Assembly: GCF_016278775.1 (NCBI RefSeq)
Contig: NZ_JADQBF010000013.1
Coordinates: forward strand, 62,001 to 126,000
Direction: 5' to 3'
Length of the DNA: 64,000 nt
From: Demequina sp.
GTDB lineage: Bacteria > Actinomycetota > Actinomycetes > Actinomycetales > Demequinaceae
The position numbers and the translations under genes were made by a program. Shown piece after piece: positions 1 through 64,000 of the stretch (within the stretch, counting starts at the first letter, position 1; the number at the start of each line of letters is the position of its first letter). The notes beneath the pieces were generated by a model. The model saw only the letters and a program-made list of their open reading frames with translations, did no database searches and was not told where the DNA came from.

Positions 1-560
1 TCGCGGCGCTCAAGGCGGCATTTGGCGGGCCAGACGGCACCATGACGGCAGGAAACTCGACCGCCCTTTCCGACGGAGCCGCGACCGTCTTTCTCGCCGA
101 CGCTCAGTGGGCCAAGCGCCACCACCTGTCCGCGCTCGCACGCGTGGTCGACGCCGAGGTTGCGGCCGTCGACCACCCTTCAGGCGCCGACCTGTTGCTG
201 GCCCCGGTGGCGGCGGCAGGGCGACTCATGGCACGCCAGGGCCTGTCGCTCGATGACTTCGACCTGGTAGAGATCCACGAGGCCTTCGCCTCAACCGTGC
301 TCGCCACGCTCGCGGCATGGGAGTCAGAGGACTACTGCCGCGGCGTCGGTCTCGACGGCCCGATCGGCACGCTCGACCGGAAGCGGCTCAATGTGACGGG
401 CTCTTCGCTCGCCGTGGGGCACCCCTTCGCCGCGACGGGAGCGCGCATCGTGCCCACCCTTGCCAAGTTGCTCCATCGCAAGGGAGCAGGATCGCGGGGG
501 CTCATCTCCGTGTGCGCAGCGGGCGGTCTCGGCGTCGTCGCCGTCTTGGAGGCAGTGTGA
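1..560 (+). CDS. Thiolase / acetyl-CoA acetyltransferase family protein, C-terminal part (5' truncated by window edge)
   Basis: Frame is open upstream of the ORF start (AALKAAFGGPDGTMTAGNSTALSDGAA), matching the thiolase 'TAGNSS..DGAAA' motif. Also has EIHEAFA, NVTGSSLAVGHPFAATGAR and the CAAGGLG C-terminal motif. Confidence 0.93.
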   Translation, partial: AALKAAFGGPDGTMTAGNSTALSDGAATVFLADAQWAKRHHLSALARVVDAEVAAVDHPSGADLLLAPVAAAGRLMARQGLSLDDFDLVEIHEAFASTVLATLAAWESEDYCRGVGLDGPIGTLDRKRLNVTGSSLAVGHPFAATGARIVPTLAKLLHRKGAGSRGLISVCAAGGLGVVAVLEAV

Positions 561-1906
561 TGGCCGCTCTCGAAAGGGTCTTCTACTCCCCTGCTGGCCA
601 GTCACTCGCGAAGCGAGCCGGAGTGCCGCAGGCCCAGCAGCTTCGCCGTGGCCGCACCTGGCCATCCGGGCCGATCGTGCTAGCGCCCCTGGGCTCCCCC
701 ACGCTGGTGCGCGATGCACTCATCGCGCTGGGACGCGAGTTCCACCATCCCGTGATCGACACCCCAGGAGAAACGCCACCCGGCTACGGCGCGCGCATTG
801 GAGCGATCGTCGTGGACGCGACGGACGTGTCGACTCTTGATGCCCTGGAAGGGTTGCGCGCGGTGCTCCGGCCCGCGTTGAGGTCTGTCGAGGCGTCTGG
901 GCGAGTGATCATCGTCGCCCGGCCAGCCGACGGCGACTGGGAGGCTCACGCTGTCGCGAGGAGCCTCGACGGCATCAACCGCACCGTGGGCAAGGAGCTG
1001 CGCAAGGGCGCCACCGCGAACCTGGTCTACGTTGACAAGTCGGCTAGTAGCGCCGACGTGCAATCCACTCTTGACTTCCTCCTTCAGGGCCGGTCCGCTT
1101 TTGTCGACGGCCAGTCGTGGTACGTCGGAACGAGCGGCACGGGCCCTCAGCCAACGGACCCTCCCCTCGAGGGCAGGGTCATCGTCGTGACGGGTGCGGC
1201 GCGCGGCATCGGGGCCTCCATCTCCCGCATTCTTTCCCGCGACGGCGCCACGATCGTGGCGGTCGACATCCCGGCGGCTGGTGAGTCGCTCGCCGCAGTC
1301 GCCAACGAGGTGGGGGGCACCGCGCTCCACCTTGACGTCACCGCGGCCGACGCCGGCGAGCGCATCGCCGCTCACGTTGCTCAGCGCGGTCTGCGGCTCT
1401 ACGGCATCGTCCACAACGCCGGCATCACGCGAGACAAGATGCTCGTGAACACCGACGCCGACAGGTGGTCCTCCGTATTGCAGGTCAACCTCGCGGCTCA
1501 GTTGCGCATCAACGAGGTGCTGCTCAAGAAGGGCACCGCAGGCGGACTGCAAGACGGCGGGCGCATCGTCGGCATCGCGTCCACGTCTGGCCTGGCGGGC
1601 AACAAGGGCCAGACCAACTACGCGGCCTCCAAGGCCGGCGTCGCTGGCCTTGTCGCGGCCATGGCGCCCGATCTCGCGGAGCGGGGCATCACGGTCAACG
1701 CCGTCGCCCCCGGCTTCATCGAGACCGACATGACCGCCCGCATCCCCTTTGTGCAGCGCGAGGTGTTCAGGCGCACCAACAGCTTGGCTCAAGGCGGCAG
1801 CCCAGACGACGTCGCGGAGACGATCGGCTACCTCCTTGACCCAGCGTCGGCCGGGGTTTCTGGGCAGGTCATCAGGGTGTGCGGCCAGAACCTGGTGGGC
1901 GCGTGA
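560..1906 (+). CDS. 3-oxoacyl-ACP reductase, long FabG4-type SDR with an extra N-terminal domain
   Basis: ATG overlaps the upstream stop (TGATG). C-terminal SDR domain has VTGAARGIGASIS, HNAGITRDKML, YAASKAGV and NAVAPGFIETDMT. About 200 aa N-terminal extension as in mycobacterial FabG4. Confidence 0.9.
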   Translation: MAALERVFYSPAGQSLAKRAGVPQAQQLRRGRTWPSGPIVLAPLGSPTLVRDALIALGREFHHPVIDTPGETPPGYGARIGAIVVDATDVSTLDALEGLRAVLRPALRSVEASGRVIIVARPADGDWEAHAVARSLDGINRTVGKELRKGATANLVYVDKSASSADVQSTLDFLLQGRSAFVDGQSWYVGTSGTGPQPTDPPLEGRVIVVTGAARGIGASISRILSRDGATIVAVDIPAAGESLAAVANEVGGTALHLDVTAADAGERIAAHVAQRGLRLYGIVHNAGITRDKMLVNTDADRWSSVLQVNLAAQLRINEVLLKKGTAGGLQDGGRIVGIASTSGLAGNKGQTNYAASKAGVAGLVAAMAPDLAERGITVNAVAPGFIETDMTARIPFVQREVFRRTNSLAQGGSPDDVAETIGYLLDPASAGVSGQVIRVCGQNLVGA

Positions 1907-2775
1907 TGAAGCGCGACACCGAGGTCCTATCGAGGCCGCCGCGTCTCGCACCGGCGTTCGCGCGTTCACTGATCCCCCGCTCCCGCGGCGGGTCGCCGCG
2001 CATCCCCACCCGCTCGGCCGTCATCGAGAACCTCACCCAGGACCGCGAACGCCTCGCCGCCTACGACAGGCTCACAGGGTTCACGCTGCGTGACGACGTG
2101 CCGCCGACGTGGCTGCACGTCCTGACCTTCCCGCTGCACATTCACCTGCTGTCCGATCCGGAGTCGAGCATTCGGCTACTTGGCGCGGTGCACGTGAGCA
2201 ACCGCATGACGCTACACCGGCCCGTGGGCGCAGACGAGCGGCTCACCCTCGACGTGCACCTGGACGCGCTCAGACCCCACGCGCGCGGCGCCTTGGTGGA
2301 CCTCATCGGGCAGGTGCGTGTCGACGGAGAGCCCGTGTGGGACGGGGTGAGCACCTACCTGGCTCAAGGCGTGTCCGTCGAGGGCGAGCCTCACGCCGTG
2401 GAACGCCAGCTGCACGAGCCCTCTACGCCGCACTCCCTGTGGCGACTGCCCGTCGGCCTTGGACGTGACTACCGCTCCGTATCGGGAGACCCGAATCCGA
2501 TCCACACCAGCCGCATTGCGGCCCGAGTGTTTGGTTTCCCCCGACCCATCATTCACGGCATGTGGACGCACGCGCGGGCGCTCGCCGCGATCGAACCGCG
2601 CCTGCCGCCCACCTACACGGTAGACGTGGCGTTCACCAAGCCGATCCTGTTGCCAGCCACCGTGGGGCTCACCTCCACGCCCACCGCCACCGGACACGCC
2701 GCAGCCGTCACTGATCGCACAGGCACTAAACCGCACCTGCTCATGAGCGTCGTCGGCGAGCCTCCCAACAAGTGA
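1906..2775 (+). CDS. MaoC-family (hotdog) dehydratase, HtdX-like
   Basis: ATGA overlap with the fabG-like stop. YRSVSGDPNPIHTSRIAARVFGFPRPIIHGMW is the MaoC/R-hydratase signature. Order thiolase-FabG4-MaoC matches the mycobacterial Rv0243-Rv0242c-Rv0241c block. Confidence 0.88.
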   Translation: MKRDTEVLSRPPRLAPAFARSLIPRSRGGSPRIPTRSAVIENLTQDRERLAAYDRLTGFTLRDDVPPTWLHVLTFPLHIHLLSDPESSIRLLGAVHVSNRMTLHRPVGADERLTLDVHLDALRPHARGALVDLIGQVRVDGEPVWDGVSTYLAQGVSVEGEPHAVERQLHEPSTPHSLWRLPVGLGRDYRSVSGDPNPIHTSRIAARVFGFPRPIIHGMWTHARALAAIEPRLPPTYTVDVAFTKPILLPATVGLTSTPTATGHAAAVTDRTGTKPHLLMSVVGEPPNK

Positions 2776-2780
2776 AGTAC

Positions 2781-2790
2781 CGAGTACTCG
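2781..2790. promoter_or_regulatory. 10-bp perfect palindrome CGAGTACTCG upstream of the acyl-CoA ligase gene; possible operator
   Basis: Direct reading: cgagtactcg in the short gap between the MaoC stop and the ligase start. Confidence 0.25.
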
Positions 2791-2825
2791 ACAATCCCCC
2801 TACCCCCATAGATCCATCAACGAGG

Positions 2826-4565
2826 ATGGTGAAGAGCATGACCACCGCACACGCACTCCCCAGCAACAACCCCGTCGGCGACCAAGAGCGCCCCTGGTAC
2901 GACTTCTACCCGCCGGAGGTTTCGCGCCGCATCCCTGACCTGACTGAGTTGTCCCTCTCGGACATGGTGCGGGATACCGCGCAGCGTCACGGCGATGCGA
3001 TCGCCTTCTCCAACCTGGGAGGCACCCTCAGTTTCGACGAGGTCGATCAGCTCGCAAGCGACTTCGCCAGCTTCCTCCAGGCGGACCTGGGCCTGGTCAA
3101 GGGGGACCGCATCGTCATCCAGATGCCGAACCTGCTCCAGTACCCCGTGGCGCTCTTCGGCGCGTTGCGCGCCGGGCTGATCGTGGTCAACGCCAATCCT
3201 CTTTACACGTATCACGAGCTATCCCGCGTCGTCTCCGACGCGCGCCCCCGCGCGATCGTGGTGCTCGCAAACTTCGCGGACAAGGTGGAGCTCGTGCTTC
3301 CCGGCAGCACCATCGAGCACGTGATCGTCACCCAAGTGGCCGATCTGTTGTCCCAACCGCGCCGCAGCCTCATCAACTTCGCCGCGGCAAAGATCAAGAA
3401 GATGGTTCCCGACTACAACATCCCCCAAGCGGTGACGTTCCGCGATGCGCTCGCACTTGGTAGGGAGGCCCCCTTCTCAGACCCTGGCGTGGTGCCAGGC
3501 GACGTCGCCTTCTTGCAATACACCGGAGGAACGACGGGAGGAGCAAAGGCCGCGGTCCTCACCCACTGGAACCTGCTGAACAATCAGGAACAGTTCATGG
3601 GCCAGGTGCGCAATACGTTGGGCGAGGAGCGGCAATCGACCGTGATCGCAGCGCTGCCGCTCTATCACGTGTTCGCCCTCACCGTGAACTGCTTGGGCTT
3701 CTTCCGGTTTGGCGCTCACAACGTGCTTGTCACCAATCCGCGCGACATGCCGGGATTCGTGAAGACGCTCAAGCAGACGCGTCCTGATGGCCTGATTCTT
3801 GTCAGTACGCTGGCGGGCGCGCTGCTCGATACGCCCGGCTTCGCGGACGTAGACCTGAGCGATTGCCGCATCACGGTGGCGGGAGGCATGGCCGTGCGCT
3901 CCTCGGTGGCGGAGCGCTGGAGGGCCGCCACTGGAGCCGACATCATTGAGGGCTATGGCCTCACGGAGGCCTCCCCTGTGGTCAGCGTCAACCCCACCCA
4001 CATGCCGCCCCGCGTCGGGACCATCGGGGTGCCGCTTCCATCGACGGACGTCATGATCTTGGACGACGACCGCAAGCCCGTGCCCGCCGGTTCGCCCGGC
4101 GAGCTCGCTGTCAGGGGCCCACAAGTGATGCAGGGGTACTGGAACCGCCCGGAAGAGACGGCTGAGGCTCTCACCGACGACGGCTGGCTCCTCACAGGCG
4201 ACATCGCTGTCATGTCGGAGGATGGCTTCCTCACCATCGTGGATCGCAAGAAGGAGATGATCCTGGTGTCGGGGTTCAACGTGTATCCCGCGGAGATTGA
4301 GGAGGCCGCGATGCTCCATCCTGGAGTGGCAGAGGCGGGCGCCATTGCCGTGCCAGATGAGCACACCGGGGAGCTGCCCAAACTGTTCGTGTCCCGCCGC
4401 GATCCTGACCTGACCGAAGAGGAGCTGCAGCGTCACCTCAAGGAGCACCTGGCGGGGTACAAGCGCCCCAGGTACATCGTGTTTCTCGAGGAGCTTCCTA
4501 AGACCAACGTGGGCAAGGTGCTCCGACGAGCCCTCGTGGAGGCGGACGACGCTGGGGCCAGGTAG
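2826..4565 (+). CDS. Long-chain fatty-acid-CoA ligase (AMP-binding, FadD-like)
   Basis: FLQYTGGTTGGAKAAVLTH, EGYGLTEASPVV, DGWLLTGD and the C-terminal PKTNVGKVLRRAL. Start uncertain (2826 or 2838). Confidence 0.93.
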   Translation: MVKSMTTAHALPSNNPVGDQERPWYDFYPPEVSRRIPDLTELSLSDMVRDTAQRHGDAIAFSNLGGTLSFDEVDQLASDFASFLQADLGLVKGDRIVIQMPNLLQYPVALFGALRAGLIVVNANPLYTYHELSRVVSDARPRAIVVLANFADKVELVLPGSTIEHVIVTQVADLLSQPRRSLINFAAAKIKKMVPDYNIPQAVTFRDALALGREAPFSDPGVVPGDVAFLQYTGGTTGGAKAAVLTHWNLLNNQEQFMGQVRNTLGEERQSTVIAALPLYHVFALTVNCLGFFRFGAHNVLVTNPRDMPGFVKTLKQTRPDGLILVSTLAGALLDTPGFADVDLSDCRITVAGGMAVRSSVAERWRAATGADIIEGYGLTEASPVVSVNPTHMPPRVGTIGVPLPSTDVMILDDDRKPVPAGSPGELAVRGPQVMQGYWNRPEETAEALTDDGWLLTGDIAVMSEDGFLTIVDRKKEMILVSGFNVYPAEIEEAAMLHPGVAEAGAIAVPDEHTGELPKLFVSRRDPDLTEEELQRHLKEHLAGYKRPRYIVFLEELPKTNVGKVLRRALVEADDAGAR

Positions 4566-4594
4566 TCACCGACGCGGCGGACACTATGGGGGCG

Positions 4595-5146
4595 CTACGG
4601 CCGTATGCAGGCGACGCCCTTGGCGAGTGACTCCTGCGCGTTCAGCACTCGCTGATTGCGGCTGCCACGGAACGCCAACGAAAGGTCCCGCTGCGACTCC
4701 TCAAAGCGACCCTCGCACAATACGTCGACCTCGGCCAGTAGCGCGCGCTTGTCATCCGAGTCGGCGATCAACTCCTCGAACGTGTAGCCACTCCAGCACC
4801 ACACGTCCTTGGTGTGACCGAACTCGGCGCGCAGCCTGCCCACCACCTCAAGGCACACTTGAGTGTTGAGGAACGGCTCGCCTCCCAGGATGGACAGCCC
4901 CTGCACTGACTCGTGAGCGAGGTCGGCCATGATGCGGTCTCCCAGTTGGTCCGTGTAGGGCTGCCCCAGCCGGAAACTCCACGCCTCCTCGTTGAAGCAC
5001 CCCTCGCACTTGAACAGGCACCCGGCCACGTAGAGGCTGCAGCGCACGCCCTCACCGTCGACAAAGGAGAAGGGCTTGTAGTCGGCCACATAGCTATGGC
5101 TGACCTTCTCGGCCTTCCATAGCCTCGGAATCGGTGTGAGCGGCAT
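4595..5146 (-). CDS. nrdG: Anaerobic ribonucleoside-triphosphate reductase activating protein
   Basis: Radical-SAM cysteines CLFKCEGCFNEE, GLSILGGEPFLN and adjacency to nrdD. Confidence 0.94.
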   Translation of the reverse strand: MPLTPIPRLWKAEKVSHSYVADYKPFSFVDGEGVRCSLYVAGCLFKCEGCFNEEAWSFRLGQPYTDQLGDRIMADLAHESVQGLSILGGEPFLNTQVCLEVVGRLRAEFGHTKDVWCWSGYTFEELIADSDDKRALLAEVDVLCEGRFEESQRDLSLAFRGSRNQRVLNAQESLAKGVACIRP

Positions 5147-5157
5147 GACGCTCGGCC

Positions 5158-7386
5158 CTACTCGAGTGCTGACAGCGGCACTCGCACGTCGCCAGACATG
5201 TGCTTGACGCGTGCCGCGATCTCCGTGTGCCTGCCGTGAACCATGGGCCGCTGCTGGGGGTTACCCAGGTAGCCGCAGGTGCGCTTGACCACGTCACACG
5301 TGCGCGGGTCCTCGTTGCCGCACGACGGGCACGCGAAGCCGCGCGCCGTCGGATCGAAGTCGCCAGCGTAGCCGCACTCGTAGCAACGGTCGATGGGCGT
5401 GTTCGTGCCCAGGTAGCCGACGCGGTCGTACGAGTAGTCCCACACGGCCTCAAGTGCCTTGGGGTTCTGCTGCAGCACCGGGTACTCGCAGTAGTGAATG
5501 AACCCTCCGGAGGTGTACGGGGCGTACTCCGCCTCGAAGTCGAGCTTCTCGAAGGGCGTGGGGCTCTTGCGCACGTCGTAGTGGAAGCTGTTCGTGTAGT
5601 AGTCCTTGTCCGTGATGTCAGCGACCGATCCGAAGCGTTCCTTGTCGAGGCGGCAGAACCGGTCCGTGAGGCTCTCGCTCGGTGTCGAGTACACACTCAC
5701 CCGATAGCCCGAGTCCGCTGTCCACTCCTTGGCGTGAGACTGGAGTGAATCCAGCACACTCAGCGTGAGTTGCTTGGCCTCGGGGTTGCTCTCCCACTCC
5801 GGCCCGAAGAAGGCCGTCGCGACCTCGTACAGGCCGATGTAGCCGAGCGAAACCGTGGCACGCCCATCCTTGAAGAGGGTGTCGACCTTGTCCAGCGGGC
5901 CGAGCCGCTTGCCGAACGCGCCGTGCACATAGAGGATCGGCGCGTTTCCTGGCACGGCCTCCTTACACCGCTGCACGCGGAACATGATGGCATCGTGCAT
6001 CGTCGCCAGACGCTCCTCGAGCAACGCCCAGAACACGCCCACGTCTCCCTCTGACTCGAGAGCGATGCGAGGGAGGTTGAGGGTCACGACGCCAAGATTC
6101 ATTCGACCCTCGACCCTGTCGTCACCGTCCTCGTCCTCCCAACCCTGCAGGAACGAGCGGCAGCCCATCGGCGCCTTGAACGAGCCCGTGAGTTCGACGA
6201 TCTTGTCGTAGTTGAGCACGTCTGGGTACATGCGCTTGGTGGCGCACTCGACCGCGAGCTCCTTGATGTCGTAGTTCGGGTCCCCCGCCTTGCGGTTGAG
6301 GCCCTCCTTGATGGTGAACAGCAACTTGGGGAAGATCGCGGTGCGGCCCTCCTTGCCGAGCCCGCGCAAGCGGTTCTGCAGGATGGCTCGCTGAATCTCC
6401 TTCTCGTACCAACCGGTGCCCAGGCCGAATCCGAGCGACGTGAACGGCGTCTGTCCGTTTGACGTGAAGAGCGTGTTGATCTCGTATTCGAGCGACTGCA
6501 TCGCGTCGTAAATGTCCTTGCGCGTCTTCGCCTTGGCGTACTCGCGTTGGCGCTCCTCGCCTTCTATCCACTCGTGGGCGTCGGCCTCGTGCTTCGCATA
6601 GTTCATGGCCGCGTAGGGAGCGAGCAGTTCGTCGATGCGGTTGACGGTGCAGCCGCCGTACTGGCTGGAGGACACGTTCGCGATGATCTGGGAGATCTGG
6701 GCGGTCGCCGTACCAATCGACCGAGGAGTGTCCACCTGAGCGTTGCCGATCCTGAAACCCTTGGAGAGCATCGACTCGAAGTCGATGAGGCAGCAGTTGG
6801 TCATCGGCGCATAGGGGTGGTAGTCGAGGTCGTGGTAGTGGATGTCGCCCTTTTGGTGGGCGTTCGCCACGTGCGCGGGGAGCATGCGCAGGCCGATGGC
6901 CTTGCCCACCGTGCCTGCAGTCAGGTCGCGCTGGGTGTTGAACACCTCGGCATCCTTGTTGGCGTTCTCGTTGACGACGCTCGAGTCCTTGTCCAGCAAC
7001 TTGATGATCGAGTGATTGAGGTCCGTTGCCTTACTGCGCGCGAAGTCGCGCTGCACGCGGTAGTCGATGTACGCCTGGGCGACCTCGTACTCTCGGGCCT
7101 CGAGCAGCACGTGTTCCACGACCGACTGGATCTCGTAGATCTTGACCTCGCCGATGTAGCGCTCGGCGAGCTCCTGGTCGACGCGCTTCACGAGCTGAGA
7201 GATCGACCGCTTGTGCATCGCGCCTAGCTCACCGTGGACCGCCTCGAACGCCTTCGTCAGTGCGGCGCCGATGCGGCCGTCCTCAAAGCGCAGCGTGCGC
7301 CCGTCACGCTTGACCACGGACAGGGTAGGTTGCCCGCTCGCGGCAGCAGCTCGTGAGGTCGTGTTGTCCAGGTCCGTGATGCTCAT
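5158..7386 (-). CDS. nrdD: Anaerobic (class III) ribonucleoside-triphosphate reductase
   Basis: ATP-cone N-terminus (VVKRDGRTLRFEDGRI), glycyl-radical motif RTCGYLGNP, and Zn-type cysteines CYECG/CPSCG. Start set at MSITDLD, preceded by GGAGGAGAG. Confidence 0.96.
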   Translation of the reverse strand: MSITDLDNTTSRAAAASGQPTLSVVKRDGRTLRFEDGRIGAALTKAFEAVHGELGAMHKRSISQLVKRVDQELAERYIGEVKIYEIQSVVEHVLLEAREYEVAQAYIDYRVQRDFARSKATDLNHSIIKLLDKDSSVVNENANKDAEVFNTQRDLTAGTVGKAIGLRMLPAHVANAHQKGDIHYHDLDYHPYAPMTNCCLIDFESMLSKGFRIGNAQVDTPRSIGTATAQISQIIANVSSSQYGGCTVNRIDELLAPYAAMNYAKHEADAHEWIEGEERQREYAKAKTRKDIYDAMQSLEYEINTLFTSNGQTPFTSLGFGLGTGWYEKEIQRAILQNRLRGLGKEGRTAIFPKLLFTIKEGLNRKAGDPNYDIKELAVECATKRMYPDVLNYDKIVELTGSFKAPMGCRSFLQGWEDEDGDDRVEGRMNLGVVTLNLPRIALESEGDVGVFWALLEERLATMHDAIMFRVQRCKEAVPGNAPILYVHGAFGKRLGPLDKVDTLFKDGRATVSLGYIGLYEVATAFFGPEWESNPEAKQLTLSVLDSLQSHAKEWTADSGYRVSVYSTPSESLTDRFCRLDKERFGSVADITDKDYYTNSFHYDVRKSPTPFEKLDFEAEYAPYTSGGFIHYCEYPVLQQNPKALEAVWDYSYDRVGYLGTNTPIDRCYECGYAGDFDPTARGFACPSCGNEDPRTCDVVKRTCGYLGNPQQRPMVHGRHTEIAARVKHMSGDVRVPLSALE

Positions 7387-7455
7387 CGCTCTCCTCCGTC
7401 GTTCGAATCCGCCCCGGGGGTTTGCCTCCGCGTGCAGCCTGTGCGTCCGCAGAAC

Positions 7456-7469
7456 CACTACATCTAGTG
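7456..7469 (-). promoter_or_regulatory. NrdR-like box 1 (CACTA-CATC-TAGTG) upstream of nrdD
   Basis: Perfect inverted CACTA-N4-TAGTG, similar to the NrdR-box consensus, located upstream of an RNR gene. Confidence 0.8.
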
Positions 7470-7487
7470 CGGCAGGCGGAAATCACA

Positions 7488-7501
7488 CACTAGATCTGGT
7501 A
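7488..7501 (-). promoter_or_regulatory. NrdR-like box 2 (CACTA-GATC-TGGTA) upstream of nrdD
   Basis: One mismatch from perfect CACTA-N4-TAGTG. Starts exactly 32 bp (about three helical turns) from box 1. Confidence 0.78.
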
Positions 7502-7514
7502 TCTCACGGTGGCT

Positions 7515-7528
7515 GGGACCTTGGTCCC
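7515..7528. promoter_or_regulatory. Perfect 14-bp palindrome GGGACCTTGGTCCC; candidate DosR/DevR-like activator box upstream of nrdD
   Basis: Direct reading. 22 nt separate it from a minus-strand TAGTGT -10-like hexamer (7487-7492). 12 of 14 positions agree with the DosR core GGGACTWWAGTCCC. Confidence 0.5.
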
Positions 7529-7540
7529 TGGACCGCCTCG

Positions 7541-8629
7541 TCAGCGCAACCGAGCGCGCTCCGCTACGCCCTGGATCCTCAGGCCAAGCAGCGGATCGAA
7601 CATCGCACCGGTCGCGCTCATCACCACGTCTGCACCGGCGTGTCGCATTGCCGCGTAGTCCTCTTGGGTGCGCACACCGCCCACGCCGACGATCGTGAAG
7701 TCATCGCTGCCGCGGTCACGGAGCGTCGCCAAGCGCCCGGCCATCTCGAGGCCCGCCCATGCGATCGCCGCACCACACACGCCACCCACGTCACGGCCCT
7801 GACCTGGAAGCGCCTGGCGGCCGTCACGACCCACCAGATGGGCGGACATCGTGTTGACGGCCGCATACCCTTGGACGATTCCTCTTGTGGCGGCCACCAA
7901 CCGTGCCAAGGGCGGGTCGTCACGAAAGTAGGCCAACTTGAGGAGCAACGGCAGTTCGCCCACTGCCGTCTTCACCGCATCGACAATCTTGACCACCGTC
8001 GGCGTGTCGAAACACAACAGGTCGGTGGCGCCCTCATTGGGGCAGCTGATGTTGAGCTCGAGGACGCGCACACCCGTCTCTGCAACCAGGGTTGCCGCGC
8101 GTACGTGGTCGGCAATGTAGGCCTTCTCGCGATCGGTGGCGCCTGAGTCGGGGCGCGTCCCCTGGAACGAACCGACGAGCACCTGACCCGTCCCGGCCGA
8201 CCTCACCGCGGCCGCCATGTCTGGCTGCCACTCGTCTGGGTCTCGCGACGGCACCCCGAAGGAGTTGGTCACGCTCGTCACGTGCCGGAAGTCGTCGTCC
8301 GCCAATACCGGATGCTCGGCCCGCTCGACGGTCAATTGACCGTCGACATGCACCGCGAGCGTGTTGGGGAACGGATGAGCAGGATGGGCTCTGGTTCGGA
8401 CCGTCTTGTAGACGTTGATGTCGTATCCGTGCCGGAAGGCCGCCGCACAGAATGCGGCATTGAGCAGCGGCCCTGCGGGTATGCCGAAGGGACGACCCAC
8501 GGAGTGCCCCAGAAAGGTCGCCTGCGCATTCCCTGCATACACGTACGGGGAAGGCTCGCAGAACACCCCAAAGGGGCCATGCGCGTAATTGTCCTCGTAC
8601 GTGCGCAACGGATCATAGAAGGGGATCAT
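7541..8629 (-). CDS. Dihydroorotate dehydrogenase-like flavoprotein (non-canonical PyrD family member)
   Basis: GIPAGPLLNAA, VYKTVRTR, LELNISCPNEG and GVGGVRTQEDYAAMRHAGADVVMSATGAM (DHODH TIM-barrel motifs). Start could be 8650. Confidence 0.78.
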   Translation of the reverse strand: MIPFYDPLRTYEDNYAHGPFGVFCEPSPYVYAGNAQATFLGHSVGRPFGIPAGPLLNAAFCAAAFRHGYDINVYKTVRTRAHPAHPFPNTLAVHVDGQLTVERAEHPVLADDDFRHVTSVTNSFGVPSRDPDEWQPDMAAAVRSAGTGQVLVGSFQGTRPDSGATDREKAYIADHVRAATLVAETGVRVLELNISCPNEGATDLLCFDTPTVVKIVDAVKTAVGELPLLLKLAYFRDDPPLARLVAATRGIVQGYAAVNTMSAHLVGRDGRQALPGQGRDVGGVCGAAIAWAGLEMAGRLATLRDRGSDDFTIVGVGGVRTQEDYAAMRHAGADVVMSATGAMFDPLLGLRIQGVAERARLR

Positions 8630-8640
8630 TTCCCCCGACG

Positions 8641-9888
8641 CTATGCGCAATCGGTAGGGGCGTTCCGGGACGTACGGTCCCCACTCCCCCCGGAGCCATC
8701 GTCATCCAGATTGCCACCGTGCCCATGGGCGGCTGCTTGAGCACGGCCGGCTCGCTTCGCACGGTACAAGGCCCCATCCGCCAACTGGATCGCGCTCTCG
8801 AGAGTCATCCCTTCTACGAGGCTCGCCACGCCGTAGCTGACCGTGGGAAGCTCTCGATCGGGTTCTGCCGTGCTCTCGAACGCCCCGTTGATCGCAACGG
8901 TTGCCGCGAGAGCCGTGTCGACGTCGGCGTCTGCAATGAACAACACGAACTCCTCCCCCCCGAACCGCGCCGCAAGATCGTGCTCCCCCAGCGTCGAACG
9001 CAACGCCTTGGCGAAGGAGGTCAGCACCCGGTCACCATACGGATGCCCGTGCAGGTCGTTGACCGACTTGAAGTGGTCGATGTCCGCCACGATCACCGCG
9101 TGGCCTACCTTCTCTCCCCCACGCGTCTGCATCACCTCGCGAACGTGATCGATGAAGGCGGAGCGATTCATGAGCCCTGTGAGGTCGTCGGTGAGGGCCC
9201 GAATCCGCCAGCCGCGTTGCTCTTCGTAGTGGCTCAGAGCGGTGACCGTGTACGAGACAACCACCAGGAGCAGCAAGACCAAGAAGGTCGTGGTGCGCGG
9301 GCCAACCCATCTGACGTAGAACTCCGCATCGGGACCCACGGCCAGGTACGTCGCGATCCTGACCGCGTAGAACACGGCTGCCAGCGCCGATGCGATGGCC
9401 AGGGAGGCTATCGCAGTGCGTGCCTCTCCGTCGTGCCGCCGATCCACGCGCTGTGCGTTCGCCTGGTAAACAGCGAACAACTCCCTCGCCGCCAGACCGA
9501 GCATGACGCCCATGCCGACCAAGAGGGAGAGCCCTCCGGGCCACGAACCTCCTTCAGGACGCTCCCACCACGTGGCGAGGGCGGACACGCCCGCCACGCC
9601 GATGGGAAGCCACCATCGGGGTGCGAGACCCCGCAGGGAGCGTGCAGCCAGCCATGCGAGCGCTGCGCTCAGCACCGAGACGCCATTGCCCAGCGCGGCC
9701 GCCAGCGTCGATTCGGAGGCTCCGCCCAGGACATAAAGGCCCGTGCCGATGGCGGAGCCCGCGACGACGCCTGCCCACCAACACGCAAAGTGCGAACGTG
9801 TGGCTCGATAGGTCCCAAAGAACACGAGAACAAAGACGCATGCACCCACGGCGGCTTGCGCGGCCCTGAGCGTTTCGATATCCCCCAT
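8641..9888 (-). CDS. Membrane-bound GGDEF-domain diguanylate cyclase
   Basis: Several N-terminal hydrophobic helices, then DDLTGLMNRSAFIDHV, DIDHFKSVNDLHGHPYGD and RFGGEEF active-site loop. Confidence 0.93.
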   Translation of the reverse strand: MGDIETLRAAQAAVGACVFVLVFFGTYRATRSHFACWWAGVVAGSAIGTGLYVLGGASESTLAAALGNGVSVLSAALAWLAARSLRGLAPRWWLPIGVAGVSALATWWERPEGGSWPGGLSLLVGMGVMLGLAARELFAVYQANAQRVDRRHDGEARTAIASLAIASALAAVFYAVRIATYLAVGPDAEFYVRWVGPRTTTFLVLLLLVVVSYTVTALSHYEEQRGWRIRALTDDLTGLMNRSAFIDHVREVMQTRGGEKVGHAVIVADIDHFKSVNDLHGHPYGDRVLTSFAKALRSTLGEHDLAARFGGEEFVLFIADADVDTALAATVAINGAFESTAEPDRELPTVSYGVASLVEGMTLESAIQLADGALYRAKRAGRAQAAAHGHGGNLDDDGSGGSGDRTSRNAPTDCA

Positions 9889-10015
9889 GCTATGAGCGTA
9901 GACCCCTGCTACCCCGCCTTACCAGCGGCTGTGGACGGGCCTGCACGCTGGCGCCGCAACCTCTTGCGAAGGGGACGCGCCCTCCATCATCCCGCAAAGG
10001 GCCTACCGTTGTGTC

Positions 10016-11755
10016 ATGCCTTCGTCTTCCTTGCCGGACACTGCGCCCGATTCTGGCCCCACTTTCTCCGACCTCGGACTCGACTCCGGCGTGCTCAAGT
10101 CCCTCAAGGACGTCGGCTACGAGACTCCATCAGCCATTCAGGCCGCCACCATTCCGCCCCTCCTGGCGGGTCGGGACGTCATCGGGCTCGCCCAAACAGG
10201 CACCGGCAAGACTGCTGCGTTTGCGCTTCCAATTCTGTCGCGACTCGACCACGCCCAGAAGAACCCCCAAGCCCTTGTGCTGGCGCCCACCCGCGAGCTT
10301 GCGCTTCAGGTGTGCGAGGCCTTCGAGAGGTACGCGTCGCACACCAAGGGCGTGCACGTGCTGCCCGTCTATGGCGGCCAGGGATACGGCACCCAGTTGT
10401 CGGCCCTGCGGCGCGGCGTCCACGTGGTGGTCGGCACGCCCGGTCGGATCATGGACCACCTTGAAAAGGGAACTCTCGACCTCTCAGAGCTCAAGTACCT
10501 GGTGCTCGACGAGGCCGACGAGATGCTCAAGATGGGCTTCGCTGAGGACGTGGAGACCATCCTCGCGCAAACTCCCAAGACCAAGCAGGTGGCGCTGTTT
10601 TCCGCGACGATGCCTGCCCAGATCCGCCGCCTGTCCGCGAAGTACCTCAACGATCCTGAAGAGATCACGGTCAAAGAGAAGACGACGACGTCGATCAACC
10701 TCACCCAGCGGTACTTGGTGGTGTCATATCCACAGAAGGTCGATGCCCTGACCCGCATCCTCGAGGTCGAGAACTTCGAGGCGATGATCGTGTTCACACG
10801 CACCAAGAACGAGACGGAGACGCTCGCGGAGAAGCTGCGGGCGCGCGGCTACGCGGCCGCCGCCATCAGCGGCGACGTGGTGCAGGCCCAGCGGGAGCGC
10901 ACCATCAAGCAACTGCGCGACGGCAAGCTCGACATCCTGGTGGCCACCGATGTGGCGGCGCGCGGGCTTGATGTCGACCGCATTAGCCACGTGTTCAACT
11001 TTGACATCCCGATTGACACCGAGTCCTACATCCACCGCGTGGGGCGCACGGGGCGCGCCGGACGTACAGGGGATGCGATCAGTTTCGTCACTCCGCGCGA
11101 ACGCCGCCTGCTCACCTCTATTGAGCGCGCCACTCGCCAGCCGCTGACGCAAATGCACCTTCCCAGCGTGGACGACGTCAACGCCACACGCCTCACCCGA
11201 TTCGACGACCGCATCACAGAGGCGCTCGGGCAGGTGGATCGCATTCAGGCCTTCCGCGACATCGTGGGCCACTATGTCGAGCATCACGACGTTCCAGAGG
11301 CGGACGTTGCGGCCGCGCTGGCAGTGGTCGCCCAAGGCGACACGCCCTTGCTTCTGGACCCCGCCCATGAGGTGCGATCTCCGCACTTCGCTCCTGAGAG
11401 GGACCAGTCCACGCACTCCCGATCTCACGACGCGCCCAAGGGCGAGCGCTTCCGCCGAGAGGCCTCCGGCCCGATGGCGACCTACCGCATCGCCGTAGGC
11501 AAGCGACACAAGGTCGAGCCGCGTCAAATTGTGGGTGCCATCGCCAACGAAGGTGGGCTGAGTCGCGGCGACTTTGGGGCGATCAAGATCCACCCAGACT
11601 TCTCTCTGGTGGAACTCCCTGCGCAACTTCCTCAAGAGACGCTGCGCAAACTCTCGGGCACGCGCATCAGCGGCAAGCTCATCGAGATTCGGCCGGATCA
11701 AGGGCCGATGCAGGGCCGCAGCGCAAAGCCAGCGCGCAAGCCACGCCGGTCGTAG
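10016..11755 (+). CDS. DEAD-box ATP-dependent RNA helicase (DeaD/CsdA type)
   Basis: AQTGTGKTAAF, PTRELALQV, VLDEADEML, SATMP and HRVGRTGRAGR; C-terminal DbpA-like RNA-binding region (YRIAVGKRHKVEPRQIVGAIANEGG). Confidence 0.95.
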   Translation: MPSSSLPDTAPDSGPTFSDLGLDSGVLKSLKDVGYETPSAIQAATIPPLLAGRDVIGLAQTGTGKTAAFALPILSRLDHAQKNPQALVLAPTRELALQVCEAFERYASHTKGVHVLPVYGGQGYGTQLSALRRGVHVVVGTPGRIMDHLEKGTLDLSELKYLVLDEADEMLKMGFAEDVETILAQTPKTKQVALFSATMPAQIRRLSAKYLNDPEEITVKEKTTTSINLTQRYLVVSYPQKVDALTRILEVENFEAMIVFTRTKNETETLAEKLRARGYAAAAISGDVVQAQRERTIKQLRDGKLDILVATDVAARGLDVDRISHVFNFDIPIDTESYIHRVGRTGRAGRTGDAISFVTPRERRLLTSIERATRQPLTQMHLPSVDDVNATRLTRFDDRITEALGQVDRIQAFRDIVGHYVEHHDVPEADVAAALAVVAQGDTPLLLDPAHEVRSPHFAPERDQSTHSRSHDAPKGERFRREASGPMATYRIAVGKRHKVEPRQIVGAIANEGGLSRGDFGAIKIHPDFSLVELPAQLPQETLRKLSGTRISGKLIEIRPDQGPMQGRSAKPARKPRRS

Positions 11756-11792
11756 CCTCGATCCTTGTCGACTCGTCGAACGCGCGCCTGAG

Positions 11793-13028
11793 TCAGGCGG
11801 CTTCCGTGGCGGCGACGGGCGCGGACTGGTCATCCGCGTGCCTGGTGACTGCCCACCCGCCAAGGGCGAAGAGCACGCCAGGCACACACAGCACCAGGCC
11901 AAGCCACGTGGGCGCCACGTAGCCGAGCCCCGCCGAGATCACTGCACCGCCGAGCGCAGCGCCCAAAGAGTTGCCGATGTTGAGAGCGGAGTGGTTGACG
12001 GCTGCGGCAAGCGTCTGACTGTCGCCAGCGACATCCATGAGCCGCGTCTGAATGGCGGGCGCGAGAGCCTGAGCTGATCCGCCAACGAGGAATACCCCGA
12101 TCAGCAGGCCAGCTACGGTGTGCGCCGTGAGCCCCAGGATCGTGAGCGACACCGCCAGCGCGGCAAAGAGCAAGAAGATCGCACGAACGGCCCCGCGGTC
12201 GGCGAGCCGCCCACCGCCCAAGATGCCGATCGTGGTGCCGACGCCCAAGACCATGAGCACTATGGGCACAAAGCCGCTCGACGTGCCTGCCACCTCTGTT
12301 GATAGTGGCGCCACGTAGCTGTAGACAGCGAAGAACCCTCCAAAACCCAGGGAGCCCGTCAGGAGCGCGAACCACACAGCCGGGCGTCGGAACGCGCCCA
12401 GTTCCCGACGAATGGTGGCCTGGGGATCGCCCCCCGTGCGCGGCACGAAGGCCGCGATGGCCAGCGTGGTGAGTCCGAACAACCCCGCCACCACCACGTA
12501 AGCCCAGCGCCAGCCTGCGTGTTGGCCAAGGAAGGTGATGGCGGGCACCCCCACCACACTCGCGATGGTGAGCCCGACCAGCACGGAGGCCACGGCCTGG
12601 CCGCGCTTCTCAGGTCCCATCAGGCGCGCGGCGACGAGTGCAGCCACGCCGAAGAACGCGCCGTGGCCGAGGCCAGACACAAAGCGCGCGGTGACCACCA
12701 GTTCGAACGTCGGCGCCACTGCCGAGGCAATCGAACCCACGGTGAAGCCGAGAGCCAACCCAATGAGGAGAGTCCGGCGGGGGAAGCGCGCGGACGCTGC
12801 GGCGATGGTGGGCGCGCCGACGACGACGCCAATCGCGTAGGCGGTGATGAGCCAGCCCGCCCTCGCGATAGCCGCAGGGGAGTCTGTCGCGTACAGGTCT
12901 GGGAGGAGATCGCTCGCGATTTCTGGCAAGAGTCCCATCGCGATGAATTCGGTGGCACCAATCGAGAAGCCACCTAGGGCGAGGGCAAGAATCGCAAGGC
13001 GCGCGCGGCGCGGTGTGAGTTCAGTCAT
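11793..13028 (-). CDS. MFS transporter (AraJ/drug-efflux type, about 12 TM)
   Basis: Starts MTELTPRRARLAILALALGGFSIGATEFIAMGLLPEIA, typical of the AraJ/YdhP group; hydrophobic throughout. Confidence 0.9.
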   Translation of the reverse strand: MTELTPRRARLAILALALGGFSIGATEFIAMGLLPEIASDLLPDLYATDSPAAIARAGWLITAYAIGVVVGAPTIAAASARFPRRTLLIGLALGFTVGSIASAVAPTFELVVTARFVSGLGHGAFFGVAALVAARLMGPEKRGQAVASVLVGLTIASVVGVPAITFLGQHAGWRWAYVVVAGLFGLTTLAIAAFVPRTGGDPQATIRRELGAFRRPAVWFALLTGSLGFGGFFAVYSYVAPLSTEVAGTSSGFVPIVLMVLGVGTTIGILGGGRLADRGAVRAIFLLFAALAVSLTILGLTAHTVAGLLIGVFLVGGSAQALAPAIQTRLMDVAGDSQTLAAAVNHSALNIGNSLGAALGGAVISAGLGYVAPTWLGLVLCVPGVLFALGGWAVTRHADDQSAPVAATEAA

Positions 13029-13079
13029 GGTTCGCAGATCCTTGGTCCGTCCAGGCGCGGTCGCCTCCAACGCCTCCCA

Positions 13080-13316
13080 CTAGTGACCGCCAGAGACGAT
13101 CAGCACGACCCCGACCGCGATAGCGGCCACCACCGCTCCAAAACTGCCCACTGCGATGACGATGTGCGCGGACTGCCTGCGCCCGGCGTCGTCGCGGGAT
13201 CCCGGACCTGCCAACGCGCGCACTCCCACGGCGAACAATGCAGGAAGCCCGGCACCGACGATGAGCCCCACCACGACGACGTTCAGCAACGCACCTACGT
13301 TGATGTACTCAGACAT
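13080..13316 (-). CDS. Small two-helix membrane protein next to Pit
   Basis: 78 aa with two hydrophobic segments; 6 nt downstream of the pit stop in the same direction. Confidence 0.75.
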   Translation of the reverse strand: MSEYINVGALLNVVVVGLIVGAGLPALFAVGVRALAGPGSRDDAGRRQSAHIVIAVGSFGAVVAAIAVGVVLIVSGGH

Positions 13317-13322
13317 GCCCGG

Positions 13323-14519
13323 TTACCTCTCTTGAACCTGGGTGGGTTGCGCGGAGTCGAGCAACGCTGGATCGTGCTGAGTCAACGACTCAGCGATTCG
13401 CGACTCGGCGGCACCTTCCCAGTCATCATTCACGTTCAGATGGTTGACCGGCTTCAACTTCGACCACGCCACGATCGCGCCGGACACGACAATCAGCAAT
13501 GCGAGCACCGCGTACGGGCTCGCGACTTGGCTCAACCCGTAGCACACCGCGCCCACAAAGGCGGCGGCCGGTACGGTCACGAGCCACGCAAGGAACATGC
13601 GCCCCGCCACGGACCAACGCACGGAGGCGCCCTGCATTCCCACTCCCGACCCGAGAATCGAGCCGGTGGCCACGTGGGTAGTGGACAGGGAGAAGCCGAA
13701 GTGGCTCGAAAGGAGAATGACTGCGGCGGACGACGTCTCAGCGGCCATTCCTTGCCGCGGCTCCAACTCGACCAGACCCTTGCCGAGCGTGCGAATGACA
13801 CGCCACCCGCCGGTGTAGGTGCCGAGCGCCATGGCCAAAGCACAACTCACGATCACCCACAGCGGAACCGAGGAGTCCTGGGGAACTGTCCCTGACGCGA
13901 TGAGCGCCAACAGAATGATGCCCATCGACTTCTGCGCGTCATTGGTGCCGTGCGCGAGTGACACGAGCGACGCGGAGCCAATCTGTCCCCATCTGAACAT
14001 GCGGTCGTTGTCTGCTTGCGCGACATCCTTGGTGGTGCGGACTACCAACCAGGTGGCGGCCGCGCCAACGCCAATGGCCAACACTGGCGCGAGTAGCGCT
14101 GGGATCATCACCTTCGCGATGAGTCCCGTCCACAACACTCCGGAGGAGCCGATGGCGGCGATCACGGCGCCCACCACCCCGCCCACGAGCGCGTGCGAGG
14201 AACTCGAGGGTATCCCGAGCACCCACGTCACCAGGTTCCAGACGATGCCGCCGACCAAGCCAGCCAAAACGACATCCAGGGTGACGACACCAGAGTCGAC
14301 GATTCCCTTGGCGATGGTGGCGGCAACGCTCAACGACAGGAAGGCCCCCACCATGTTGAGGCAAGCGGAGAGCAGGACGGCTGTGCGCGGCTTGAGAGCC
14401 CGGGTTGCGATGGAGGTTGCCATGGCATTGCCCGTGTCGTGGAAGCCGTTGGTGAAGTCAAAAGCCAATGCGGTCGCCACCACGGCGACAAGCAGGACCG
14501 GTTCGGGCACGACTCCCAT
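13323..14519 (-). CDS. Inorganic phosphate transporter, PiT family
   Basis: [22 protein letters not shown] and [15 protein letters not shown] duplicated PiT signatures. Start set at MGVVPEPV; the longer ORF start is unlikely. Confidence 0.94.
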
Positions 14520-14607
14520 TGTCGTCCCATCGTCACCCGTGGAGGACCCCGCTAAGGTCCCGGACCCCGCGCGGTGGCAGACCTTCAGCCATCGATACGG
14601 CACAATG

Positions 14608-14621
14608 AGGACCAAGGTCCC
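14608..14621. promoter_or_regulatory. AGGACCAAGGTCCC palindrome in the divergent pit / collagen-like intergenic region
   Basis: 13 of 14 identical to the nrdD-upstream palindrome (revcomp GGGACCTTGGTCCT). Confidence 0.4.
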
Positions 14622-14766
14622 TACGGACCGATGGTTTTGGGGCAGATTCACAGTCCGCGGTCGTCTCACAGTCGATGCGCCTGGCGCCTCCTTCGGCCAG
14701 CTCGCGCCGTCACTGAGGCAGCCTCGGCCAAGGACAACGACGTCCACACTCTCCATGGAGGAGCAC

Positions 14767-15516
14767 ATGTTACGGACACTGAGGGTTCGGGCCGCGGCAC
14801 TCGCTATTGCGGCGGTGTTGCCACTCGCTGCGTGTTCCCCTGGCCCGGCGGGTGACGCCGGACCCGAGGGGCCCGTCGGCGAGCAGGGCGCCCAAGGCCC
14901 GCAGGGCGAGCAGGGGCCCGAGGGCGAACAGGGTGAACAGGGCCTTCAGGGGCCCGCTGGCCCTGCCGGGCAACGCGGCGCTGACGGTTCTCGAGGAGCC
15001 ACCGGCCCCGCTGGAGCGACCGGCGCAACCGGGCCAGCAGGGCCCGCTGGAGTCGCAGGTCCGCCGGGCGCCCAAGGCGATCCAGGAGCGAGCGACTCAG
15101 CCCTGTTCTTTGCCCTCATGCCCCCGGACAATGCTGCCACCGTCGCCCCCGGCACAGACGTTGACTTCCCCCAAGACGGCCCGTCAACGAGCAGCGTGAC
15201 CACGCGATCCTCCGCTAGCGCTTTCGTGTTGGCGACGCCCGGCGTATACCGCGTGACCTTCAGCGTTTCGGTCGACGAGCCTGGCCAACTCATCCTCACG
15301 CTCGACGGAACGGACCTCACCCATACGGTTGCTGGGCGTGCCACGGGGACGAGTCTGCTCGGCATGACCACGCTGGTGGAGACCACCTCCGCCAACCAGG
15401 TACTCACGGTGCGCAACCCGACGGGAAACTCCACCGCGCTGACAGTCACCCCGATCGCTGGCGGGACACGGCCCGTAGCTGCAACGTTGCTCATCGAACT
15501 GGTGGAGGCAAGCTAG
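14767..15516 (+). CDS. Collagen-like (Gly-X-Y) repeat lipoprotein with a globular C-terminal domain
   Basis: GGAGG SD 5 nt before ATG; signal peptide with lipobox LPLAAC; 28 uninterrupted G-X-Y triplets; about 140 aa C-terminal beta-rich region resembling BclA-C/C1q-like heads. Confidence 0.88.
14842..15093 (+). repeat. Collagen-like Gly-X-Y repeat tract (28 triplets)
   Basis: [84 protein letters not shown]. Confidence 0.95.
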
Positions 15517-15526
15517 TCTCGACTCC

Positions 15527-16324
15527 ATGACGTCGCTCGTGCTCAACCTGTGGATTTGCGGCGGCGTCACCGTCGCCTGCTGGCTCGCCTCGGTCATTGT
15601 CCGCGAGTACTCGTGGGTGGATCGTCTGTGGTCCATCGTTCCCGTGGTGTACGTCTGGGTGTTCGCGGCGCGCGCCGACTCCCTGCGCGCCGTCATGGTG
15701 GCGGTGCTGGTGACCGCGTGGGGCGCACGACTGACGTTCAACTTTGCCCGACGGGGAGGCTACGCGCCAGGCGGCGAGGACTATCGCTGGGGCATCATTC
15801 GATCGCGCATCCCCGGATGGGCGTACGCGCTGTTCAACCTCGTCTTCATCGCGATCTATCAAAACGCGCTCCTGCTCGCCATCACCCTGCCCGTGTGGAC
15901 CGTCTCGCAGAACGACGCGCCGCTCGGCGCGTACGACGTCGTGGCGGCGGGTCTCTTCGTGGCCTTCCTTGTGGGCGAGACGGTGGCCGATCAGCAGCGG
16001 TGGAACTTCTACCGCCGGAACCCCGACGGCGGCGTGTTGCGAACCGGGCTGTTCCGCTACTCTCGCCACCCCAACTACTTCTTCGAGATTGCCCAATGGT
16101 GGGTGGTTTTCGCGTTCGCCGTCATTGCGACCGGCACTCCCCTGCTGTGGACCGGTGTTGGCGCGGTGCTGCTCACGCTGCTGTTCCTTGGCTCGACGGC
16201 ATTCACGGAGTGGATCTCAAAGTCGCGGCATCCGGACTTTGAGGACTACCGACGCGCCACGTCGATGCTCATTCCGTGGCGGCCGCGTCCGGTCCTGCTC
16301 GAGGCGTCTGGCAAGGGCGCCTAG
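15527..16324 (+). CDS. DUF1295 / steroid 5-alpha-reductase-like integral membrane protein
   Basis: WRFYRRNPDGG-like 'WNFYRRNPDGGVLRTGLFRYSRHPNYFFEIAQWW' motif typical of DUF1295. Confidence 0.88.
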   Translation: MTSLVLNLWICGGVTVACWLASVIVREYSWVDRLWSIVPVVYVWVFAARADSLRAVMVAVLVTAWGARLTFNFARRGGYAPGGEDYRWGIIRSRIPGWAYALFNLVFIAIYQNALLLAITLPVWTVSQNDAPLGAYDVVAAGLFVAFLVGETVADQQRWNFYRRNPDGGVLRTGLFRYSRHPNYFFEIAQWWVVFAFAVIATGTPLLWTGVGAVLLTLLFLGSTAFTEWISKSRHPDFEDYRRATSMLIPWRPRPVLLEASGKGA

Positions 16325-16749
16325 TCGTAGATCACGTCCTCGCCTCTGCGCCTCAACTCATCGAGGCCGTCTCGCATGGCCCGCAGTTGCACCGCAGAGT
16401 GCCCCGTCCAGTCCACGAGTTCGCCGATGACCCGCACCGGATCCTTGGTCCGGTACGACAACGTGGGATTGCCTGGAAACCGCTTGTCGGTCACGTTCGG
16501 GTCGTCCTCGAGCTGACCCTGCGGTTCCACCATGTAGATGCGGCCTCTCCCCTCTCCCGCAGCAAGTTCGGCGCCCCACGTCGCGGCGTCGAGGGTCCGG
16601 GTCACGTAGATGTGGTTCGCGATGCGTCCCTCCTCAAAGTTCGAGGCATGCCCAGGCACCAGCGTGTCACCCACGGCAAGATCGGCCTTCGTACCGTGCA
16701 GATAGGCGCCGGACTCGTGTTCCTCGAACGGAACGGGAACCTTGCTCAT
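16321..16749 (-). CDS. arr: NAD(+)--rifampin ADP-ribosyltransferase
   Basis: LHGTKADLAVGDTLVPG, NHIYVTRTLDAATWGAELAAGEGRGRIYMVEPQGQLEDDPNVTDKRFPGNPTLSYR and GHSAVQLRAMRDGLDELRRRGEDVIYD match Arr. Start could be 16755. Confidence 0.93.
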   Translation of the reverse strand: MSKVPVPFEEHESGAYLHGTKADLAVGDTLVPGHASNFEEGRIANHIYVTRTLDAATWGAELAAGEGRGRIYMVEPQGQLEDDPNVTDKRFPGNPTLSYRTKDPVRVIGELVDWTGHSAVQLRAMRDGLDELRRRGEDVIYD

Positions 16750-16769
16750 GAACACATCCTCTCGCGCCG

Positions 16770-17564
16770 CTACCCCAATTGCATCGGCACCGTGAGGTCG
16801 TCGTCAGGCAACTCGTCGGCCGTGGCAGTGACGTCCAGCGTCTGGAGGTCCGCCTGACCCTCCACCGTGGTCAAGAACGCCGTGTCTGCGGCATCCCTGC
16901 CGGTGGCGATCCTCAGCATCGTGGCGCGCGGTGCCAGTGTGGTGGGGTCAACCACCCACCACAGCCCGTCAATGTACGCCTCGCACACCGCGTGGAAGTC
17001 CATGGGTACCAGCCCGGGGGCGTACACCGACACGAGGCGCGCGGGCACTCCTCGGGCGCGCAAGAGCGCGACGCAGAGGTGTGCGTAGTCCCTGCAGACG
17101 CCCTGCCGGGCGAGGAACGTCTGTGACGCGCCGTCAGTCGGCTCGCTGGATCCCGGCACATATGCGAGATGGGTACCCACCCACGAGCTGATTCCGGTCA
17201 GCAGGCCCATGGCTTCGAGCCCCTCAAACTCGGCGAAGGCCGTGGCGGCAAGCTCGTCTGACTCCGCGTAGCGGCTTGGTCTCAAGTAGCGGACCTCGTG
17301 GCGCGGACTCGCAGGCACCGGAGCACCGCGGCCCTCGACCGTAGCCTCATACGCGACGTCGAGCTTTCCCACACCCACGGTGACACGGTGCAGACGCGTG
17401 CCATGGGAGTCGTCGATCTCGTCGGCGAACACTGGCTCGCCGTCGAGCATGATCGAGAGCGTCTCGGACACGTCAGCACCGGTACGCGCCACAGCGATGG
17501 CGAACACGAGATCGCTCGGAACAGGGACATCCAGGCTCATGGAGGCGGTGACATGACGGCGCAT
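16770..17564 (-). CDS. Transglutaminase-like family protein
   Basis: QTFLARQGVCRDYAHLCVALLRARGVPARLVS...DFHAVCEAYIDGLWWVVDPT (Cys/His/Asp triad context of COG1305). Confidence 0.9.
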   Translation of the reverse strand: MRRHVTASMSLDVPVPSDLVFAIAVARTGADVSETLSIMLDGEPVFADEIDDSHGTRLHRVTVGVGKLDVAYEATVEGRGAPVPASPRHEVRYLRPSRYAESDELAATAFAEFEGLEAMGLLTGISSWVGTHLAYVPGSSEPTDGASQTFLARQGVCRDYAHLCVALLRARGVPARLVSVYAPGLVPMDFHAVCEAYIDGLWWVVDPTTLAPRATMLRIATGRDAADTAFLTTVEGQADLQTLDVTATADELPDDDLTVPMQLG

Positions 17565-17609
17565 GGCCTCATCGTGTCATGGCTACGCCGCATGGCACCC
17601 ACCACCATC

Positions 17610-17629
17610 CCCCTCGCGCTCGCGAGGGG
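17610..17629 (-). terminator. Hairpin downstream of ppdK, possible terminator
   Basis: CCCCTCGCG-CT-CGCGAGGGG perfect inverted repeat just after the ppdK stop; no strong T tract. Confidence 0.45.
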
Positions 17630-17651
17630 TACTCACATCAGCGTCGTGCCG

Positions 17652-20303
17652 CTACTTCTTCGCGTTAAGCACCGCCTTGGCCGCGGCGAAGCGCGCGATC
17701 GGGACGCGGAACGGAGAGCAAGAGACGTAGTCCAGGCCAGCACCGTGGAAGAACTCAATCGAGTCCGGGTCGCCGCCGTGCTCACCACAGACGCCCGTCT
17801 TGAGCCCCTTCTTGGCACTGCGCCCGCGCTCCACGCCGATCTCGACCAGCTTGCCAACACCGTCCACGTCGATCGACTCGAACGGGTTGCGTTCGAGCAC
17901 TCGATCCATGACGTAATGGGTGAGGAAGCCGTTTTCGGCGTCGTCACGGGAGATGCCGATGGCCATCTGCGTGAGGTCGTTGGTGCCGAAGGAGAAGAAG
18001 TCGGCGTGCTCGGCGATCTTGTCGGCAATGAGGGCGGCACGTGGGATCTCGATCATGGTCCCGATCGTGTACTCCAACTCGGCGCCAGCGGCGGCGAGCT
18101 CCTCCTTGACTGCCTTGTCGACGATGCCGCGCTGCACTTCGAGTTCCTTGCTGAGCGCCACCAACGGAATCATGATCTCGACGCCGACCGTCTCACCTTC
18201 ACGCTCCTTGACGGCGAGGGCTGCACGAATGATCGCCCGGGTCTGCATCTCAGGAATCTCTGGATACAGCATGGCCAGACGACAGCCTCTGGTGCCGAGC
18301 ATGGGGTTCTGCTCGTGCAGCCGCTTGACCTGCGAGAGGATCTCGCGGGCCTTAGCCAGCTCGGTCTCGTCGCCATGCTGCAGCTCGAGGCGTTGCACCA
18401 GTAGTGCCTGCTCCACAAGGTTCGGCAAGAACTCGTGAAGTGGTGGGTCGAGCAACCGGACGGTGACGGGCAGGCCCTTCATCGCGGTGAAGACACCCTC
18501 GAAGTCCGCCTGCTGCATGGGCAGGATCTCCTCGAGCGCGTCGGCCCTGGCGTCCGCGGATTCCGCGAGGATCATCCTCCGCACGGCCGGCAACCGGTCT
18601 TGCGCCATGAACATGTGCTCCGTCCGGCACAGGCCGATCCCCTCGGCGCCCAACTCACGTGCCTTGGTGGCGTCCTCGAAGTTGTCCGCGTTGGCGCGCA
18701 CCCCGAGGGTGCGCACCTCATCAGCCCACTTCACCACACGCTCGAAGTCCTCGTTGATTTGCGGCGGGATCAGCGCCAACGCCTCGCCGTACACCTCGCC
18801 GGCCGTTCCGTCGAGCGTGATGACGTCCCCTTCGCGCAAGACTCGCTCGCCGATGGTGAGCATCTTGCCCGCCACGTCAATCTTGATGCCGGCGGCGCCA
18901 GCGACGCAGGGTTTGCCCATGCCGCGTGCGACGACGGCCGCGTGCGACGTCATGCCGCCGTGAGCCGTCAGAATGCCCTGGGCCACGATCACGCCGTGGA
19001 TGTCGTCAGGCGTGGTCTCGTAGCGCACCAGCACCACTGCCTCGCCTTTGCCACCCCGCTCGGCAGCGGTGTCGGCGTCGAACACGATCTCGCCGACGGC
19101 TGCTCCAGGAGAGGCTGGCAGGCCCTTTGCGATGGGCTTGCGCCCGTGCGTGGGGTCGATCGCCGGGTGCAATAGTTGGTCGAGTTGAGCGGGCTCGATG
19201 CGCATCAAGGCAGTCTCTTGGTCGATGACGCCTTCGTCCACGAGGTCGGAGGCGACCTTCAACGCCGCTGCTGCGGTGCGCTTGCCGTTGCGGGTCTGCA
19301 GCAAGAAGAGCTTCCCATTCTCGATGGTGAACTCCATGTCCTGCATGTCGCGGTAGTGCTGCTCCATCTTGTGCATGGTCTCGATGAGTTGGTCGTATGC
19401 CTCCGGCAGGACGTCCTTCATCTCCTCCAGCGAGCGCGGAGTACGGATACCGGCGACCACGTCCTCGCCTTGGGCGTTGACCAGGAACTCGCCGTAAAGG
19501 GCCTTCTCACCGGTCGAGGGGTTGCGGGTGAAGCAGACACCGGTGGCGGAGGTGTCACCCCGGTTTCCGAACACCATCTGCATCACGTTCACCGCAGTGC
19601 CGAGCTCGGCAGGGATGTTGTTGGCGCGGCGGTAGACATCGGCGCGGGGGTTGCCCCACGACTTGAAGACGGCGTTCACGGCGCGGTGCAGCTGCTCGTG
19701 CGGGTCAGTAGTCCAATCACCGCCAAGGTGCTCGCTCGAGATCTCCTTGAAGGTCGCGACGAGCTCCTTGAGGTCGTCTGCGGACAAGTCGGTGTCGTTC
19801 TCTACACCACGATCGGACTTGAGACCGGAGAGGGCATCCTCATACGCGTGCCCTGGCACTCCCTCGACAACCTCTCCATACATCTGGATGAACCGGCGGT
19901 AGCAGTCCCACGCAAAGCGCTCGTTGCCTGACTCTTCTGCGACTGCAACTACCGACTCGTCGGAGATACCCAAGTTCAAGATGGTGTCCATCATGCCTGG
20001 CATGGAGTGGACTGCGCCGGAGCGAACGGAGACGAGCAGGGGGTTTTCACGCCCGCCGAGCTTCTTGCCTGTGCGCTCCTCGAGACGCTCCAGCGCCGCG
20101 TCTATCTGGTCACCGAGGCCTTCCGGCCATTCGCCTGACCGCTTCATGGTCTCGACGCACGCCGTGGTCGTCACGGTGAATGCATCAGGCACAGGGACCC
20201 CAACTCGGGCCATCTCTGCAACGCCAGCGCCCTTGCCTCCCAGCAAGTTCCGCATCGAGGCGTCGCCCTCGGAGAGATCGTAGATGTAGTGCTTCTCGGT
20301 CAT
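17652..20303 (-). CDS. ppdK: Pyruvate, phosphate dikinase
   Basis: YIYDLSEGDASMRNLLGGKGAGVAEM, catalytic GGMTSHAAVVARGMGKPCVAG, SFGTNDLTQM and TGVCGEHGGDP. Start could be 20315. Confidence 0.96.
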   Translation of the reverse strand: MTEKHYIYDLSEGDASMRNLLGGKGAGVAEMARVGVPVPDAFTVTTTACVETMKRSGEWPEGLGDQIDAALERLEERTGKKLGGRENPLLVSVRSGAVHSMPGMMDTILNLGISDESVVAVAEESGNERFAWDCYRRFIQMYGEVVEGVPGHAYEDALSGLKSDRGVENDTDLSADDLKELVATFKEISSEHLGGDWTTDPHEQLHRAVNAVFKSWGNPRADVYRRANNIPAELGTAVNVMQMVFGNRGDTSATGVCFTRNPSTGEKALYGEFLVNAQGEDVVAGIRTPRSLEEMKDVLPEAYDQLIETMHKMEQHYRDMQDMEFTIENGKLFLLQTRNGKRTAAAALKVASDLVDEGVIDQETALMRIEPAQLDQLLHPAIDPTHGRKPIAKGLPASPGAAVGEIVFDADTAAERGGKGEAVVLVRYETTPDDIHGVIVAQGILTAHGGMTSHAAVVARGMGKPCVAGAAGIKIDVAGKMLTIGERVLREGDVITLDGTAGEVYGEALALIPPQINEDFERVVKWADEVRTLGVRANADNFEDATKARELGAEGIGLCRTEHMFMAQDRLPAVRRMILAESADARADALEEILPMQQADFEGVFTAMKGLPVTVRLLDPPLHEFLPNLVEQALLVQRLELQHGDETELAKAREILSQVKRLHEQNPMLGTRGCRLAMLYPEIPEMQTRAIIRAALAVKEREGETVGVEIMIPLVALSKELEVQRGIVDKAVKEELAAAGAELEYTIGTMIEIPRAALIADKIAEHADFFSFGTNDLTQMAIGISRDDAENGFLTHYVMDRVLERNPFESIDVDGVGKLVEIGVERGRSAKKGLKTGVCGEHGGDPDSIEFFHGAGLDYVSCSPFRVPIARFAAAKAVLNAKK

Positions 20304-20336
20304 ATTCGCCTTCAATCTCGCGCAAATGCGACTACA

Positions 20337-20354
20337 CGGGACCTCGTTGTCCCG
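20337..20354. other. Hairpin CGGGAC-N6-GTCCCG in the predicted ppdK leader
   Basis: Perfect 6-bp inverted repeat cgggacctcgttgtcccg located 34 nt upstream of the ppdK ATG. Confidence 0.4.
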
Positions 20355-20392
20355 TCTGTGCCCACCCTAGCGTTGGCGAGTTGGTAACGACT

Positions 20393-20406
20393 GGGACCAG
20401 TAGCCC
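20393..20406. promoter_or_regulatory. Degenerate GGGACCAGTAGCCC box upstream of ppdK
   Basis: 10 of 14 match to the nrdD palindrome. 23 nt separate it from a minus-strand TAGGGT -10-like hexamer (20364-20369). Confidence 0.3.
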
Positions 20407-20422
20407 AAGTGCGCCGCGGCCC

Positions 20423-21298
20423 CTACCGTTTGCAGACCACTCCAGGCAACAGCCGTAAGGTCTCGCCATAGCGTTCGCCCCGCTTGACTACCAGATCCAG
20501 AATTCGCGACGCCAGTTCCTCGAGCGCCACGCCGGTCGTGTCCACCACCGGACAACCCAGCTTGCGCTGGGTCGCAGTCACCTCATCGAGCTCGTCGTAG
20601 ATCTTCGCCAGGTCTGCGTAGCCGTCCCTCGTTCCGAAGCCGCCCATACCGCGCACTCGCTGGTTGCGAATCACCTGCAGTTGCTCGGCCTTCATCGTCA
20701 GGCCCACGATGCGCCAGCGATCGACGGTGAATAACTCCTCCGGTGGCGCGATGCCCGGCACGAGCGGCACGTTGGCGGTCTTGTACCCGAGGTAGCCGAG
20801 GTACATCGATAACGGCGTCTTTCCCGACCGCGAGGCGCCGACCAACACCATGTCGGCTTCGCGCAGCGCCCCCGGCGCGGAGCCGTCATCGTTGCGCACT
20901 GCAAAGTCGATCGCAGAGACGCGGGTGAAGTAGTCCGTCTCCACGCCGACGGGACGGCGAGCCACAGCGTCTGCCTCGTCTCCCGTGGCGTGCTCGAGCG
21001 CCTCGATCGTGTTGGTCATCAGGTCCGCGTACGGGATGCCGAGGTCGCGGCAGACGTCTTCGACGATGGTCACCATTTGCTGGTCGACGAGTGTGTACAG
21101 CACCGCGGTGGGGTGGCCTGGACGATCCTTGAGTGTCTCCAGTGCCTTGTAGACGTGCTCATGCGTGTCCATGCGGCGGTGTCGCACAAAACTGAACTCG
21201 CGTCCAGGGAACTGGGTGATGGCGGCGCGCGCGATCCTGGTCGCCGACTCGCCCGTGGAATCGGCGAAGATGTGGATCTCCAGCGGCTCTGCTGCCAT
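20423..21298 (-). CDS. Pyruvate, phosphate/water dikinase regulatory protein (DUF299, bifunctional kinase/phosphorylase)
   Basis: EIHIFADSTGESATRIARAAITQFPG, GASRSGKTPLSMYLGYLGYKTANVPLV and CPVVDTTGVALEELASRI. Confidence 0.94.
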   Translation of the reverse strand: MAAEPLEIHIFADSTGESATRIARAAITQFPGREFSFVRHRRMDTHEHVYKALETLKDRPGHPTAVLYTLVDQQMVTIVEDVCRDLGIPYADLMTNTIEALEHATGDEADAVARRPVGVETDYFTRVSAIDFAVRNDDGSAPGALREADMVLVGASRSGKTPLSMYLGYLGYKTANVPLVPGIAPPEELFTVDRWRIVGLTMKAEQLQVIRNQRVRGMGGFGTRDGYADLAKIYDELDEVTATQRKLGCPVVDTTGVALEELASRILDLVVKRGERYGETLRLLPGVVCKR

Positions 21299-21461
21299 GC
21301 CCCCAATGTAGACCCGCCTCGTCCGACCCCACTGACCCCAAGTACCCAGACGCGGACGGCGAACGCCACAGGACAGCGCCGTACTGTGCTCAGCGGACCG
21401 TGCCACAATGAATCGCGCTCGCCAGAAGAAACGGCGACGCGCGCCAACACGAGGAGTAGAC

Positions 21462-22406
21462 GTGAAGACGCGAGCCTTCGGCACCACCGGTATCGAAGTC
21501 AGCGAGATCGGGCTTGGGTCATGGCAGTTGGGTCGGTCCGCTCACTGGCCGGAAGGTCCCGACAGGGACGAGGCCGTCCGCCTTGTTCACGCCGCGCTTG
21601 ATGCGGGAGTCACGTTCATCGACACTGCCCCTGGATACGCCGATGGTCGCAGCGAGCTGAACATCGGTTCGGCCCTTCGCGACGGGCGCCGCGACAACGT
21701 CGTGATCTGCACCAAATTCGGGCACCGTGCAGACGGCACCACCGACTGGGACGCGGCGAGTATTGAAAGCTCGATCCTGCGAAGCGCGGAACGCATGGGC
21801 ACGGACCACCTCGACATCGTGGTGTTGCACAGCCCTCCGCCAGAGGTTCTCGACGGCACTCGCAGCGAGCACTACGAGGTGCTCGAGCGGCTCAAACTCA
21901 AGGGCCTCATCCGGGCATACGGGGCGTCGGTCGACTGGGGCACCGACGTCGACACCGTTCTGCGCACGAGCAAGAGCCAGGCCCTCGAGGTGCGCATGTC
22001 CGCACTGTTCCAAGAGACGTGGCCCTCCCTCGAACGCGCCCACGACCACGGCGTCGGCACGATCATCAAGGTTCCGCTGGAGTCCGGCTGGCTGTCGGGC
22101 CGCTACGCCGCCGACACGGTCTTCGCCGGCGTGCGGTCGCGGTGGTCGCGCGCCGACATCGCCGTGCGTGCCAGCCTCGTTGACGAGTTCCGCTCCCTGC
22201 TGCCAGCTGGCGTCTCCGTGCCGCACGGAGCCCTGCGCTTCCTCTTGGCGCACACCGGGGTCTCGACCGTGATCCCCGGCGCCCGGACCATCGAATTGCT
22301 GAGCAACTCCATTGCCGCGGCAGCGGAGCCGTTGCCGGTGGCTACGGTCGCCACGATCCGTGACTTCTACGCACGTCGGTTGGCCCAGGCCCCACTGGAT
22401 TGGTGA
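21462..22406 (+). CDS. Aldo/keto reductase
   Basis: GTG start with GAGGAG upstream. FIDTAPGYADGRSELNIGSAL, LDIVVLHSPP and STVIPGAR. Confidence 0.92.
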   Translation: MKTRAFGTTGIEVSEIGLGSWQLGRSAHWPEGPDRDEAVRLVHAALDAGVTFIDTAPGYADGRSELNIGSALRDGRRDNVVICTKFGHRADGTTDWDAASIESSILRSAERMGTDHLDIVVLHSPPPEVLDGTRSEHYEVLERLKLKGLIRAYGASVDWGTDVDTVLRTSKSQALEVRMSALFQETWPSLERAHDHGVGTIIKVPLESGWLSGRYAADTVFAGVRSRWSRADIAVRASLVDEFRSLLPAGVSVPHGALRFLLAHTGVSTVIPGARTIELLSNSIAAAAEPLPVATVATIRDFYARRLAQAPLDW

Positions 22407-22451
22407 GCGGTTACTCGGCCACCAGAGGCCGGGCAGCCCTAGCATGGCGTC

Positions 22452-23285
22452 ATGCCGTCGCTTCGTGTGATCCGAGCGCTGGCGCTGTCCTGTCACCTCC
22501 TCCCCACGGCGGCCGTCACGGCCGTCAGTGCCGCGCTGGCCGCGCTCGCCGGCCTCCCCATCGGTCAAGGTGCGCTGGTGGTGGCCACGGTCTTCACCGG
22601 CCAATTGTCGATTGGGTGGTCCAACGACTACCTCGACGCCGATCGTGACCGGGCAGTACAGCGGCCGGACAAACCCATCGTGACCGGCGCTGTACAACGC
22701 CGCAGCGTTGGAATTGCCGCCGGCGTCGCGCTACTCACCACCAGCGCACTGTCGGTGGCGCTCGGCTGGCCAGGCGGCGCTGTCGCTCTCGCGACCGTGC
22801 TAGCCGCCTGGACCTACAACCTGCGACTCAAGGCGACCCCGTGGTCCTGGCTGCCGTACGCCGTCGCGTTCGGTTTGGCCCCGGCTATCGTGACGCTGTC
22901 GGCCTCGCCTGCACACTGGCCAGCGGTGTGGGTGCTGGCCGCGTTTGCTCTTCTTGGCGTGGCTGCCCACCTGGCCAACGTCTTGCCCGACCTGAGCGAT
23001 GACATTGCGCACGGCATCCGTGGACTGCCACATCGAATCGGCGCGAGGCCCACCGCGCTGATCACGGCCGCCATCTTGCTGGCCGCGTCGGCGGTGATCC
23101 TGTTCGGCCCGCCGGGGCAACTGGGGCCATGGAGCTGGGCCGGTTTCGTAGCGGCACTGCTCGTCGCTGGCGCCGCCACCGGATTCGCCTACAGAGACCC
23201 TTCCTCGCGGAGGTTCTTCTTGGCGATCATCCTGATCGCGGCGATCGACCTGGTCTCCTTTGGCCTCTCGGGCATCCGCCTCTGA
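22452..23285 (+). CDS. UbiA-family prenyltransferase
   Basis: SIGWSNDYLDADRDRAVQRPDKPIVTG (NDxxDxxxD motif) and multiple TM segments. Confidence 0.9.
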   Translation: MPSLRVIRALALSCHLLPTAAVTAVSAALAALAGLPIGQGALVVATVFTGQLSIGWSNDYLDADRDRAVQRPDKPIVTGAVQRRSVGIAAGVALLTTSALSVALGWPGGAVALATVLAAWTYNLRLKATPWSWLPYAVAFGLAPAIVTLSASPAHWPAVWVLAAFALLGVAAHLANVLPDLSDDIAHGIRGLPHRIGARPTALITAAILLAASAVILFGPPGQLGPWSWAGFVAALLVAGAATGFAYRDPSSRRFFLAIILIAAIDLVSFGLSGIRL

Positions 23286-23399
23286 TGCACACAGAGACAG
23301 TGCCGGACCAAGCACAGTCGGAACCGGATGCGACCGTGTGCAATGCGCCTCACTCGCACCGAGTGGCATGGCCATTGCGTAGCCGGGCATCATGGCACT

Positions 23400-24188
23400 A
23401 TGACGCGACGCGGGCCCGCTCACCAAGTCAAGCCGTTCCCTGCGGTGCGCCGCCTGGTAGCCGACGTGGGTTGGATGTCGCGCCGCAAGAACAGCGTTCG
23501 TGGCCTACTCGAGATTGACGTCACCGTACCGCGGCAGTTCATGCGAGCGCACAAGGAGTCAACTGGCGAATCGCTCTCTTTCACGTCCTATCTTGCCTAC
23601 TGCACGGGGCATGCCGTCGCGGCCAACAAGTACCTGCACGCCTACCGCGATTGGCGGGGCCGCCTGATCCTGTTTGACGATGTGGACATCACCACCATGA
23701 TCGAGGTGCGACAGGACGGCAAGGAGTATCCCGTCGGCCACATCATTCGTGCCGCCAACACGAAGACGTTCCGCCAAATCCACGACGAGATACGAACGGT
23801 CCAAGCGCGGGCCGCGGTGAGCGACGACGTCAAGAGGCTGAACGTTCTCCTGACGCTGCCTGGTTTCGTGCGCCGGTCGTTCTTCTTGCTCATGAGCCGT
23901 CAACCCCGCATGGTCAAGAAGGTCCAGGGCACCGTGGTCCTGAGCGCCGTGGGCATGTTCGGTAGCGGCGGAGGCTGGGGGCTGGCCCTCCCCAGCCACA
24001 CGCTCGGAATCACCGTCGGCGGCATCACGGAGAAACCAGGTGTGCACCGCGGCGAGATTGCGATCCGTGAATACCTGAACGTCACCCTCGATTTCGACCA
24101 CGACATCGTGGACGGTGCGCCAGCATCCCGCTTCGCTCAGCGGTTCCGTGATCTGGTCGAGGGAGGGAGCGGGCTGCAATCCGTCTGA
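23400..24188 (+). CDS. Stand-alone 2-oxoacid dehydrogenase E2-like (CAT-fold) acyltransferase without a lipoyl domain
   Basis: TSYLAYCTGHAVAANKYLHAYRDW..., LGITVGGITEKP and TLDFDHDIVDGAPASRFAQRFRDLVE (DHxxxDG motif). Only the catalytic domain is present. Confidence 0.82.
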   Translation: MTRRGPAHQVKPFPAVRRLVADVGWMSRRKNSVRGLLEIDVTVPRQFMRAHKESTGESLSFTSYLAYCTGHAVAANKYLHAYRDWRGRLILFDDVDITTMIEVRQDGKEYPVGHIIRAANTKTFRQIHDEIRTVQARAAVSDDVKRLNVLLTLPGFVRRSFFLLMSRQPRMVKKVQGTVVLSAVGMFGSGGGWGLALPSHTLGITVGGITEKPGVHRGEIAIREYLNVTLDFDHDIVDGAPASRFAQRFRDLVEGGSGLQSV

Positions 24189-24329
24189 CGCAGAGCAGCA
24201 ACGGCGGGGCGAGCACCTCGACCCCGCTCACTTGGCGCAAGACGGCTCGAGCTAGCGGCAATTCCGGTCTCATCTGCAACACTCTGAGGTAATCCGTAGG
24301 CAACGACGCACACGCGAGGAGGCGCAGCG

Positions 24330-25508
24330 ATGGCTGCATTCGACGACGTCGACTTGCGGATCGGTTCGGGCGGCGGAGCGCTCGTCGAACTCAAGGCGGC
24401 GCTCGCAGATTCGGCACTTGAGTGCAGCATCGACGGGCGCGGTGACGTGGTGCTTCCGGCGCGCGGACATGTGGCCATCGTGCGCGGAGTCGACTGCAGC
24501 GACGACGACTCCGCAAGAGCGGCGGCGCGAGAACTGACGGAAGGCGCTCTGGGGTACTGGGCTCCCGAGCAGGACGCGCAAGCGCTCATCGTCAGCAGCG
24601 ATAGCCCCCGCGTTGCCTGGTGGGTGGACGGCGCCGGACCCACGATCCGCATCACGGGGGCCGCAACCTGGACGCCAATCTCGCCCGCCTGGGGCGACAA
24701 GCGCCGTTCCGCGTTCGAGTTGCTCAATCCCTATCCAGCAGTCGGCACGTTGTGGCACAAGGCGCTCCACCATTACCGGTCATCGGAGATGGCCAAAGAC
24801 GTCAAGGACGCCGCGGGCGATCTGTACCTTGCTCTCGCGACCGCGCTGAGCGCGCGAGTAGGCAGGCTTCTCAAAGAGAGTGAGCGGCACTGGCTACTTC
24901 GAGCCCTCCGCGTCGTCGACCGCGAAGTGGACCTCTCGCCCTTTGCGCCGCGCGACAACAGCAAGGCAGTACCAGAGGCGATCCGTGGCGAGTTGTATCG
25001 GGTCCTCCGAAGGACCAACGAGGGGGCCGTGTGGGGGCCTTTGACCAGTCTTCGGACCTCCCGCGCCGACGCCGTTGCGGCCCGCGCGCGTTATGCCAGG
25101 ATGTTCAGGCAGTTGGCCCGGGCCTATGTGGGCATCACCTTTCCGTCACTCGACCCGACCGAATCGACGTTCGATGCGACGGTGCGCTCAAGGCTGGAGC
25201 GCTCCGTGGTGTGGATTGGCGACGAGCACGCGCAGGGTCTCGATACCTCACGCGGTCGCGTCGGTGACTGGCATCCGGGCGGAGTGAGGCTGAGATTGCC
25301 GACGCGTGACGAGGGCGGCATCACCGCTGACGGACACTTCGCGGTCATGGGCCGGGCATCCTCGGGTGCGGTCGAAGCCGGTGTCGGCGTGATCCGATCG
25401 TTTGGAACGCTGGAGGAAGAGCGAGTGACGAGCGTTGCGAACCTGACCGGTGCATTGGATGTCGGGGATGCCGCAGCGGTAGAAGTCGTGGTGTTCGAAC
25501 CCCGCTAG
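24330..25508 (+). CDS. Hypothetical protein (392 aa, no recognised family)
   Basis: Long ORF with a GCGAGGAGGCGC Shine-Dalgarno-like sequence before ATG. No family signature recognised. Confidence 0.8.
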   Translation: MAAFDDVDLRIGSGGGALVELKAALADSALECSIDGRGDVVLPARGHVAIVRGVDCSDDDSARAAARELTEGALGYWAPEQDAQALIVSSDSPRVAWWVDGAGPTIRITGAATWTPISPAWGDKRRSAFELLNPYPAVGTLWHKALHHYRSSEMAKDVKDAAGDLYLALATALSARVGRLLKESERHWLLRALRVVDREVDLSPFAPRDNSKAVPEAIRGELYRVLRRTNEGAVWGPLTSLRTSRADAVAARARYARMFRQLARAYVGITFPSLDPTESTFDATVRSRLERSVVWIGDEHAQGLDTSRGRVGDWHPGGVRLRLPTRDEGGITADGHFAVMGRASSGAVEAGVGVIRSFGTLEEERVTSVANLTGALDVGDAAAVEVVVFEPR

Positions 25509-25591
25509 GGGTGCCCGTCTGTCCTGTGTAGGACGCATCACGACGTCGGCCCTCCCCGTCGGCCTCTCCGCGATCGACCATTTCCTGACAT

Positions 25592-25632
25592 GACAAAGGG
25601 CCCCCACCAGCGTTTCCACTGGTAGAAGGCCC
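25592..25632 (-). terminator. Hairpin immediately 3' of tRNA-Pro, probable terminator
   Basis: GGGCC..ACCAG..CTGGT..GGCCC nested inverted repeat (25598-25602/25628-25632 and 25606-25610/25619-25623), followed on the minus strand by CCCTTTGTC. Confidence 0.6.
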
Positions 25633-25636
25633 TCGT

Positions 25637-25713
<77 letters not shown>

Positions 25714-25832
25714 TACGACCCCCTTTGGCGGCGCTTTCGCACCTGCAGGAGGCCGTCGACAAGTTTACACAGACGCGCGCCCTCGCGGCACCACGCTCGG
25801 GTGCCGTGAGGGCCGCGCAGAAGGTAGGCGCT

Positions 25833-26051
25833 CTAAAGGCGGGCGCGCACTGCCTTGCCGGAGAACGGTTGCTTGAACAACGGGGCCAGCAGGCAGATGT
25901 CGAACACGCCAACAGCGATGAACACGACGCCGACGCCGACCAATGCCAGCCATGCGCCACCCAACACGAAACCGACCGCGACGAGCGCAAGACCTGCGAC
26001 CCCCCTCAAAGCTCGGCCTGCCGTCGAACTCATGAATGCTACGAATCCCAT
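25833..26051 (-). CDS. DUF2892 / YgaP-TM-like small membrane protein
   Basis: MGFVAFMSSTAGRALRGVAGLALVAVGFVLGGAWLALVGVGVVFIAVGVFDICLLAPLFKQPFSGK; AGGAG SD upstream. Confidence 0.75.
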   Translation of the reverse strand: MGFVAFMSSTAGRALRGVAGLALVAVGFVLGGAWLALVGVGVVFIAVGVFDICLLAPLFKQPFSGKAVRARL

Positions 26052-26079
26052 GGAGGACTCCTTTCGTCCTCCACACCAT

Positions 26080-26095
26080 ATACCCCCCACCGTAT
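26080..26095 (-). promoter_or_regulatory. ATAC-N8-GTAT operator-like element (CsoR/CstR/RcnR type) upstream of the DUF2892 gene
   Basis: + strand ATACCCCCCACCGTAT: inverted ATAC/GTAT flanking a C/G tract, 29 bp before the start codon. Confidence 0.4.
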
Positions 26096-26118
26096 CCCGA
26101 GAGATATCGCGGTGGAAG

Positions 26119-27597
26119 TTAGCGCCGACCGCGCTTCTCCCGTACCCGCACTGAGATGTGAATCGGAGTGCCCTCGAAGTCGAAGGTCTCACGTAGCCTG
26201 CGCTCGATGTAGCGCCGGTACTGGGGGTCAAGGAACCCGGAGGTGAAGAGCACGAACGTGGGTGGGCGTGTCGACGCTTGCGTCGCAAACAGGATCTTGG
26301 GCTGCTTGCCGCCCCGCACCGGGTGCGGGTGCGCGGACACCAGCTCGCCAAGGAACGTGTTGAGCTTCCCGGTAGAGATGCGGCGGTCCCAGTTGGTGAG
26401 CGCCTCGTCCATGGCCCGCTTGAGACGGTTGGTGTGCCAACCAGTCAGTGCCGACAGGTTGACGCGCGCGGCCCACGTGAGGTGGGTGAGGTCCTTCTCG
26501 AAGGACCGCTCGAACATGAAGCGTTCCTCCTCCCCCACCAGGTCCCACTTGTTGACCACCATGACGATCGCGCGCCCTGCGTCCACCACTTCCGACAGGA
26601 TCCGCAGATCCTGTTCCGTCAACGGCACGGAGCCGTCGAGCAACACCAGCGCGAGCTCCGCCCGCTGAATCGCGGCAGACGTGCGCAGCGACGCATAATA
26701 GTCAGCGCCCTGACTCAGGTGAACCCGGCGCCGTATGCCCGCCGTATCGATGAACGTGAACAGCTCTCCGTCCACCTCAATCAGCTCGTCTACTGGGTCG
26801 CGAGTCGTGCCTGCCAGCTCGTTGACCACCGCCCGCTCCGAATCGGCGAGCTTGTTGAGTAGCGAAGACTTGCCGACGTTGGGGCGTCCCACCAACGCGA
26901 TCCGGCGCGGCGAGCCCTCGTCGTCGACCATGCGGGCCTCGGTCGGGAGCGCCCCGACCGCAACGTCCAGCAGGTCCCCCACTCCCCTGCCGTGCAGGGC
27001 GGACACGGGGTACGGCTCCCCCAGTCCAAGGTTCCACAGTGCGGCGGCCTCGAGTTCGCCTTGGGGTCCGTCCACCTTGTTGGCCACGAGCACCACAGGC
27101 TTCTTGGTCTTACGCAGCAACTTGACGACCTTCTCGTCCGTCGCGGTGGGCCCCACCGTCGCGTCGACCACAAACAACATGGCGTCCGCGAGTTCCATCG
27201 CCGCCTCTGCCGATTGCGCCACCGACAAGTCGATGCCGGTCACGCCGGACTCCCAGCCGCCCGTGTCCATGAGCAGAAAGTCGCGACCGGCCCACTCCGC
27301 CTCGTACGTCACGCGGTCACGCGTCACCCCTGGCGTGTCCTCGACCACGGCAAGCCGTCGCCCGATGATCCGGTTGATGAGCGTCGACTTGCCGACGTTC
27401 GGGCGGCCCACGATCGCAAGAATCGGCAGCGCCTCCCGCTGCTCGACCGGCTCGCCCTCGAGGGTGGCCAGGTCACCCTCGTCCAGCTCGTAAGCCTCCA
27501 GCCCAGCGCGAAGCGCGGCCTCGCGCACCTCGTCGAGACTCTCCTGGGGGTCGGAGGGTGCGGGGGGCGTGTAGTCGTCTTCGTAGTCGTCGGTCAT
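26119..27597 (-). CDS. der: Ribosome-associated GTPase Der (EngA), two G domains
   Basis: Two GRPNVGKS P-loops, [15 protein letters not shown] and NKWDLV. Confidence 0.97.
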
Positions 27598-28253
27598 GCG
27601 CCTGCCTCCTTGGCGAGGGCCAGCACGGCGCCCACCACCTCGTCGAGCGCGAGGTGGGTCGTGTCGATCTCCACTACGCCGTCGGCAGCGGTGTGAAACT
27701 GCACCACGGTGGAGTCCTTCTGGTCGCGACCCAGCACCGATTCGCGCACCGTGGCGGGGTCTGCACCGTCGCCGGTTCGCCGCGCTATGCGCACGTCCTC
27801 GTCCGCCGTCAATAGCACCCGCACCTCGGCGTCAGGCGCGACGACCGACGTGATGTCGCGCCCTTCGACCACCACGCCCGCGCGCTCGCGCGATCCGTCA
27901 ATCAACTTGCGTTGCACGTCCCGTAGCACCGCCCTGGCGCTCAGGTTCGTCGCCACAGAAGACACCACCAGAGAGATCGTGTCGGTGTGTAGCAAGGGCG
28001 TGACGTCTTCTCCGTCGAGAATGACGTGCGGATTGTCGGGGTCCAGACGCATCTGGACGTTCATGGTCGCGACCATCGCCGTCACGTCGTCCTGATGAGA
28101 CAGGTTGACGCCCTCTCGCAGGCAATACAAGGCGCCCACCCGGTAGGTCGCTCCGGTATCCAGGTACTCCAACCCCAAGCGACGCGCCACCTCACGCGAC
28201 ACCGTCGACTTGCCGGTACCTGCGGGCCCATCAATCGCGATCACGATACTCAT
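27594..28253 (-). CDS. cmk: Cytidylate kinase
   Basis: [38 protein letters not shown] and [23 protein letters not shown]. Confidence 0.96.
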
Positions 28254-29302
28254 CCGCCTGCCACCGTCCATCCACCGTCTTCAAGAGCAGCGACCAGACC
28301 GGCAGCATGCTGGGGAAGCACCCATAACGTCGTCAAACCAACGGGTTGACGAGGCGAGTGCTCGATGGACAAGTCTTCCACGTTGACGCCCACTGCCGCC
28401 GCATCGGACAGCAGCCTGACCAAGCGGCCCGGTTCGTCTGGCACGATGACGGTGACGGCCTCCCACTCCCGCTTGGCTCCGCCGTGCTTGCCGGGAATGC
28501 GCGCCACCTCCTGACGGCCCTTGTCGATCAGCCTGGTCATCGCCGCGCCAATGTCCTCTGAGGAGCGCACCTCGTCGAGTTCTTCCACGATGTGGTCGAT
28601 GGTCTCGACGAGCGCAGTCCGGTTGAGTCGGGCGATGTCCGCCCACATCTGGGGGTGAGACGCCGCAATGCGGGTGACGTCTCGCAGTCCTTGACCGGCG
28701 AGAGCAACATCGTCCACGCCGAGCGGCGCCAAGGCCGCGGCAACGGCCGACGCGGCGGCTTGGGGGGCGTGCGACACCCTCGCCACGGCGCGGTCGTGGG
28801 CGCGTGCGTCCATCTCGATGACGTCGCATTGCAGGGCGTCGGCGACTTGCATCACCAATGCCACCGCCGCCGCGCTCGCCTGCCCCGCACACAGCACCCA
28901 GGGGCGGGCCCTGAACAGGTCGCCTTGCGCCGCCATGGCGCCAGAGACCTCACGGCCGGCCATCGGATGCGAGCCGACATAGCGGTGTGCTTGGCCAGTA
29001 CGTTCGGCCACCTCGGCAATCGGCGCCTTCACGCTCGCAACATCCACCACCACCGCATGCGGCCACGTGTTGAGGGCGTCCACCACCACCTCGGCTGTCA
29101 CACCCGGCGGCGTCGCCACGATCACCAAGTCGGGATGTTCGCGGCCTCTCGCGCCGCCAGCGCCGATGCTCCTCGCCAAGAGTTGGGTCTCTTCGTCCGC
29201 ATCGGCAATGGTGACGCGCCAACCCTCGGTGGTCAGGCCGATGCCTATCGACGCACCAATGAGGCCCGCGCCGATGATGTGGGTGGTGGGTGTTGTCGCC
29301 AT
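28250..29302 (-). CDS. tyrA: Prephenate dehydrogenase
   Basis: HIIGAGLIGASIGIGL, VDVASVKAPI, YVGSHPMAGREVSGA and a C-terminal ACT-like segment. Confidence 0.93.
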   Translation of the reverse strand: MATTPTTHIIGAGLIGASIGIGLTTEGWRVTIADADEETQLLARSIGAGGARGREHPDLVIVATPPGVTAEVVVDALNTWPHAVVVDVASVKAPIAEVAERTGQAHRYVGSHPMAGREVSGAMAAQGDLFRARPWVLCAGQASAAAVALVMQVADALQCDVIEMDARAHDRAVARVSHAPQAAASAVAAALAPLGVDDVALAGQGLRDVTRIAASHPQMWADIARLNRTALVETIDHIVEELDEVRSSEDIGAAMTRLIDKGRQEVARIPGKHGGAKREWEAVTVIVPDEPGRLVRLLSDAAAVGVNVEDLSIEHSPRQPVGLTTLWVLPQHAAGLVAALEDGGWTVAGG

Positions 29303-29664
29303 TACTGGGCGAGATCCCGGCGCAACGACACGGCCTCGTGAAGGTACACGTGGGACACCGTGTCTCGCGGCCGGTCCATCTCGGCATGCACCATGACGCG
29401 CACCACCATGGGCAAGGCTCCTGGCACCGCCATCTCTTGAGCGCACATCAGCGGCACCGCCCCGAACCCGAGCGTGCGCGCGGCCGCCGCAGGGAAATCG
29501 CTGACGATGTCGCGGGTGCACGTGAAGAACACAGAGATGACGTCGCGCGTGTCCAGTTCGTTCTCGCGAAGTATCCCCTCGACGAGTTCGCGCGTGCGCT
29601 CGTGCAGGTGCTCCCGCTCATCGCGTTCGAGCGTTGTTGCGCCCCTAATCGCCCGTACAGCCAT
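29302..29664 (-). CDS. aroH: Chorismate mutase, AroH type
   Basis: AVRAIRGATTLERDERE..., VISVFFTCTRDIVSDFPAAAAR and VPLMCAQEMAVPGALP match the AroH (B. subtilis type) family. Confidence 0.93.
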   Translation of the reverse strand: MAVRAIRGATTLERDEREHLHERTRELVEGILRENELDTRDVISVFFTCTRDIVSDFPAAAARTLGFGAVPLMCAQEMAVPGALPMVVRVMVHAEMDRPRDTVSHVYLHEAVSLRRDLAQ

Positions 29665-29714
29665 GCGGACATGCTACCGGCCCGTCGGGCCGCGGCGCTT
29701 CGCGGAGGAGCGCG

Positions 29715-30464
29715 CTACAGGCCCGCCTCCTGCTGCAGCAATCCCACCTCGTTGTTGTTCAGGCGCCGCTGCTCGCCTGCCTGAAGAGTGCCGAGGCCGA
29801 TGGGGCCGAACTTGGTGCGCACCAGATCGATGACGGGGTGTCCCACGGCGTCGAACATGCGGCGCACGATCCGGTTGCGGCCCTCGTGCATGACCACCTC
29901 CACGAGCGAGTGGTCGTCGGTCGCGTCGAGTATCCGGCACTCGGTTGCACGCACGGGCCCGTCGTCCAACTCGAGCCCCTGGCGAAGCGTAGTGGCGATG
30001 CCCTTGTTGACCCGACCCTTGACCTTGGCGACGTACACCTTGTTGACGCCGTAGGTGGGGTGGGCGAGCTTGTTGGCCAAGTCGCCGTCGTTGGTGAGAA
30101 GGAGTACGCCTGTGGTGTCGGCGTCGAGCCTTCCCACATGGAACAGTCGCTCCTCGTAGTCCGTGACGTATTGTCCCAGCGAGGGCCTTCCGTCTGGGTC
30201 GCTCATGGTGCTGACGACGCCCTTGGGCTTGTTGAGCACCACCGTGATGAGGCGGGCGTCCACCGAGACCCGCTTGCCCTCCACCTTGATCACGCACTCG
30301 TCGGGATCGATGCGCACGCCGAGCTGGTCAACCACCTCACCGTTGACCATGACCTTTCCCGCCTCGATGAGGTCTTCGCACTTGCGGCGCGATCCCACTC
30401 CCGCTTGCGCGAGCACCTTCTGGAGCCGCACGCCCTCAGGGCGGTAGATCTCAAGGTCACCCAT
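29715..30464 (-). CDS. Pseudouridine synthase (RluB/RsuA family)
   Basis: S4 domain (VRLQKVLAQAGVGSRRKCEDLIEAG), GRLDADTTGVLLLTNDGDLANKL and EGRNRIVRRMFDAVGHPV. Confidence 0.95.
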   Translation of the reverse strand: MGDLEIYRPEGVRLQKVLAQAGVGSRRKCEDLIEAGKVMVNGEVVDQLGVRIDPDECVIKVEGKRVSVDARLITVVLNKPKGVVSTMSDPDGRPSLGQYVTDYEERLFHVGRLDADTTGVLLLTNDGDLANKLAHPTYGVNKVYVAKVKGRVNKGIATTLRQGLELDDGPVRATECRILDATDDHSLVEVVMHEGRNRIVRRMFDAVGHPVIDLVRTKFGPIGLGTLQAGEQRRLNNNEVGLLQQEAGL

Positions 30465-31003
30465 CAGTTCGCCTCATCCACGTCGTCGAGGTCGGGAAGG
30501 TACGGCGCCAGTGCCGGCAAGTCATCCAGCGAACTGAGGCCTATCCGCTCAAGGAACTCGGTAGTGGTGCCGTACTGCACGGCTCCGCCCACCTCGCCCA
30601 CTTCCGTCACGAGGCCGCGCGCAAGCAGAGTCTTCATCACTGAATCCACGTTAACCCCACGGATCTGCGACACCTGACCACGCGTGGCTGGCTGACGGTA
30701 GGCGACCACGGCCAGAGTCTCCAAAGCCGCCTGCGACAGCCGCGCCGACCGGCCCTCGACCACGAAGGCTCCCGCGGCATCGGCGAAGAGCGGCGAGGAG
30801 TAGATTCGCCAGCCTCCGCCCACGTTGCGCAACTCGAAGCCTCTGGGGTTGTCAGGATCCGCGTACTCATCCCTGAGCGCGTGCAAGGCATCGAGCACCT
30901 GCGGCTCCGGGACGTCAAGCGCTGTGGCGAGGTCGACAGGCGTGGCGGGCTCGTCGATCACCATCAGAATTGCCTCGAGGGCCGGGCGCACCTGAACGCT
31001 CAT
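30464..31003 (-). CDS. scpB: SMC-Scp complex subunit ScpB
   Basis: ALEAILMVIDEPATPVDLA, LSQAALETLAVVAYRQPATRGQVSQIRGVNVDSVMKTLLARGLV. Confidence 0.95.
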   Translation of the reverse strand: MSVQVRPALEAILMVIDEPATPVDLATALDVPEPQVLDALHALRDEYADPDNPRGFELRNVGGGWRIYSSPLFADAAGAFVVEGRSARLSQAALETLAVVAYRQPATRGQVSQIRGVNVDSVMKTLLARGLVTEVGEVGGAVQYGTTTEFLERIGLSSLDDLPALAPYLPDLDDVDEAN

Positions 31004-31815
31004 GGGGCCATCTCCTCCTCGACACCGTCGAACTCGCCGCTTACCTGAACATCATCGCGAGCACCCGTCCAGCGCACGGTGAGCTCGCCGAGCGAGCGTA
31101 CCTGTTCGAAGGCGACCGCCGATTCACGGAACAGTTCCAGGAGCGCGAGGAACCGCGCCACGACCATGCCGACGTGGTCGGCGTCCGCCACGAGCGAGCG
31201 AAAAGTCATGGCGCCCGCCCGCTGAAGCCTGCTCGAAATCAGGGCCGCCTGCTCACGCACGCTGACCTTGGGGTTGTGCAGGTGGGTCAGGGAGACGCCC
31301 AGATCCTGAGGCTTAGGCTGCAGGGCGTGAGCCGCCAACCGTGCGAGGTCGTCCGGAGTGGCTCGCCACACCAACTCGGGTAGCAGCATCGCGAAGTGCG
31401 GCTCAAGCGACACATCCCGCGGCATCCTGCGCGGCGCGTCCATGAGTTTCTCTATGGCGCCAGCGACTTGCTTGAACGCGCGATACTGGAGCAGACGCGC
31501 GAACAGCAGGTCGCGAGCCTCGAGCAGGGCCAGGTCCTCGGCGTCGTCCACCTCTCCTTGCGGCAGCAGTCGCGCGGCCTTGAGGTCGAGCAACGTCGCG
31601 GCCACCACCAGGAACTCTGAAGCTTGCGACAGGTCCCAATCGCCCTCGCGCGCACGCACCGCCATCAGGAACTCGTCAGTCACGATTGCCAGCGCCACGT
31701 CTGTGATCTCCATCTCGTGCTTGGAGATCAGGCTCAAGAGCAGGTCGAACGGACCTTCAAAGTTGGGCAGATGCACCTCGAAGGCGCTGCGTGCCCCTTG
31801 TGCGGCGGCAGTCAC
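31000..31815 (-). CDS. scpA: Segregation and condensation protein ScpA
   Basis: FEVHLPNFEGPFDLLLSLISKHEMEITDVALAIVTDEFL and a C-terminal winged-helix-like segment. Confidence 0.95.
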   Translation of the reverse strand: MTAAAQGARSAFEVHLPNFEGPFDLLLSLISKHEMEITDVALAIVTDEFLMAVRAREGDWDLSQASEFLVVAATLLDLKAARLLPQGEVDDAEDLALLEARDLLFARLLQYRAFKQVAGAIEKLMDAPRRMPRDVSLEPHFAMLLPELVWRATPDDLARLAAHALQPKPQDLGVSLTHLHNPKVSVREQAALISSRLQRAGAMTFRSLVADADHVGMVVARFLALLELFRESAVAFEQVRSLGELTVRWTGARDDVQVSGEFDGVEEEMAP

Positions 31816-31816
31816 T

Positions 31817-32641
31817 TCAGGCCGCGACCCCGCGCGTCACCAGTTCGCGGGCAAGCTGACGGTAAGACTCGGCCCCCGCGTGCTTGGGCGCAAAGGTGAG
31901 GATCGACTCGGATGCCACGGATGAATCAGGGAACTTCACAGTGCGGCCGATCATGGTCTCCGTGACGCGGTCCCCGAAGGCGTCGCGCACGCGGTCCACC
32001 ACTTCTTGGGCGTGAAGCGTGCGGGGGTCGTACATCGTGGGCACGATAGCGTCCATCGTGAGCTTCGGGTTGAGGCGGTCCTGCACCTTGCTCACGGTGT
32101 CCACCAACAGAGCCACCCCGCGCAGGGCAAAATACTCGCAGGCAAGCGGGATCACGACCCCGTGCGCGGCCACCAAGGCGTTCACTGTCAAGAGCCCGAG
32201 CGAAGGCTGACAGTCGATCAGGATGAGGTCGTAGTCATCTTCGACTGGTCGCAGAGCGCGCGCCAAGGCGCTCTCTCGCGCAACCTCGCCCACGAGTTGC
32301 ACCTCTGCGGCGGACAGGTCGATGTTGGCTGGGAGGACGTCGAGCCGGTCAATGCCACTCGGAACGATGACACTGGAGGTGTCCCGCCTAGGGCCCATGA
32401 GGAGGTCGTAGACGGTCGTGTCCAGCTCGTGGGAGTTCACGCCGAGACCCGCAGACGCGGCGCCTTGGGGGTCGAAATCGACCAACAGCACCTTTCGGCC
32501 GTACTCAGCGAAAGCGGCCGCAAGGTTCACCGACGTGGTGGTCTTGCCGACGCCGCCCTTTTGGTTACACAACGCCACGATCCTGGCCGGACCTGTGCCG
32601 TCGAGAGCGGGGGGGTCTGGGAACTCGGTCACGTCGCTCAC
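31817..32641 (-). CDS. ParA/Soj-family ATPase
   Basis: RIVALCNQKGGVGKTTTSVNLAAAFAEYGRKVLLVDFDPQGAASAGLG deviant Walker A. GTG start inferred at 32641 (32632 also possible). Confidence 0.94.
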   Translation of the reverse strand: MSDVTEFPDPPALDGTGPARIVALCNQKGGVGKTTTSVNLAAAFAEYGRKVLLVDFDPQGAASAGLGVNSHELDTTVYDLLMGPRRDTSSVIVPSGIDRLDVLPANIDLSAAEVQLVGEVARESALARALRPVEDDYDLILIDCQPSLGLLTVNALVAAHGVVIPLACEYFALRGVALLVDTVSKVQDRLNPKLTMDAIVPTMYDPRTLHAQEVVDRVRDAFGDRVTETMIGRTVKFPDSSVASESILTFAPKHAGAESYRQLARELVTRGVAA

Positions 32642-32642
32642 C

Positions 32643-33596
32643 TTACTCTGGGCGCGGGGTGGCGCTACCGCGGGCACGCGGGTGCGCGCTCTGGTAGACG
32701 TCGCGCAGGGCGTCCCGCGTGACGAGCGTGTAGACCTGGGTCGTGGTCACAGAGGCGTGACCGAGCAACTCCTGCACCACCCTGATGTCGGCGCCCCCTC
32801 GCAGCAGGTGGGTCGCGAAGGAGTGTCGCAAGGTGTGAGGGGACACGTTCTCCATGCCCGCTCGCGCTGCCGCAGCCTTGATGATGGTCCAACCGCTTTG
32901 GCGACTCAATCTGCCTCCGCGCGTGTTGAGAAACAGCGCTGGCGTCCCTTTGCCCGACGAGGCCAGCGCGGGCCGCGCCCTCACCATGTAGGCGTTCACG
33001 GCGTCGGCCGCGAAGTGCCCCATCGGCACAATCCGCTCCTTGCGCCCCTTCCCTCGCAGCAAGACCGCCTCCGCTCCCGGCTCGAGCGAGACGTCATCGA
33101 CGTCCAGACCAATGGCCTCTGACACCCGCGCGCCTGAGGCGTACAAGACCTCAAGCAGCGCCTTGTCCCTGAGCGGTCCCAGTCCCTCCCCCGTTGCCGC
33201 GGCCTCCAGCAGGCCCTCCACGGCCTCGGTGCTGAGCGCCTTGGGGAGTCGCGCGGGAGTCGTGCGCGGCTTCACGTCGATCGCGGCATCGTCAATGGTC
33301 CAGCCCTCTGCCACGGCAAAGCGGTGCCAGCCGCGCACGGCGACCACGGTGCGCGCGGCCGACGCTGGGGCAAGCGCCGAACGCCCGTCGCCCCCCGAAG
33401 AGACCGCCTGGGCGAAGTCCGAGACGTGCGCGGGGCGAGCGTCGGCGACCGAGGCCACATCCCGCGCCACCAGGTACTCAACGTAGCGGCCAAGGTCGCG
33501 GCGATACGCGGCGACCGTATTGCGCGACAAGCCCCGCTCTACCGTGACGTGAGCGAGATAGGTGGCGAGCTCGCGCTCGAGCCCTAGCCCCGCCAC
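32643..33596 (-). CDS. xerD: Site-specific tyrosine recombinase XerD
   Basis: [79 protein letters not shown]. Confidence 0.95.
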
Positions 33597-34546
33597 ACCG
33601 TGAGCGAATCCGGCCAGAACGGGTCGGCCAAGACGGCACCAAAGACCACGGACAGGTACATGATCGAGTCGCGGAACAGGCGCATCGAACGCAGCTTGGA
33701 ACCGTCAATGGTCCGCTTGTAAAGCGCGACGCACCCACCCACAAACCACACGCCGAACCCGAGCGCCAACACGGCGTAGATCCACGTCATCGAGGCAAGG
33801 GGAACGAGCACAAGGGACACCACCACCATGGCGGCGGCGTACGCCACCATCTGCTTGGCCACCTTCACTGGGGTGGCGACCACGGGAAGCATCGGCACCT
33901 CCGCGTGTTCGTAGTCCTTGCGAAACTTGAGCGCTAGGGGCCAGTAGTGGGGCGGAGTCCACAGGAACACGATGAGGAACAGCACCACTGGCGTCCAGGA
34001 CAGGGACTCCGTGACAGCGGCCCAACCGATCAACACTGGCATGCAACCGGCGGCGCCTCCCCACACAATGTTTTGCGAAGTGCGACGCTTCAGCAGCATG
34101 GTGTAACCGACCGTATACAGCACGATGGCGACCACCGACAGGGCGGTTGCAAGCGGGGAACCGACCAGCCACCAGAACCACGCGGTGGAGATGGCGGCGA
34201 GCACCCAAGCAAACGTGAGCCCTGCTCGCGGCGACACCGCCCCCGTGACGAGCGGCCTGCTCTGGGTGCGTCTCATCACGGCGTCGATATCGCGATCGAG
34301 ATAGCTATTGAAGGCATTGGCCGACCCTGCGGACAGGGTGCCCCCGATCATGGTCGCCGTCATCAGCCATCCGCCTGGCCACCCATCGGCCGCAAGCACC
34401 ATCGTGGGAAGCGTGGTGACCAGCAGAAGCTCGATGATGCGCGGTTTGGTGAGAGACACGTACGCCTTGAGCACTCGCGTCGCCAGGATCACTCGACCCA
34501 CCGAGGGGGCTGGGACGTCTGTGGGCGTCGTCGAGGCTGACGGCAT
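33584..34546 (-). CDS. ctaB: Protoheme IX farnesyltransferase
   Basis: [59 protein letters not shown] and [13 protein letters not shown]. Confidence 0.95.
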
Positions 34547-34656
34547 ATGTCGATTGTACGTGGGCTCCATGCCAGCAACTGCCCCCGAGCGCGCCCGGGC
34601 GACCGCGAGCGCCGGTAGGCTGGGATGGCCGCCCTACAACGCTACAAGGGAGAACC

Positions 34657-36717
34657 GTGGCCACTGGATGGACTGACCTCGACACCCGCGCGATCGACAC
34701 CCTCCGTGTCCTCGCCGCCGACGCCGTGGAGAAGGTGGGCAACGGCCACCCCGGCACGGCCATCTCGCTGGCGCCAGCCGGCTACCTGCTGTTTCAGAAC
34801 GTGATCAACCACGACCCATCTGACCCCACATGGCTTGGCCGAGACCGCTTCGTGTTGTCGTGCGGCCACTCGTCGCTCACGCTGTACCTTCAACTCTTCG
34901 CCTCCGGCTACCCCATGAGTCTCGACGACCTCAAGCAGCTGCGCACCGAGGGCTCACAGACGCCTGGCCACCCCGAGTACGGGCACACGCCTGGTGTGGA
35001 AATCACGACCGGCCCGCTCGGCTCCGGCCTGGCATCGTCCGTCGGCATGGCCATGGCCTCTCGCCGTGAGCGCGGACTGCTTGACCCAGACGCCGCGCCA
35101 GGCGAGTCGGTGTTCGACCACCACATCTACGTCATCGCCTCTGACGGCGACCTCCAAGAGGGCGTCTCCTCTGAGGCCTCTGCGCTCGCAGGCGTTCAAG
35201 AGCTCGGCAACCTGATCGTGATCTGGGACGACAACAAGATCTCCATCGAGCACGAGACGGACATCGCCTTTGGCGAGGACGTCTTGAAGCGCTACGAGGC
35301 GTACGGCTGGCACACGCAGCGCGTCGACTGGGTCACCCCCGACGGCTACGAAGAGGACACCGACGCCCTCCTTGACGCCATCGAGAACGCCAAGGCGGAG
35401 ACGGGCAAGCCGTCGATCATCGCGTTGTCGACCATCATCGGTTGGCCCTCGCCCTCGAAGCAGAACACGGGCGGGGTACACGGTTCCGCGCTGGGCGCCG
35501 AAGAGGTCGCGGGCCTCAAGAAGGTGCTTGACTTCGATCCCGAGCAGCATTTCGCTGTCGAGCCAGAGGTGCTGTCACACATGCAGTCCGTGCGCGACCG
35601 CGGCCAGGCCGCACACTCGGAGTGGAACAGTCGCTTCGCCAAGTGGCAGGCAGAGCAGCCCGAGCGCTCGGCACTTCTTGACCGCCTCGTCGCGAAGGAG
35701 CTTCCCCAGAACTGGGCAGATGCCTTGCCGACGTTCGAGGTGGGCAAGTCGGTGGCGACCCGTGCCGCTTCCGGAGAGGTGCTGACCGCCCTCGCACCCG
35801 TGCTGCCCGAACTGTGGGGCGGCTCTGCCGACCTCGCAGGCTCCAACAACACCACCATGAAGGGCGAACTGTCGTTCCTGCCCCCGCACCGCTCGGTGAA
35901 GTCGTGGGAGGGCACTTGGTACGGCCGCACGTTGCACTTCGGCATCCGCGAGTTCGGCATGGGCACCATCCTCAACGGCATCACCCTTCACGGCCTGACA
36001 CGCGCATACGGCGGCACCTTCTTGGTGTTCTCGGACTACATGCGCGGCTCGGTGCGACTGGCGGCCATCATGGGCATTCCCACCACGTTCGTGTGGACCC
36101 ACGACTCTGTGGGCCTCGGTGAAGACGGCCCCACGCATCAGCCGGTCGAGCACATCGCCACGTTGCGCGCCATCCCAGGGATTGACATCGTCCGTCCCGC
36201 AGACGCCAACGAGACGGCCTGGGCGTGGAAGCACGCCCTGGAAACCAAGGATCGCCCATGTGGGCTGATCCTGACGCGTCAGAATGTGCCTACTCTCGAA
36301 GGGACGTCCGCCAAAGGCTTCGCCAAGGGCGCCTACGTGCTTGCGGGCGCAGACGAGGACGCAGACGTGCTGCTCATCGCGACCGGATCCGAGGTCCAGG
36401 TGGCCGTTTCAGCTCGCGAAGAACTAGCGAAGGACGGTATCAAGGCGCGCGTCATCTCGATGCCGTGCCGGGAACTGTTCGAACGCCAGAGCGACAAGTA
36501 CCGCGAGTCCGTGCTGCCCAAGGCCGTCAAGGCACGAGTCTCCATCGAGGCTGGCTCGCCTCTTGGCTGGCGCGAGCTCGTGGGAGACGCCGGACGCATC
36601 GTCGGCCTCGACCACTTCGGCGAGTCAGCGCAGGGCGACAAGCTGCTCAGGAAGTACGGCTTCACCGCCGAAAACGTCGTCTCCAAGGCCAAGGAGTCCG
36701 TGGAGGCCTCTGCGTGA
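34657..36717 (+). CDS. tkt: Transketolase
   Basis: GTG start; ADAVEKVGNGHPGTAISLAPAGYLLFQ, LSCGHSSLTLYLQL, GPLGSGLASSVGMA and VWTHDSVGLGEDGPTHQPVEH. Confidence 0.97.
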   Translation: MATGWTDLDTRAIDTLRVLAADAVEKVGNGHPGTAISLAPAGYLLFQNVINHDPSDPTWLGRDRFVLSCGHSSLTLYLQLFASGYPMSLDDLKQLRTEGSQTPGHPEYGHTPGVEITTGPLGSGLASSVGMAMASRRERGLLDPDAAPGESVFDHHIYVIASDGDLQEGVSSEASALAGVQELGNLIVIWDDNKISIEHETDIAFGEDVLKRYEAYGWHTQRVDWVTPDGYEEDTDALLDAIENAKAETGKPSIIALSTIIGWPSPSKQNTGGVHGSALGAEEVAGLKKVLDFDPEQHFAVEPEVLSHMQSVRDRGQAAHSEWNSRFAKWQAEQPERSALLDRLVAKELPQNWADALPTFEVGKSVATRAASGEVLTALAPVLPELWGGSADLAGSNNTTMKGELSFLPPHRSVKSWEGTWYGRTLHFGIREFGMGTILNGITLHGLTRAYGGTFLVFSDYMRGSVRLAAIMGIPTTFVWTHDSVGLGEDGPTHQPVEHIATLRAIPGIDIVRPADANETAWAWKHALETKDRPCGLILTRQNVPTLEGTSAKGFAKGAYVLAGADEDADVLLIATGSEVQVAVSAREELAKDGIKARVISMPCRELFERQSDKYRESVLPKAVKARVSIEAGSPLGWRELVGDAGRIVGLDHFGESAQGDKLLRKYGFTAENVVSKAKESVEASA

Positions 36718-38342
36718 GCACCTTCCTGTCCACGTGGGTGGGCCTCGGTGACGAGGCCCACCTCGCGGTCACGGTAGCGGGAGACGCCGCTGAGGCAGCC
36801 TCCGGGCTCACGGAAGGCCTCGTGAGAGACCAGGTGGCCTCCCGCATCGCCGTGGGCGACCCCACCCTGTGGGGGCCGGAGTCTGTCGCGGAAGCGAGCA
36901 TTCGGCTGGGTTGGGTCAACCTCCCCCAGTCCTCGCGTGCGCTCGTCGCCGAACTCGAGGATCTCTATGCGGACACGCGGGGCGAGGGCATGAATCGGAT
37001 CGTGCTCGCGGGCATGGGAGGTTCCTCCCTCGGTCCAGAAGTCATCTGCGCCACGTACGGCGTGCCGCTGGTGACTCTCGACTCGACCGACCCCGACCAG
37101 GTGCGCGCGGCGCTCACCGGCGACCTTGAGCGCACCCTCCTGGTGGTGTCGTCAAAGTCGGGCAGCACTGTGGAGACGGACTCTCAGCGCAGAGTTTTCG
37201 AATCTGCCTTCGAGGAGTCGGGGCTGGACCCGCGAAAGCACATCGTGGTGGTGACGGACCCCGAGTCCCCCTTGCACCACGCCGCGAAACAGGCTGGCTA
37301 TCGCGCCGTGTTCCTGGCTGACCCTCACGTGGGCGGCAGGTTCTCGGTGTTGAGCGCCTACGGCCTGGTGCCGTCTGCACTTGCCGGGGTTCCGGTGGCA
37401 GAACTTCTCGACGAAGCAGACGCCGTGGCCGATTCGCTCGCAGAGGACCACGCGGCCAACCCCGCCATCGTGCTCGGCGCCGCGATGGCGGGCTCCTCCC
37501 GCAGCTATCTCGTGTTCTCTGACCACAACTCGGGGCTGGTCGGCCTTGCCGACTGGGCTGAGCAACTGATTGCTGAGTCGACAGGCAAGGACGGCGTCGG
37601 TGTCGTACCCGTGGTGGCAGAGGCGGACGCCCCCGACGCGACCGTGGCGGGCGCGATCGACACCAGGCTCGTCCCCCTCGACTTCGACGGCGAGCCGGAG
37701 GGCCACTCCATCTGGGTCGCAGGAACCCTCGGTGGCCAGTTCTTGCTGTGGGAGTACGCCACGTGCATCGCGGGACGTGTGCTCGACATCAACCCCTTCG
37801 ACCAGCCCGACGTGGAAGCCGCGAAGGTGGCCGCCCGGGGGCTGCTCGACTCGCTTCCGGAGCCCGAGCGGCCAGCGCTCGTTGACGACGGCATCGAGAT
37901 GTGGGGCTCAGAGGGCCTGCTGGACGGTTCGACGAACCTCGAGGACGCCCTCGGCGCCATCAAGGCCGCCGTGCCAGCAGACGGCTACCTTGCGGTGATG
38001 GCTTACCTCAACCGAGAGAGCCTCCCGGACCTACCCGCGATCCGTCGCGCTCTGGCCGCAGACGTAGCCAGGCCGGTGACGTTTGGATGGGGCCCCCGAT
38101 TCCTTCACTCGACCGGGCAGCTTCACAAGGGTGGCGCCCCCGTCGGCGCGTTCCTGCAGATCACGGGGACCTTCGCTGACGACATGGAAATTCCTGGGCA
38201 ACCGTTCACGTTCGGCCAGTTGGTGAACGCTCAAGCAGTGGGCGACGCACTTGTGCTCATGAACCACCATCGTCCCGTGTTGCGCCTCAATGCCTCGTCG
38301 CCGTCAGACGTGACCCGCATGATCTCAGCCCTGGGAGGCTAA
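36714..38342 (+). CDS. pgi: Glucose-6-phosphate isomerase (actinobacterial PPP-operon type)
   Basis: GTG at 36714 overlaps the tkt TGA. LAGMGGSSLGPEV, VVSSKSGSTVETDS, VGGRFSVLSAYGLVPSALAG and LHKGGAPVGAFLQI. Confidence 0.9.
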   Translation: MSTFLSTWVGLGDEAHLAVTVAGDAAEAASGLTEGLVRDQVASRIAVGDPTLWGPESVAEASIRLGWVNLPQSSRALVAELEDLYADTRGEGMNRIVLAGMGGSSLGPEVICATYGVPLVTLDSTDPDQVRAALTGDLERTLLVVSSKSGSTVETDSQRRVFESAFEESGLDPRKHIVVVTDPESPLHHAAKQAGYRAVFLADPHVGGRFSVLSAYGLVPSALAGVPVAELLDEADAVADSLAEDHAANPAIVLGAAMAGSSRSYLVFSDHNSGLVGLADWAEQLIAESTGKDGVGVVPVVAEADAPDATVAGAIDTRLVPLDFDGEPEGHSIWVAGTLGGQFLLWEYATCIAGRVLDINPFDQPDVEAAKVAARGLLDSLPEPERPALVDDGIEMWGSEGLLDGSTNLEDALGAIKAAVPADGYLAVMAYLNRESLPDLPAIRRALAADVARPVTFGWGPRFLHSTGQLHKGGAPVGAFLQITGTFADDMEIPGQPFTFGQLVNAQAVGDALVLMNHHRPVLRLNASSPSDVTRMISALGG

Positions 38343-38346
38343 TCCA

Positions 38347-39864
38347 GTGGTCAACCCTCTGCGCGATCCCCGCGACCGCCGCCTACCCCGCATTGCCGGG
38401 TCGTGTGGCCTGGTGATGTTCGGTGTCACCGGCGACCTCGCGCGCAAGAAGCTCATGCCCGCCGTTTATGACCTCGCCAACCGTGGTCTGCTTCCGCCCG
38501 CATTCGCCCTCACGGGGTTCGCGCGCAGGGAGTGGGATAAGCAGGACTTCACGCAAGTGGTCTACGACTCCGTCAAGAAGTACGCGCGCACGCCGTGGCG
38601 CGAAGAGACGTGGGAGCAACTTTCGGCCGGAATCCGCTTTGTACAGGGGACTTTTGACGACCCGGAGGCCTTCGCAGAACTGCGTCGCACGGTCGAGGAA
38701 CTCGATGCGGAGCGCGGCACGGGCGGGAATCACGCCTTCTACCTGTCCATCCCGCCGTCGGCGTTCCCACAAGTCATCACGCAGTTGCGGGACTCCGGCC
38801 TGTCTGACCCCAAAGAAAACACTTGGCGTCGCGTCGTCATCGAGAAGCCGTTTGGCGACAACCTCGAGACCGCGAACGAACTCAATGAAGTCGTCAGTGA
38901 GGTCTTTCCCCCCGACGCCGTGTTCCGCATCGACCACTACCTCGGCAAAGAGACGGTGCAGAACCTGCTTGCCTTGCGCTTCGCCAACCAGCTCTTCGAG
39001 CCGATCTGGAATTCGCAATACGTCGACCACGTGCAGATCACGATGGCAGAAGACATCGGCATCGGTGGCAGGGCCGGCTACTACGACGGAATCGGCGCTG
39101 CGCGCGACGTCATCCAGAACCACTTGCTGCAACTGCTCGCACTGACCGCCATGGAGGAGCCTGCTTCCTTCGGTGCCGCGGACTTGCGGGCCGAGAAGGA
39201 GAAGGTGCTCAGGGCGGTCACGCTTCCTGCCGACTTGGCACAAGGGACGGCGCGCGGGCAATACTCCGCGGGATGGCGCGGAGGCGAGCGGGTGGGCGGG
39301 TACCTCGAAGAAGACGGAATCGCTGGGGACTCGACGACCGAGACGTACGCGGCCATCAAGGTGGACATCCCCAACCGGCGCTGGAACGGCACGCCCTTCT
39401 ACCTGCGTGCCGGAAAGCGTCTCGGACGTCGGGTGACCGAGATCGCGCTGGTCTTCAAGAAGGCGCCCTCTCCGTACTTCCAGCAGATCGAGGGCTCCGA
39501 CGTGGGCACGAACGCCTTGGTCGTTCGCGTCCAACCGGACGAGGGCGTCACGCTCAAGTTTGGCTCCAAGGTGCCAGGAACCGCGATGGAGGTACGCGAC
39601 GTCACGATGGACTTCGCCTACGGCAACGCGTTCACCGACGAGTCCCCTGAGGCATACGAGCGTCTCATCCTCGACGTGCTACTGGGCGACCCTCCCCTCT
39701 TCCCCCGACACGAGGAGGTCGCGCTATCGTGGCAGATTCTCGACCCCATCATCGAGTTCTGGGCGACTCAGGGTCAGCCAGAGCAGTACCGCTCGGGCAC
39801 GTGGGGTCCTGGCGAAGCTGACCAGATGATGGCGCGCGATGGGCGCGTGTGGAGGCGGCCATGA
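38347..39864 (+). CDS. zwf: Glucose-6-phosphate 1-dehydrogenase
   Basis: MFGVTGDLARKKLMPAVYDL, VIEKPFGDNLETA and FRIDHYLGKETVQNLLALRFANQLFEPIWN. Confidence 0.97.
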   Translation: MVNPLRDPRDRRLPRIAGSCGLVMFGVTGDLARKKLMPAVYDLANRGLLPPAFALTGFARREWDKQDFTQVVYDSVKKYARTPWREETWEQLSAGIRFVQGTFDDPEAFAELRRTVEELDAERGTGGNHAFYLSIPPSAFPQVITQLRDSGLSDPKENTWRRVVIEKPFGDNLETANELNEVVSEVFPPDAVFRIDHYLGKETVQNLLALRFANQLFEPIWNSQYVDHVQITMAEDIGIGGRAGYYDGIGAARDVIQNHLLQLLALTAMEEPASFGAADLRAEKEKVLRAVTLPADLAQGTARGQYSAGWRGGERVGGYLEEDGIAGDSTTETYAAIKVDIPNRRWNGTPFYLRAGKRLGRRVTEIALVFKKAPSPYFQQIEGSDVGTNALVVRVQPDEGVTLKFGSKVPGTAMEVRDVTMDFAYGNAFTDESPEAYERLILDVLLGDPPLFPRHEEVALSWQILDPIIEFWATQGQPEQYRSGTWGPGEADQMMARDGRVWRRP

Positions 39865-40763
39865 TTCTCGATCTTCCTGGGACGACCACGGTCGACATCA
39901 ACGCGGAGTTGTTGCGGTTGCGCAAAGAAGGCGGCGTGATCACCCTCGGGCGCGTCATGACCCTCGTCATCGATGCCACAGACGCCGACGCCGAAGAGGC
40001 AATCAGCACGGCCAACGTGGCGTCGAGAGAGCACCCTTGCCGGATCGTCGTCCTGGCCCCCCAAGACGAGTCCGATGTGCTCGACGCTCAGATCAGGGTT
40101 GGCGGAGACGCGGGCGCCTCCGAGGTGGTCGTCTTGCGTCCACCGGTGACCGCCATGAAGCACGCCGACACCCTCATCACTCCCCTGTTGCTTCCCGACG
40201 CGCCAATTGTCGCCTGGTGGCCGGCCATCGTCCCTCTCGTGCCCTCAGCGGACGGGCTCGGAGCCATGGCCCAGCGCCGTATCACGGACACCAAGGGCTC
40301 GACCAACCCCGCAGCCGTGCTGTGTGCTCTGTCGGACGGCTACCGTGCGGGAGACACCGACCTAGCATGGACGCGTCTCACCCGCTGGCGCGCCCTGCTG
40401 GCCTCCGCGCTCGATCAGGTGAGCGACAGGCGCGTCACCAAGGCCCATCTGCACGGCGACGTCAATTCTCCCTCAATCTTGCTCTTTGGAGCCTGGCTAC
40501 GTCGCACGCTGGGTTGCGACTTCGAGGCCACGTATGACCCTGAGGCCACCGGACTGGTGTCGGTGTGTCTCGACACCCCCGCCGGAGAGATTGGCATCCG
40601 CCGCCCGGACGGCCTCAACGCCACGCTGAGCCAGCCGGGCCAGCCAGACCACGTCATCACACTGCCGTCGCGCTCCCTCAGCGATTGCCTCGCGGAGGAA
40701 CTGCGCCGCATGGACGACGACCCCGTCTATGGCGAGGCCTTGCACGAGATTGTGCACTGCTGA
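39861..40763 (+). CDS. opcA: OpcA, glucose-6-phosphate dehydrogenase assembly protein
   Basis: Located between zwf and pgl; RVMTLVIDATDADAEEAI...ANVASREHPCRIVVL and DAPIVAWWP typical of OpcA. Confidence 0.92.
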   Translation: MILDLPGTTTVDINAELLRLRKEGGVITLGRVMTLVIDATDADAEEAISTANVASREHPCRIVVLAPQDESDVLDAQIRVGGDAGASEVVVLRPPVTAMKHADTLITPLLLPDAPIVAWWPAIVPLVPSADGLGAMAQRRITDTKGSTNPAAVLCALSDGYRAGDTDLAWTRLTRWRALLASALDQVSDRRVTKAHLHGDVNSPSILLFGAWLRRTLGCDFEATYDPEATGLVSVCLDTPAGEIGIRRPDGLNATLSQPGQPDHVITLPSRSLSDCLAEELRRMDDDPVYGEALHEIVHC

Positions 40764-41479
40764 TGCGCCACGTCGTCATCTATCCTGACCAGCAGGCAGT
40801 CGCCGATGCCACGGCGGCTCGCCTGGGCGTGGTGCTCACCGACACGATCGCCACGCGAGGCGTGGCGCACGTCGTGCTCACTGGCGGTAGCGTCGGCATC
40901 GGCCTGCTTGCCTCGCTCGGCGCTTCCCCGCTGTCCGGGATCATCGACTGGACGAGCGTCCACGTGTGGTGGGGCGACGAACGCTTCGTTGCCGCAGGCG
41001 ATCCCGACCGCAACGAGGGTCAGGCCCAAGAGGCGCTGCTAAGGCACCTGCCGCTGCCGGAGGACAACATTCACCGCATGGGCAGTTCAGACGACTTCGC
41101 GACAGCGGAACAGGCGGCGGATGCGTACGCGCGGGAGATGGTGAGCCTGGGAAGCCCCGTGTGGGACGTGCTACTGCTCGGCATGGGGCCGGACGGGCAC
41201 GTCGCGTCCCTGTTCCCCGGGCATCCGGTCTATGCCGCAGGAGCCTCGGCCGACGCGGTTGCGGTGCACGACTCCCCCAAGCCGCCGCTCACCCGAGTAA
41301 GCCTGAGCCTCGCGTCGATCAACCGCGCACGTGAGGTGTGGATCGTGGCAGCAGGCGCCTCCAAGGCCGACGCCGTCGCGCGCGGGCTCACAGGGGACCT
41401 TGACGTACCGGTTGCCGCCGTCGCGGGCACGGAGCGCACGATGTGGCTGCTCGATGCAGCGGCGTCAACCTCCGTCTAG
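40763..41479 (+). CDS. pgl: 6-phosphogluconolactonase
   Basis: VVLTGGSVGIGLLASL, VHVWWGDERFVAAGDPDRNEGQAQEALL and LLGMGPDGHVASLFPGHP. Confidence 0.96.
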   Translation: MRHVVIYPDQQAVADATAARLGVVLTDTIATRGVAHVVLTGGSVGIGLLASLGASPLSGIIDWTSVHVWWGDERFVAAGDPDRNEGQAQEALLRHLPLPEDNIHRMGSSDDFATAEQAADAYAREMVSLGSPVWDVLLLGMGPDGHVASLFPGHPVYAAGASADAVAVHDSPKPPLTRVSLSLASINRAREVWIVAAGASKADAVARGLTGDLDVPVAAVAGTERTMWLLDAAASTSV

Positions 41480-41498
41480 CGGTTCCCGCGTCGACGCC

Positions 41499-41780
41499 CT
41501 AGTGCTTCTTTCCCATGAGCAAGTCACGACCCTCTGCCTGGACCGCCTCGGTGGCTGGCAGCTTGGCGCGAATGGTGCCGACGATCGCCTCGATGTCGAA
41601 CTCATCCGGCTTCGAGTAGATCTGCTCGCCGTCCGCCGTGAACGTGAACACGCCCTTGCGGCCCGTCTTGAGCGTCACACCCTCGATGGCGTTGCCAAAC
41701 TCTTCCAGCAGACGGGTCTGGGCTTCCGTGGCCCGCGGCAGATAGCCGCACGGCACGCAGTACTCAATCTCGATCAGCAT
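41499..41780 (-). CDS. SelT/SelW/SelH (Rdx) family CxxC protein, Cys form
   Basis: IEIEYCVPCGYLPRATEAQTRLLEEFG...VTLKTGRKGVFTFTADGEQIYSK. Confidence 0.88.
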   Translation of the reverse strand: MLIEIEYCVPCGYLPRATEAQTRLLEEFGNAIEGVTLKTGRKGVFTFTADGEQIYSKPDEFDIEAIVGTIRAKLPATEAVQAEGRDLLMGKKH

Positions 41781-41861
41781 GGTGAACCTCCGCTGGGGAC
41801 AGCAACTCCCGACGCCAATCCATTCCCCCGCAACCGAGGCGCGGGGCGGAGACCCGAGAGA

Positions 41862-42221
41862 CTACTCCGCGGCAACGAAGGCGCGGCGCGCGCGCAAAGC
41901 CTCGAGCGCCTCCTGCAAGAGCGCCTCGCCTTCTGCATCGCTGCGCCGTTCCTTCACGTACGCCAAGTGAGTCTTGTACGGCTCGTTGCGCAACGGCTCC
42001 GGCGGGTTGTCGGGGTCGAGCCCGCCCGGCAGTCCGCAACGGGGACAATCCCATTCGGCGGGAATCTCGCGGTCCTCGCCCGTCGCGAAACTCGGACGGG
42101 TGACGTGCCCGTTCGCGCAGTAGTAGGAGAAGATCTCGCGGGGCGCAGACTCGCCGCGCTCCGCCTCACCCAAAGGACCAGCACCGACGCGCGAGCCCCG
42201 AATTGCGTTACCACCTGCCAT
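41862..42221 (-). CDS. rbpA: RNA polymerase-binding protein RbpA
   Basis: MAGGNAIRGSRVGAGPLGEAERGESAPREIFSYYCANGHVTRPSFA..IPAEWDCPRCGLPGG. Confidence 0.96.
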   Translation of the reverse strand: MAGGNAIRGSRVGAGPLGEAERGESAPREIFSYYCANGHVTRPSFATGEDREIPAEWDCPRCGLPGGLDPDNPPEPLRNEPYKTHLAYVKERRSDAEGEALLQEALEALRARRAFVAAE

Positions 42222-42250
42222 GGTGTCCTACCCCCTGCTTCTTTGCGTGG

Positions 42251-42496
42251 CTAGTTGGCGTACTTGGCGATCAGGCCAAGCAAGATGATCGACATTGCCC
42301 AAGTGATCGCCACGCCCCACGTGATGCGGGACAGATTGCGCTCACCCACCGCGGAGCTCTGAATCCCGGACGCGATCCCACCGCCAAACACATCGGTGAT
42401 GCCGCCGCCGCGTCCGCGATGTATCAGCACCAGGCCGATCAACAGCACGTTGGTGGCAACAAGAATCACCCACAGGGACGTTGTCAAAATCTGCAC
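42251..42496 (-). CDS. secG: Preprotein translocase subunit SecG
   Basis: GTG start; LIGLVLIHRGRGGGITDVFGGGIASGIQSSAVGERNLSRIT, two TM helices, downstream of tpiA. Confidence 0.93.
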   Translation of the reverse strand: MQILTTSLWVILVATNVLLIGLVLIHRGRGGGITDVFGGGIASGIQSSAVGERNLSRITWGVAITWAMSIILLGLIAKYAN

Positions 42497-42573
42497 AGTT
42501 CTCCTCGAACTTTCAAGTCGTTGGGACCAGGATACGCGACGCGGCAAGCCTTGAAGGGCGTCGGGCGCTGTGG

Positions 42574-42603
42574 ACCCCGCCGCACGGCAACGCACGGCGG
42601 GGT
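42574..42603 (-). terminator. Hairpin between tpiA and secG
   Basis: ACCCCGCCG-N12-CGGCGGGGT perfect 9-bp stem just after the tpiA stop; no T tract. Confidence 0.5.
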
Positions 42604-42611
42604 ATCAGGCG

Positions 42612-43400
42612 CTATCCGGTCACGTGCTCCTGGAAGCGCGCGATCTTTGCGAACTCCTCTGGGTCGAGGCTCGCACCGCCCACCAGGGCTCCGTCCACGT
42701 CCACCTCGGCCATGAGCTGGGCGATGGAACCGGACTTCACTGAACCGCCGTACAGCACCCGCACGCCATCGGCGAGCTCTGCGTCGTACAACTCGGCAAG
42801 ACGGCCGCGGATCGCTCCACAGACCTCTTGAGCGTCTGCTGGGGTGGCAACTTCGCCTGTGCCGATGGCCCACACGGGCTCGTAGGCGATGACGACGTCC
42901 TTGGCCTTGTCTGCGGGCAGGTCCTTAAGGGCCCCGTCGACCTGCGCCAGCGTGTACGACACCTGGTCGCCTGCCTTGCGGATGTCCAGACCCTCTCCCA
43001 CGCACACGATCGGGACGATGCCGTTGTCGAAGGCCGCCTTGGTCTTGGCGGCGACGACCTCATCGGTTTCTGCGTGGTACTGGCGGCGCTCGGAGTGTCC
43101 TACCGCGACAAAGTCGCAGCCGAGCTTGGCGAGCTGGCTGCCAGCCACCTCGCCCGTGTAGGCGCCTGAGACGTGCTCAGACACGTCCTGTGCGCCGTAC
43201 TTGAGTTCCAGCTTGTCGGCGTCCACGAGCGTCTGCACTGAGCGCAGAGACGTGAAGGAAGCGAGCACTGCCACCTCAACGGCGGAGAAGTCGTGCTTGG
43301 CGTCGCGCAGCAGCCACGCGAGCTTCTGCACCGTGTGCGTCGCCTCAAGGTGGTCGAGGTTCAGCTTCCAGTTGCCTGCAATGAGCGGTGTGCGTGTCAT
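42612..43400 (-). CDS. tpiA: Triosephosphate isomerase
   Basis: [27 protein letters not shown] and [15 protein letters not shown]. Confidence 0.97.
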
Positions 43401-43403
43401 GTA

Positions 43404-44597
43404 TTAGCCCTCCAGCACGGCCAGACCCGGAAGGGTCTTGCCTTCGAGAAGTTCGAGCGACGCGCCGCCACCCGTAGAAATGTGTCCAAAGCCGGCCTCG
43501 TCAAAGCCGAGGATCCGGACCGCGGCGGCGGAGTCGCCACCGCCGACAACGGAGAAGCCGTCGGAGTCGATCATGGCCTGCGCGACCGCCTTGGTGCCGC
43601 CAGCGAACGCGTCGAACTCGAACACGCCCATGGGGCCGTTCCAGACGATCGTCTTGGCGTCCACAATCTTCGAGGCGAACAGCGTGGCTGAGTCGGGGCC
43701 GATGTCGAGACCCATGCGGTCGGCAGGAATGGCGTCGGCCGCGACTACGTCGTGCTCGGCGTCGGCGGCGAAACCGGCGGCCGCGACGATGTCGGTCGGC
43801 AAGACGATCTCGACTCCGTTCTCCTTGGCGGTGGCGAGGTAACCCTTCACGGTGTCGAGCTGGTCCTCTTCGAGAAGCGAACTGCCCACCTCGTAGCCCT
43901 GAGCCTTGAGGAAGGTAAACACCATGCCGCCGCCGATCAGCAGCCGGTCCGCCTTGGTGAGCAGATTGGCGATGACGCCCAACTTGTCCGACACCTTTGA
44001 ACCGCCCAGCACCACGGCGTAGGGACGCGCGGGGTCGGTCACGGCCTTGCTGAGCGACTCGACCTCCTTCTGGACCAGCAACCCGGCGGCTGCGGGAAGC
44101 ATCTTGGCGATGTCGTACACCGAAGCCTGCTTGCGGTGCACCACGCCGAATCCATCGGAGACAAACACGTCGGCGAGCGCGGCGAGTTCCCCGGCAAGGG
44201 CCTCGCGCTCGTCGTCGACCTTCGAGGTCTCACGGGCATCGAAGCGCACGTTCTCGAGCATGGCAACCTGGCCGGGCTCAAGCGCCGCTGCAGTGGCCTT
44301 GGCTGACTCGCCCACCAGGTCGGAGGCGAGAGACACGGGCTTGCCGAGCAACTCGGACAGTCGGGCAGCGGCGGGGGCAAGGGAGTACTTGTCCTCAGGA
44401 GCCCCCTTGGGACGGCCCAGGTGCGCCGTCACGATGACAGCGGCACCCGCCGCCAACAACTTCTCGATGGTGGGGACAGAGGCGCGCACGCGGCCGTCGT
44501 CCGTGATGGTGGTGCCGTCGAGCGGCACGTTGAGGTCAGAGCGGACCAACACCTTCTTGCCGGTGAGGTCGCCCAAGCTGTCAATCGTCTTCAGCAT
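43404..44597 (-). CDS. pgk: Phosphoglycerate kinase
   Basis: [26 protein letters not shown]-like [23 protein letters not shown] and VGGGDSAAA. Confidence 0.97.
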
Positions 44598-44616
44598 GTC
44601 TGTTCCTTACTGGTGA

Positions 44617-44658
44617 CAGAAAAACGTCCGCACACGCATGTCGCGTGCACGGACGTTT
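44617..44658 (-). terminator. Intrinsic terminator between gap and pgk
   Basis: Minus strand AAACGTCCG-N(19)-CGGACGTTTTTCTGT: 9-bp outer stem (44622-44630/44650-44658), inner CACGC/GCGTG stem and a T5 run. Confidence 0.75.
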
Positions 44659-44670
44659 CTCACGGGAATG

Positions 44671-45759
<1,089 letters not shown>

Positions 45760-45797
45760 CTACAGCCAGCCTACTACCAACGATGCGCCAATTGCGC

Positions 45798-45811
45798 GCG
45801 ACAAAGGTCCC
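45798..45811. promoter_or_regulatory. GCGACAAAGGTCCC (minus: GGGACCTTTGTCGC) box upstream of gap
   Basis: 12 of 14 match to the nrdD palindrome. 24 nt separate it from a minus-strand TAGGCT -10-like hexamer (45768-45773). Confidence 0.4.
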
Positions 45812-45842
45812 TCACAGGGGCTTGTCCGACGTGCGCGGCGCA

Positions 45843-46826
45843 CTACTCGTAGCGCAGCAATTCTTGGTTGATTCCCGCCTCTGTGTCGGGAATGCCGAGA
45901 TCCTTTGCCTTCTTGTCCGCGGTCGCCAGTAGTCGCCGAATCCTGCCTGCTACGGCATCCTTCGTCAACGGCGGAGTCGCGAGGCGACCAAGCTCCTCGA
46001 GCGACGCGTCTCGGTGTGCCATCCGCAACGTGCCCGCCTCCCGAAGGTGCTCTGGAACCTCGTCGGCGAGAATCTCAAACGCCCTTTCGACTCGCGCCGA
46101 TGCCGCCACAGCGGCCTGGGCGGAGCGGCGCAGGTTGGCGTCGTCAAAGTTGGCGAGTCGATTCGCCGTGCCGCGCACCTCACGCCGGGTGCGCTTGTTC
46201 TCCCACTCCAACACCGAGTCATGCGCTCCGAGTCGTGCCAGCAGCCCAGAGATGGCGTCGCCATCTCGAATGACGACCCTGTCCACACCGCGCACCTCGC
46301 GAGACTTCGCAGTGATGCCAAGCCTCCTGGCTGCGCCCACGAGCGCCAGAGCCGCCTCTGGCCCTGGCGACGTCACTTCGAGGCTCGCCGACCGGCCGGG
46401 CTCCGTGAGCGATCCATGCGCAAGGAAGGCACCCCTCCACGCCGCGACCGTGTCCTCGACCGAACCGCCCACCACCTGCGGGGGAAGTCCCCGCACGGGC
46501 CGTCCCCTGTGGTCGAGGAGTCCTGTTTGGCGGGCGAGCGACTCACCCTCCTTCACTACGCGGACCACGTAGCGATTCCCCCTCTTCAGGGCGCCGCCTG
46601 ACACCACGATGATCTCTGAACCGAGGTTGTACACCTCGTGGATGAACGTCCGCAAGCGCCGCGCGGACGCGGCAGTGTCCAACTCCGCCTCGATGACAAT
46701 GCGGCCGGACACAATGTGCAGTCCGCCAGCAAATCTGAGGGTGGTGGCGATCTCCGCCTTGCGAGACGAGATCCGCTCGACGGCGACACGCGCCAGTTCG
46801 TCCTTCACCTGTGCCGTGAGCGCCAT
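45843..46826 (-). CDS. whiA: DNA-binding protein WhiA
   Basis: [37 protein letters not shown] and the C-terminal HTH region [27 protein letters not shown]. Confidence 0.96.
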
Positions 46827-46858
46827 GTCGCCTATCCTGCCATCTCGACGCCACCGAC

Positions 46859-47791
46859 TCAGGCCGAAAGGCCTCCAAGAGCATGAGAATAGGCCTGCGT
46901 GAGCCTGGCGACATCGTGACGATCGAGCGCATCGTCGCGCTTCATGTCGTGTACGACGAGCCGCGATCCCCAGTTCTCGATCTCCGCCACAAGCTCTCCG
47001 TCGCGCCCGTGCGACGTATCGGCGAGGACCACGGCGGGTCTGAATGCGGGTTCAAGCCGCCTCAGAGCCCGAATGTCGTCGACACGGTAGGAACCCTCGG
47101 TTTCTGCATCGACGTACGCGATGTTGAGCGTCAGCACCGTGCGGGGGCCAGCCTCGACGAGTGCCCGTGCCACCGGCCCCACCAAGAAGTGCACCAGGAC
47201 CGACGTGTACCAGGAGCCGGGTCCAAGGACGACGCCGGCGGCACCGGCGATCGCGTCAAGCGTGACCTGCGGTACTCGGGGTTGCGCTGGCTCGATGCTC
47301 AGTCCTGAGACGCGGCCTGCCGCCGTCGCCACCGCGACTTGCCCGCGCGCCACCGAACTCACGTGCCCGCCGTCCACGCGAGCTGAGATCTGCAGCGGCT
47401 CCTCGGCAAGGGGTAACACCCTTCCTTGCGCGTGGAGCAGTCTTGCCACCCAGTCCAGTCCCTCCACCACATCGCCTGTGCGCTCCCACAACGCCGCGAT
47501 CAGCAGATTCCCCAACGCGTGCCCATCGAGCGGGCCCGCCGTGGAGAACCGCGTCTGCAAGACGTCGCGCCACGTCCGCCCCCACTCTCCGTCCTCACAC
47601 AGGGCGCTCAACGCCATGCGCAAGTCTCCCGGTGGCACGATGCCCATCTCTTCGCGCAGCCTCCCAGACGAGCCGCCGTCGTCCGCGACGGTGACGATCG
47701 CGGTCAGGTCGTCCGTCACGTGGCGCAAAGCGCTGAGGCTCGCGTGCAGTCCGTGCCCGCCGCCCAGTGCGACGACCGATGCAGGCCTCAC
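46859..47791 (-). CDS. YvcK/CofD-like gluconeogenesis factor
   Basis: [53 protein letters not shown] and [15 protein letters not shown]. Confidence 0.95.
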
Positions 47792-48708
47792 TCCGTTGGC
47801 CGATCCCTGTGCGTGACCCTGACCTCGCTACGGTTCACGCGCAAGCGCTTGCCGATCTCCTCTGCGATGGCTACCGAGCGATGCTTGCCACCCGTACAAC
47901 CGATCGCGACTGTGACCGAGTGTTTGTCGTGCGCCCTGTACAAGGACAGCACTGACTCGAGCATCCCGGTGTAATTGTCGAGAAACTGTGCGGCCCCGTC
48001 CGACTTCAAGACGTGATCCCTGACGGCATCGTCCAGTCCCGTCAGGGCACGCAACGCGGGCACCCAGTGTGGATTCGGCAGGAACCTGACGTCCGCGACA
48101 AAGTCCGCATCCGACGGCAAGCCGTTGCGGAACCCAAACGACACAATGTTGACGGACAGTGGCTGGTCCGTGTGGCCCACCTCGATTGTGATGGCGTCGC
48201 GGAGTTCGTGGACATTGAGATCGCTCGTGTCGATGACCACATCGGCGCGGTCCCTGAGGGCCTCGACAAGCACTCGCTCCCGCCCGATCCCCTCTAGCAG
48301 GGTGCCGTCACGCTGCAGGGGGTGGGGACGGCGCGCCTCCTCGAAACGTCGCACAAGCGCGTTGTCGGACGCGTCCAAGAAGATGAGCCGCACATCGATC
48401 CCGCGCGTCGCGAGGTCGTCGAGCACCGCCTCCACGTCTTGAAAGAAGTTTCCGCCCCTCACGTCAACCACCACGGCGAGGCGATCCTGGGGATCCCGAC
48501 CCACCATCGTCACGAGACCACCCAGCAATTGGGGAGGCAGGTTGTCAACGACGTACCAGCCGAGGTCTCCCAGTGCTGCGGCCGCGCGCGTGCGGCCAGC
48601 ACCTGACATCCCCGTCAGAATCATTACCTCAGGGGCTACCGCAGGGGCGTCGAACTCTGGCTTGGGGATGCCTGAGGGGTACGTGACCGGTTCAGCCTCT
48701 TCCGTCAT
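47788..48708 (-). CDS. rapZ: RNase adapter protein RapZ (YvcJ family)
   Basis: ILTGMSGAGRTRAAAALGDLGWYVVDNLPPQL, SFGFRNGLPSDADFVADVRFLPNPHW and IGCTGGKHRSVAIAEEIG. Confidence 0.96.
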   Translation of the reverse strand: MTEEAEPVTYPSGIPKPEFDAPAVAPEVMILTGMSGAGRTRAAAALGDLGWYVVDNLPPQLLGGLVTMVGRDPQDRLAVVVDVRGGNFFQDVEAVLDDLATRGIDVRLIFLDASDNALVRRFEEARRPHPLQRDGTLLEGIGRERVLVEALRDRADVVIDTSDLNVHELRDAITIEVGHTDQPLSVNIVSFGFRNGLPSDADFVADVRFLPNPHWVPALRALTGLDDAVRDHVLKSDGAAQFLDNYTGMLESVLSLYRAHDKHSVTVAIGCTGGKHRSVAIAEEIGKRLRVNRSEVRVTHRDRPTE

Positions 48709-50582
48709 GGCTCCAGAATGCCACTGTCTCCCCGCAGACTCGCGTGAATCGCGCGGGCCGTCGCGTCTCCGATTCCGGGAACGCGCGCGATCTGTTCGAC
48801 CGAGGCCTCCTTGAGAGCCGGCACCGAGCCAAAATGCCTGATGACCGCCTTTGCCCGGGTGGGGCCGACGCCCGCCACGTCGTCAAGTGCCGACGCCTTC
48901 ATGGCTTTGCCTCTCTTGGCCCGGTGGTGCCGAATCGCGAACCTATGCGCCTCATCGCGCACCCGTTGCAACAGGTAGAGGGCCTCGGAACCGCGCGGCA
49001 AGATGGCTGGGAATTCCTCACCCGAGATCCACACCTCTTCGAGTCTCTTGGCCAACCCCACCACGGGAATGTGCGCCACGCCCACCTCGTCCATGGCGCG
49101 ACGCGCGGCCGCCACTTGAGGAGGCCCACCGTCGACCACCACAAGTTGAGGCGGGTACGCGAACCGCGCGCTCTCGCGCTCCTGCGGAGGCAACTGCACC
49201 TCTTCGAGGTAGCGTGCGAACCGCCGTGTCAGCACCTGACTCATGGCCGCGGTGTCGTCCAAGGTATCGGCAACAGAGAACTGCCGATACTCCTTCTTGC
49301 GCGGCAGGGCGTCCTCGAACACCACCATTGACCCCACCTGGTTGGTGCCCTGAGTGTGCGAGATGTCGTAGCACTCGATGCGCAAGGGCGCCTCGTCCAG
49401 CCCGAGGTGCTCCTGAAGGTCGCGCAAGGCCTCCGAGCGCGTCGTGAGGTCCGACGCCCTCTTGAGACGATGCTGGTCGAGCACCTGCTGGGCATTCCGC
49501 TTGCCGGACTCGGCAAGTTCGGCCTTCTTGCCACGCGACGGCACCTTGATGCTTACCCCACTGCCGCGCACCCCGCGCAAGTACTCGCGAAGCGCGTCCG
49601 CCTCTGATGGCTCCGCCGGAACCAAGATCTCTGGAGGCACGGAGTCAGCCCTGGTGTAGGCCTCCTGAAGCAACGCCGCCACCATCTGTTCCACCGCAAG
49701 CGGCTCCGGCTTGTCGACCACCCACCCCCGCTCACCGGTGATACGTCCGTCGCGCACGTAGAACACGTGCGCCGCGGCCTCCCACTCGTCGTCAATCAGA
49801 CTGAAGACGTCAACATCCACGCCTTGGGACAGCACCATGGCGTTGCGCTCAAGCACGCTCGTTAGCGCACGCAGCCGGTCTCTGGCTCTCGCTGCCACCT
49901 CGAAGTCCTCGCGATCCGCGGCGCCCTCCATCGTGCGCGTCAGCTCTCTGATGAGGGGTTTTGCGTCGCCCGCAAGGACTTGGCACACCTTGTCGGCCAG
50001 CTCCCGGTGCTCTTGCTCGCTCACCTTGCCCACGCACGGCGCCGCGCACTTGTCGATGTAGCCGAGCAGGCAGGGGCGCCCTTGCCGCTCCGCCTTGCGT
50101 AGCACAGCTGGCGCGCACGTTCTCACGGGCAGAACTGTGAGGAGTGTGTCAACCGTCTCGCGGATCGCCCAAGCCCTTGCGTAGGGACCGAAGTACCGGA
50201 CCCCCTTCTTCCGGTCCCCTCGCATGACCTGCATGCGCGGGTACTTCTCGTTCATGGTCACTGCCAGGAACGGGTAGGACTTGTCGTCCTTGAAGACCAC
50301 GTTGAAACGCGGGTCAAACTCCTTGATCCAGGTGTGTTCAAGGACCAGCGCCTCGACCTCGTTGCGCACGATGGTCCACTCAACCGACGCTGCAGTCGTC
50401 ACCATGAGGCGCGTACGGGGATGGAGCGCGTTCAGCGGCTGAAAGTAGTTGCTCAGACGGGATCGCAGGTTCTTCGCCTTGCCGACATACACGACCCGGC
50501 CGTGGGGGTCGCGGAATCGGTACACGCCTGGCGCCGTGGGGATGGAGCCAGGCGCAGGGCGGTATTCGGAGGGGTCCGGCAC
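48705..50582 (-). CDS. uvrC: Excinuclease ABC subunit C
   Basis: GIY-YIG domain (PGVYRFRDPHGRVVYVGKAKNLRSRLSNYF), RIECYDISHTQGTNQVGSMVVFEDA and C-terminal HhH motifs. Confidence 0.97.
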   Translation of the reverse strand: MPDPSEYRPAPGSIPTAPGVYRFRDPHGRVVYVGKAKNLRSRLSNYFQPLNALHPRTRLMVTTAASVEWTIVRNEVEALVLEHTWIKEFDPRFNVVFKDDKSYPFLAVTMNEKYPRMQVMRGDRKKGVRYFGPYARAWAIRETVDTLLTVLPVRTCAPAVLRKAERQGRPCLLGYIDKCAAPCVGKVSEQEHRELADKVCQVLAGDAKPLIRELTRTMEGAADREDFEVAARARDRLRALTSVLERNAMVLSQGVDVDVFSLIDDEWEAAAHVFYVRDGRITGERGWVVDKPEPLAVEQMVAALLQEAYTRADSVPPEILVPAEPSEADALREYLRGVRGSGVSIKVPSRGKKAELAESGKRNAQQVLDQHRLKRASDLTTRSEALRDLQEHLGLDEAPLRIECYDISHTQGTNQVGSMVVFEDALPRKKEYRQFSVADTLDDTAAMSQVLTRRFARYLEEVQLPPQERESARFAYPPQLVVVDGGPPQVAAARRAMDEVGVAHIPVVGLAKRLEEVWISGEEFPAILPRGSEALYLLQRVRDEAHRFAIRHHRAKRGKAMKASALDDVAGVGPTRAKAVIRHFGSVPALKEASVEQIARVPGIGDATARAIHASLRGDSGILEP

Positions 50583-50591
50583 GATGACAGC

Positions 50592-53444
<2,853 letters not shown>

Positions 53445-53467
53445 AACGCCACCCTACGTGAAGTCTG

Positions 53468-53483
53468 TCGAACATGTGTTCGA
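53468..53483. promoter_or_regulatory. LexA SOS box TCGAACATGTGTTCGA upstream of uvrA
   Basis: Exact match to the actinobacterial/Gram-positive LexA box form TCGAAC-N4-GTTCGA, 24 bp before the uvrA start. Confidence 0.9.
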
Positions 53484-53554
53484 ATCGCCGTCAATGCCCG
53501 AACTGGGACAACAGTCACGAGCCGCGTCCTGTTCCAACCGACCAGAATGGTCTC

Positions 53555-53917
53555 ATGTCTTTGTGGATCATCCATTACACGTATGACACGCGGGACTCGT
53601 TGCGCGCCGAGACCCTTGACGAGCACTTGTGGTACCTCGCTGGGCTCGCCGACGCTGGCGCGATGATCGCATACGGCAAGTACGACGACGAGGCCGAGCC
53701 GGGCGCGCTCCTCATCGCTTCGGCGCCCACCAAACACCACGCAAGAGACCTGGTAGCGGAGGATCCGTTTGTCATCGTGGGAGCCGTCGCAGACATCAGT
53801 ATTCGTCCGTGGGACGGGCACCTGGGACCGTGGTGGAAGAACAGGAAGTCGCCTCCGATTGAACGGTCCAAGCGTGGAGACCTAGACGCGAGGTCGCGCG
53901 CACGACGAGCGCCCTAA
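53555..53917 (+). CDS. YciI-like family protein
   Basis: [66 protein letters not shown]. Confidence 0.85.
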
Positions 53918-55974
53918 CCCGCCTGCATCATCTGGCGCAGTTCCTTCTTGAGTTCAGCGATTTCGTCGCGAAGTCGCGCCGCCAACTCAAAGTGCAACTC
54001 CGCTGCGGCGCCCCGCATCTGCGCTGACAATTCCTCGACGAGGGCCGCGAGGTCTTGCGCCGGTCGGCCAGCGCTCGCCGCGGCCTTCGCCGCTGCCGCC
54101 CCTTTGGTGTCCTTGTCGACCTGACGCAACGTGGCTACAGTGTCGGCCTCCTCGCGCGCGAGCATCTCCGTGATGTCGCTGATCTTCTTGCGCAATGGAG
54201 TTGGATCGATCCCTCTCTCGGTGTTGTACGCCACCTGCTTCTCGCGGCGGCGGTTGGTCTCGTCGATAGCTGCTGCCATCGAGTCCGTCACCGTGTCGGC
54301 GTACATGTGAACTTCGCCTGATACGTTGCGTGCAGCGCGGCCGATGGTCTGGATGAGCGACGTTCCTGACCTGAGGAAGCCTTCCTTGTCCGCGTCCAGG
54401 ATGCTCACCAGCGAGACTTCAGGGAGGTCGAGACCCTCGCGAAGCAGGTTGATGCCGACCAGCACATCGAACCTGCCCATGCGCAGGTCTCTCAGCAGTT
54501 CCACTCGCCGCAGAGTGTCCACATCCGAGTGCAAGTACTCCACCCGCACGTCCCTCTCCGAGATGTACTCGGTGAGGTCTTCCGCCATCTTCTTGGTCAG
54601 TGTTGTCACGAGGATGCGCTCGTTTTTCTCGACGCGCGCGCGGATCTCGTGAAGAAGATCGTCGATCTGGCCCTCTGTCGGCTTGACGACGATCTGCGGG
54701 TCCACCAGCCCGGTGGGTCGAATGATCTGCTCGACCACACCGTCGGCCTTGCCCAGCTCATACTTGCCAGGCGTGGCCGAGAGGTACACCGTCTGCTTGA
54801 TGCGCTCCTGGAACTCGTCCCACCGCAGTGGCCGGTTGTCGAGGGCGGAGGGCAGGCGGAATCCGTGGTCCACGAGCGTGCGCTTGCGGGAGGCGTCGCC
54901 CTCGTACATGGCACCGATCTGCGACACCGTCACGTGGCTCTCGTCGATGACCAGCAGGAAGTCGTCTGGAAAGTAGTCCAACAACGTGTGCGGAGGCGTG
55001 CCTGGCTCGCGTTGTTCGATGTGCCGCGAGTAGTTCTCGATGCCGCTGCAGGTGCCCACTGAACGCATCATCTCCAGGTCAAACGTGGTGCGCATCTTGA
55101 GTCGTTGCGCCTCGAGCAACTTGTTCTGGCGCTCCAGCTCCTCGAGACGCTCGCCCAACTCCTGCTCAATGGTCGAGATGGCCTTGTTCATGCGCTGTTC
55201 GCTCGCCACATAGTGCGACGCAGGGAAGATGTGAACTTGATCCCGACTGGCGACCACCTGTCCTGTGAGGGGATGCAGGGTGTACAGCGCCTCAACCTCG
55301 TCGCCAAACATCTCGATGCGGATGGCGAGTTCTTCGTACACGGGGATGATCTCGACAGTGTCGCCGCGCACCCTGAAGGTGCCGCGCGTGAACGCCAGGT
55401 CGTTGCGCGCGTACTGCATCTGTACAAACTCCCGTAGCAGCGCGTCGCGCGGCAGCACGTCTCCTACCTGCAGGCTGACCATCCCCTGGATGTACTCCTC
55501 TGGGGTTCCCAGTCCATAGATGCACGACACGGAGGACACGACAATCACGTCGCGCCTGGTTAGCAAGGAGTTGGTCGCGGAGTATCGCAGCCTCTCCACC
55601 TCCTCGTTGATCGAGGAGTCCTTCTCAATGAAGGTGTCGGTCTGCGGAACGTACGCCTCTGGCTGGTAGTAGTCGTAGTAGCTCACAAAGTACTCGACCG
55701 CGTTGTGCGGCATGAGGTCCCTGAACTCGTTCGCCAACTGGGCCGCGAGGGTCTTGTTGTGGGCCATCACCAAGGTAGGCCGCTGCAGGCGCTCGATGAG
55801 CCAAGCCGTGGTGGCCGACTTTCCGGTTCCGGTAGCGCCCAGCAGCACAACGTCCGGCTCCCCCGCCTGGATTCTCGTGGCCAGATCCTCAATCGCCGCA
55901 GGCTGGTCGCCGGAAGGCTTGTACTCAGAAACCACCTGGAACGGGTTCTGCGCGCGGCGCAAGTCTGACGTCAT
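53914..55974 (-). CDS. uvrB: Excinuclease ABC subunit B
   Basis: [71 protein letters not shown] and a C-terminal UVR motif. Confidence 0.98.
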
Positions 55975-56012
55975 GCCTCAACGGTAACGCCGCGGTCTGA
56001 CAAGCAGCCCAG

Positions 56013-56609
56013 TCACGGCAAGTGGCTCGACCAGAACTCGTCCACCTGGTCCCGCAAGTGCTCCACGCTTCCCGAACCGTCCAAGGCCACATCGCACGCG
56101 GCCGCGCGCTCGTCATCGGAAGCCTGCGCCAGAATGCGGTCCATCGCCTGCTCGTGGGTCAGCCCGCGAAGCTGCTGAAGGCGTCCGACGCGCACGCTGA
56201 GCGGCGCCGTCACGCACACGACAATGTCAAAGTCTCCACCTTGGCCGGTCTCGACCAACAACGGGATATCGTGCACCACGACCTCGACACCCTCACCGCG
56301 TGCCTGACGGTCAGCCGCGCTCGCCGCCGCACGGACATAAGGATGGATGATCTCTTCGAGGCGCACTCGCGCCTGATCGTCAGCGAAGACGATGTCGGCC
56401 AAGAGCGTTCGGTCGAGCACCCCACCCTTGACGACGCGGTCGCCAAACTCACCCACAATGTCGACGAGAGCAGCAGACCCTGGCTCCACGACGCGACGCG
56501 CGAGGTGGTCGTGATCAATGACGCGTGCCCCGAGTTCAGCGAATCGCTCCGCCGCCGTGGACTTACCTGCAGCGATTCCGCCCGTCAACCCAATGCGTAG
56601 CACTGGCAA
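56013..56609 (-). CDS. coaE: Dephospho-CoA kinase
   Basis: RIGLTGGIAAGKSTAAERFAELGARVIDHDHLARRVVEPG and VVVHDIPLLVETG. Confidence 0.95.
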   Translation of the reverse strand: MPVLRIGLTGGIAAGKSTAAERFAELGARVIDHDHLARRVVEPGSAALVDIVGEFGDRVVKGGVLDRTLLADIVFADDQARVRLEEIIHPYVRAAASAADRQARGEGVEVVVHDIPLLVETGQGGDFDIVVCVTAPLSVRVGRLQQLRGLTHEQAMDRILAQASDDERAAACDVALDGSGSVEHLRDQVDEFWSSHLP

Positions 56610-56668
56610 AGGCTGTCACGGAACGACAGCCCGCGCAAGACAGAGATCGCCAAGCGCCCGCTCAACGA

Positions 56669-56704
56669 CGTGGGGCCCCTGACCTTGCGGTCAGGGGCCC
56701 CACG
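56669..56704 (-). terminator. 16-bp perfect-stem hairpin, terminator-like, between rpsA and coaE
   Basis: CGTGGGGCCCCTGACC-TTGC-GGTCAGGGGCCCCACG just after the rpsA stop; no T tract, resembling U-less actinobacterial terminators. Confidence 0.75.
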
Positions 56705-56719
56705 ATCGTGATGTGTTGG

Positions 56720-58213
56720 CTAGTTGCCTGTGAGCTTCTCGCGAAGCGCGGCCAAGCGCTCGTCAGAGGCAAGCGTGCCAGCGTCGGGCGTCTCTTCGTC
56801 ATGAGACGAGTAGGACGTTGCTCCGCCACTCTCGTCCCCACGAGCGCGCTTGCGGGGCGCGACCGCCTCCGTGACCTCGGCCTCGGCCGCCTGAGCGTCC
56901 TGCTTGGCCACAAACGCCTTGTGAGCCTCCCAGCGCTCGTGCGCCTTCGCGTACTCGGCCTCCCAGGCCTCGCGCTGCGCGTCGAAGCCCTCTTGCCACT
57001 CCTGAGTCTCTGCGTCGAAGCCCTCTGGGTACTTGTAGTTGCCTGCCTCGTCGTACTCGGCGGTCATGCCATACAGCGCGGGATCGAAGTCCTCGCCCGC
57101 GGGGTCGACACCCTCGTTGGCCTGCTTGATGGACAGCGAGATGCGACGGCGCTCGAGGTCGATGTCAATGATCTTGACGAACACCTCTTCTTCCGCCTGA
57201 ACGACCTGCTCTGGCAGTTCGACGTGACGTACCGCGAGTTCCGAGATGTGAACCAAGCCCTCGATACCGTCATACACACGCACGAATGCGCCGAACGGGA
57301 CGAGCTTGGTGACCTTGCCAGGCACAATCTGGCCGATGGCGTGGGTGCGGGCGTAGACGGCCCACGGGTCCTCCTGCGTGGCCTTGAGCGACAGCGAGAC
57401 ACGCTCGCGGTCCATGTCGATGTCGAGCACCTCGACCTCGACCTCTTGACCAACGGTGACGACCTCGTTCGGGTGGTCGATGTGCTTCCACGACAGTTCT
57501 GAGACGTGCACGAGGCCGTCCACTCCGCCCAGGTCGACAAAGGCACCGAAGTTGACGATCGAGGACACGACGCCCTTGCGGACCTGTCCGGAAGCGAGCG
57601 CGGTGAGGAACGACGAACGCACCTCGGACTGCGTCTGCTCAAGGAAGGCGCGGCGAGACAGGACCACGTTGTTGCGGTTCTTGTCGAGTTCGATGATCTT
57701 GGCCTCGATCTGCTGGCCGATGTACGGGCCGAGGTCGCGCACACGACGCATCTCAACGAGCGAAGCGGGCAGGAAGCCGCGCAGGCCGATGTCCACGATG
57801 AGGCCACCCTTGACGACCTCGATGACCGAGCCGGTGACGACGCCGTCCTCTTCCTTGATCTTCTCGATCGAACCCCACGCCCGCTCGTACTGCGCGCGCT
57901 TCTTCGACAGGATCAGGCGGCCTTCTTTGTCCTCTTTGGTGAGGACAAGGGCCTCGACGGTGTCGCCGACGTTGACCACCTCGTCGGGGTCGGCATCGTG
58001 ACGAATGGAGAGCTCGCGGGCGGGAATCACGCCTTCGGTCTTGTAGCCGATGTCGAGGAGAACCTCGTCACGGTCGACCTTGACGATGACGCCTTCTACA
58101 AGATCGCCGTCGTCGAAGTTCTTGATAGTCGCGTCTACAGCGGCGAGGAAGTCTTCGCTCGAGCCGATGTCATTGACTGCGATCTGGGTGGTCTCGGGGG
58201 TGGATACGGACAT
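56720..58213 (-). CDS. rpsA: 30S ribosomal protein S1
   Basis: Tandem S1 domains (GDLVEGVIVKVDRDEVLLDIGYKTEGVIP; GVVSSIVNFGAFVDLGGVDGLVHVSELSWKHIDHP). Confidence 0.97.
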   Translation of the reverse strand: MSVSTPETTQIAVNDIGSSEDFLAAVDATIKNFDDGDLVEGVIVKVDRDEVLLDIGYKTEGVIPARELSIRHDADPDEVVNVGDTVEALVLTKEDKEGRLILSKKRAQYERAWGSIEKIKEEDGVVTGSVIEVVKGGLIVDIGLRGFLPASLVEMRRVRDLGPYIGQQIEAKIIELDKNRNNVVLSRRAFLEQTQSEVRSSFLTALASGQVRKGVVSSIVNFGAFVDLGGVDGLVHVSELSWKHIDHPNEVVTVGQEVEVEVLDIDMDRERVSLSLKATQEDPWAVYARTHAIGQIVPGKVTKLVPFGAFVRVYDGIEGLVHISELAVRHVELPEQVVQAEEEVFVKIIDIDLERRRISLSIKQANEGVDPAGEDFDPALYGMTAEYDEAGNYKYPEGFDAETQEWQEGFDAQREAWEAEYAKAHERWEAHKAFVAKQDAQAAEAEVTEAVAPRKRARGDESGGATSYSSHDEETPDAGTLASDERLAALREKLTGN

Positions 58214-58372
58214 AGAAGGAGTGACTCCGGTGGTCAGTGATTCGTTGATGGGTGGGCAGGCCAATACGCAGGGCGCACTGAGCCACCGATCAGCCTACCG
58301 CCCGCCTGTCACCTGCACAAACGCGCGAAGGGACCGACGAGACACAATTCTGCAACGATCTGCTGCACCCTG

Positions 58373-59395
58373 CTACAAACCCCAAGCGGCCTCGAGCAGC
58401 TCCTTGGGAACCCACTTGGTCTTGCCCATCATCACACTGAAGTCTTCCAGCACGATGTGCTCGCCCTGAAGTGCCGTGAACTTGCCCGTCTCGCCCGCCA
58501 CGATGGCGTCGATCGCCGCGATGCCGAACCGGGTGCCCAGCAGCCGGTCGGCGGCCGTGGGAATGCCACCGCGTTGCGTGTAGCCCAGCACGGTGAGGCG
58601 CGTCGGGAAGCCGGTGAGTTCCTCGATTGCCTTGGTCACTTCGTGCCCCATCGAGCCCGCGATGGGGTTTCCCTTCGCGTCGATGGTGGGGTTGCCATTC
58701 CAGTTCGAGCCTTCTGCAGGAATGGCGCCCTCGGCAACAGCGACGATGGAGAAGTTCTTGTAGCGATGGCGGTGGCGGATCTTCTTGGCGATCGTCTCGA
58801 TGTCAAAAGGCTCCTCCGGAGCCAGGATGATGTCGGCGCCGCCCGCCATGCCGGCCGTCACTGCGATCCAACCGGAATGGCGCCCCATCAGTTCGACGAC
58901 CATGACGCGGTTGTGCGACTCCGCGGTGGAGTGCAGCCGGTCGATAGCCTCGGTAGCCACCGTCACTGCCGTGTCGAAACCTATCGAGGAATCGGTGCCC
59001 ACCACGTCGTTGTCGATCGTCTTGGGAATGCCGATAACGGGTACGCCCGTCGCCTGCGACACCTTCCCTGCGGCCTTGAGAGTTCCGTCGCCGCCGATGC
59101 AGATCAGCCCGTCGAGCTTCTCGTTCGTGACCGTCTCTTGCACGGCCTCCATGCCACCGTCGACCTTGTGGGGGTGGCAGCGGGCGGTGCCGAGCATCGT
59201 GCCTCCGACCACCAGGATCCCCGAGACATCATCGCGGGTGAGGGGCCGGGCGTCGCCGTCGATGACGCCTCGCCACCCGTTGCGGAAGCCGACGATGGAA
59301 CACCCGTGCTCCGAGGTGCCTCGCTTGACCACAGCACGAATTGCTGCGTTGAGGCCGGGACAGTCGCCCCCACCGGTAAGGACTCCAATGCGCAT
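58373..59395 (-). CDS. 6-phosphofructokinase
   Basis: MRIGVLTGGGDCPGLNAAIRAVVKRG, GGTMLGTARCHP, GGDGTLKAAGKVS, PKTIDNDVVGTDSSIGFDTA and EVMGRHSGW-like ELMGRHSGWIAV. Confidence 0.96.
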   Translation of the reverse strand: MRIGVLTGGGDCPGLNAAIRAVVKRGTSEHGCSIVGFRNGWRGVIDGDARPLTRDDVSGILVVGGTMLGTARCHPHKVDGGMEAVQETVTNEKLDGLICIGGDGTLKAAGKVSQATGVPVIGIPKTIDNDVVGTDSSIGFDTAVTVATEAIDRLHSTAESHNRVMVVELMGRHSGWIAVTAGMAGGADIILAPEEPFDIETIAKKIRHRHRYKNFSIVAVAEGAIPAEGSNWNGNPTIDAKGNPIAGSMGHEVTKAIEELTGFPTRLTVLGYTQRGGIPTAADRLLGTRFGIAAIDAIVAGETGKFTALQGEHIVLEDFSVMMGKTKWVPKELLEAAWGL

Positions 59396-59414
59396 GAGGC
59401 AACCCTAACGGGTG

Positions 59415-62072
59415 TCAGTGCCCCGCAACGCGCCAATTGGTCCCACGGCCCACGTTGACGTCGAGTGGTAGGGAAAGGGATCCTGCACCCGCCATCTCCT
59501 CGCGAAGAATGGCCTCCACGTCGTCGGCCTCGCCGGGGGCGGCCTCGATCACCAACTCGTCGTGCACCTGCAGAATCTGACGTGACCGGAGGCCCTCCGC
59601 CGCCAGCCGTTGGTCCACGGCCAGCATGGCGCGCTTGATGAGGTCTGCGGCGCTCCCCTGAATCGGCGCGTTGAGGGCCATGCGTTCGGCCATGTCCCGA
59701 CGCTGCTTGTTCGGTGAAGTGAGGTCGGGCAGGTACCGGCGGCGGCCAAAAATCGTTTCGGTGTAGCCGTCGGCAGTGGCCTGCTTGACCACGCCGGTCA
59801 GGTAGGAGCGCACCGATCCGAACCGCGCGAAGTAGTCATCCATGAGGGCCTGTGCCTCGCCCACCGCGAGTCCCAACTGCCTCGCCAACCCAAACGCAGA
59901 CAATCCGTATGCCAGCCCATACGACATGGCCTTGATCTGGGACCTCATCTCGGGCGTGACGCCCTCGGGGGGCACACCGAACACGCGGGAGCCCACGAAG
60001 CGGTGGAGGTCCTCCCCTGCCCTAAACGCGTCGATCAGGGCCTGGTCTCCGCTCAGGTGCGCCATGATCCGCATCTCGATCTGGCTGTAGTCGGCCGTCA
60101 CCAGCGTCTCGTATCCATCGCCGACCACGAAGGCCTCGCGGATCCGGTGGCCTTCGTCAGTGCGGATCGGGATGTTCTGCAGGTTCGGATCGCGAGACGA
60201 CAGCCGCCCGGTGGAGGCGACCGTCTGGGAAAACGTGGTGTGGATGCGCCCATCCTCGCGCACGGCGTCCCTCAAGGTCTGGATGATCTGAGCGAGCTTG
60301 GTCGCATCACGGTGCGCCAGCAGTGCCTCGAGGAACGGATGGGGGTACTTCTCGTAGAGATCGGCGAGCGATGCCGCGTCTGTGGTGTACCCGGTCTTGA
60401 TCTTCTTGGTCTTTGGCATGCCGAGTTGATCGAAAAGCACCTCTTGGAGCTGCTTGGGGGAACCGAGATTCACGGTCGAGCCGATGGAGCTATGCGCGTT
60501 GTCCGCGGCGAGTTCCGCGCGCTTCAGCGCCGCGGAGGAAAGCTCCTCAAGGTGACCGCCATCGACGGCGACCCCCGCGGATTCCATGCCCCACAGTGTC
60601 TGAACCAAAGGGATTTCCATGTCGCGGTACAGGCCGGTCATGTGCCGATCTTCGACGTCAGCCCGCAAGACGGGGGCCAGGCGCGCCACCAGCAGGGCCT
60701 GCCTGGCCGACTCTTCTACCTCCGATGAGCCGAGCCCCAACTCGAGTTGGCCGGAGGCCGCCTCCACTGGACGCACACCGAGATACCGCTCCGCCACGTC
60801 GGCCAGCTCGAGTCTGCCCTGTGCGGGGTTGGCCAGATACGCGGCCAACTGAGTGTCGTCGGCGACGCCGCTCAGAGTGAAACCCCGCGACGCCAAGGCG
60901 TGGAGCGCACTCTTCGCGCCGTGGAAGACCTTGGAGACCGAGGAGTCCGCCAACCACCGCCCGAGCGCCGCGTCTCCCGCCTCGTCGAGAGACCCGAGGT
61001 CGAGACCCCACGCCCCTGACTCCGTCGCGACGCCGAGCGCCCAGGCGTCACCCGTCCCACCCCACAGGTGCAGTGCCACCGTTCCGGTGAGTGCCACGAC
61101 GTCCGCCACTGCGGCGGGCGCATGCACTGGCGTCTCGTCAGGCGCGGCCTGCTGGGACGCGTCATCCGAGTCGTTCGCCGGCGTCAGCGCAAGCAACCGG
61201 GCCCTCAATCCGCGGAACTGCAACGCGTCGCACACCTCGTGCACAGCTGCGGCATCGGCGCCCTTGAGGCGGAGCTCGTCGAGAGACTTCTCCACCTCAA
61301 GGTCGGTGAGCAAGTGGTTGAGTTCGCGGTTCAGACGCACCTGATCCAGATTCGCGCGCAGGCTCTCGCCTGCCTTGCCTGGCACGTCCTCTGCCGACGC
61401 GAGGATGCCGTCCAGGCCGTCGTACGTCGCGATCCACTTGGCTGCCGTCTTGGGGCCAACACCTGGCACGCCAGGCAGGTTGTCAGACGTCTCCCCCACC
61501 AGAGCCGCAAGTTCAGGGTAGCGATGTGGCGGAACTGCGTACTTTTCTTCAACTGAGGCTGGGGTGAACTCGACAAGATCACTCACACCCTTGCGCGGGT
61601 ACAGCAGGGTGACGTCCTCCGTCACCAACTGAATGGTGTCCCTATCGCCTGACACGACGAGCACTTCCATGCCCGCCTCGCGGCCCATACGGGCGTACGT
61701 CGCCAAGAGGTCGTCCGCCTCGAAGTCCTCCTTGTCGACCGCCACCACCCCCAGCGCATCGAGCACCTCTCTCATGAGGGGTACCTGAGGCTCGAAGTCG
61801 GGAGGCGTCTCGTCCCGAGTGCCCTTGTACGAGGGAAGTCTTCTGGTTCGGAACGTCCCCCCTGGAAGGTCGAACGCCACCGCAACGTGCGTCGGCTTGC
61901 GGTCGTTCAAGAGCGTCGCAAGCATCGCCGTGAAGCCATAGACAGCGTTGGTCGGCGCGCCCGTCGATGTCGCGAAGTTCTCCACCGGCAACGCAAAGAA
62001 TGCGCGGAATGCCATCGACAATCCGTCGACGAGCAGAAGTCTGTCCTTGGCCGATTCGCTCACAGATGCCAA
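59415..62072 (-). CDS. polA: DNA polymerase I
   Basis: 5'-3' exonuclease N-terminus; polymerase motifs SRDPNLQNIPIRT, TADYSQIEMRIMAHLSGD, AMSYGLAYGLSAFGLA and LQVHDELVIEA. Confidence 0.97.
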   Translation of the reverse strand: MASVSESAKDRLLLVDGLSMAFRAFFALPVENFATSTGAPTNAVYGFTAMLATLLNDRKPTHVAVAFDLPGGTFRTRRLPSYKGTRDETPPDFEPQVPLMREVLDALGVVAVDKEDFEADDLLATYARMGREAGMEVLVVSGDRDTIQLVTEDVTLLYPRKGVSDLVEFTPASVEEKYAVPPHRYPELAALVGETSDNLPGVPGVGPKTAAKWIATYDGLDGILASAEDVPGKAGESLRANLDQVRLNRELNHLLTDLEVEKSLDELRLKGADAAAVHEVCDALQFRGLRARLLALTPANDSDDASQQAAPDETPVHAPAAVADVVALTGTVALHLWGGTGDAWALGVATESGAWGLDLGSLDEAGDAALGRWLADSSVSKVFHGAKSALHALASRGFTLSGVADDTQLAAYLANPAQGRLELADVAERYLGVRPVEAASGQLELGLGSSEVEESARQALLVARLAPVLRADVEDRHMTGLYRDMEIPLVQTLWGMESAGVAVDGGHLEELSSAALKRAELAADNAHSSIGSTVNLGSPKQLQEVLFDQLGMPKTKKIKTGYTTDAASLADLYEKYPHPFLEALLAHRDATKLAQIIQTLRDAVREDGRIHTTFSQTVASTGRLSSRDPNLQNIPIRTDEGHRIREAFVVGDGYETLVTADYSQIEMRIMAHLSGDQALIDAFRAGEDLHRFVGSRVFGVPPEGVTPEMRSQIKAMSYGLAYGLSAFGLARQLGLAVGEAQALMDDYFARFGSVRSYLTGVVKQATADGYTETIFGRRRYLPDLTSPNKQRRDMAERMALNAPIQGSAADLIKRAMLAVDQRLAAEGLRSRQILQVHDELVIEAAPGEADDVEAILREEMAGAGSLSLPLDVNVGRGTNWRVAGH

Positions 62073-62082
62073 CCTATCCCCT

Positions 62083-62490
62083 ATGACTGACAGCGCAGCA
62101 GCAGGCTATGCCAACCTTGGCGGGCTCATCGACCGCCTTCACATGACCGTCACCGAGGTCACGCCAAGCAGGGCGGTAGCGACGATGCCGGTGGAGGGCA
62201 ACACGCAGCCATATGGATTGCTCCACGGCGGGGCTTCAGCGGCATTGGCGGAGACCGTCGCGTCGCTCGCCGCGGCCGCCCACGCCGGCCCCGGCCGAAT
62301 GGCGGTGGGGGTCGACCTCAACATCACGCATCATCGTGCAAAGACCAGCGGTGATGTCCGTGCCGTGGCCACGTCGTTGCGCCTGGGAAGGAGCGCCGCC
62401 ACCTACGACATCGCGGTCGTCGACGAGGACGGCGAACGCATCGCCACGGCACGCCTCACGTGCTTGATTCGCGACCGCCAGGCCACATAG
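62083..62490 (+). CDS. PaaI-family hotdog thioesterase
   Basis: NTQPYGLLHGGASAALAETVASLAA...VGVDLNITHHRAKTSGDVRAVA. Confidence 0.92.
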   Translation: MTDSAAAGYANLGGLIDRLHMTVTEVTPSRAVATMPVEGNTQPYGLLHGGASAALAETVASLAAAAHAGPGRMAVGVDLNITHHRAKTSGDVRAVATSLRLGRSAATYDIAVVDEDGERIATARLTCLIRDRQAT

Positions 62491-62540
62491 CGGAAACATC
62501 CATGGGTTACATTGTTCCGCAACCACCTGGGAGGGCACCA

Positions 62541-63704
62541 GTGAAGAGATCACTTGACACCCGTGTTGTGTTGCGAGCGCTCGTCGTGTTTCTTGTCGCG
62601 GCCGTTGCGGTGACGTGGGTGCTTTCTGCCCAGTCTGCCGCCACCCCGGACCCCGTCACTGTGGCGAGCGCCGTGTCCGCCGACGCCGCCGCTGGTGATG
62701 CGGTCACTGGCCAAGCAGGCACGGCTGAGCCCAGTGTCTCCAGCGAGGTCGCACCAACACCCGAGCAGACGGCCGTCTCTGACTCGCAGTCGCGAGTGCT
62801 CCAAAACGTGTTCAACGGTGTCGTCTTTGGGCTCATGCTTGCCCTCGCATCCGTCGGCCTGTCCCTCATCTATGGGACAACCGGCCTCAGCAACTTCGCG
62901 CACGGTGAGCAGGTCTCCCTCGGCGCGATGCTCGCCTACTTCTTCGCCACCGATCAGCCCGTCGGCATTCCCCTGACGCCCCTCAAGTTTGTGATCGGGT
63001 GGCCGCTGTGGATGGCCGCCATCGCCGCGATCATCTTGGCCGGCGCTTCCGGCTGGGTCCAGGACCGATTCCTGTGGGGCAAGCTCCGCAAACGCGGAGT
63101 CGGCATCGTTCAACAGATGATCGTGTCGATCGGTCTCTCGCTTGCCTTGCTGAACTTCCTTCAGTGGTGGATCGGCCCGAATCGCATTCGGCTCAGCAAG
63201 TCGATCGAGGTCCGTCACCAAGTGGGGCCCATTCAGGTGGGCAACATCACGTTGATGTCGATCGCCATTGCGGCGATCGTCCTCATCGCCGTCGCCATAT
63301 TCCTGCAGCGAACGCGCCTGGGTCGTGCGACGCGCGCGGTGTCGGACAACCGCGCACTCGCAGCGGCCTCCGGCATCAAGGTGGACTTCATCATTCGCTT
63401 GGTCTGGGTCATGGCCGTCAGCCTTGCCGCCCTCGGCGGAATCCTGATGGCGCTGTACGACAATGGCACCAAGTTCGATATCGGCGCCAAACTCCTGCTG
63501 CTGATGTTCGCTGCCGTCACGCTCGGGGGGTTGGGCCAGGCATATGGCGCCCTTGCGGGCTCGCTCGTGATCGGCGTCGTCGTGGAAACGTCGACGCTGT
63601 GGCTCGGTCCAGACCTCAAGTACGCGACGGCGCTCGCGATCCTTATCCTCGTGCTTCTCGTGAGACCGCAAGGAATACTCGGACGAGCGGAAAGGGTGGG
63701 CTAG
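62541..63704 (+). CDS. Branched-chain amino-acid ABC transporter permease (LivH type)
   Basis: GTG start with GGGAGGG SD; VFNGVVFGLMLALASVGLSLIYGTTGLSNFAHGE and ALGGLGQAYGALAGSLVIGVVVE-type motifs. Confidence 0.93.
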   Translation: MKRSLDTRVVLRALVVFLVAAVAVTWVLSAQSAATPDPVTVASAVSADAAAGDAVTGQAGTAEPSVSSEVAPTPEQTAVSDSQSRVLQNVFNGVVFGLMLALASVGLSLIYGTTGLSNFAHGEQVSLGAMLAYFFATDQPVGIPLTPLKFVIGWPLWMAAIAAIILAGASGWVQDRFLWGKLRKRGVGIVQQMIVSIGLSLALLNFLQWWIGPNRIRLSKSIEVRHQVGPIQVGNITLMSIAIAAIVLIAVAIFLQRTRLGRATRAVSDNRALAAASGIKVDFIIRLVWVMAVSLAALGGILMALYDNGTKFDIGAKLLLLMFAAVTLGGLGQAYGALAGSLVIGVVVETSTLWLGPDLKYATALAILILVLLVRPQGILGRAERVG

Positions 63705-63708
63705 ACCA

Positions 63709-64000
63709 TGGGAGACCTTTTCATTGACGTCGTGCGAGAAGCCTTCACTCCCACCACGGCGGCCTTTGCACTCGCGGCCGTCGGCCTCAACTTCCACTTC
63801 GGCCTGACCGGCCTGCTCAACATGGGCCAGGCGGGTTTCATGCTGCTCGGCATGTATGGCTTCGCCATCACCATCCGCGAAGGAGGGCCCATCTGGCTGG
63901 GCGTCATCGTGGCGCTTGTCCTTGCCATGGTCTTCGGACTGCTCCTCGGCTGGCCCACCCTGAAGCTTCGGGGAGACTATCTCGCGATCGTGACGATTGC
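63709..64000 (+). CDS. Branched-chain amino-acid ABC transporter permease (LivM type), truncated at window end
   Basis: MGDLFIDVVREAFTPTTAAFALAAVGLNFHFGLTGLLNMGQAGFMLLGMYGFA...GWPTLKLRGDYLAIVTI; open at position 64000. Not in the supplied ORF list. Confidence 0.92.

Follow-up and report, generated by a model that had tools for sequence, protein, structure and literature searches.

The promoter of the gap-pgk-tpi operon in Demequina sp. carries a 14-bp element that we interpret, with a probability of roughly 0.85, as the operator of a DosR-type two-component system that would activate this glycolytic operon under low oxygen. The element lies in a window of 64,000 nucleotides that also contains nrdD. 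The sequence-only reading of this window had proposed that gap-pgk-tpi shares a regulator with the anaerobic ribonucleotide reductase (RNR). This proposal is supported at the level of sequence by a conserved box, by a spacing of 22-24 nt and by genes that encode a DosR-type regulator and a DosS-type sensor. Demequina and related actinobacteria probably raise glycolysis by a hypoxia switch that is shared with anaerobic DNA-precursor synthesis and cytochrome bd.

The genes gap, pgk and tpi are consecutive and all located on the minus strand (Table 1). The order of elements at the gap promoter is GGGACCTTTGTCGC, 24 nt, TAGGCT and then the GTG start codon of gap (45675-45673), with the box located 31 nt past the stop codon of whiA. 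The encoded WhiA, which shares 87-88% identity with WhiA of D. oxidasica and D. lignilytica, marks the host as a Demequina species (Demequinaceae, Micrococcales). Read on the minus strand (45811-45798), GGGACCTTTGTCGC has two mismatches to GGGACCWWGGTCCC, which is exactly the match of 12 in 14 positions to the nrdD palindrome that was originally described. It retains 9 of the 10 half-site bases of the palindrome GGGAC-N4-GTCCC, while the nrdD box has all 10. The distance between box and TANNNT is 24 nt at gap and 22 nt at nrdD and agrees with the earlier statement that the two differ by no more than 2 nt.

Table 1. Positions of the promoter elements and genes discussed in the text (window coordinates unless a contig is named).
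Feature	Position	Strand	Remarks
Candidate DosR-type operator GGGACCTTTGTCGC, gap promoter	45798..45811	-	Sequence; spacing and box kept in relatives
-10 element TAGGCT, gap promoter	45768..45773	-	TANNNT 24 nt from box
gap, glyceraldehyde-3-phosphate dehydrogenase	44671..45675	-	Pfam Gp_dh_N and Gp_dh_C; GTG start after GAGGAGA
pgk, phosphoglycerate kinase	43404..44597	-	Pfam PGK
tpi, triosephosphate isomerase	42612..43400	-	Pfam TIM
whiA, upstream neighbour of gap	45843..46826	-	Pfam WhiA domains; 87-88% identity to WhiA of D. oxidasica / D. lignilytica
Candidate perfect DosR-type operator GGGACCAAGGTCCC, nrdD promoter	7515..7528	-	22 nt, then TAGTGT
-10 element TAGTGT of nrdD	7487..7492	-	Overlaps NrdR-like box
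nrdD, anaerobic ribonucleoside-triphosphate reductase	5158..7383	-	Pfam ATP-cone, NRDD, glycyl radical
Weaker candidate operator GGGCTACTGGTCCC, PPDK-like gene	20393..20406	-	23 nt, then TAGGGT (20364-20369)
DosR/DevR-like response regulator	C84:31635-32249		Pfam Response_reg and GerE (NarL-type)
DosS/DosT-like kinase	C91:701-2326		Pfam GAF-GAF-HisKA_3-HATPase

In the proposed mechanism low oxygen would lead to autophosphorylation of the DosS/DosT-like GAF-heme kinase and to phosphotransfer to the DosR-type response regulator, whose dimers would occupy GGGAC-N4-GTCCC, with the centre of the site about 31 nt ahead of the -10 element. The operator would overlap the -35 position of a sigma-A promoter in a class II geometry, and the bound phosphorylated regulator would recruit RNA polymerase to gap. 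The operon would then be activated together with nrdD, cydABDC and the genes for alanine dehydrogenase, aldolase and pyruvate phosphate dikinase (PPDK). In Mycobacterium tuberculosis the primary DosR site lies across the -35 position, at a distance of about 34 bp from the start site, as is typical of class II promoters (PMC5360333); a distance of 22-24 nt between box and -10 element corresponds to this geometry, from which we infer the recruitment of RNA polymerase to gap. These features suggest that the regulator binds, that low oxygen is the signal, that the effect is activation rather than repression and that the gap site is weak. One half of the gap operator regularly deviates from the palindrome; this points to a mild, graded increase over constitutive expression and not to an on/off switch.

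Overlap with the -35 position would also suit a regulator that binds at gap but represses it, or one whose sole effect is on the competition with -35 recognition by RNA polymerase. Throughout the actinobacteria the gap promoter also has a constitutive appearance, with TAGGCT or TAGGGT occurring without the box as well. However, the same geometry is found at the nrdD and cydA promoters, where activation is expected, and at DosR-activated promoters of M. tuberculosis (PMC5360333), so that a repressing or merely competing role is rather unlikely.

The gene for the regulator expected to carry out this activation, a DosR-like protein, was found in 42 of 44 Demequina genomes. The best PDB match of the protein is DevR of M. 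tuberculosis (3c3w, 2e-40). It shares 40% identity with M. tuberculosis DosR and has a deletion of 11 residues in the linker, because of which its activation may differ. In DosR the residues Lys179, Lys182 and Asn183 contact bases (PMC4082495); the recognition helix AEKTVKN, which includes the equivalents of these residues, is present in the Demequina regulator and in all 59 homologues examined. In the regulator tree Demequina and Cellulomonadaceae form a clade with 100/100 support. The fork joining this clade to M. tuberculosis DosR is weak (75/98); the protein is therefore called DosR-type, and strict orthology is not claimed. At the regulator's own promoter a box is followed after 22 nt by TAGCCT in the five closest genomes, and a similar spacing occurs there in few of the more distant genomes. 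The canonical DosR-type form of the recognition helix is KTVKNY; the form KTVKNH was observed in the Demequina/Cellulomonadaceae clade and in a separate group of Nocardioidaceae (L143-L186, L302, L308, L311, L312). Some genomes, e.g. a Kineosporiaceae MAG, contain more than one DosR-like copy.

Several other NarL-type regulators are encoded in the genome, and half-site boxes of the GGGAC type are not unique to DosR, as would be expected if the gap element were a real, conserved operator bound by a different member of the NarL/LuxR family. The four other NarL-type regulators examined (L017-L020/L024) carry the helices TVKSHV, TVKTHV or TVETHV and not AEKTVKN, whereas the DosR-like gene has a box of its own at the same spacing and a distribution that tracks the gap box. 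We consider it improbable that one of these other regulators is the partner of the operator.

The DosR-type system would receive its signal from the DosS/DosT-like kinase, the gene for which is present in all 44 Demequina genomes and is a convergent neighbour of the regulator gene in 36 of the 42 genomes that have both. The first GAF domain of the kinase matches the heme domains of DosT and DevS (GAF-A structures 2vzw and 2w3d). In the alignment to these structures the kinase keeps the residue aligned with the heme ligand position His149, which is chain position 92 of 2w3d in a numbering taken from the construct offset. The distal Tyr171, located 22 residues after His149 in DosS, aligns with the tyrosine in the LYL of the kinase. 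In two genomes (G001 and G006) the kinase gene is preceded on the same strand, at a distance of about 5-6 kb, by a box located before cydA; this arrangement suggests a cydABDC-dosS operon.

By mismatch count alone the gap box is not significant. Boxes with up to two mismatches occur 49 times genome-wide as compared to 46 times in the reversed-pattern control, i.e. without excess, and the 64-kb window contains 15 boxes with up to three mismatches against 11.8 expected. Because mismatch counts cannot separate the gap box from the background, we turned to its spacing and conservation. Boxes with no more than one mismatch number 17 in the host genome (control 4) and 654 in 47 genomes of the family (control 190); they exceed the control in 44 of the 47 genomes (Wilcoxon P=5e-9), so that the anticipated surplus of genome-wide matches was found for these near-perfect boxes. 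Downstream of 83 such boxes from six genomes, both flanks of which were counted, TANNNT occurs 13, 13 and 4 times at offsets of 22, 23 and 24 nt and on average 0.45 times at the other offsets. The spacing predicted by the sequence-only reading was thus recovered, and the accumulation at these offsets means that the motif holds a fixed place relative to -10 elements. Two sites in the window, those of gap and nrdD, combine at least 9 of 10 half-site bases with TANNNT at 22-24 nt, as compared to 0.07 sites per Markov-shuffled window and a maximum of one (n=60); box and spacing taken together are significant in the window. A further site at window positions 14608-14621 (AGGACCAAGGTCCC), upstream of a gene for a PHO4-type phosphate transporter, has one mismatch to the palindrome. 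It is not claimed as an operator since no TANNNT is present at 20-26 nt.

Conservation of the box at gap, without which the original proposal would have lost its basis, extends through Demequina and to the Cellulomonadaceae tested. In gap promoters anchored at the -10 element a box-like element is present in all 43 Demequina genomes, located 24 nt upstream, or 22 nt upstream in six of them (L112, L117, L276, L277, L280, L281). Among 29 non-redundant Demequina promoters the GGAC and GT columns of the box are conserved and the bases T, A, G and T of the -10 element are invariant; most of the spacer and the left flank are variable, with the first spacer bases after the box (GCG) partly conserved. 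Boxes of the AGGAC type at 24 nt occur in L118, L119, L132 and L138. Only one good half-site is left in L114, L271 and L274, and the box of L138 is also weak. Conservation with a variable spacer in 43 Demequina genomes, together with the fixed spacing, contradicts a chance resemblance in G+C-rich DNA, which is very improbable in spite of the above counts of two-mismatch boxes (49 against 46) and of three-mismatch boxes in the window (15 against 11.8).

Outside of Demequina the gap box was detected at 20-24 nt in 13 of 13 loci of Cellulomonas, Sanguibacter, Occultella, Cellulosimicrobium and one MAG (shuffle p 0.0025-0.04). It is borderline in Ornithinimicrobium and Isoptericola (p about 0.04), and Nocardioides and others keep a TAGGGT -10 element at gap with no significant box. 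None of the seven genomes in which gap adjoins whiA and a DosR-like match is absent has a gap box. Loci of the Arthrobacter type are uninformative, because gap is not located beside whiA there. As the TAGGGT/TAGGCT -10 element is shared with relatives lacking the box, the gap operator appears to have been added to an older promoter.

The best-known role of DosR is that of a mycobacterial dormancy switch. The DosS/DosT-DosR (DevS-DevR) dormancy regulon of M. tuberculosis resembles the system described here in the palindrome GGGAC-N4-GTCCC, in a site overlapping the -35 position, in a regulator with the AEKTVKN helix and an autoregulatory box, in its low-oxygen targets, and in a GAF-GAF-HisKA_3 kinase in which the residues aligned with heme His149 and Tyr171 are kept. 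It differs in that the predicted targets in Demequina include gap-pgk-tpi, class I aldolase, nrdD and cydA, in that the linker of the Demequina regulator is about 11 residues shorter, and in that the sensor gene of Demequina is convergent with the regulator gene and, in two genomes, follows a cydA box at about 5-6 kb. In Corynebacterium glutamicum glycolytic genes also respond to oxygen deprivation; this control has been described in terms of other regulators such as GlxR, named in the title of PMC7999487, and not of a DosR-type operator. OsdK/OsdR of Streptomyces coelicolor (PMC5069765) is likewise a non-mycobacterial DosR-type two-component system with a palindromic operator and a hypoxia/development regulon. 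Its operator is AGGGCCGATCGGCCCT, as compared to GGGACCWWGGTCCC in Demequina, and the words gap, glycoly and nrd are absent from the main text of that paper (PMC5069765). In literature searches restricted to open-licence papers we found no previous description of gap as a target of DosR-type regulation.

The sequence comparisons support the view that a regulon of a known kind also covers a new target in central metabolism and that its regulators include a divergent lineage. We lean slightly towards the view that a distinct DosR-type lineage in Demequinaceae and Cellulomonadaceae, with a short linker in Demequina, took over a core glycolytic promoter, and that hypoxia signalling here drives fermentative flux and not dormancy. 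In these actinobacteria, which are free-living and in part facultatively anaerobic, the central, energy-yielding part of glycolysis appears to be connected to a DosR-type switch. Fermentative growth may therefore be an older or a parallel function of the regulon. The system of Demequina and Cellulomonadaceae would also represent a non-pathogenic model of DosR promoter activation.

A regulon architecture is seen genome-wide. Genes adjoining boxes include nrdD in the window, a second NRDD gene at L014 and ATP-cone proteins at L232, L247 and L266, furthermore cydA (L230, L239), alanine dehydrogenase (L242, L269), class I aldolase (L003), an FMN oxidoreductase, a pyridine nucleotide-disulphide oxidoreductase, an ATP-grasp protein of the succinyl-CoA-synthetase type, a flavodoxin and an Fe-S protein. 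Of the two gene groups that the sequence-only reading had expected at the boxes, anaerobic genes were found (nrdD, cydA, alanine dehydrogenase); universal-stress-protein genes, the classic targets of DosR, did not occur among the box-linked genes scanned, which represent a partial gene set. Boxes at class I aldolase genes recur in relatives and lack TANNNT at 20-25 nt, and aldolase is therefore less certain as a target.

Two NrdR-like boxes, CCACTACATCTAGTG at 7455 and ACACTAGATCTGG around 7487, are located about 32 nt apart between the DosR-type box and nrdD (window 7455-7502), and the upstream one overlaps the -10 element TAGTGT. A single nrdD promoter may be the meeting point of DosR-type activation and NrdR repression. 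The motif agATCTAGTGT is recurrent at promoters of the nrdD type (L232, L247, L266). The second anaerobic RNR gene (NRDD; L014, G000:C92:1251-4264) is likewise associated with a box, GGGACATTGGTCCC, and with two NrdR-like boxes. At window positions 8638-8680, GGACCGTACGTCCC is followed after 23 nt by TAGCGT upstream of a dihydroorotate-dehydrogenase-like gene adjoining nrdD; this site overlaps the end of a GGDEF gene.

PPDK is probably a further target, as predicted from the weaker box GGGCTACTGGTCCC upstream of a PPDK-like gene (17652-20315, Pfam). The spacing of this box is kept in two close relatives, and box-like elements occur in two distant ones. At E<=1e-200 the PPDK-like gene was detected in 6 of 44 Demequina genomes. 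A Kinase-PPPase gene, of the PPDK regulatory protein type, is located upstream of the PPDK-like gene (window 17652-20406).
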